Assembly: GCA_016869765.1 (NCBI GenBank) | Contig: VGES01000037.1 | Span: forward strand, 1-35,808 | Reading direction: 5' to 3' | DNA length: 35,808 nt | From: Alphaproteobacteria bacterium | Lineage (GTDB): Bacteria; Pseudomonadota; Alphaproteobacteria; SHVP01 | Part shown: one piece after another, positions 1-35,808 of the stretch | Position numbering within the stretch: position 1 is the stretch's first letter | Layout: each line of letters starts with the position of its first letter | Position numbers and translations under genes: made by a program | The notes under the pieces: generated by a model | Told to the model about the DNA's origin: nothing | The model's database searches: none | The model's input: the letters and a program-made list of their open reading frames with translations, nothing else

Positions 1-158
1 CAGCTCTCGACGATCTCGATGACGCGTTGATTAAGTCCGACGACGTCGTCGACCCGAATGCGTGTCGCCGGCCCCCCAGGGTCGCTTTGGAACAGGGCGA
101 AGGTGAGAAGGAACACGAGGGCAGCGGCAAAGGCCGATCCAAACGGGTCATGGCACAC
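1..158 (-). CDS. Partial membrane-protein gene running off the left edge
   Basis: Read on the minus strand, one frame gives a convincing protein start: a hydrophobic helix (AFAAALVFLLTFALF) followed by a soluble stretch with RIRVDDVVGLNQRVIEIVES, still open at base 1. I do not recognise the family. The start is a problem. A good ribosome site (GGAGG at about 159-163) lies 6-8 bases before an ATG at 151, but that ATG is in a different frame whose translation looks unnatural. In the plausible frame the nearest starts are GTG at 158 or TTG at 164. Either the GTG is used or one or two bases are wrong near 140-150. The neighbouring genes also show frame damage. The gene is divergent from the cDPGS-like gene at 263. 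Confidence 0.45.
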   Translation of the reverse strand, partial: MCHDPFGSAFAAALVFLLTFALFQSDPGGPATRIRVDDVVGLNQRVIEIVES

Positions 159-262
159 CTCCAAAATGCAGATAGGCATACCCCCGGCGCCACGCTTTGC
201 GCGAGATCAAGGAACATCCGGCAAAACAACGCAACGATGGCGCGTTCAGCACGGGGTGTGCC

Positions 263-1455
263 ATGGCACGGCGCGAGCGGGTCCTCATCCTGGGCGCCGC
301 CGGTCGCGACTTCCACAACTTCAACGTCGTCTTTCGCGACGATTCCGATTTCGACGTGCGGGCCTTCACGGCCGCACAAATTCCGAGGATTGCGGGTCGC
401 CGCTACCCGGCGACGCTGGCAGGCGCGCTCTACCCCGAAGGCATCATGATCGCAGAGGAGAACGACCTAGGGGCCCTGTGTCGCCAAGAGGGCATCGATG
501 TCGTCGTTTTTGCCTACAGCGACGTCAACCACGAAGCCGTAATGCACCTGGCGGCCCGTGCCCAGGCCAGTGGAGCCGACTTCCTCCTGCTGGGACCGTG
601 TCGCACCATGATCGATGCGGGATGTCCGGTCATCGCCGTTTCCGCGGTGCGGACCGGCTGCGGCAAGTCCCAGGTGGCGCGCTGGATCACATCGCGTATC
701 GCCCAATCGCGGCGCCGCGTCGTCGCAATTCGCCACCCGATGCCCTACGGCGACCTCGCGACGCAAGCCGTGCAGTGCTTCCGATCCCGCGCGGACCTGA
801 CCGCGGCCCGGTGCACGATCGAAGAGCGAGAGGAGTACGAGCCCTATGTCGAGCGCGGGATCCCGACCTTCGCCGGCGTCGACTACCGGCGCATCGCCGA
901 ACACGCCCGGCGTGAGGCCGACGTCATCCTGTGGGATGGCGGCAACAACGATTTTCCATTCCTGCGTCCGGACCTTCATCTCGCCCTGGTCGACGCCATT
1001 CGCCCGGGACATGAAACGGCCTACTTCCCTGGCGAAACCGTGGTGCGATCGGCCGATGCGATCATCATCGCCAAATCGGAGCGCACCACCCATGAGGACC
1101 TGACCCGATTCGAAGCGACGCTGGCCTGGTGGCGGCAAACGCCGCCGGAGCAATCGTGCTCGACCCACGACCCTACGCCGTGGGCGAGATTGTCGATCTC
1201 TACCGGCAGTACCCCCACATTGGCCCGGTGTTACCGGCCATGGGCTATAGCGAAACCCAGGTTGCCGAACTTCGTGCGACGATCGATCGGTCGGACGCCG
1301 AGTTCGTGGTCGCCGGCACCCCGATCGACCTCGGGCGGGACGTTCAACCGCGTTTGCCGGTCGTTCGTACCCGCTACGAGTACGCCGACGGCGGTGTCCC
1401 GGATCTGTGGTCCGTCATTGGGCCATTCGTCGACAGGCTGCCGCGACGGGCGTGA
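263..1455 (+). pseudogene. Cyclic 2,3-diphosphoglycerate synthetase-like GTPase, frameshifted
   Basis: Residues 1 to about 285 from the ATG at 263 resemble the P-loop NTPase family annotated as cyclic 2,3-diphosphoglycerate synthetase. Visible are an N-terminal Rossmann-like start (VLILGAAGRDFHNFN), the Walker A segment AVRTGCGKSQVAR, the motif GGNNDFPFLRPDLH and the segment DAIRPGHETAYFPGE. Around 1120-1140 the homology leaves this frame. It resumes in the frame ending at 1455 with IVLDPRPYAVGEI, YPHIGPVLPAMGYSE and GTPIDLGRDVQ, the usual C-terminal blocks of the family. From memory of the family, some tens of residues normally found between these parts, including a THGGM-type motif, are also missing, so this looks like an indel plus a deletion. 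The stop is 2 bases before the next start, so the two genes form an operon. The substrate of bacterial members is poorly known. A sequencing error could explain the frameshift but not easily the missing block. Confidence 0.72.
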
Positions 1456-1457
1456 CG

Positions 1458-2354
1458 ATGCGAACAGTTGTCGCGCTCGGTGGTCACGCCCTGCCGTCGA
1501 GTCGGTCGACCCGAACACCTGGCATCAGTTGCTGACCCCGTTGGTACCGATCGTTCGCGAGCACAAGTTGATCCTCACGCACGGTAACGGCCCCCAGGTG
1601 GGCCTGCACGCCGACCGTGCCGAACTCGCCCTCGACGATGCGATCGCCGCAAGTACCGGGTGGATCGGCTATCGCATCGAGGCGAGCCTGCGATCCCTGC
1701 TGCCGGAGCGATCCGTTGCCACCGTGATCAGCTTGACGACGGTATCGAACCAGCGTGACTCGGCAAAGCCAATAGGCCGGGTCTACGATCGCTCCGCGGA
1801 GGCGAATCTGCGTACCCGCGGCTGGCGCACCTTCGAAGACCGCGGTGGGATCCGCCGTCTCGTGGCCTCATCAGAGCCCGAAGGAATCTGCGATACCCAT
1901 CTGATCGATGGCTTGCTTCGACAGGGCGCCATTGTCATCGCCGGGGGTGGTGGCGGTGTTCCGGTACGCCGCGCGGCAGACGAAACCATTCGCGGCGAAC
2001 AGGGCGTCGTCGACAAGGGTTTCACTGCCAGCCTCATCGCCACGGCCGTCGGCGCCGAGCGGCTCCTCTTGCTGACCGATGTCCAGGGCGTTGCGGAATC
2101 CTGGCCCCCCCAGAGCAACGACACGCTATTTCGCGACCATCTCGCCGACGGCTCTGGCGACCCGATCGTTTGCCGTAGGTTCCATGGCTCCGAAAGTCGC
2201 GGCCGCGTGTCGCTTCGTCGAGCAGGGTGGCCGATCCGCCCATATCGGACGGATCGAAGAGCCGCAGGCCACGATGCAGGGCACCAACGGGACGACCATC
2301 GCCCGCGATCTGCCGACCACGTTCTCTCCCCAGGCTGCATCCGACCGCCGGTGA
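1458..2354 (+). pseudogene. Carbamate kinase homologue with two frameshifts
   Basis: Carbamate kinases transfer phosphate between carbamoyl phosphate and ADP. The ATG at 1458 opens with MRTVVALGGHALP, the family's N-terminal nucleotide-binding loop. The frame is then lost near 1490-1515, and the homology continues in another frame with LILTHGNGPQVGL, STGWIGYRIEASL, KPIGRVYDRSAE, VIAGGGGGVPV, VVDKGFTASLIATAVGA and LLLLTDVQGVAE. A second shift near 2130-2175 returns to the first frame for GSMAPKVAAACRFVEQGG and the C-terminus, ending at 2354. All the core motifs are present, so the ancestral protein was probably complete at about 300 residues. The second glycine loop reads GGH where most carbamate kinases have GGN. 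As written it cannot make a full protein, so it is either a pseudogene or assembly error. It lies directly behind the cDPGS-like gene. Confidence 0.78.
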
Positions 2355-2386
2355 CGTTTCGGCTCGAGGTCGAGTATGGTTCGGCC

Positions 2387-2668
2387 ATGATGAAAACGAT
2401 TCTCTCGGGAGTCGCGGGCCTGGCGCTGGTCGGGTTGGGGTCGCCGCTCGCCCGGGCCGTCGATCTCAAGAACGAGGACTCGGTCGAATACCAAGTCCAT
2501 ATCGTCCGGGACGGTTCGTCGCGAACCCTGGTGATCCGGCCACGGCAGACGATTCGCAACATCTGTTCGGCCTGTGAGATTTCGATCGAGGATATCGGCG
2601 TCGTGCAGGCGGAAGGCGATAAGGTCGCCATCATCCGCGGTAGTTATCTCAGCGTCGACGAGGACTGA
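2387..2668 (+). CDS. Small exported protein of unknown function
   Basis: The gene encodes 93 residues. The first 24 or so form a classical Sec signal peptide (MMKTILSGVAGLALVGLGSPLARA, shown here only to describe it), with cleavage probably after ARA. The mature part is about 69 residues, acidic and mostly beta-like, with a CxxC pair in NICSACEISIE. I do not recognise a named family. The start is one of two adjacent ATG codons at 2387 and 2390, and no strong ribosome site precedes them. It follows the broken carbamate kinase by 32 bases and its frame is intact, unlike its neighbours. Its last 20 bases overlap, on the opposite strand, the end of a signal-peptide-bearing frame. Confidence 0.6.
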   Translation: MMKTILSGVAGLALVGLGSPLARAVDLKNEDSVEYQVHIVRDGSSRTLVIRPRQTIRNICSACEISIEDIGVVQAEGDKVAIIRGSYLSVDED

Positions 2669-2885
2669 TCAGCCGGCGGGTCAGTTCCTCGGTCAGCGTC
2701 GCGATGAGCTTGGCGAACACACGGCTGCGGCTGGAGACAGCCCCGCGTTCGTGGTCCTCCGCGACCAGAATGATCGACCGCCCTTGGGCCGAGGCTTGAT
2801 CGGGAGCCAACCACGCCGAGAGGGCGACCAGAGCCGTCGCGATGGGGACAAGGAACCGCAGGGCGCTTCTCCGCGGGATTAGGCG
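2649..2885 (-). pseudogene. Signal-peptide-bearing reading frame without a usable start
   Basis: On the minus strand a frame open from 2885 to the TGA at 2649 reads like a secreted protein. It has an arginine-rich n-region (PRRSALRF), a hydrophobic core (LVPIATALVALSAWLA), and a cleavage-like site at ASA/Q. A mature part of about 45 residues follows, with SIILVAEDHERGAVSS and FAKLIATLTEELTRRL. An in-frame TGA at 2886-2888 precedes it, and there is no ATG, GTG or TTG before the hydrophobic core. A GTG just upstream lies in another frame. The probable reading is a gene whose N-terminus was shifted by a small indel and whose C-terminus may also be cut short. I do not know its family. Confidence 0.4.
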
Positions 2886-2939
2886 TCACGGCCACACGCC
2901 GGCCGCACCTCGTGCCCCAACAGCTTACCGCGGGAGAAT

Positions 2940-3017
2940 TGGTCGGAGCGGGCGGATTTGAACCGCCGACCCCCAGACCCCCAGTCTGGTGCGCTAACCA
3001 GGCTGCGCCACGCTCCG
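2940..3017 (-). tRNA. tRNA-Pro (anticodon GGG), CCA encoded
   Basis: The minus strand gives a full cloverleaf. The acceptor arm CGGAGCG (3017-3011) pairs with CGCTCCG (2950-2944). The anticodon stem CCAGA/TCTGG encloses loop CTGGGGG, so the anticodon is GGG, and the T-arm contains GGTTCAAATCC. The discriminator is A and the 3' CCA is encoded (2942-2940). It is downstream of the merR-like gene, on the same strand, and its 3' end faces the decayed region at 1-2,900. Confidence 0.96.
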
Positions 3018-3082
3018 ACCGATGTCCGGGCATGCGCCCGGCGGGCGGGACTATAGCGGCGGACCCCGTCGCGGTCGACCGC

Positions 3083-3529
3083 CTAACGTCGACGCGATTT
3101 CAAGATGTCGCGGATGTCCTCGAGTTCGTCGAGGGCGGCGCTGATTTCACGGCTGGCTTGCAACGGCAGAGACGGTCGTTCGCTCGCGATCACGCGCCCG
3201 ATCGTCGGCGGGCGCGGCGGCTCGTTGGCCGTGGCGGGACCGGTCTTGCGCCCATGCTCACGGAGCAGCTTCTGGACGCCCTTGATCGTGTAGCCCTCGT
3301 CATAGAGCAACGACCGGATGCGCCGCAGCAGATCGACATCCTCGGGCCGGTAATAACGTCGGCCGCCGCCGCGTTTCAGCGGGCGGACCTGATTGAACTT
3401 GCTTTCCCAGAACCGCAGGACGTGCTGCGGAACCGCCAACTCCGTGGCGACCTCACTGATCGTGCGGAACGCCTCGGGCGACTTCATCGCCCGGCGCAAA
3501 CCGCCCATCTGCCCATTCACGTCGGCCAT
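3083..3529 (-). CDS. MerR-family transcriptional regulator next to ihfA
   Basis: This 148-residue protein begins with a short extension and then a MerR-type winged helix (about residues 20-90). The recognition part is [20 protein letters not shown], followed by the wing with [18 protein letters not shown] and [19 protein letters not shown]. The C-terminal 55 residues are low in complexity and end in a short helix ([15 protein letters not shown]), with no cysteines for metal sensing. Such small MerR proteins directly after ihfA are common in Alphaproteobacteria. Their target is not known to me. It is three bases downstream of ihfA and probably cotranscribed with it. Confidence 0.88.
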
Positions 3530-3532
3530 CGG

Positions 3533-3844
3533 CTACCCTTCCGACTTCGAGAGACCGCTGTTGATCCGGTCTTTCAGCACGTGGGACGGCCGAAACACCA
3601 GGACCCGGCGCGGAAGGATGGGAACCTCTTCTCCGGTTTTGGGATTGCGACCAACGCGTTGGCCCTTTTCCCGCACGTAAAAGCTGCCAAACGATGAGAC
3701 CTTGACCGTATCCCCGCGGATCAAGCTCTTGCCGATCTCCTCCAAGACCGACTCGACCAAGTCCGCCGACTCATTCCGGGATAGGCCAACCTCCTGATAA
3801 ACGGCCTCGCTCAGCTGGGCACGGGTGACCGTTTTGCCCGCCAT
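3533..3844 (-). CDS. ihfA: Integration host factor subunit alpha
   Basis: IhfA pairs with IhfB to form IHF, the DNA-bending nucleoid protein. The 103-residue product has the HU/IHF fold: [20 protein letters not shown] at the N-terminus, then [27 protein letters not shown], which holds the beta-arm and its intercalating proline region. The C-terminal part [20 protein letters not shown] is typical of the alpha subunit. I use the ATG at 3844 because a strong ribosome site (GGAGGGG) lies about 6 bases before it; the longer open frame upstream has no family similarity. It lies between fabH and the merR-like gene in a layout common in this class. Confidence 0.95.
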
Positions 3845-3975
3845 CGCTACTCCCCTCCATCTGCCGCCACCACGGTAGCCCCGGGCCCCCGAGGCGTCAA
3901 TCCCGGGGAGGGTCAATAGCGAGATATTTCAAATAGATAATCGGCGTCCCTGAATAGGCCTTGAAGACCGCCGTT

Positions 3976-4953
3976 CTACCATCGGACGAGGCACGCCCCC
4001 CAGGTGAAGCCACCGCCCATGGCCTCCATCACCACCAGTTGTCCCGGCCGGATCCGCCCGTCCTTTACCGCGACGTCGAGCGCAAGCGGTATGGACGCGG
4101 CCGAGGTATTGGCGTGCTGGTCCACGGTCGTTACAACCTTTTCGGGTTTTATCCCAAGTTTCTTCGCCGTGCTGTCGAGAATGCGTTTGTTGGCCTGGTG
4201 TGGCACCAGCCAATCGATGTCTTGAAGGGTCAGCCCAGCTAAGGCCACCACCTCTTCGATGACCCCGGCCATGTTGACCACGGCATGCTTGAACACCTCT
4301 TTGCCCTGCATGCGGACATGTCCGGTGGTTCCGGTCTTGCCGGGACCACCATCGACATAGAGGGCGTCGTGGAGCCGTCCGTCGGAATGGAGTTTGGTCG
4401 CCAAGATTCCGCGGTCGTTCGTCGTGCCCTGCCCTGGCTGTGTGCCGAGGACGACGGCCCCGGCCCCGTCGCCGAACAGTACGCAGGTCGTGCGGTCGTT
4501 CCAGTCCAACAGGCGGGAGAACACCTCGGCGCCGATCACGAGGGCGTTGGTGCCCTGGCCGGTCCGCAGCAGCGCATCGGCCACGCCGAGGCCGTAGACG
4601 AAGCCGGAACAGACCGCCTGCACGTCGAAGGCCGCGCCGCGAGTCATCCCGAGGGAGGCCTGCACCGCGGTTGCCGTCGCCGGAAAGGTTTCGTCCGGAG
4701 TCGTCGTCGCCAGCACGATGAGGTCTAGATCGGATGGGGAAACGCCGGCCGCGGCGAGCGCCGACTGCGAGGCTTTCAACGCGAGGGCGGACGTCAACTC
4801 GCCGTCGCCCGCGAGATAGCGTTGTCGAATGCCCGTCCGCTCGACGATCCACTCGTCCGACGTATCGACCCGCTTTGCCAGTTCCGCGTTGGATACCACC
4901 CCCGCCGGGAGGTACGAGCCGCACCCCCGGATCACCGACCGCACAACACTCAC
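3976..4953 (-). CDS. fabH: 3-oxoacyl-[ACP] synthase III (KAS III)
   Basis: FabH starts type II fatty acid synthesis by condensing acetyl-CoA with malonyl-ACP. The protein has 325 residues, the normal length. The catalytic triad is visible: Cys115 in QAVCSGF, His252 in PHQANKRI and Asn282 in HANTSAAS. The glycine-rich C-terminus [16 protein letters not shown] is also typical. Its ATG overlaps the stop of plsX by four bases (ATGA), so the two are translationally coupled. About 130 bases separate it from ihfA, enough for an independent ihfA promoter, though I see no clear one. Confidence 0.97.
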
Positions 4954-6005
4954 GATGCGGCAGCCTCCGGCGGGCGCGTCGCCGAAGCCACGGAAAACGC
5001 CTTCAGGTCGTTGACCAGGGTGGTGTTGAACTCCCCTTCGGCCATGTCGACGGCGACTCCAAGGGCGCTGGCGAAACCGATCGCATCGGTGCTGCCGTGG
5101 CTCTTGACCACGATGCCGTTGAGGCCGACGAACAGCGCGCCGTTGTAGCTGCGCGGGTCGAGCCGACGGCGCAGCGCCATCAGGGCGGGGCGCGCCAACA
5201 GATAGCCGAGGCGCGAAAACAGCGAGCGGCGGAACGCTGCCTTGAGATTCTCGGTGTAGAACTTGGCCGTTCCCTCGATCGTCTTGAGGGCAATGTTGCC
5301 GGTGAATCCATCGGCCACGAACACGTCGGCCCGACCGGTGCCGATGTCGGTGCCCTCGACGAACCCGACGAACTCGAGCGGCAGATTGGGGGTCTCGCGA
5401 AGGATCTGGGCTGCTTCGCGGATATGGTCATGACCCTTGACGTCCTCCGTGCCGACGTTGAGCAACCCCACCGTCGGACGCCGGATCCCGAGGACGATCC
5501 GCGCGAAGGCCGCCCCCATCGTCGCGAATTCGACCAGGTTGCCCGCGGAACACTCGAGATTAGCGCCGAGGTCCAGCATGACCATCTCGCCGCGCTTGGA
5601 CGGAAAGAAGCCGGCGATGGCGGGACGATCGATGCCCGGGACCGTCTTCAGCACGAACTTGGACATCGCCATCAGCGCGCCGGTATTGCCGGCCGACACG
5701 ACCCCGGCCGCCTCACCCGCCTGAACGGCGTCGATCGCCAGTCGCATCGATGCTTTCTTGCCGCGCCGCAAAGCCGTGGATGGCTTCTCGTCCCCGGCCA
5801 CGGCCTCGTCGGTGTGACGAACCTCGCAACGGTCCCGCAGCTTGGGAAAGCGCTTGAGGATCGGCCCAATGCGACGCTCGTCCCCGAACATCAAGAATCG
5901 GACGTTCGGGTGGCGCTTCCGGCTGATATCCGCCCCCTTGAGCACGATGCCCGGGGCCTTGTCGCCCCCCATCGCGTCCAACGCCAATGTCAGGGTCATG
6001 CTCAC
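4950..6005 (-). CDS. plsX: Phosphate acyltransferase PlsX
   Basis: PlsX makes acyl-phosphate from acyl-ACP, the first step of the PlsX/PlsY route to phosphatidic acid. It is a peripheral membrane enzyme. The 351 residues show the family pattern: [13 protein letters not shown] at the N-terminus, [40 protein letters not shown] and [18 protein letters not shown]. The length is usual. It lies 21 bases after rpmF and overlaps fabH by four bases, the standard rpmF-plsX-fabH order. Confidence 0.97.
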
Positions 6006-6026
6006 CGGCCCCTCGGGCGTTCGTCG

Positions 6027-6212
6027 CTAGCCGGCGGCCTGGGAGGAGACGACCTCCCGTCCGTCGTAATGTCCGCAGGCCGGGCAAACGTGGTGCGGCC
6101 GCTTGCGCTCGCCGCAGTTGGAGCACTCGACGTAGGTCGAGCGCGCCAGCGCATGGTGGGAACGCCGCATGTCGCGACGCGATTTCGAGATCTTTTTCTT
6201 GGGTACAGCCAT
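6027..6212 (-). CDS. rpmF: 50S ribosomal protein L32
   Basis: The 61-residue basic protein starts [20 protein letters not shown], the conserved L32 N-terminus. It keeps all four zinc ligands as two CxxC pairs (Cys30, Cys33, Cys43, Cys46), so it is the zinc-binding form. A purine-rich AAGGG precedes the ATG. It lies between yceD and plsX, as in most proteobacteria. Confidence 0.97.
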
Positions 6213-6261
6213 TGGATCGATTCCCTTGGAACAAGAAGTGTAGCCGGATTCACCTTACTTT

Positions 6262-6792
6262 TCAGCCGCTCTTAGGCGGCTGTTTAAGCCGGGCCAAAGC
6301 CGCAAACGGGGAGTTCGTCGCAACATCCTGGTTTTCCAGGACAAAAGCGGCACCCGGTTTTCGCGGATAAGGATCGAGCGAAAGCGCCAAATGCTCGATC
6401 ACTGCCGCCCCGATGTCGAGGCGGTCGTGGACGAGGGGTTCGGTCAGATCGTCTTCCATCGTGACGACGACGTCTGCCGTATCCGCCGTCGGGTCCGTCG
6501 GTGGCGCGTAGGTGCGCTCGACGTCCTCTTCGAGGCGCATGCTGACAGGTTCGAGGGTTACGACGCAGGATTGAACCACATCCGCTACGAAATGGACCTC
6601 GAGGTACACGCCCTTCTCTCCTGCCGCCCGCATCACTCTTGCCGTGCCCGTCAACGCGACCAAATCGACCAGACCAAGACGATCGGCCACCGCCCGCCGC
6701 TCCGCTGGCGAGGCCACGAAGGCGTATTCGGCGCCGCCCGGACCGACCGTCGAGACGTCTACGACCAAAGAGAAGTCCGACTGCTCTGGCAT
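6262..6792 (-). CDS. YceD-family (DUF177) protein
   Basis: This 176-residue protein is upstream of rpmF, the usual position of YceD (DUF177). The family has been linked to 23S rRNA maturation in bacteria and plastids. Recognisable parts are the central LEVHFVADVVQSCVVTLEPVSMRL segment (listed for identification, in the middle third), with one conserved cysteine, and the acidic patch VVVTMEDDLTEPLVHDRLDIG before ALSLDPYPRKPGA near the C-terminus. No signal peptide or membrane segment is visible. The call rests on context plus the C-terminal motif, since the family is divergent. Confidence 0.85.
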   Translation of the reverse strand: MPEQSDFSLVVDVSTVGPGGAEYAFVASPAERRAVADRLGLVDLVALTGTARVMRAAGEKGVYLEVHFVADVVQSCVVTLEPVSMRLEEDVERTYAPPTDPTADTADVVVTMEDDLTEPLVHDRLDIGAAVIEHLALSLDPYPRKPGAAFVLENQDVATNSPFAALARLKQPPKSG

Positions 6793-6871
6793 CGCGCATT
6801 CCCGCCCAGTCAGGCCACGCCGGAAAGCGGCGGAACCTATCGACTCGGCCGGCGGCGGTCAATCCGCACGA

Positions 6872-7432
6872 CTACGCGGATCCGGGCGACGGCGGCGGGC
6901 CAAATTGCACCTCGCCGGCGAGAAAGCGGTCCAAGGACTGACGGGAAAGGGCGTCATGTTCCCGCCGGACGTAGGCCGTGAGGGCGGTGCGGCGCGGCGC
7001 CCCGGGATCCTCGCCGCGGAAGAGGTTGCGGAGCAGGGCCTCCGACAACGCGGCATCGCCCTGCGCCAAGCCCTCCTGGTAGGCCTGGGCCCGGCCGTAG
7101 AACGCCCGAGCCATTTTCTTGATTCGCGGGGCGATCCCCATGTCCCCGGCCCCGATCTCCCGCAGGCTGTGATCCATGTCGGTGAACAGATGGTCGAACA
7201 GCGCTTGGGCGAGTTCGCGCGGCAGCCCGGCATGCGGCTGCAGTCGCGCAATCACCAGCACGGCATGCAGCACGATCATGTCGAAGCGACCATCCAGGGT
7301 ATCGGCGACACCACACTCGGCATAAAATGCGGGCTGGCGCGCCTGACGGACCACGGCCTCGTAGAGCGCAGCCGCCGGTCCGGCCAGCCGCGGCGCCTTC
7401 CACAGGCCAAGCAATTGGTTCCAGAGGTTCAT
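6872..7432 (-). CDS. Ubiquinol-cytochrome c chaperone (CBP3/UQCC1-like)
   Basis: The 186-residue soluble protein resembles the bacterial counterpart of mitochondrial CBP3/UQCC1, which helps assemble cytochrome bc1. Family features seen are LYEAVVRQARQPAFYAECGV, DTLDGRFDMIVLHAVLVIARL, FDHLFTDMDHSLREIGAGDM and KKMARAFYGRAQAYQEGL, all in the usual order. It is the first gene of the minus-strand run to yceD, rpmF, plsX and fabH, and diverges from the bamE-like gene. This pairing is common in Alphaproteobacteria. The bc1 genes themselves are not in the window. Confidence 0.9.
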   Translation of the reverse strand: MNLWNQLLGLWKAPRLAGPAAALYEAVVRQARQPAFYAECGVADTLDGRFDMIVLHAVLVIARLQPHAGLPRELAQALFDHLFTDMDHSLREIGAGDMGIAPRIKKMARAFYGRAQAYQEGLAQGDAALSEALLRNLFRGEDPGAPRRTALTAYVRREHDALSRQSLDRFLAGEVQFGPPPSPGSA

Positions 7433-7535
7433 CGGCGCGCCCGCCCCACGACGTTGACAGGCATGCTAGCCGATGCAATCGTCCGGCCACGAATTGCCCC
7501 TCGCGGGCTGTCGTCGAAAAGGATCAGCACGCGGA

Positions 7536-7976
7536 ATGCGCCGTACGGCTTGGCCAAGCTTGCTGCTGACGCTGGCGATCGTCGGATGCACCCCGGTCGT
7601 TCATTTCCAGGGGTTCGTGCCCGACGAGGCGCGTATCGATAGCCTGCGCCGCGGCGTCGACGATCGCACCGCGATTTCGAGCAAACTCGGGAATCCCTCC
7701 AGCGTCACCCCCTTCGATAGCGACACCTGGCTCTATGTCCATCGGCGCACCGAACGGGTCGCCTTCTTCGAAGAAAAGGTGCTCGACCAGCAGGTCGTGG
7801 TGGTGACGTTCAACGACACGGGATTGCTCAGCGAGGTGCGGCGCTACACGCTTAAGGACGGCCAGGTCATCGACCCCGTCACCCGCGAAACCCCGACCCG
7901 AGGGCGCGAACTCGGGTTTTTCCAGCAGATGTTGGGCAACCTCGGACGATTTGGCGGCGGTCGCAACAACGAGTAG
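7536..7976 (+). CDS. BamE/OmlA-family outer membrane lipoprotein
   Basis: BamE is a lipoprotein subunit of the BAM complex, which inserts outer-membrane beta-barrels. From the ATG at 7536 the product has 146 residues: a lipoprotein signal with lipobox LAIVGC (the lipidated cysteine is near residue 18), then the SmpA/OmlA domain with LRRGVDDRTAISSKLGNPSS, DTWLYVHRRTERVAFFE and DQQVVVVTFNDTGLLSEVRRY. I prefer 7536 to the ATG at 7473 because the signal then has a normal length and AAAGGA lies upstream. The C-terminal tail (LGFFQQMLGNLGRFGGG) is typical of alphaproteobacterial members. Confidence 0.9.
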   Translation: MRRTAWPSLLLTLAIVGCTPVVHFQGFVPDEARIDSLRRGVDDRTAISSKLGNPSSVTPFDSDTWLYVHRRTERVAFFEEKVLDQQVVVVTFNDTGLLSEVRRYTLKDGQVIDPVTRETPTRGRELGFFQQMLGNLGRFGGGRNNE

Positions 7977-7987
7977 TCGCGGCGCAC

Positions 7988-8003
7988 CGCCCGACGTCGG
8001 GCG
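7988..8003. terminator. Perfect 16-base palindrome between convergent genes
   Basis: The bases CGCCCGACGTCGGGCG form a perfect palindrome in the 36-base gap between the stops of the bamE-like gene and hppA. A stem-loop there could end transcription from both sides, but there is no run of T on either strand, so terminator function is an inference. Confidence 0.4.
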
Positions 8004-8012
8004 AACGATCGT

Positions 8013-10094
8013 TTAGGCCAACGCCGCCAGCATCAAAAGCGCCACGATGTTGGTGATCTTGATCATCGGATTCACCGCCGGGCCAGCCGTGTCCTTGTAC
8101 GGGTCGCCGACCGTGTCGCCGGTCACCGCCGCCTTGTGGGCCTCCGACCCCTTGCCACCGTGGTTGCCGTCTTCGATGTACTTCTTGGCGTTGTCCCAAG
8201 CCCCACCGCCCGCCGTCATCGAGATGGCGACGAAGATGCCGGTGACGATGACGCCGAGCAGCATCGCGCCCACCGCCGCGAACGCCGCCCCCTGCCCACC
8301 GATCAGCCGCACCACGAAGTAAACGACGATCGGCGCCAGCACCGGCAGCAACGAGGGGATGATCATCTCCTTGATCGCGGCGCGGGTCAGCATGTCGACG
8401 GCCCGGCCGTAATCCGGTTTCGCCGTCCCTTCCATGATGCCCTTGATCTCCTTGAACTGCCGACGAACCTCGACGACGACCGAACCCGCCGCCCGACCGA
8501 CCGCGGTCATGCCCATGGCGCCGAACAGGTAGGGCAGCAATCCGCCCAGGAACAGGCCGATCACGACGTACGGATTGGACAGCGCGAAGTCGACCTTCAC
8601 GTTGGGGAAGAAGTGGGCGACGTCCTCGGTGTAGGCGCCGAACAGCACGAGGGCCGCCAAACCGGCCGAACCGATGGCGTACCCCTTGGTCACCGCCTTG
8701 GTGGTGTTGCCGACCGCATCGAGCGCATCGGTCGTGTCGCGGACCGACTCTTCGAGGTTGGCCATCTCGGCGATACCCCCCGCGTTGTCGGTGACCGGGC
8801 CGTAGGCGTCGAGCGCGACCACGACGCCGGCCAGCGCCAGCATGGTCGTGGCCGCGATGGCGATGCCGTAAAGACCGGCGAGCTCGTACGTCACGACGAT
8901 CCCGGCGACGATGATGATCGCGGGTATGGCGGTCGCCTCCATGGAAACCGCGAGACCCTGGATGATGTTGGTCCCGTGGCCCGTGGTCGAGGACTGCGCG
9001 ACGCTCCGCACCGGTCGGTAGTTGGTGCCGGTGTAGTACTCGGTGATCCACACGATCAACCCGGTGACGACCAAACCGACCAGACCGCAATAGAACAGCG
9101 ACGTCGCGGTGAACGACAGGCTGCCCGTCTTGAGCACGGTCGAGGCCCCCAGGACCCAGTCGGTCACGAACCACAAGAGGACCGCCGAGATCACCGCCGC
9201 CGCGATGAGCCCGCGATAGAGCGCGCCCATGATGTTCTTCGAGGCGCCGAGGCGCACGAAGAACGTCGAGACGATCGAGGCCAACAGGCAGGCGCCACCG
9301 ATCGCGAGCGGATAGACCATGAGGCTGGCGCTGATCGACGAGGCGCCGAACAGGATCGAGCCCAGGACCATCGTGGCCACGGCCGTCACCGCGTAGGTCT
9401 CGAACAGATCGGCCGCCATGCCGGCACAATCACCGACGTTGTCGCCGACGTTGTCGGCGATGACCGCCGGGTTGCGCGGATCATCTTCGGGAATGCCGGC
9501 TTCGACCTTGCCAACCAGGTCGGCACCGACGTCGGCCCCTTTGGTGAAGATGCCGCCGCCGAGGCGCGCGAAGATCGAGATCAGCGAGCCCCCGAAGCCC
9601 AGTGCGACCAGCGGATCGACGAGCCCGCGACCCTTGGCCCCGAACTCGAGGAGAAAGGCGTAATAGACAGCGACGGCGAGGAGCGCCAGACCCGCGACCA
9701 ACATACCGGTTACGGCACCCGCCCGGAACGACACGGCGAGGCCCTCTTCGAGGCCCTTGCGCGCCGCTTCCGCCGTCCGAACGTTCGAGCGTACCGAGAC
9801 GTTCATGCCGATGTAGCCCGCCGCGGCCGACAGCACGGCACCGATGGCGAAACCGACCGCCTCTTTCCAGCCGAGCAGGATCAGCAACAACACGAAAATG
9901 ACGACGCCGACGATCCCGATCGTCCGATACTGGCGGTTCAAGTAGGCACTTGCGCCCTCCTGAATCGCCCGCGCAATCTCCTGCATGCGCTCGTTGCCCG
10001 CGCTACGCGACAGCACTGAGCGGCTGGCCCACAGGCCATACAGCAGGGCGATCACGCCCGAGATGATCGAAAACCACAGCCAATTGCTGGACAT
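8013..10094 (-). CDS. hppA: K+-independent, proton-translocating pyrophosphatase
   Basis: This integral membrane enzyme couples pyrophosphate hydrolysis to proton pumping. It has 693 residues with about 16 membrane segments. The catalytic motifs are present: [30 protein letters not shown], the mid-protein [14 protein letters not shown] and the C-terminal [19 protein letters not shown]. In the motif that decides potassium need, it has [10 protein letters not shown], with lysine and then threonine three residues on. That marks the K+-independent class, as in Rhodospirillum rubrum; K+-dependent forms have alanine and glycine there. The ATG at 10094 gives the standard N-terminus. It follows the MFS gene by 128 bases and may have its own promoter. 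Confidence 0.97.
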
Positions 10095-10222
10095 TGGAAA
10101 ACGGCCCCTTCTGGCGTCGCTAGGTGTTGGGAATCGCCGCACCCCAGAGCCGCAGCGGAATCCCGGCAAAAAAGTCGGCGGAACATGCCAAAAACGGCTG
10201 GTCGGCGCAACCGGCTCGCCAA

Positions 10223-11425
10223 TCAGGCCGGCGACGGCGCGGCGCGGCGGCGCCAGGCGAGCCACACCACGGCCAGAGTCACGACCACGAGGAACGGGAT
10301 GGCCCCGAGGCTGACCGCCTGCCAACTGAGGAACTGGAGCAGCGCCCCGGACGACAGCGACGAAAGTGCGACCAGACCGAACACGGCAAAGTCGTGGAAG
10401 GCCTGGGCCTTGGGGCGCTCTGACACGCGGTAGGACTCGGTGAGGAGGGTCGAGCCACCCACGAACATGAAGTTCCAGCCGAGCCCGAGCAGGAACATGG
10501 CCATCCAGAAATGCAGCACGTTGGTGTCGGTCGCCGCGAAACCGACCGAACCCACCATGAACACGATGCCCGCCAGGATGACGTTGACGACGCCGAAACG
10601 GGCGATGATCGCGCCAGTGAAGAACGAGGGGAAGAACATCGCGAAGGCGTGCCACTGGATGACCGTCTTGGTGTCGTCGAGCGCGTGGTGGAACTGCTCG
10701 ACCATCGCGATCGGAGTGGCCGTCATCAGGAGGGACATCAGCGAGAACCCGATCATGCTCGACAGACAGGCGACGATGAACGTCGGTTGCCGCGCGATTT
10801 CGCCGAGCGGCCGCGGCGTCTCGCGCAACTCCGCCGCGGTCGGCCGCGGCAGATCGAGGGTACGAATGAGCGCGAGCGAGACGAACTGCACGCCGATCAG
10901 GGCGAAGAAGGTGCCGAGGAAACGCGTCTCGGGGATCATGTCGACGGTGCGAACGACGATCTCGGGACCGACGAAGGCGGCGACCACTCCGCCGGCCAGC
11001 ACATAGGAAATTGCCTTCGGCTTGAAATCTCCTTTTGCCACGTCCGCGGCGGCCAGCCGGTAGTGCTGGGCAAAGCCGTTGGCCGACCCCAGGCAGAAGG
11101 TAGCGACGCAAAACGCGGCGAACCCCGGCATGCCGCCGATCGAGACGCCGAGCGCGGCGATCGCGGCCCCGAGAAAGGCGATGCCGTTGCCGATGGTGAA
11201 CCCGTTGCGCCGCCCGAAGCGGCCCATCAGCAGCGATGCGGGGATCGTCGCCATCGCGGTGCCGACGACCATCGTCGAGATTGGCATCGTCGCGAGAGTC
11301 GGATTCTCCCCCAGCATCTGATAGCCGACCAGGCCCGCGGTCAGCATCAGCATCGCCTGTCCCGTGTTGAACACGGCCTGACACAGGGACAAGAGCGTCA
11401 CCGTCCGCTTGACCGGATCCATCAA
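10223..11425 (-). CDS. Major facilitator superfamily transporter
   Basis: The 400-residue protein has about 12 predicted membrane helices. MFS signatures include [16 protein letters not shown] in the first cytoplasmic loop and the matching loop [17 protein letters not shown] in the second half. A long charged loop (about residues 175-215) separates the halves. The end, [12 protein letters not shown], is cytoplasmic. Substrate cannot be told from sequence. It lies 18 bases behind the FliL-like gene and so may be the distal part of the thiL transcript. Confidence 0.88.
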
Positions 11426-11443
11426 CGCTCGCTTTCCGGCACG

Positions 11444-11953
11444 CTAGTGGCCGCTTGACTTCGAGGGGGTCGGCCGGGCCGGCGGCGGGGCTCCCGGGGC
11501 GCTCGCCTGGGCCTCGCCAACGTTCACACCACGGTAGGTGTCCGCGCCGAGGATGCGCCGCCCGATGGCGCCGAAACGCGCCTCGACGTCCTTCATGTCG
11601 AGGTCGAACCCGTCGGCCGTGATCGCCAGGTGCCGCCCGTGAACCTCACGGATGATCGCGTCACGAAGTTGCGGTTTGAAATCATCGAGGGCCGCCTTCT
11701 GCCCGGGCCTGGCGAGTGCATCGTACTTGACGACCAGCGTGACGTATCGCCGGACACGGCCCTCGCGAACCAGCGGGACGGCGACAGCCGCAAGGTCGAC
11801 CACGGTCTGTTCCGAGGGTGGCGGAGGCGGTGGCGGCTCGGCCTTGACGGCCTTGGTCTCGCTCTTGTCGCCGCCGAGCATCACCGAGAGTCCAGCCCCC
11901 ACGGCTCCGAGCAGCAGGAGGAACCCAAGCCCGAGGAATACGAGTTTCTTCAC
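11444..11953 (-). CDS. FliL-like single-pass membrane protein
   Basis: The 169-residue protein has an N-terminal membrane anchor ([20 protein letters not shown]), a proline-rich linker ([11 protein letters not shown]) and a periplasmic domain with [20 protein letters not shown] and [14 protein letters not shown]. This layout matches FliL, which supports the flagellar stator, but no flagellar genes are nearby. Members between thiL and hppA in Rhodospirillales-type genomes may have another role. The C-terminus is low-complexity ([13 protein letters not shown]). The FliL likeness is moderate and the function is open. Confidence 0.6.
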
Positions 11954-12000
11954 CCCTTTCTGTTAACGCAGGTGAAGCCCGGCAGCAACCGCCGCCGCTC

Positions 12001-12975
12001 TCAGAAGTGCGTGTGGCCGCGCCGGGTGATCGCAATCTCCCGGCCGTCGGGACCGCGAACCACGACACCGGAGCCGGTGTTGGTCTCGCCAATTCGCGTG
12101 ATCGGCACCCCGACCTCCGCGGCGATTCGCTGCAACCAGGATTCGAGCGCGATCGGCGCGGTAAACAGGAGTTCATAATCGTCACCGCCGGTTATCGCCC
12201 CGACGAGCTGGTCGTGATCGCCCGCAATCATCCGCTGCGCGGCTGGCGACAGCGGCACATCGGCCAACCGGATTTCGGCCCCGATGCGCGACTCCTCGGT
12301 GATGTGCGTGAGGTCCGCTACCAGCCCGTCCGAGACATCGATGGCCGACCGGGCGACGCCGACGAGACGCGGGCCGAGCGTGACCCGTGGCTCGGGCACG
12401 CGATAACGACTGAGCAAGGCTCGGCCGATCTCCGCCGGGGGCGAAAACTCGCCCCGGGCGACGGCGAGCCCCAAGGCGGCGTCGCCGATCGACCCGCTGA
12501 CGAAGATCCCTTCGCCCGCCTGAGCGCCCGATCGACGCAGCGCCATACCGCGCCGCACCTGTCCCAAGGCAACGATGTTGAGCGACAGCGGGCCCGGGGT
12601 CGAGACCGTGTCGCCACCGACCAGCGTCACGCCGTAACGCTGCTGGTCATCGTGGAGCCCGGCGGCGAAGGCCTCGAGCCACGCGTCGCTCAGCGACGCG
12701 GGCGCCGCGAGCGTCAGAAGGTAATAGAGCGGCTTTGCCCCCATCGCGGCGACGTCCGACAGGTTCACGCGCAGCGCCTTACGCGCCACGTCGCCGGGTG
12801 GGTCTTCGGGAAGAAAGTGGATGCCCTCGACCACCATGTCGGTGGTTGCGACCAGGTCGTGACCGGGATCGGGCGCCACCAGCGCTGCGTCATCAGTCAG
12901 TCCCAGACCGTGTGCCTGGTCGGAGAGCGGCTTGAACAGGTCGTGGATCAGCTCGAATTCACCGCGACGAGGCAC
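12001..12975 (-). CDS. thiL: Thiamine-monophosphate kinase
   Basis: ThiL phosphorylates thiamine monophosphate to the active diphosphate, using ATP. The 324-residue product belongs to the AIRS/PurM superfamily: LTDDAALVAPDPGHDLVATTD with the metal-binding Asp pair, NLSDVAAMGAKP, LVGGDTVSTPGPL, AIDVSDGLVADL and ITGGDDYELLFT. I chose the GTG at 12975 because GGAGG lies about 7 bases upstream and the alternative start is inside nusB. The stop of nusB is 16 bases away. nusB followed by thiL is a widespread pair. Confidence 0.95.
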   Translation of the reverse strand: MPRRGEFELIHDLFKPLSDQAHGLGLTDDAALVAPDPGHDLVATTDMVVEGIHFLPEDPPGDVARKALRVNLSDVAAMGAKPLYYLLTLAAPASLSDAWLEAFAAGLHDDQQRYGVTLVGGDTVSTPGPLSLNIVALGQVRRGMALRRSGAQAGEGIFVSGSIGDAALGLAVARGEFSPPAEIGRALLSRYRVPEPRVTLGPRLVGVARSAIDVSDGLVADLTHITEESRIGAEIRLADVPLSPAAQRMIAGDHDQLVGAITGGDDYELLFTAPIALESWLQRIAAEVGVPITRIGETNTGSGVVVRGPDGREIAITRRGHTHF

Positions 12976-12991
12976 TGCGACCTCCGGGAGT

Positions 12992-13474
12992 TCAGCCCGC
13001 GGCTCGGGCCGCGAGTTCGGCCGGGCGGATTTCGCGGGCCAACCGATCGAGGACGCCGTTGACCAGGCCCACCTGCGCGGCATCGAAGAACGACTTGGCG
13101 ATCTCGACGTACTCGTCGATCACGACGGCGGCCGGGACATCGACGCGCGCCGTCAACTCGTAGGCCCCGGCGCGGAGGATCGCCGCCAACACCGCCTCGA
13201 CGCGCGCCAGCGAACGTCCTTTGGACAGGGCCTGGTTGACCTGGGAATCGATATCGGCGGCGCGCGCCACCACGCCCAGCACGATGTCCTCGAAGAACGC
13301 GCGATCGGCATCGCCGAGCGGAACGCCCTCGAAGTCGCCCGACAGCCGGTGCGCACGAAACTCCTCGACCGCGAGTGGGGCCGGGGTGCCGTTGAGGGCG
13401 ATCTGATAGAGCGCCTGGACGGCCGCCAGCCGTGCCACCGTCCGCGCGTGACGGTCCGGCACTTCGCCGGTCAT
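12992..13474 (-). CDS. nusB: Transcription antitermination factor NusB
   Basis: NusB binds boxA RNA with NusE (S10) in rRNA antitermination. From the ATG at 13474 the protein has 160 residues, all-helical, with the family blocks RLAAVQALYQIAL, DRAFFEDIVLGVV, RVEAVLAAILRAGAYEL, VPAAVVIDEYVEIAKSF and FVNGVLD-like VGLVNGVLDRLAREIRP. The ATG overlaps the ribH stop by four bases. ribH-nusB coupling is common in bacteria. Confidence 0.95.
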   Translation of the reverse strand: MTGEVPDRHARTVARLAAVQALYQIALNGTPAPLAVEEFRAHRLSGDFEGVPLGDADRAFFEDIVLGVVARAADIDSQVNQALSKGRSLARVEAVLAAILRAGAYELTARVDVPAAVVIDEYVEIAKSFFDAAQVGLVNGVLDRLAREIRPAELAARAAG

Positions 13475-13929
13475 GGCAACCGAAACGAGCGCCGCACGGC
13501 GATCATCGTGAGCGCCGCCTCGGCCGCGGCGGCGCCCTTGTTGCCGCGATCCGGACGCGCTCGCTCTGACGCCTGCGCCTCGTTCTCGCACGTCAGAATA
13601 CCCATGCCGACGGCGATGCCGTGACGCAGCACCAATTCCTGGAGGCCGCGGATGCTCTCCTGGCAGACGTGATCGTAATGCGAGGTCTCGCCGCGGATGA
13701 CACAGCCCAGCGCGACAAAACCGTCGAAGCGCTCTTCGGTCGCACCGCGCTCCATCGCCTCGACAGCCATGCGGACAACGCCGGGGATTTCGAGCGATCC
13801 CGGCACCTCGATACGACGATAGGTCCCCTTGTGCGCCTCGATCGCCTTGATCGCGCCCGCCGCCAGGAAATCGGAGAGATGCGTGTAGAACCGCGCCTCG
13901 ATGATCAGGAGATGTGGACCCGCGCTCAC
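13471..13929 (-). CDS. ribH: 6,7-dimethyl-8-ribityllumazine synthase
   Basis: RibH condenses 5-amino-6-ribitylaminouracil with 3,4-dihydroxy-2-butanone 4-phosphate. The 152-residue protein shows LLIIEARFYTHLSDFLAAGA, VPGSLEIPGVVRMAVE, GFVALGCVIRGETSHYDHVC with the catalytic His, and GNKGAAAAEAALTMI. The GTG start at 13929 overlaps the stop of the ribB gene (GTGA). A longer open frame exists upstream, but it runs antisense-like through ribB in another frame and has no homology. Confidence 0.95.
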   Translation of the reverse strand: MSAGPHLLIIEARFYTHLSDFLAAGAIKAIEAHKGTYRRIEVPGSLEIPGVVRMAVEAMERGATEERFDGFVALGCVIRGETSHYDHVCQESIRGLQELVLRHGIAVGMGILTCENEAQASERARPDRGNKGAAAAEAALTMIAVRRSFRLP

Positions 13930-15077
13930 GGCTTGGCCTCGGTCGGCCGCGGCAGCACGGGCAGCCGATCGACGACGGAGAGCCCATAGCCTTCGAGGCC
14001 GATGATCGGTCGCGGCGCGTTCGTCAGCAGGACCATGCGACGGACACCGAGATCGAGCAGGATCTGGGCGCCGATCCCGTAGTCGCGCAGCGGACGCGGC
14101 GCGTCGTTGTCGCCGAGTTCGAAACGAATGCGATCGGTGATGCTGAGCGGGTTGGTCTCGCGCACCAGGACGACGATCCCGCGGCCTTCCTCGCCGATCC
14201 GGCGCATCGCGGCCTGTAGGACGCCCCCCTGGCCGCGTCGTTCGCCCAGTACGTCCTGCACGACGTTGAGGGCATGCACGCGAACGAGGACGGGGTCGTC
14301 CCCCGAGACATCGCCCTTCACCAAGGCGATGTGTTCGGAGTAGTTCACCGTGTCGACGTAGACGACGGTCCGCCATTGACCGCCGTGAACCGAGTCGAGC
14401 GTGCGCTCCATGGCGCGCGTCACGAGCGTGTCGTGACGACGGCGGTAGGCGATGAGATCGGCGATGCGCGCGATCTTGAGCCCGTGCAATTGCGCGAACT
14501 TCACGAGATCGGGCATGCGCGCCATCGTGCCGTCGTCGTTCATGATCTCGCAGATCACGCCTGCCGGATGGAGTCCGGCGAGCCGCGCGATGTCGACGGC
14601 GGCTTCGGTATGGCCGGTGCGGACGAGCACGCCGCCCCGACGCGCCATCAACGGAAACACGTGGCCGGGCGAAACGATGTCACCGCGACCCTTGCTGGGA
14701 TCAATCGCCACCTGGATGGTGTGCGCGCGATCCGCGGCCGAAATTCCGGTCGTGATTCCGTCGCGCGCCTCGATCGACACGGTGAACGCGGTTTCGTGAC
14801 GCGACTCGTTGCGCCGCGTCATCAACTCCAGGCCCAGTTCGCGGCAGCGTTCCTCGGGCATCGCCAGACAGATGAGCCCGCGGCCATTCTTGGCCATGAA
14901 GTTGACGACCTCCGGCGTCGCCCGTTCGGCCGGCACGATCAGGTCGCCTTCGTTCTCACGGTCCTCGTCGTCGACCAGGATGAACATGCGGCCGCGACGC
15001 GCATCCTCGACGATCTCCTCGATCGAGGACAGATAACCTTCGAAGTCCGGATAGGCGGTCGTTAGTGGGGTACTCAT
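13926..15077 (-). CDS. ribB: DHBP synthase with degenerate RibA-like domain (RibBX type)
   Basis: Residues 1 to about 205 are 3,4-dihydroxy-2-butanone 4-phosphate synthase, which makes the four-carbon precursor of riboflavin. Visible are [53 protein letters not shown] and a C-terminal helix. Residues about 210-383 resemble GTP cyclohydrolase II ([32 protein letters not shown]), but the zinc-binding triple cysteine is absent: the matching stretch reads [18 protein letters not shown]. So the second domain is probably not a working GTP cyclohydrolase II, and a separate ribA should exist elsewhere. This matches the RibBX variant described in Proteobacteria. It overlaps ribE and ribH by four bases each. 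Confidence 0.93.
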
Positions 15078-15661
15078 GCCATTTGTCGCAGACGATCGAC
15101 GTAGCGCGCCAGCACGTCGACCTCGATGTTGACCCGGGCGCCGGGTTGCAGGTCCCCAAACGTCGTCACCTGAAGCGTATGCGGAATGATGTTGACGCCG
15201 AAGTTCACGCCGTCGACCTCGTTGACGGTCAACGACGTGCCGTCGATCGCGACGGCTCCTTTTGGCGCGATGTAGCGAGCGAGCGAGGCGGGCGCGGCAA
15301 AGGTCATGCGCACCGATCCGGCCTCGGGCCGCCGTGACACGAGCGTCGCGACGCCGTCGACATGTCCCGACACGAGGTGGCCGCCGAGTTCATCGCCCAC
15401 GCGCAGCGAGCGCTCGAGGTTGATGCGCTGGCGCGGACGCCAATCGCCCAGCGTCGTCTTCGACAAGGTCTCGGTCGACACGTTGACGGCGAACCAACCC
15501 GGCCCCTTTTCCACCACGGTGAGACACGGCCCGGAACAGGCGATCGATGCACCGAGGGGAATGGTCGCGGTGTCGAACCGCGTTTCGATCGCGATCCGTA
15601 CATCGGACGGCCGATCGACCGAACGCACGGTCCCGACATCGGTGATGATCCCGGTGAACAT
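15074..15661 (-). CDS. ribE: Riboflavin synthase, alpha chain
   Basis: This enzyme dismutates two lumazine molecules into riboflavin. The 195-residue protein has two similar barrels: MFTGIITDVGTVRSVDRP with SIACSGPCLTVVE in the first, and SGHVDGVATLVSR with VAIDGTSLTVNEVDG in the second. The N-terminal MFTGII is diagnostic. The start lies 11 bases after the ribD stop and its own stop overlaps the ribB ATG. E. coli calls this gene ribC. Confidence 0.95.
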   Translation of the reverse strand: MFTGIITDVGTVRSVDRPSDVRIAIETRFDTATIPLGASIACSGPCLTVVEKGPGWFAVNVSTETLSKTTLGDWRPRQRINLERSLRVGDELGGHLVSGHVDGVATLVSRRPEAGSVRMTFAAPASLARYIAPKGAVAIDGTSLTVNEVDGVNFGVNIIPHTLQVTTFGDLQPGARVNIEVDVLARYVDRLRQMA

Positions 15662-15672
15662 GGCCTCATGTC

Positions 15673-16800
15673 TTAGTTCTGAACGCGGAAAGTTTCCACC
15701 ACATCCTGACCCAAGCCAAGGCGGCCGCGGCGTTCGAGACGTCGCGCCTGCGTCAGGCTGTCGACGGCCAACGAATCGGCCAAGGCCTTTCCATCGCCGC
15801 CCAGCAATATGGGCGCGCGATAGACCACGAGGTCATCGACCTGCCCGTCGTTGAGGAACGCCGCCGCGAGCGCGCCTCCCGCTTCGACCAGCACCCGGGT
15901 GATCCCCTCTTCGGCCAACCGGCCGAGGGCGTGCTCGATGCGAACGCCATGACCGCTGCCATCCAATCCGATCACGAACAGCCGCGCTCCGGTGGCGAGC
16001 GCGGCGCGATGGGCCGCGTCATCGGCTGGCTTGCCGGTGAAGACCCACAGTGGCACCTCGCGGACCGTGCGATAGAGCTTGGCGGTCAGCGGCGTCCGCA
16101 AATGGGCATCGAACAGGACGCGCACCGGCGAACGGCCCTCGAGCCCGGCGAGCCGACACGTGAGCATTGGGTCGTCGGCGATCGCCGTGCCCGATGCGAC
16201 GAGGATCGCATCGTGGGTGGCGCGCAGCAGGTGCGCATGGGCGCGGGCGCTGTCGCCGGTGATCCATTGACTCTCGCCGGTCCGCGTCGCGATACGTCCG
16301 TCGAGCGAGACGGCCGTCTTGAGCGTCACCCAGGGCCGGCCGCGCGTGACCCGTTTGATGAAGCCGGCGTTGACCTCGGTGGCCTCCGCCAGGGCGATGC
16401 CCGACTCGACCGTGATCCCCGCCGCCCGCAACTGCGCGGCCCCACGACCGCGCACGCGCGGGTCGGGGTCCTCGATCGCGTAGACGACGCGCGCGATGCC
16501 GGCAGCGATCAACGCCTCCGTGCATGGCGGCGTCGCGCCATGGTGCGCGCAGGGTTCGAAGGTCACGTAGGCCGTGGCGCCGCGCGCGGCGGCGCCGGCC
16601 TGGGCCAGGGCGACAGTCTCGCCGTGCGGTCGCCCGCCACGCTGCGTGCGACCGCGACCGAGGATTCGCCCGTCGCGGACGATGAGGCAGCCGACCGTCG
16701 GGTTCGGCCACGTTTCGCCCTGGCCGCGCTGCGCCAAGGCGAGCGCGGCCCGCATTAACGTTTCGTCAGTCGCTCTTGGTGCCGCCGTCTTCGCTGCCAC
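15673..16800 (-). CDS. ribD: Bifunctional riboflavin deaminase/reductase
   Basis: RibD deaminates and then reduces the pyrimidine made from GTP. In the 375-residue protein, residues about 10-150 are the zinc deaminase (HGETVAL, then [11 protein letters not shown] as the zinc-ligand loop). Residues about 155-375 are the NADPH reductase ([62 protein letters not shown]). I use GTG at 16800, which has GGAGG five bases upstream. It starts inside the end of nrdR, overlapping by 35 bases. A longer frame upstream is antisense to nothing known and lacks similarity. Confidence 0.95.
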
Positions 16801-17242
16801 CCATGCCTCCGACGAAGGTCTCGAAATCTCGGGCCTCGCGGAAGTTGCGGTACACGGAGGCGAAGCGGACGTAGGCAACCTGATCGAGGTTGGCGAGCGC
16901 TTCCATCACCAACCCGCCGATGGTGTCGCTCGGGATCTCGGACTCGCCCAGACTTTCCAGTCGCCGCACGATGCCGTTGATCATGCGGTCGATGCGTTCA
17001 GGATCGACCGGTCGCTTGCGCGTGGCGATGTGGATCGAGCGCGCCAGTTTGTCGCGATCGAACGGCACGCGTTGCTGGTTCTTCTTGACCACCGTCAGTT
17101 CGCGCAACTGGACCCGCTCGAACGTCGTGAAACGCGAGCCGCACTGCGGACAGTAGCGCCGCCGCCGGATCGCCGAGTTGTCCTCGGCCGGGCGGGAGTC
17201 TTTCACCTGGGTGTCGTCGTTTCCACAGAACGGGCAGCGCAT
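16766..17242 (-). CDS. nrdR: Transcriptional repressor NrdR
   Basis: NrdR represses ribonucleotide reductase genes in response to dATP/ATP. The 158-residue protein has the zinc ribbon (MRCPFCG, Cys3/Cys6, and YCPQCG, Cys31/Cys34) and an ATP-cone from about residue 48 ([22 protein letters not shown]). The C-terminal [13 protein letters not shown] is the family hallmark. It lies between rpiB and ribD. In many relatives glyA is found between rpiB and nrdR; it is absent here. Confidence 0.97.
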
Positions 17243-17274
17243 CGATCAGTCCAATCGGCCGGAGGGTTCGAGGG

Positions 17275-17709
17275 TCAGGCTAGTTTCGCCACACGCGGCC
17301 CATGCCGGCCGCCTTCGAAATCGGTGGTCAGGAACGTTCGCACGCAATCACGCGCCACCTCGGGTCCGATGATGCGGGCCCCGAGGGCAAGCACGTTGGC
17401 GTCGTTGTGCTGGCGCGCCAGGCGCGCCGTCGAACTGTCGTGGCAGACAGCGGCACGCACCCCGGCATGACGGTTGGCCGCCATGCTGATTCCGATTCCC
17501 GTGCCACAAATGATGACCGCGCGTTGCGCGCGCCCACTGGCCACAGCGGACGCCGCGGCGCGACCGAAATCGGGATAGTCGACCGAGGCACCATCGTTGG
17601 TACCGAGATCGAGCGGCACGAAACCGAGCCCACGAATCTCATCGAGGACGAGCGCCTTCAAGGGTAGGCCCGCATGGTCATTGGCGACGGCGACGGTCAC
17701 GGTTGGCAT
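17275..17709 (-). CDS. rpiB: Ribose 5-phosphate isomerase B
   Basis: RpiB interconverts ribose 5-phosphate and ribulose 5-phosphate. From the ATG at 17709 the protein has 144 residues with VAVANDHAGLPLKALV at the start, VDYPDFGRAAASAV, the active-site ICGTGIGISMAANR with the catalytic cysteine, VCHDSSTARLARQHNDANVLALGAR, and a normal C-terminus. I prefer 17709 because homologues begin two or three residues before the first strand; the frame is open to 17751 without added similarity. No strong ribosome site is visible at either. Confidence 0.94.
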   Translation of the reverse strand: MPTVTVAVANDHAGLPLKALVLDEIRGLGFVPLDLGTNDGASVDYPDFGRAAASAVASGRAQRAVIICGTGIGISMAANRHAGVRAAVCHDSSTARLARQHNDANVLALGARIIGPEVARDCVRTFLTTDFEGGRHGPRVAKLA

Positions 17710-17902
17710 CGATGGAAAAGACGCGTTCGGACAAGGGGCTATCAGTACCATATGTGGCGGAACGCTGCCAACGCACCACTACGTGGCGGCACTATTTGGC
17801 TTTCCCGCCAATTGCTTAGCCATTAGTTGTGACGATCGACGCCAGCCCGGTTCGATTGCGGGGCGCCGAACCACCAAGATATGCTGCGCCCAACACAACA
17901 TC

Positions 17903-17921
17903 TGGCCCCGGTTCGGGGCCA
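17903..17921 (+). promoter_or_regulatory. Hairpin in the leader of the binding-protein gene
   Basis: TGGCCCCG, three bases (GTT), then CGGGGCCA form a perfect 8-base stem. It ends 18 bases before the ATG at 17940 and 5 bases before the ribosome site GGGAGGG (17927-17933). It could stabilise the mRNA 5' end or slow ribosome access. The structure is certain; the role is inferred. Confidence 0.5.
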
Positions 17922-17939
17922 ATATCGGGAGGGACATCC

Positions 17940-19169
17940 ATGCACATGAAAACCTTTGGTCGCCGCTTAGCGCTGCTGTCGGCCAGCGCGATCACGTTCG
18001 CGCTCGCGAGCGGCGCCGTCCAGGCGCAACAAACCGTCAAGTTCGGCGCGCTCATGCCGATGACCGGGGCGCTCGCCCAGTTCGGGCCGACCTCGCTCAA
18101 CGGCATCAACCTCGCCATCAAACAGATCAACGCGCAGGGCGGAACTTCGCTCGGGCGCATCGAGGTCATCGTTTCGGACACGCAGACCAATCCGCAACAG
18201 GCCGTGCAGGCTGCCAAGCAACTCGTGTCCGTCAACAAGGTGTCGGTGCTGGTGGGGCCGCTCGCGAGTGGGGAAACGATTCCCGTCGGCACCAGCGTTG
18301 CCGCGGTCGACAACGTGCCGCTGGTGACCGGCTCGGCGACCTCACCCGCCCTGACCAGCCTGGCCGACAACGACTTCGTCTTCCGCACGACCCCGCACGA
18401 TGCAGTGCAAGGCATCGTGCTCGGCGACCTCGTCAAGGAACAGGGCCTCAAGAAGGTGGCCGTCATGTTCCGCAACGACGACTACGGCAAGGGCCTGTCG
18501 GCCGCTTTCGAGAAGCGCTTCAAGGAAATCGGCGGCGAGATCACCTCGATGATCGCCTTCGAGGAGAAGCAACCGAGCTATCGCGGCGAGTTGCAGCGGG
18601 CGAGTCAGGGTGGGCCCGAGGCGCTCGTGCACATCGCCTTCCCGGGCGAAGGCATTCCGCAACTCAAGGAAGCGCTTGAAGGCGGCTTCTTCAAGAAGTT
18701 CGTCTTCACCGACGGCATGAAATCCGACGACGTCGTGAAGGCGATCGGCGGGCAATTCCTGAACGGCATGGTTGGCACCGCCCCCGAAGCGGCGGCGAGC
18801 GATTCCAGCAAGGCGTTCAAGGACGCGTTCCAGCGCGAATACAACCGAGAACCGCGCGATCCGTTCGTCGACACGTTCTATGACGCGGCGTTCGTGCTCG
18901 CGTTGGCGATCGAAAAGGCCAAGTCGACGGACGGCAAGGCGATCCGCGACGCGTTGCGGTTCGTCGCCTCGGCGCCGGGCGAAAAAATCCTGCCGGGCGA
19001 ATGGGAGAAGGCCAAGAAGCTGCTGGCCGAGGGCAAGGACATCGACTACGTCGGCGCCGCCGGCAGCCAGGACTTCGACAAGGCGGGCGACGTCCCGGGT
19101 TCGTTCGGCATCTGGCGGGTCGAGGCCGGCGCGATCAAGACCGTGCGCATCGTCAACCAGTCGAACTAG
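17940..19169 (+). CDS. livJ: Branched-chain amino acid ABC transporter, periplasmic binding protein
   Basis: The 409-residue protein has a Sec signal peptide (RRLALLSASAITFALASGAVQA, about residues 6-26) and a type I periplasmic binding fold. Typical parts are VKFGALMPMTGALAQFGPT, GINLAIKQINAQGG, VIVSDTQTNPQQAVQAAKQL, VPLVTGSATSPALTSL, FRTTPHDAVQGIVLGDL and KVAVMFRNDDYGKGLS. The start at 17940 has a strong ribosome site. It is convergent to a livMHFG operon, so it very likely feeds that permease, though the true ligand could be another amino acid or an amide. A terminator follows. Confidence 0.92.
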   Translation: MHMKTFGRRLALLSASAITFALASGAVQAQQTVKFGALMPMTGALAQFGPTSLNGINLAIKQINAQGGTSLGRIEVIVSDTQTNPQQAVQAAKQLVSVNKVSVLVGPLASGETIPVGTSVAAVDNVPLVTGSATSPALTSLADNDFVFRTTPHDAVQGIVLGDLVKEQGLKKVAVMFRNDDYGKGLSAAFEKRFKEIGGEITSMIAFEEKQPSYRGELQRASQGGPEALVHIAFPGEGIPQLKEALEGGFFKKFVFTDGMKSDDVVKAIGGQFLNGMVGTAPEAAASDSSKAFKDAFQREYNREPRDPFVDTFYDAAFVLALAIEKAKSTDGKAIRDALRFVASAPGEKILPGEWEKAKKLLAEGKDIDYVGAAGSQDFDKAGDVPGSFGIWRVEAGAIKTVRIVNQSN

Positions 19170-19190
19170 AACAGCCTCAGGCGTTGATCG

Positions 19191-19218
19191 GGGCCCGCCT
19201 CACGGCGGGCCCTTTTTT
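19191..19218 (+). terminator. Rho-independent terminator after the binding-protein gene
   Basis: GGGCCCGCC, loop TCAC, GGCGGGCCC and six T residues form a textbook terminator 22 bases after the plus-strand stop. The T-run serves the plus strand only; it sits 8 bases from the stop of livM on the other strand. Confidence 0.93.
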
Positions 19219-19225
19219 CGTGCCC

Positions 19226-20140
19226 CTAGTCCGGACCCGGTCCGACGCGACGCGACTCGGGCAACAGTCCCTCGGGACGATAGAGCAGTACGACGATGAG
19301 CAGCACGCCCACGAGGACGACGCGGGCGGCGCTCGCCTGGGTGGCAAACTCGGGCGGCACCAGCGTGGCGACGAATCCCGTCACGGCGTAGAGACCCCAG
19401 ACCAGAAACGCGCCGACGAGCGCCCCGCGGTTGTTGCCGCTGCCCCCGGCGATCAGCATCACCCAGACGATGAACGTGCCGAACATCGGCTCGAAGGCCT
19501 CGGGGCCGACGAAGCCCTGGAAATGGGCATAGAGCGCACCGGCGAGTCCCATCAACGCGGAGCCGAAAACGAACGCCTCGAGTCGGAAGCGAACGACGTT
19601 CTTGCCGGCGGCCAGCGCCGCCTGCTCCTGTTCGCGCACCGCGCGCACCGTGCGTCCCCAGGGCGAACGGCGGGCGCGCTCGACCAACCAATAGGTGACC
19701 AGCACGGCCACCGCGACGATCACGAAGAACGTGACACTGGTGGGACGCGGGATCGCGGTGATTCCGCGCGTGCCGTTGGTCAGCCATTCCTCGTTCTTGA
19801 GCACGAGACGAACGATCTCGGCCAATCCGATCGAGGCAATCGCGAGATAGTCTTCGCGCAAGCGCAACGTGATGAGCCCGATCGCGAGCGCGAGCACCGC
19901 CGCGACGAGCATCGCCACAACGAAGCCCGCGATCATCGGCAGCCCGAAGCCACCGAGGTGGTTGGGCGACTCGGGCGTCGTCAGGATCGCCGCCGTGTAG
20001 GCGCCCACGGCGAAGAAGGCCGCGATGCCGATGTTGAACAGGCCGGTGTAGCCCCACTGCACGTTGAGGCCGAGCGCCAGGATCGCGTAAATCCCGGCAA
20101 ACGAGACGAAGAAAATGCCGAAGCCGAGGAGCGATTCCAT
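19226..20140 (-). CDS. livM: Branched-chain amino acid ABC transporter permease LivM
   Basis: The 304-residue inner-membrane protein has eight or more helices. Family marks are FAGIYAILALGLNVQWGYTG, LFNIGIAAFFAVGAYTAAIL, LREDYLAIASIGLAEIVRLV, and RSPWGRTVRAVREQEQAALA with the EAA-like loop for contact with the ATPases. It ends in RPEGLLPES, typical for LivM. Its ATG overlaps the livH stop by one base (TGATG), so the two are coupled. It is the last gene of the operon. Confidence 0.94.
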   Translation of the reverse strand: MESLLGFGIFFVSFAGIYAILALGLNVQWGYTGLFNIGIAAFFAVGAYTAAILTTPESPNHLGGFGLPMIAGFVVAMLVAAVLALAIGLITLRLREDYLAIASIGLAEIVRLVLKNEEWLTNGTRGITAIPRPTSVTFFVIVAVAVLVTYWLVERARRSPWGRTVRAVREQEQAALAAGKNVVRFRLEAFVFGSALMGLAGALYAHFQGFVGPEAFEPMFGTFIVWVMLIAGGSGNNRGALVGAFLVWGLYAVTGFVATLVPPEFATQASAARVVLVGVLLIVVLLYRPEGLLPESRRVGPGPD

Positions 20141-21000
20141 CAGCGCCGTGCCTCCGCGAAAATGCCCGTGGGCCGGATGAGGAGCACGGCGATCATCAGG
20201 ACGAAGGCGACGGCCGAGCGATAGACCGGCGGCAGGAACAGAGTCGACAACTCGCTCGCGAGGCCGATGACGAGCGCGCCGGCGATCGCCCCCATGGGCC
20301 GGCCGATGCCGCCCAGAATCGCCGCCGCGAAGAACCCGAGGAGCAAATCCCAGCCGAGGGTCGGCTGCAGGCGCGTGTCGAGCGCATGAAACACGCCGGC
20401 GGTGGCAGCGAGCGCGCCGCCGAGCACCCAGGTCCAGCGCACGACCGCATCGGTGTCGATGCCGGAGACGCGCGCGAGATCGGGATCATCGCTCATCGCC
20501 CGCATCGCCTTGCCGATCTTCGTCATGCGCAGGAACAGCGCGAGGCCCGAGATGAGCGCAATGCTCGCGACGATGATCACCAGTTGATCGATCTTGAGTC
20601 GCAAGCCGGCAAACTGCATCGGCAATTTGATGCCGGGCTCGTACACCAGGTTCTGTGGTCCCCAGATTCCGAGCACCAGATTGCGCAACACGAAGGCGAC
20701 ACCCACGGAGGCCAAGAACAGGATCACCGGACGCGTCCGCCGCAACCGGCGATAGACGACATGGTCGACGGCGATCGCCGCGCCGGCCGTCACCAGCACG
20801 GCGACTGGCAGGGCCAGCCATACCGAGACCTGGCCGAGCGTCACCACGGCGAGCGCCAGGTAGGCGCCCAACGTGACCATGTCGCCATGGGCGAAATGGG
20901 CGAAGCGGAGGATGCCGAAGATCAACGAGACGCCGACCGCGCCCAACGCAAAGATCGACGACAGGATCAATCCGTAGAGAATTGCCTGGACGATATCCAC
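20140..21000 (-). CDS. livH: Branched-chain amino acid ABC transporter permease LivH
   Basis: The 286-residue permease starts at the GTG at 21000 (VDIVQAILYGLILSSIFAL), one base after the stop of livF and with GGGGG upstream. Typical LivH segments are GVSLIFGILRFAHFAHGDMV, AVDHVVYRRLRRTRPVILFL, TKIGKAMRAMSDDPDLARVS as the ATPase-contact loop, and ILGGIGRPMGAIAGALVIGL. A longer frame reaching 21123 lies inside livF and is not real. Confidence 0.94.
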   Translation of the reverse strand: MDIVQAILYGLILSSIFALGAVGVSLIFGILRFAHFAHGDMVTLGAYLALAVVTLGQVSVWLALPVAVLVTAGAAIAVDHVVYRRLRRTRPVILFLASVGVAFVLRNLVLGIWGPQNLVYEPGIKLPMQFAGLRLKIDQLVIIVASIALISGLALFLRMTKIGKAMRAMSDDPDLARVSGIDTDAVVRWTWVLGGALAATAGVFHALDTRLQPTLGWDLLLGFFAAAILGGIGRPMGAIAGALVIGLASELSTLFLPPVYRSAVAFVLMIAVLLIRPTGIFAEARR

Positions 21001-21001
21001 G

Positions 21002-21706
21002 TCAGCCCCCGAGAAACATGGTGGCAACCTCGCGATCGGCCAGAAGCAATGCCCCGCTACCCTCGTGGCGGTTGCGGCCCATGACGAGAACGTAGCCGCG
21101 GGCCGCGATGCCGAGCGCCTCACGCGCGTTCTGTTCGACCAGCAGGACGCTCACGCCCGTGCGATTGATCGCTTGGATGCGCTCGAAGATCATTTCGCGG
21201 AACTTGGGCGACAGGCCGGCCGTCGGCTCGTCGAGCAACAGCAAGCGTGGCTGCAACATCAAGGCCCGGCCCATCGCGACCATCTGCCGTTGCCCGCCCG
21301 ACAGCGAACCGGCGGGTTGACGGCGCTTGTCCTTGAGCGGCGGAAACAGATCGAACACCGCCGCAAGCTCGCGGCCGAAATCGTCGCGGCGGAGGTAGGC
21401 ACCCATTTCGAGGTTTTCCTCGACCGTGAGCGAGGGGAAAACGTTCTTCTCCTGGGGCACGTAGCAGACGCGGCGGCGCGCCACGGCATCCGTGCGCGCC
21501 CCGGTGATGTCCTCGCCAGCGAACACGATCCGGCCGCCGCGAACGTTGACGAGGCCGGTCACCGCCTTCATGGCCGTCGACTTGCCCGCGCCGTTGGGCC
21601 CGATGACGACGACGATCTCGCCTTCACCGACGGTCAAGGACACGCCATTGAGGACGTCGACCTCGCCGTAACCGCCGCGCACGTCTTCGAGCGCGAGCAG
21701 GCTCAC
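21002..21706 (-). CDS. livF: Branched-chain amino acid ABC transporter ATPase LivF
   Basis: The 234-residue ATPase carries Walker A GPNGAGKSTAMKAV, Q-loop region CYVPQEKNVFPSLTV, signature LSGGQRQMVAMGRAL, Walker B LLLLDEPTAGLSP and the switch His region replaced by VLLVEQNAREAL, as is usual in LivF. It overlaps livG by four bases and would pair with LivG beneath LivHM. Confidence 0.95.
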   Translation of the reverse strand: MSLLALEDVRGGYGEVDVLNGVSLTVGEGEIVVVIGPNGAGKSTAMKAVTGLVNVRGGRIVFAGEDITGARTDAVARRRVCYVPQEKNVFPSLTVEENLEMGAYLRRDDFGRELAAVFDLFPPLKDKRRQPAGSLSGGQRQMVAMGRALMLQPRLLLLDEPTAGLSPKFREMIFERIQAINRTGVSVLLVEQNAREALGIAARGYVLVMGRNRHEGSGALLLADREVATMFLGG

Positions 21707-22524
21707 GGGCCCGCCACCACGCGTTCGGCTACGGACCGCGAGCCGAGATAGGCCTCGCGCACGGCATCGTTGGCCCGGACGCTCGCCATCGGGCCCTGTG
21801 CCAACACTTTGCCTTCGGCCATCACGATCACCGGATCACACAACGCGGCGACCAGGTCCATGTCGTGCTCGATGATGAGAAACGTGTAGCCCCACTCGGC
21901 ATTCAGGCGACGAATGCTATCGGTCAGCTTCTTCATCAGGGTCGGGTTGACACCGGCGCCCGGCTCGTCGAGCAGCACGACCTTCGAATCGGTCATCATC
22001 ACGCGACCGAGTTCGAGGAGCTTCTTCTGGCCACCCGAGAGCTGGCCCGCATAGTTGTCGCGTACGGGCGCGAGGTCGAGGAAGGCGATCACCCGCTCGG
22101 CGCGCTCGCGAAACGCCTTCTCTTCGCGGTTGACCGCGCGCGACGCGAACACGGCCGTCAGGAGGTTTTCGCCCGCCTGCGGCCCTGGCACCATCAGGAG
22201 ATTGTCGAGAACGGTCATGCGTTCGTAGACCGCTGGGATCTGAAACGTGCGCATCAGCCCACGGGCGAACAGGCGCGGCGGCGCCAGCCCGGTGACATCC
22301 TCGCCGCCGAGGACAACCCGCCCCCGACTGGGCCGGAGAAAACCGGCGATGACGCCGAACAGGGTCGTCTTGCCGGCCCCATTGGGGCCGATCAGCGCGG
22401 TGATCGAACCCCGGCCGACCTCGAGATTGACGCCGTCGAGGGCGCGGATGCCCCCGAAACGGAGTTCGATCCCATCGACCACCAGAATCGGGGTTGCGGA
22501 TTGCGAGCGTTCAGCGCCGTTCAC
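21703..22524 (-). CDS. livG: Branched-chain amino acid ABC transporter ATPase LivG
   Basis: LivG has Walker A GPNGAGKTTLFGVIAG, the RTFQIPAVYERMTVLDNL segment typical of LivG, signature LSGGQKKLLELGRVM, Walker B VVLLDEPGAGVNP and switch FLIIEHDMDLV. The start is uncertain. I give GTG at 22524, which overlaps the upstream small gene by 14 bases and has GGCGGGA before it. ATG at 22545 is also possible, but its GAGGGG directly abuts it. From 22524 the length is 273 residues, normal for the family. Confidence 0.92.
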   Translation of the reverse strand: MNGAERSQSATPILVVDGIELRFGGIRALDGVNLEVGRGSITALIGPNGAGKTTLFGVIAGFLRPSRGRVVLGGEDVTGLAPPRLFARGLMRTFQIPAVYERMTVLDNLLMVPGPQAGENLLTAVFASRAVNREEKAFRERAERVIAFLDLAPVRDNYAGQLSGGQKKLLELGRVMMTDSKVVLLDEPGAGVNPTLMKKLTDSIRRLNAEWGYTFLIIEHDMDLVAALCDPVIVMAEGKVLAQGPMASVRANDAVREAYLGSRSVAERVVAGP

Positions 22525-22732
22525 GCGTCCCGCCACTCGAGCCATCCCCTCGTTTCTTCGCCAGCACATACTCGAGTTTGCGCACCGCCAGCCGTTCGAG
22601 TTCGGCCTCCGTCGCGCGCGGGTCGCCGACGATCGAGGCCTCGATGTTGGTCTCGGGGTCGATCGCGGAGACCTTCACGTAGAGCCCCACTCGGTGGAAC
22701 TCGATCAGGTACCTGACCTGCTTGTTTGGCAT
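22511..22732 (-). CDS. Small conserved protein heading the liv operon
   Basis: The 73-residue protein reads like a one-domain beta-sheet protein followed by a helix: QVRYLIEFHRVGLYVKVSAI, DPETNIEASIVGDPRATEA, then ERLAVRKLEYVLAKKR. It resembles short alphaproteobacterial proteins annotated as a domain of unknown function (I believe DUF6898), but this is from memory. It overlaps livG and is the first gene of the minus-strand operon, so it may be cotranscribed with the transporter. No signal peptide or membrane segment. The charged tail is rich in Gly, Ser and Arg. Confidence 0.7.
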   Translation of the reverse strand: MPNKQVRYLIEFHRVGLYVKVSAIDPETNIEASIVGDPRATEAELERLAVRKLEYVLAKKRGDGSSGGTRERR

Positions 22733-22789
22733 AGCCGCTCACCGCCCAGCGCGTGACGAGCATGCCACCGGCACGCTAACGTCACAATC

Positions 22790-24133
22790 TTGATCGCCCG
22801 CTGCGGATGCCCTCGTCGTCCGCGCAACCGTTGGTTTCGACGCTTGGCTCCCGAGACTTCCGAAGGTTCACCCCGACGAACGCCCGGCGCCACCCTCGCC
22901 CTGCTGCGCGACCGGAATTTCCGCCAGTTGTGGCTTGCGGCCGGACTTGCCGAGGCGACACGGTGGATGGAATTGGTCGCGAGCAGCGTGTTTGTCCTGT
23001 TCGCCACCGACTCGGCCTTTGCCGTCGTCCTTGTCAATTTCGCTCGCTCCGCCCCAATGATCCTGGTCGGCGCGTTCGTCGGCGCACTGGCCGAGCGCGT
23101 CGATCGCAAGAAGCTGCTGATCGTCGGCGCCGCGGTGCTCAGCGTTTCCACCTTGGTTCTCGGCGTGCTGGCGGCCCACGACGAAATCAAGCTTTGGCAC
23201 CTGCTGGTCGGCGGCTTCGTCAATGGCGTCGTCTTTTCCTCCGAGTTCCCGGTGCGACGAAGTTTGCTCGGCGAATATGCCGGCATGGACCGCATCGGCG
23301 CCGGCATGGGGCTCGATTCGTTCACACGCAACGCGACGCGCGTGATCGGGCCAGCGCTCGGCGGCGTCTTCCTGCAGTTCGTCGGATTGGATGGCGCGTT
23401 CTTCACAGCCGCAGCCGTTTATGTCGTGACCATCGCTCTGATGTGGCACCTGAGCCCCCGACCCACCCCGGCCGCGACGGCTGGTCCCAACATGCTGACG
23501 GCGGTGGTCGATGGCTTCCGCTACGCGCGTCGCGATCGGCTGATTTTCTGGTTTCTCACTGTCACGGTGATCATGAACCTGTTCGCCTTCCCCTATCAGG
23601 CGACGGTGCCGGTCATCGCCCGCGAGGTGCTGCGACTTGAGCCGTTCCCGATCAGCCTGCTGGTCGCGGCCGAGGGCGCCGGCGCGATGCTGGGGTCGCT
23701 TGCGATCGCCCTGTGGGATCGCCCGCGCCGCTATGTCGCGATCTACACCGGCGGTGCCGCCCTGTTCATGATCGCGATCCTTGGGTTCGCCAGTTCGCCG
23801 TGGTACGGCCTCTCGCTGGCAATCGTCTTCGTCGGCGGCCTGGGAATTGCGGGCTTCACGACGCTCCAAGGCACGCTCCCGTTCCTGCTGGCGCCACCCG
23901 AGATTCGCGGGCGAATCATGGGCGTGCTGTCGGTCTGCATCGGCGTCGGCCCCATCGGTTATCTCCACCTCGGCCTTCTGACCGAACTGTGGGGCGCCCC
24001 GGTGGCCACCATGGTGATCGCGGTCGAGGCGCTCATCGCCCTCGCGCTTGCGACGTTCTTCCTCATGCATCCGGCCTTGCGCATACGGGCGGGTACGGGC
24101 GATTCTCCACCGCCGTCGAATCGTCATCCGTGA
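22790..24133 (+). CDS. MFS transporter, first of a tandem pair
   Basis: The 447-residue protein has 12 or so predicted helices and resembles the EntS-like MFS branch. The first helix region is LLRDRNFRQLWLAAGLAEAT, the cytoplasmic loop ALAERVDRKKLLIVG is the first-half signature, and EFPVRRSLLGEYAGMDRIGA and NATRVIGPALGGVF follow. The second half has ALWDRPRRYVAIYTGGAALF and LPFLLAPPEIRGRIMGVLSV. The only early start is TTG at 22790, with no clear ribosome site, and the first 35 residues are arginine-rich and may not be translated. Its stop overlaps the start of the second copy (GTGA). Substrate is unknown. Confidence 0.85.
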   Translation: MIARCGCPRRPRNRWFRRLAPETSEGSPRRTPGATLALLRDRNFRQLWLAAGLAEATRWMELVASSVFVLFATDSAFAVVLVNFARSAPMILVGAFVGALAERVDRKKLLIVGAAVLSVSTLVLGVLAAHDEIKLWHLLVGGFVNGVVFSSEFPVRRSLLGEYAGMDRIGAGMGLDSFTRNATRVIGPALGGVFLQFVGLDGAFFTAAAVYVVTIALMWHLSPRPTPAATAGPNMLTAVVDGFRYARRDRLIFWFLTVTVIMNLFAFPYQATVPVIAREVLRLEPFPISLLVAAEGAGAMLGSLAIALWDRPRRYVAIYTGGAALFMIAILGFASSPWYGLSLAIVFVGGLGIAGFTTLQGTLPFLLAPPEIRGRIMGVLSVCIGVGPIGYLHLGLLTELWGAPVATMVIAVEALIALALATFFLMHPALRIRAGTGDSPPPSNRHP

Positions 24134-25374
24134 ACCAGCCGACCTCCAGCGACCCGTCTTCCGGCAAGACCGGCTTCGCGCTCGTACGCGATGGAAACCT
24201 GCGACGCCTTTGGCTCGTGGGGGCGGTCGGCGAAGGAACCCGTTGGCTCGAGGTTCTGGTCACCAACATCTACGTCTACGAGATCACCCAATCGGCGTTG
24301 GCCGTGACGCTGGTCAGCGTCGTGCGCGCCATTCCGATGGTGTTCTTGGGTCCGGCGGCCGGCGCGTTCGCCGAGAAGGCCGATCCGCGAAAGACTCTCC
24401 TCTATGGCACGGGCGGCATGGCGCTGATATCGGCGCTGGTGGCCCTGCTGGCCTACACCCAGTCCCTCACGCTGTGGCACCTCGCCGCAGCCGGGTTCCT
24501 GAGCGGCCTCCTGTTTTCGACCGAGTTTCCGATGCGCCGACGCCTGTTGGGCGAGTTCGCCGGGCCCGAGCGAATTGGCGCCGCGATGGGGTTCGACTCG
24601 GTGACGCGGACCGCGACGCGCATCGCCGGACCGCTCCTGGGCGGGGCGCTATTTCAGTACGCCGGCATGCACGGCGCCTATCTTCTGGCCGCCGCGACCT
24701 ATGGGTCCGTCGTTCTTTTGCTAATCGCGGTGCCGTCGCGGCCCTTGACCGTCGTCGCCCAGGCCGGGACATCGTTCCTGTCCAACATGGTCGACGGCAT
24801 CCGCTTCGTGCGGTCCAACCGGGCGCTTCTCGGATTCCTCACCGTGACCGCGATCATGAACCTGTGGACGTTCCCCTATCATGCGATGGTGCCGGTGATC
24901 GGGCACGACGTGCTCCAGGTCAAGCCGTTCGCGATCGGCATCCTGTTCGCGGTCGAGGGCTTGGGCGCCATGCTCGGGGCGCTGCTGGTCGCGATCTACG
25001 AGCCGCGCCGGCACTACCAGCGCATCTACATCTTCGGCGCAGCGCTCGCGATGTTCGCGGTGGCAGCGTTTTCCCTCTCGGACGTCTACGGCCTGTCGCT
25101 GGCGATCGTGCTGGTCGGAGGCTTCGGGATGGCCGGATTCACCACCATGCAGGCGACGCTCCCCTTCCTGCTGGCGCCGCCGCAGGTCCGTTCCCGTTTC
25201 ATGGGGCTCGTGTCGGTGTGCATCGGCATCGGCCCGATCGGCCAGCTCCACCTGGGCTTTCTCGCCGATTGGCTGGGCGCGCCGACGGCGACGACCTTGA
25301 TCGCGATCGAAGGCCTGATCGGGCTGACCCTGGCGGTCACGTTCCTGGTGGGAAAAGGACTTTGGCGGCGCTGA
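24130..25374 (+). CDS. MFS transporter, second of a tandem pair
   Basis: The 414-residue protein starts at GTG 24130, overlapping the first MFS gene by four bases. It is a clear paralogue of its neighbour through its whole length: LVRDGNLRRLWLVGAVGEGT, AFAEKADPRKTLLYG, STEFPMRRRLLGEFAGPERI, TATRIAGPLLGGALF, LPFLLAPPQVRSRFMGLVSV. The latter ends in a motif nearly the same as in the first copy. Translational coupling suggests equal expression, so a paired function is possible; each is also long enough to be an independent transporter. It converges on hemA, with 6 bases between stops. Confidence 0.88.
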   Translation: MNQPTSSDPSSGKTGFALVRDGNLRRLWLVGAVGEGTRWLEVLVTNIYVYEITQSALAVTLVSVVRAIPMVFLGPAAGAFAEKADPRKTLLYGTGGMALISALVALLAYTQSLTLWHLAAAGFLSGLLFSTEFPMRRRLLGEFAGPERIGAAMGFDSVTRTATRIAGPLLGGALFQYAGMHGAYLLAAATYGSVVLLLIAVPSRPLTVVAQAGTSFLSNMVDGIRFVRSNRALLGFLTVTAIMNLWTFPYHAMVPVIGHDVLQVKPFAIGILFAVEGLGAMLGALLVAIYEPRRHYQRIYIFGAALAMFAVAAFSLSDVYGLSLAIVLVGGFGMAGFTTMQATLPFLLAPPQVRSRFMGLVSVCIGIGPIGQLHLGFLADWLGAPTATTLIAIEGLIGLTLAVTFLVGKGLWRR

Positions 25375-25380
25375 GGAGCC

Positions 25381-26598
25381 TCAGGCCGCGGCGTATTTCT
25401 GAATTTCGTGAACCGACCAGACGTGGGTCAGGGCGCCCAAGAGGCTCCGCATCATCTCGTCGCTGTGCAACGGCGTCGGCGTGAAGCGCAGCCGCTCGGT
25501 GTGGCGCGGGACCGTCGGGTAGTTGATCGGCTGCACGTAGACCCCGAAGTCGTTGAGCAGCATGTCCGAAGCGCGCTTGCAGCACGCCGCGTGTCCGATC
25601 AGCAGCGGCACGATGTGACTCACCGAGGGCATCACCGGCAGGTTCGCCTGGCGCATCAATCGTTTGAGAGTCGCGGCGCGTTCCTGATGACGCACCCGCA
25701 ACTCGTGGTGTTGCTTGAGATGCCGAATGCTGGCCAGCGCCCCGGCCGCCAACACCGGCGACAACGAGGTCGTGAAGATGAACGAGGCGGCGTAGCTGCG
25801 AACGACATCGCAGATCACCGCCGAAGCGGCGATGTAGCCGCCCATGACGCCCACGGCCTTGCCGAGCGTACCCTCGATGATCGTCACACGGCTCATCACG
25901 CCGTCGCGCTCGGCGACGCCGGCGCCGCGGGCGCCATACATGCCGACAGCATGAACTTCGTCGAGATACGTCATGGCGCCGTACTTGTCGGCCAAGTCGC
26001 AAATCGCCCCGATGGGCGCGATATCGCCGTCCATCGAATACACCGACTCGAAAGCGATGATCTTCGGCCGACCGATCGGCGTCTCGCGCAGCAACTGCTC
26101 GAGATGGGCGAGGTCGTTGTGACGGAAGATCTTCTTTTCGGCACGGCTCGCCCGCATGCCCGCGATCATCGATGCATGGTTCTTCTCGTCGGAGAAGATC
26201 ACGCAGGCGGGCAACAGGCCGGCCAACGTCGCCAAGGTCGCTTCGTTGGCGATGTAGCCCGAGGTGAACAAAAGCGCGGCGTCCTTGCCGTGCCAATCGG
26301 CGAGTTCCTGCTCGAGCAGGACGTGGTAATGCGTCGTTCCGGAGATGTTGCGCGTGCCACCCGCCCCGGCACCGACCCGGTCGAGCGCCTCGTGCATCGC
26401 CTGGCGCACGTTCGGGTGCTGCCCCATGCCGAGGTAGTCGTTCGAACACCACACGACGATGTCGCGCGGCTGTTCGCCGCCGTGGTAGATCGCGTGCGGA
26501 AACGCTCCCGCCCGGCGTTCGAGATCCGCGAACACGCGATAACGCCCCTCGTCCTTGAGGGCGGCGATCTTCTCGGCGAAGAACTTCTCGTAATTCAT
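25381..26598 (-). CDS. hemA: 5-aminolevulinate synthase
   Basis: This PLP enzyme makes 5-aminolevulinate from glycine and succinyl-CoA (the C4 or Shemin path), typical of Alphaproteobacteria and mitochondria. From the ATG at 26598 it has 405 residues. Seen are [69 protein letters not shown] with Asp213 for the PLP ring nitrogen, and [13 protein letters not shown] with the PLP lysine at 247. The ending [19 protein letters not shown] is diagnostic. It is divergent from the acyl-CoA dehydrogenase gene. No clear ribosome site precedes the ATG. hemB lies 3.5 kb away. Confidence 0.97.
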
Positions 26599-26618
26599 GG
26601 ACTTAACCGATAACCCGA

Positions 26619-26639
26619 CTCTAGGGTCGTAGCCTAGAG
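26619..26639. promoter_or_regulatory. Inverted repeat between hemA and gcdH
   Basis: CTCTAGG, seven bases (GTCGTAG), then CCTAGAG form a perfect 7-base inverted repeat 20 bases upstream of the hemA start in the divergent intergenic region (26599-26755). The spacing suits a dimeric regulator, or a short hairpin in the hemA leader. I do not match it to a known operator. CTAG is rare in such GC-rich DNA. Confidence 0.45.
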
Positions 26640-26755
26640 CGGGCAAACACGTATTTGTCGCAGCAGGCCCTGGGCGGCCAACCGACCACCGGTTATAAGA
26701 ACCCCCATGAAGCGCGCTTATTCCGCGCTCGACCCCAGTTTTCCGCGAGATCACC

Positions 26756-27967
26756 ATGAATTCGACCGCTGCCGCCCGTAAAGATGCCTCCGCCACCGTC
26801 GCCGAGTTCAAGTGGGACGACCCGTTCCTGCTCGACGATCAGTTGAGCGAAGACGAACGCATGATCCGGGACAGCGCCCGGGGTTACGCCCAGGACCGTC
26901 TGATGCCGCGGGTCCTCGAAGCCAACCGGCACGAGGTATTTCACCGCGAGATCATCACGGAGATGGGACAGCTCGGCCTCCTGGGCTTGACGCTCAAGGG
27001 GTACGGTTGTGCCGGCGTCAACTATGTCTCCTACGGTCTGGTGGCGCGCGAGATCGAGCGGATCGATTCGGGCTACCGCTCTGCCATGAGCGTGCAGTCG
27101 AGCCTGGTGATGTACCCAATCTATGCCTACGGCAGCGAAGCCCAGCGCCAAAAATACCTACCACGGCTGGCCAGGGGCGAGATCGTCGGGTGCTTCGGTT
27201 TGACCGAGCCCGACCACGGCTCGGACCCGGGCGGCATGGCGACCCGTGCCCGCAGCGTCAAAGGCGGTTACGCCCTCACCGGCGCCAAGATGTGGATCAC
27301 CAACTCGCCGATCGCCGATGTCTTCGTCGTGTGGGCGAAGAACGATCAAGGCCGCATCAACGGCTTCATCCTGGAAAAAGGCATGAAGGGCCTGTCGGCG
27401 CCCAAGATCGAAGGCAAGTTCAGCCTGCGCGCCTCGACGACGGGCGAGATCGTCATGGACGAGGTGTTCGTGCCAGAGGAGAACCGCCTGCCGAACGCCG
27501 AGGGACTATCAGGGCCCTTCGGCTGCCTCAACAACGCCCGGCTCGGCATCGCCTTCGGATCGCTCGGCGCCGCCGAGTTCTGCTGGCACGCCGCCCGCCA
27601 GTACACCATGGACCGCAAGCAGTTCGGCCGGCCGCTCGCCGCCAACCAGTTGATCCAGAAGAAACTCGCCGACATGCAGACCGAAATCGCGATCGGACTT
27701 CAGGCCTGTTTGCGGGTCGGACGACTGCGCGACGACGACAAGGCCACGCCCGAGATGATCTCGCTGATCAAACGCAACTCGTGTGGCAAATCGCTCGACA
27801 TCGCGCGGATGGCGCGCGACATGCACGGTGGCAACGGCGTTGCGGACGAGTTTCATGTCATCCGCCACGTGATGAACCTGGAAGCGGTCAACACCTACGA
27901 GGGCACGCACGACATCCACGCCCTCGTCCTCGGTCGCGCGATTACGGGAATTCAGGCCTTCCGCTGA
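26756..27967 (+). CDS. gcdH: Acyl-CoA dehydrogenase, glutaryl-CoA dehydrogenase type
   Basis: The 403-residue flavoprotein resembles glutaryl-CoA dehydrogenase, which oxidises and decarboxylates glutaryl-CoA to crotonyl-CoA in lysine and tryptophan breakdown. Domains in order: helical N-terminus ([20 protein letters not shown]), beta domain ([38 protein letters not shown]), and helical C-domain ([20 protein letters not shown]). The catalytic base is Glu382 in [18 protein letters not shown]. The SEPDHGSD-type flavin motif and the ending GIQAF are typical for GcdH. No glutaryl-CoA partner genes are in the window. Confidence 0.9.
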
Positions 27968-27978
27968 GCGCGACGGCG

Positions 27979-28590
27979 ATGTCCGCGCGTCTCGCCTACT
28001 TTCACATCCTGTTCTACCGCTATCGGGACGGAGAACCCGAGGTGACGGCACGGATGGAGACGTTCTTCCAGCGCTTCCGGCGCGAGGTGCCGGGCGTCAT
28101 CGACGCGCAGTACGGCCCCAATGTGTCCGCGTTCGCAGGCGAATACACCCACCTGCGACTGACCGCCTTCGAGAGCTACGCCGCACACATGGCCTATCAG
28201 GTCGCGCCACTCCATGACGAGATTGCGGCTTACGTATTGCCGCGAGCCAACGTCATTGTCGGCGATTGCCTGGGCGCGCTCGATGCCGGCGCGTTGCCGC
28301 GCTACTACCACGCGATCCTGATGTGTGCGAAGGCGCCACTCGGCCCCGATTTCTGGCCGCGCGTCGAGCGCCTGCGCATTCGGCTGCGCGAAGAGACCCC
28401 CGGCGCCGGCTTGTTCGAGATCGCGCCCAACCCCTCACCCCACGGCCTTCCGTGGACACACGTGCACTTGAGCGGTTTCGCGTCGCGCGAGGCGCACGAT
28501 GCGTATCAGCGCTCCGCGCTCCACGGCGAAATCGTCGATCTCATGGTGCCGATGATCGAGTCGCACGTCGGCGATCTCGAAGCCCGCTGA
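27979..28590 (+). CDS. Two-repeat Dabb/EthD-like alpha+beta barrel protein
   Basis: The 203-residue protein consists of two similar halves. The first begins YFHILFYRYRDGEPEVTARM and ends YQVAPLHDEIAAYVLPRANV. The second begins YYHAILMCAKAPLGPDFWPR and ends YQRSALHGEIVDLMVPMIES. This is the layout of the stress-responsive Dabb family, where single domains pair as a dimeric barrel; here both are on one chain. The start at 27979 follows the acyl-CoA dehydrogenase stop by 11 bases, so they are probably cotranscribed. I do not know the function; ligand binding or an oxygenase-like or decarboxylase-like role is possible. Confidence 0.75.
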   Translation: MSARLAYFHILFYRYRDGEPEVTARMETFFQRFRREVPGVIDAQYGPNVSAFAGEYTHLRLTAFESYAAHMAYQVAPLHDEIAAYVLPRANVIVGDCLGALDAGALPRYYHAILMCAKAPLGPDFWPRVERLRIRLREETPGAGLFEIAPNPSPHGLPWTHVHLSGFASREAHDAYQRSALHGEIVDLMVPMIESHVGDLEAR

Positions 28591-28591
28591 G

Positions 28592-28672
28592 CTATCGCGA
28601 CCCGCCGTAACGGATCTCGTCGCTCCAGAACCGCTCGAGCATCAGCAGCGCCTCGTTCATCGCCGTCAGGCG
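28592..28672 (-). pseudogene. Detached 3' end of the LdtR-like gene
   Basis: Past the TAA, the same frame encodes 26 residues ending in LERFWSDEIRYGGSR, the expected C-terminal helix of LdtR-like proteins. The final TAG lies one base from the stop of the converging Dabb-like gene, the usual packing for intact gene ends. This supports the longer frame being ancestral. No separate start for this segment is likely. Confidence 0.75.
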
Positions 28673-29074
28673 TTAGGTGGTTTCGGGACCACGGGCGAGC
28701 GTCGCGCATTGGGCCTCATGGAGCGCATCGATCTTCTGATAGAGCTCGAGGCCCTTTTCGGTCAGCCGGATCTGCACCGAGCGCCGGTCATGCGGCGAAC
28801 GTTCCTGCACCAGGTATCCGTTCTCCGACATCTTCTTGACGTTGTAGGAGACGTTGGAGCCGAGGTAGTACCCGCGCGTCGTCAACTCCCCGACTGTCAT
28901 CGTGTCGTTGCCGATGTTGTAGAGGATTAGCGCCTGGATGTTGTTGATGTCGGGAATACGCAGGCGATCGAGTTCGACCTTGACCACGTCGAGGAAACGG
29001 CGGTGAAGCCGCTCGATCAACTGCAACGACTGAAGATAGAGCCGTTTGAGCGCGGCTTGTTCGGACTCGGCCAT
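28673..29074 (-). CDS. MarR-family regulator, LdtR-like, cut short by an in-frame TAA
   Basis: The protein closely follows the LdtR group of MarR regulators, which in Rhizobiales-type bacteria controls an L,D-transpeptidase. Seen are LYLQSLQLIERLHRRFLDVV, DINNIQALILYNIGNDTM, VGELTTRGYYLGSNVSYNVK as the recognition helix region, and SPHDRRSVQIRLTEKGLELY. It ends after 133 residues at TAA (28673-28675). The same frame continues for 26 more codons to a TAG at 28592-28594 and encodes LTAMNEALLMLERFWSDEIR, which is the normal family C-terminus. So one nonsense codon removes the last dimerisation helix. I use ATG 29074; TTG 29098 is less likely. Confidence 0.88.
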   Translation of the reverse strand: MAESEQAALKRLYLQSLQLIERLHRRFLDVVKVELDRLRIPDINNIQALILYNIGNDTMTVGELTTRGYYLGSNVSYNVKKMSENGYLVQERSPHDRRSVQIRLTEKGLELYQKIDALHEAQCATLARGPETT

Positions 29075-29184
29075 GGCTGCGAATTGAGTGCGGCGCAAAC
29101 CTTAGCGTCACGGGCCTGCGCCGCAAAGCTTTTTTGGGCGACGCCGCGGCCCAAGCGGTATTATGCCGCTGAGCGAGATCAATC

Positions 29185-31283
<2,099 letters not shown>

Positions 31284-31287
<4 letters not shown>

Positions 31288-32399
31288 TCGACCACGAGCG
31301 AATAGCTCGTACTGCGGCCGCCTGAAGGATTCTTCCGCAGAACGCCGCCCGCGATGAGGTCGACGATGTCGCGGTGTGCTGTGTCCTGGGAGCAGCGCGC
31401 GATCGAGGCCCACTTGCTCGTCGTCATGTGACCTTCGAACCCGTCTAGGAGCCGGTTCAAAACCTTGATCTGGCGCTGATTGAGTACTTTCGCAGCGTGC
31501 TTCTCCCAGAAACGAGCCTTCCGGAGAACACTGCCGAGCAGATCCTGGGCGCGAACGATCGAACGCGTGAAACACCCGAGGAACCATTCCAACCAGCCCG
31601 TGATATCTAGCGTTCCCTTCTGCGTGTGCTCGAGTACATCGTAGTACCTGACCCGTTCCTGGCGAATCTGTGACGACATGCTGTAGAAGCGCTGCCGGGT
31701 TTGTTCGGCGCGAGCGAGCACCATGTCCGCGACCGCGCGAGCAATTCGCCCGTTGCCGTCGTCGAACGGATGAATCGTGACAAACCAGAGGTGCGCCTCT
31801 CCAGCTTTCAGAACCGGATCGAGGTTGTGATCGTCGTTGAACCAGGCCAGAAACCGCTCGATCTCGATATCGAGCCGCAACGCGGGTGGTGCGGTGAAAT
31901 GCACGCGCTCCCGCCCCACCGGTCCGGCCACGACCTCCATCGGCCCCTTTTTGTCGTCGCGCCACCGGCCCACGGCAATCTTGGTCATGCCGCTGCGCCC
32001 GGTCGGAAAAAGCGCAGCGTGCCACCCGAACAGCCGCTCCTTCGTCAGGGGTCGGTCGAACTGCTGGGTCGCGTCCACCATGATTTCGACGATCCCCTCG
32101 ACATCCTGCTCGGCCGGAATCAATCCAGCGACATCGATCCCCAGACGACGGGCGACCGAGGAGCGGACCTGCGCTCGATTCAGGGTCACGCCTTCGATCT
32201 CACTGGTGTCGAGCGCGTCCTCGGTCATCGCCTTGAGCGAGGCTTCCTCCCGCAATCGGAAGCCCAACGCGTCCATCCGCCCGAGCAGGTAGCCCTGCCG
32301 GTGGCGCGCGGCGCCCAGGGCCTCACTCAGCCGTCCCTCGTTCCAACGGAGCAGAGGCCAATCCGGCAATTCCCAGATGTACACAATATTCTCCGCCAT
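31284..32399 (-). CDS. fic: Fic-family protein with DUF4172 N-terminus and winged helix
   Basis: Fic proteins transfer AMP (or related groups) to protein hydroxyls. The 371-residue protein has an N-terminal DUF4172-like region (about 1-90, starting MAENIVYIWELPDWPLLRW). It contains TSEIEG, which fits the inhibitory (S/T)xxxE(G/N) helix. The Fic core follows, with HPFDDGNGRIAR as the complete catalytic loop, and then a C-terminal winged-helix part (TTSKWASIARCSQDTAHRDI, then VLRKNPSGGRSTSYSL). So it is an active-type, self-inhibited class II Fic with its own DNA-binding domain. ATG 32399 is chosen because homologues begin there. It is divergent from a small HTH gene. Confidence 0.9.
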
Positions 32400-32438
32400 T
32401 TTTGCGGATAATATGGGCTTCGTTCTCCGCATGCGCAA
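32386..32438. promoter_or_regulatory. Repeated operator-like element over the fic promoter and start
   Basis: An imperfect inverted repeat, ATATTCTCCGC (32386-32396) and GCGGATAATAT (32404-32414), matches at 10 of 11 positions and spans the fic ATG. A third half-site, TTCTCCGC, is at 32423-32430. On the minus strand, TTGCGC (32438-32433), a 17-base spacer and CATATT (32415-32410) fit a sigma-70 promoter. Its start point would be only 2-4 bases before the ATG, so fic would be nearly leaderless. The half-sites cover the spacer, start point and first codons, as expected for autorepression. The repeat is seen; the function is inferred. Confidence 0.5.
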
Positions 32439-32521
32439 GGGGCGCCACGACCTTTGGCGACCCGCCCTTCGTCGAGGCACGCTCCGGCAAAACGGGCACG
32501 AACAGCAAAGGGGCTGACACC

Positions 32522-32908
32522 ATGACGTCGCCCCCCAAGGGCGAGCATCGATTCCGACGAAACATCGCAGTCGGCACTGTGCCGTCCGCTCAAGCTCCGA
32601 ACGGAACTGAGGCGGCGGCCGCCCGCGGTTTGCTTGGCTCCGTTTTGACGGGGCTCACCGAAAAGCGTCTGCCGATCAGCGCTCCTACCAAATCGACAGT
32701 TCGACGCCGCGTCAGCCAAGACCATGAACGGATGGTGCCGGTCGAGGCCACGCTCGCAATGAAAGCACTCCTTTGGGAAACCATGCGCCGTCAGCAGACA
32801 GAGCCCGCTGATCTAGCGACTGCCCTGAAGTGCACAACCAAAGACGTGCTCCGTCTACTCGACACCAGCATGGAAAGGAGAGAAGCGGCGCGCTACCAGT
32901 TCGATTGA
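32522..32908 (+). CDS. Small HTH protein resembling a HicB C-terminus
   Basis: From ATG 32522, with AAGGGG eight bases upstream, the product has 128 residues. The first 70 are polar and probably disordered (basic, rich in Ser/Thr/Pro). The last 55 resemble the helix-turn-helix tail of HicB antitoxins: LAMKALLWETMRRQQTEPAD, LATALKCTTKDVLRLLDTSM. It ends earlier than most HicB tails. No HicA toxin is adjacent. An open frame reaches back to 32402 but lacks similarity. It is divergent from fic. It could be a regulator of fic, an antitoxin remnant or a stand-alone DNA-binding protein. Confidence 0.55.
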   Translation: MTSPPKGEHRFRRNIAVGTVPSAQAPNGTEAAAARGLLGSVLTGLTEKRLPISAPTKSTVRRRVSQDHERMVPVEATLAMKALLWETMRRQQTEPADLATALKCTTKDVLRLLDTSMERREAARYQFD

Positions 32909-32951
32909 ATCGGGTTTTGACCGCGCGCCATCCCTAGCGCACACTTTCCCA

Positions 32952-35339
32952 ATGCGAATAGTTCTGCGCGTGCTGGCAGCCGTCTTCGTCCTGATCGCCG
33001 TGGTGCTGGGCGGCGGTTATCTGTGGCTGCGCGGCTCTCTGCCTGACCTCGACGGACGCATCGTCGTCAGCGGGCCGTCCTCCGCCATCGAGATCGTCCG
33101 CGACCGACACGGCATCCCGCACATCGTCGGCACCACCATCGAGGACGCGTTGTTCGGCCTCGGCTTCGTCCACGCCCAGGATCGCCTGTGGCAAATGGAG
33201 ATGAACCGGCGGGTCGGGGCTGGCCGCCTGGCCGAGATCGTCGGGTCCGCCGGACTCGGACCGGACCGTTTCCTAAGGACGCTCGGCGTCTATGAGTCCG
33301 CCGAGCGAACCTTCGGCAATCTCGATGCGGCCACCCAACGCGGGCTCGAAGCCTATGCTGCCGGAGTCAACGCGTTCCTGGCCACCCGTTCCGGTCCGTT
33401 GCCACCGGAGTTTCTCATCCTCGGCCACACACCGGAGCCTTGGCGGCCGGCCGACACGCTCGTGTGGGTCAAGATGATGGCCTGGGATCTCGCCGGCAAC
33501 TGGAGCGAAGAACTGCTCCGCGCCCGTTTGGCGCGGCAACTCGCGCCCCAGCAGTTGTCCGAGCTTTTCCCCAACTATCCACGGGACGGCGTCACCGTGC
33601 TCACGCGATACGCCGATCTTTATAGGGCCCTGCCGCTCGATCAGCTGGCCGAGGCCCTTCCGGTCGTCGATCGCCACAACGGTTCGAACAACTGGGTGGT
33701 CTCGAGCCAGCGCTCGACCACCGGCAAGCCCCTGCTCGCCAATGATCCGCATCTGGCCCTGGGCGTCCCGTCCCTTTGGTACTTCGCACACCTGCAAGCC
33801 CCCGGCCTCGACACCATCGGGGCGACGTTGCCCGGCGTTCCAGCGGTCGTCCTGGGCCGGAACGATCGCATCGCCTGGGGCTTCACGAACACCGGGAGCG
33901 ACGTTCAGGATCTCTACATCGAACGCGTCGACCCCGCCGACGCCAGCCGCTACCTGACACCCGGAGGTTCGGCGCCCTTCGAAACCCGGCGCGAGACCAT
34001 TCGTGTCAAAGGCGCCGAGCCGGTCGAACTGCAGGTACGGCAAACCCGCCACGGCCCGGTGATTTCGGACGTGGTCGGATCAGCGGCCACGATCGCCGGG
34101 CCTGGACACGTGCTCGCGATGTCCTGGGTCACGCTTCGCGACGACGATCTGACCGCGCAGGCGGGAATGCAGATCAACCGCGCTGGCACCTGGGAGGAGT
34201 TCCTCGCCGCCGTGCGCTCGTTCCATTCGCCGCATCAGAACATGGTGTTTGCCAGCGTCGATGGAACCGTCGGTTTCGTCGCGCCGGCGCGTGTCCCGAT
34301 TCGGCGTCCGGGGCACACCGGCAACGAGCCAGTGCCCGGCTGGACCGGCGAGTACGACTGGAACGGCTTCATCCCGTTCGAGCATCTGCCGAGGATCGTG
34401 AATCCGGCGAACGGCGTCATCGCCACGGCGAACAATCGAATCGTTCCCGAAGACTACCCTTACTACCTGACCGACGATTGGGCTGCCCCGTTCCGCGCCG
34501 ATCGCATCGCCGAGCTCCTCGACCAGAGGGATCGTCACTCGCTCGAACATTTCCGCGCCATTCAGGGCGACGTTCGCTCCGGGGCTGCGGCCCAGTTTCT
34601 GCCGCGACTGCTGCAGGCCGCCGCCCAGAACCCGGATGCCACGAGGCGAAGCGCCCGCTCGCTACTCGAATCCTGGGATTACCGCATGACCGCCGACCGC
34701 GCCGAGCCGTTGATCTACGCCGCGTGGTACCGCGAACTGACGCGGCTCGTGGTCGAGGACGATCTCGGCCCGCTGTTCGGCGACTTCTGGGCGCAACGCC
34801 CGCTGTTCATGGCCTCGGTCCTGTTGGGCGACGCCAGCCACTGGTGCGATGACCGCGCGACCCCACGTGTCGAGTCCTGCGACGACCTGATCCGCGCCGC
34901 GTTCGAGCGCGCCATCGCCGACCTGACCAACCGCTATGGCGCAGATTTGACGCGGTGGCGCTGGGGCGAGGCCCACGGGGCGCAGAGCGAACACCGGCCG
35001 TTCCACAGCCAGAGCCTCCTCGCGCGAATCTTCGACGTCCGGGTCGTCACCGGCGGCGATGCGTTCACCGTCAACGCCGCCAATCACCGGATCACCAACG
35101 GAGCCGATCCGTTTCGCCAATACCACGGGGCGAGCCTGCGGGCACTCTATGACCTCGCCGATCCCGAGCGTTCGCAGTTCGTGCTGTCGACCGGACAGTC
35201 GGGCAACGTGCTGTCTTCGCGTTACCGCGATCAGGCGGCGCGGTGGAGCAAGGTCGATTATCTCCCGATGCAGACCTCGCCCGCCAATTACCAGGACGGC
35301 GCTTTGGGCCGCCTCACCCTGATCCCAGGCCGACCTTGA
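32952..35339 (+). CDS. Penicillin acylase-family Ntn hydrolase
   Basis: The 795-residue precursor has an N-terminal membrane segment (LAAVFVLIAVVLGGGYLWL) as an anchor or signal, then the alpha-chain part with IEIVRDRHGIPHIVGTTIED, LGFVHAQDRLWQMEMNRRVG and a spacer. The autocatalytic site is Gly244-Ser245 in HNGSNNWVVSS, where Ser245 becomes the N-terminal nucleophile of the beta chain. The beta chain has LLANDPHLALGVPSLWYFAH, WGFTNTGSDVQDLY and ATANNRIVPEDYPYYL. The family cleaves amides such as beta-lactam side chains, acyl-homoserine lactones or N-acyl amino acids; substrate cannot be told. It is complete and likely periplasmic. The start ATG is the only sensible one. Confidence 0.93.
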   Translation: MRIVLRVLAAVFVLIAVVLGGGYLWLRGSLPDLDGRIVVSGPSSAIEIVRDRHGIPHIVGTTIEDALFGLGFVHAQDRLWQMEMNRRVGAGRLAEIVGSAGLGPDRFLRTLGVYESAERTFGNLDAATQRGLEAYAAGVNAFLATRSGPLPPEFLILGHTPEPWRPADTLVWVKMMAWDLAGNWSEELLRARLARQLAPQQLSELFPNYPRDGVTVLTRYADLYRALPLDQLAEALPVVDRHNGSNNWVVSSQRSTTGKPLLANDPHLALGVPSLWYFAHLQAPGLDTIGATLPGVPAVVLGRNDRIAWGFTNTGSDVQDLYIERVDPADASRYLTPGGSAPFETRRETIRVKGAEPVELQVRQTRHGPVISDVVGSAATIAGPGHVLAMSWVTLRDDDLTAQAGMQINRAGTWEEFLAAVRSFHSPHQNMVFASVDGTVGFVAPARVPIRRPGHTGNEPVPGWTGEYDWNGFIPFEHLPRIVNPANGVIATANNRIVPEDYPYYLTDDWAAPFRADRIAELLDQRDRHSLEHFRAIQGDVRSGAAAQFLPRLLQAAAQNPDATRRSARSLLESWDYRMTADRAEPLIYAAWYRELTRLVVEDDLGPLFGDFWAQRPLFMASVLLGDASHWCDDRATPRVESCDDLIRAAFERAIADLTNRYGADLTRWRWGEAHGAQSEHRPFHSQSLLARIFDVRVVTGGDAFTVNAANHRITNGADPFRQYHGASLRALYDLADPERSQFVLSTGQSGNVLSSRYRDQAARWSKVDYLPMQTSPANYQDGALGRLTLIPGRP

Positions 35340-35341
35340 GC

Positions 35342-35683
35342 GTGACCCTCGACGACGTGCGCGCCGCGGCCGCGGCGGTCGGCCCGGCCATCTTGCGAAC
35401 ACCGTTTCTCGCCTCGCGCGTCCTGTCCGACATCACCGGCGCCAAGGTGTTCGTCAAGTTCGAGAACCTACAGTACACGGCGTCCTTCAAGGAACGTGGT
35501 GCCCTCAACAAGCTCTTGGCGTTGCAACACTCGGGCTTTGGTCGCGGGGTGATCGCCCTGTCCGCCGGGAATCACGCACAAGGCGTCGCGTATCATGCAC
35601 GCCGCCTCGGAATCCCGGCGACGATCGTCATGCCCCGCGGCACTCCGATGGTGAAGGTGCGCCATACGCGCGCCTTTGGCGCC
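35342..35683 (+). pseudogene. Threonine dehydratase, cut off after about 114 codons
   Basis: The frame starts at GTG 35342, three bases after the acylase stop (a TTG at 35336 is also possible). It matches the N-terminal part of PLP-dependent threonine ammonia-lyase/serine racemase: VGPAILRTPFLASRVLSDIT, FVKFENLQYTASFKERGALN with the PLP lysine, VIALSAGNHAQGVAYHARRL and TIVMPRGTPMVKVRHTRAFG. At about 35684, after HTRAFGA, the similarity stops, and the frame runs through unrelated sequence to a TAG at 35759-35761. Members normally have 320-500 residues. So the gene is interrupted, probably by an insertion element, and the rest lies beyond the window if it survives. Confidence 0.85.
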
Positions 35684-35808
35684 TGTCCGTCGTCAGATCA
35701 TTTGAGACTGATCGAAGGCTTTATTAATGGAGGCTTCGGCCCATCTGGTTTGTCAGTCTAGGCGGTGGCTTGCTGGTGCAGCAAGCGGCGGTGCTCGATG
35801 GTCTTTCG
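35684..35808. mobile_element. Probable end of an insertion element
   Basis: The DNA from 35684 starts with TGTCCGTCGTCAGATCATTT and is richer in A+T than its surroundings. It interrupts threonine dehydratase exactly where homology ends. On the minus strand, a frame entering from the right edge (RKTIEHRRLLHQQATA, stop at 35758) could be the end of a transposase or helper gene lying about 74 bases from the element's tip. A TG terminus is common among IS families. The family cannot be named from 125 bases. A perfect 8-base hairpin (35768-35786) lies at the end of that frame. Confidence 0.45.
35768..35786. repeat. Perfect hairpin near the right edge
   Basis: GCTTGCTG, three bases (GTG), then CAGCAAGC form an 8-base stem. 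It is at the end of the presumed element gene. It could be a terminator stem without a T-run, or part of the element's end structure. Confidence 0.45.

Follow-up and report, generated by a model that had tools for sequence, protein, structure and literature searches.

The LdtR-like regulator gene in the window, i.e. the whole analysed stretch of 35,808 nucleotides of contig VGES01000037.1 from an alphaproteobacterial genome assembly (GCA_016869765.1), carries an in-frame TAA codon near its 3′-end. This raises the question whether the regulator has been lost, whether the stop is read through, whether a shortened protein is still in use or whether the base is wrong. Comparison with relatives, structure prediction and published work on MarR proteins indicate that the locus is probably an ordinary LdtR-like MarR regulator gene with a very recent nonsense mutation, that is, a loss-of-function allele.

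Organization of the locus

The gene is located on the minus strand and runs from position 29074 or 29098 down to 28673. The features of the locus and of its surroundings are as follows:

26756..27967, plus strand: acyl-CoA dehydrogenase gene, a conserved neighbour by synteny with relatives
27979..28590, plus strand: convergent gene encoding two Dabb (stress-responsive A/B barrel) domains (Pfam PF07876), not at the equivalent position in relatives
28592..28594, minus strand: original TAG stop, a codon common to relatives
28595..28672, minus strand: remnant of the predicted C-terminal helix alpha6, 26 codons, RLTAMNEALLMLERFWSDEIRYGGSR
28673..28675, minus strand: premature TAA, aligned with a sense codon that varies (E/A/P/T/Q) among five family relatives
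28673..29074, minus strand: shortened ldtR-like MarR gene with ATG at 29074 and alternative TTG at 29098, covering helices alpha1 to alpha5 and the winged helix (NCBIfam NF047395, Pfam HTH_27 and MarR_2, AlphaFold)
29185..30075, plus strand: adenylate/guanylate cyclase-domain gene, divergent and upstream of ldtR
30093..31103, plus strand: hemB, ending with TAA exactly where the HemB of a relative ends

An initial annotation of this DNA had described a TAA at 28673 followed in the same frame by 26 sense codons, which was confirmed from the letters (28672-28595, then TAG at 28594-28592), as was the distance of one base between the old TAG and the converging plus-strand gene, whose TGA occupies 28588-28590. 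The interval given there for the regulator fits the remnant and the stop, but not the gene itself, whose minus-strand frame starts at 29074 or 29098. The TAA is codon 134 of about 160, so that the encoded product has 133 residues, and it lies just where helix alpha6 begins. The shared TAG position is used by four of the five family relatives; the frame of the fifth (G005) extends beyond it. Neither a terminator nor a promoter was found near the ends of the gene by consensus scan, the hits being no better than those in shuffled sequences.

Family assignment

The encoded product scored above the cut-offs of the Pfam models for the MarR winged helix, namely HTH_27 (52.8 bits, cut-off 22.2), MarR_2 (47.9 bits, cut-off 27) and MarR (25.8 bits, cut-off 24.6). 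The best NCBIfam model was LdtR (NF047395), which was matched by the encoded product with 171.6 bits over model positions 7-134 of 166 and by the read-through sequence with 197.3 bits over positions 10-164. Since these scores and those of the intact family relatives (202-208 bits) are all below the equivalog cut-off of 250 bits, the designation LdtR-like is right, and identity with LdtR itself is not shown. The read-through sequence shares with the LdtR of Candidatus Liberibacter asiaticus and Sinorhizobium meliloti the full-length MarR architecture and the coverage of the profile; in contrast to these, the gene in the window scores below the equivalog cut-off, is located away from ldtP and has lost alpha6. 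Due to the fact that the encoded product stops before alpha6, the complete MarR fold with its alpha1/alpha5/alpha6 dimerisation region is missing, and the gene is, according to the structural models, a truncated member of the MarR family by descent and not an intact one.

Conservation of the remnant in relatives

Five relatives of the same family (G001, G002, G003, G005 and G006) were compared with the copy in the window. Amino-acid identity to them was 67-77% before the stop and 62-77% across the 26 codons behind the TAA, and synonymous differences were present on both sides. Since the codons behind the stop are conserved to the same degree as those before it and likewise differ synonymously, the tail is not a chance match. 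The proposed agreement of the 26 codons with the conserved C-terminus was thereby borne out, LERFWSDEIRYG being unchanged across all family copies aligned. Within the lost segment, residues E147 and W150 hardly vary among 52 sequences.

No other truncated copy turned up in any of the searches. The copy in the window has 38 residues after the DRRS motif versus 61-109 in all 108 other fetched copies (97 distinct proteins). When 385 genomes of the class were scanned with the full-length query, stops were seen in four of the roughly 150 matches listed, one of them in the genome of the window; the other three (G389, G075 and G127) proved on inspection to be regular gene ends or stops ahead of the start, so that there was no second true premature stop among these matches. 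The genome contains one LdtR copy, and an intact duplicate elsewhere in it was rejected, the search giving only a distant MarR match (E 1.3e-4). The locus thus shows what defines a pseudogene, i.e. an in-frame stop, homologous coding sequence behind it and intact counterparts in relatives.

Predicted effect of the truncation on the protein

AlphaFold predicted the read-through protein with a mean pLDDT of 90.8, giving helices at residues 3-37, 45-54, 61-67, 75-84, 106-126 and 132-156 and a two-stranded wing. MarR structures can be superposed on the entire model, with Z up to 15.3 and 143 residues aligned at an rmsd of 4.4. In the model of the encoded 133-residue product everything is kept up to residue 128, followed by a low-confidence stub with a C-terminal pLDDT of 58. 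With alpha6 placed at residues 132-156 and the stop at codon 134, alpha6 is predicted to be lost. In solved MarR proteins, which attach to DNA in dimeric form, the dimer is built from alpha1, alpha5 and alpha6 (PMC3737563; PMC12893000), and the suggestion that the last, dimerisation helix is missing is therefore supported by the models together with the role of alpha6 in MarR dimers. For the same reason the shortened protein would most likely dimerise poorly, bind its operators weakly or be degraded.

Comparable alleles are known from Escherichia coli. As reported in PMC3514110, citing Notka 2002, a MarR that a nonsense codon shortens by 35 residues is regarded as non-functional, and a C-terminal deletion of 18 residues reduced binding. 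According to the same account, these naturally truncated E. coli alleles (marR109 and the C-terminal 18-residue deletion) likewise lose part of the dimerisation region. They arose in cells selected with solvents or drugs, and their effect is to lift repression, whereas the LdtR proteins studied are partly activators. By analogy with these alleles and from the structural models, the allele in the window is likely to be a null or near-null allele.

Age of the stop codon

All of the fifteen remnant codons that are invariant among relatives were unchanged in the copy of the window. The neutral branch was estimated at ~0.35 substitutions per site, half of the four-fold distance of 0.70 to G002, so that ~13 changes would be expected under neutrality over the 36 non-synonymous sites, and none was observed. 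This suggests that the nonsense mutation is very recent and has existed for no more than roughly a quarter of the branch, a rough bound obtained by splitting the distance evenly between the two branches under a simple substitution model. Before the stop no deviation was found at columns with at least 90% conservation, a pattern also expected of a gene that still works.

Ten private changes were observed upstream of the stop at columns where the other five family members all agree, and each of those five has 0-2 such changes. Faster evolution of the copy in the window was considered as well; the p-value of the relative-rate comparison ranged from 0.004 to 1.0 depending on the outgroup (~0.006 with L006/L007, lost with others), and the signal was therefore not relied on.

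Reliability of the sequence and alternative explanations

The interpretation as a nonsense allele holds only if the TAA has been read correctly. A single wrong base in the consensus, or a variant from a minority strain while the living population has an intact gene, would equally leave a remnant that keeps its frame and its conservation as far as the old TAG, would involve a single position, and could have arisen in an assembly of 164 contigs with an estimated contamination of 2.3%. In order to estimate the rate of interruptions, ~0.83 Mb of the genome of the window and 0.96 Mb of G006 were sampled. Among the 69 gene pairs compared, 22 of them on the contig of the window, an in-frame stop occurred only in the ldtR-like gene and frameshifts were absent; the single case with two frames was a tandem transporter pair. 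With no other interruption in these pairs the sequence is not error-rich, which makes a generally faulty contig unlikely and points to a low error rate. In addition, only 48 of the 1197 possible single-base changes upstream would create a stop, so a random error would seldom make one. An error at this position is accordingly regarded as unlikely, and the nonsense allele is favoured over it.

Readthrough of the TAA by suppression or recoding, yielding full-length protein at a low level, had also been suggested. The codons behind the TAA are indeed conserved as protein, but a recent mutation accounts for the same conservation. No relative has a stop at this position, the five family relatives having a sense codon there, so that no conserved signal is present. 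An alternative code or suppression was rejected, because hemB on the same contig ends normally at TAA and none of the 52 tRNA genes carries the anticodon UUA that would read UAA. No positive evidence for readthrough was thus obtained, and it is considered extremely improbable. A functional short protein, namely a naturally truncated MarR whose dimerisation is altered or which acts dominantly, would be in line with the retention of the winged-helix domain, alpha1 and most of alpha5 with their conserved residues, and the ten lineage-private changes at family-invariant columns, several of which fall in alpha5, could be compensatory. However, alpha6 is kept in 108 of 108 other copies, E147 and W150 are nearly invariant, no sign of selection for a short form was seen, and the old tail is undecayed, which makes the form too young for much refinement; such a function is quite doubtful. 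Still harder to credit is the idea that selection maintains a stable short protein, that its changed dimerisation has rewired the regulon, and that it became possible or fixed together with the appearance of the convergent Dabb gene at the 3′-end.

Taken as a recent nonsense allele or, less likely, as a one-base error, the locus looks like ordinary gene breakage or a sequence fault and not like a new mechanism. If the base is real, it captures the loss of a conserved regulator in one lineage at a stage before any decay. It also calls for caution in annotation, as automatic gene prediction would list a short MarR protein at this locus without any warning. Otherwise the case changes little, nonsense alleles of MarR regulators being well known.

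Regulon and probable dispensability of the regulator

The initial annotation had proposed that loss of the helix could release an L,D-transpeptidase regulon. The LdtR of Liberibacter and Sinorhizobium is an activator of its own gene and of the neighbouring ldtP (PMC3999280), and on the genome-wide scale it is a dual regulator with both activation and repression (PMC5481520). Because the studied LdtR activates ldtP, losing it should reduce ldtP expression, and the proposal finds no support as to its sign. Nor does it find support as to its target: the neighbours of the gene in the window are those for an acyl-CoA dehydrogenase, the Dabb protein, the cyclase and HemB and not ldtP, the single YkuD gene detected in the genome is on another contig, and no link between it and the regulator of the window was found.

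The S. meliloti ldtR and ldtP mutants form short cells and have no growth defect in liquid (PMC3999280), so that loss of the regulator is survivable. In genus g5 of the same family no LdtR match was obtained (G004, 98% complete; G007; G009), with G004 giving merely E 8.6e-4 in the class scan; the regulator seems to be lost in this whole genus of small genomes, and thus the loss would already have happened nearby. On these grounds the best reading is that loss of the LdtR-like regulator is tolerated and that the regulator is dispensable.

Neighbouring genes

The Dabb gene is present between the acyl-CoA dehydrogenase gene and ldtR solely in the window; in G003, G005 and G006 those two genes directly adjoin. 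Dabb homologs of the relatives are located elsewhere in their genomes and share 27-46% identity with it. Further along the contig, the block at 17829-21123, with a periplasmic-binding-protein gene and its neighbours, is inverted relative to G006. Two tandem MFS transporter genes (PF05977; 22790-24133 and 24118-25374, plus strand) both match one G006 gene with 48-49% identity, which suggests a local duplication in the window or a loss in G006.
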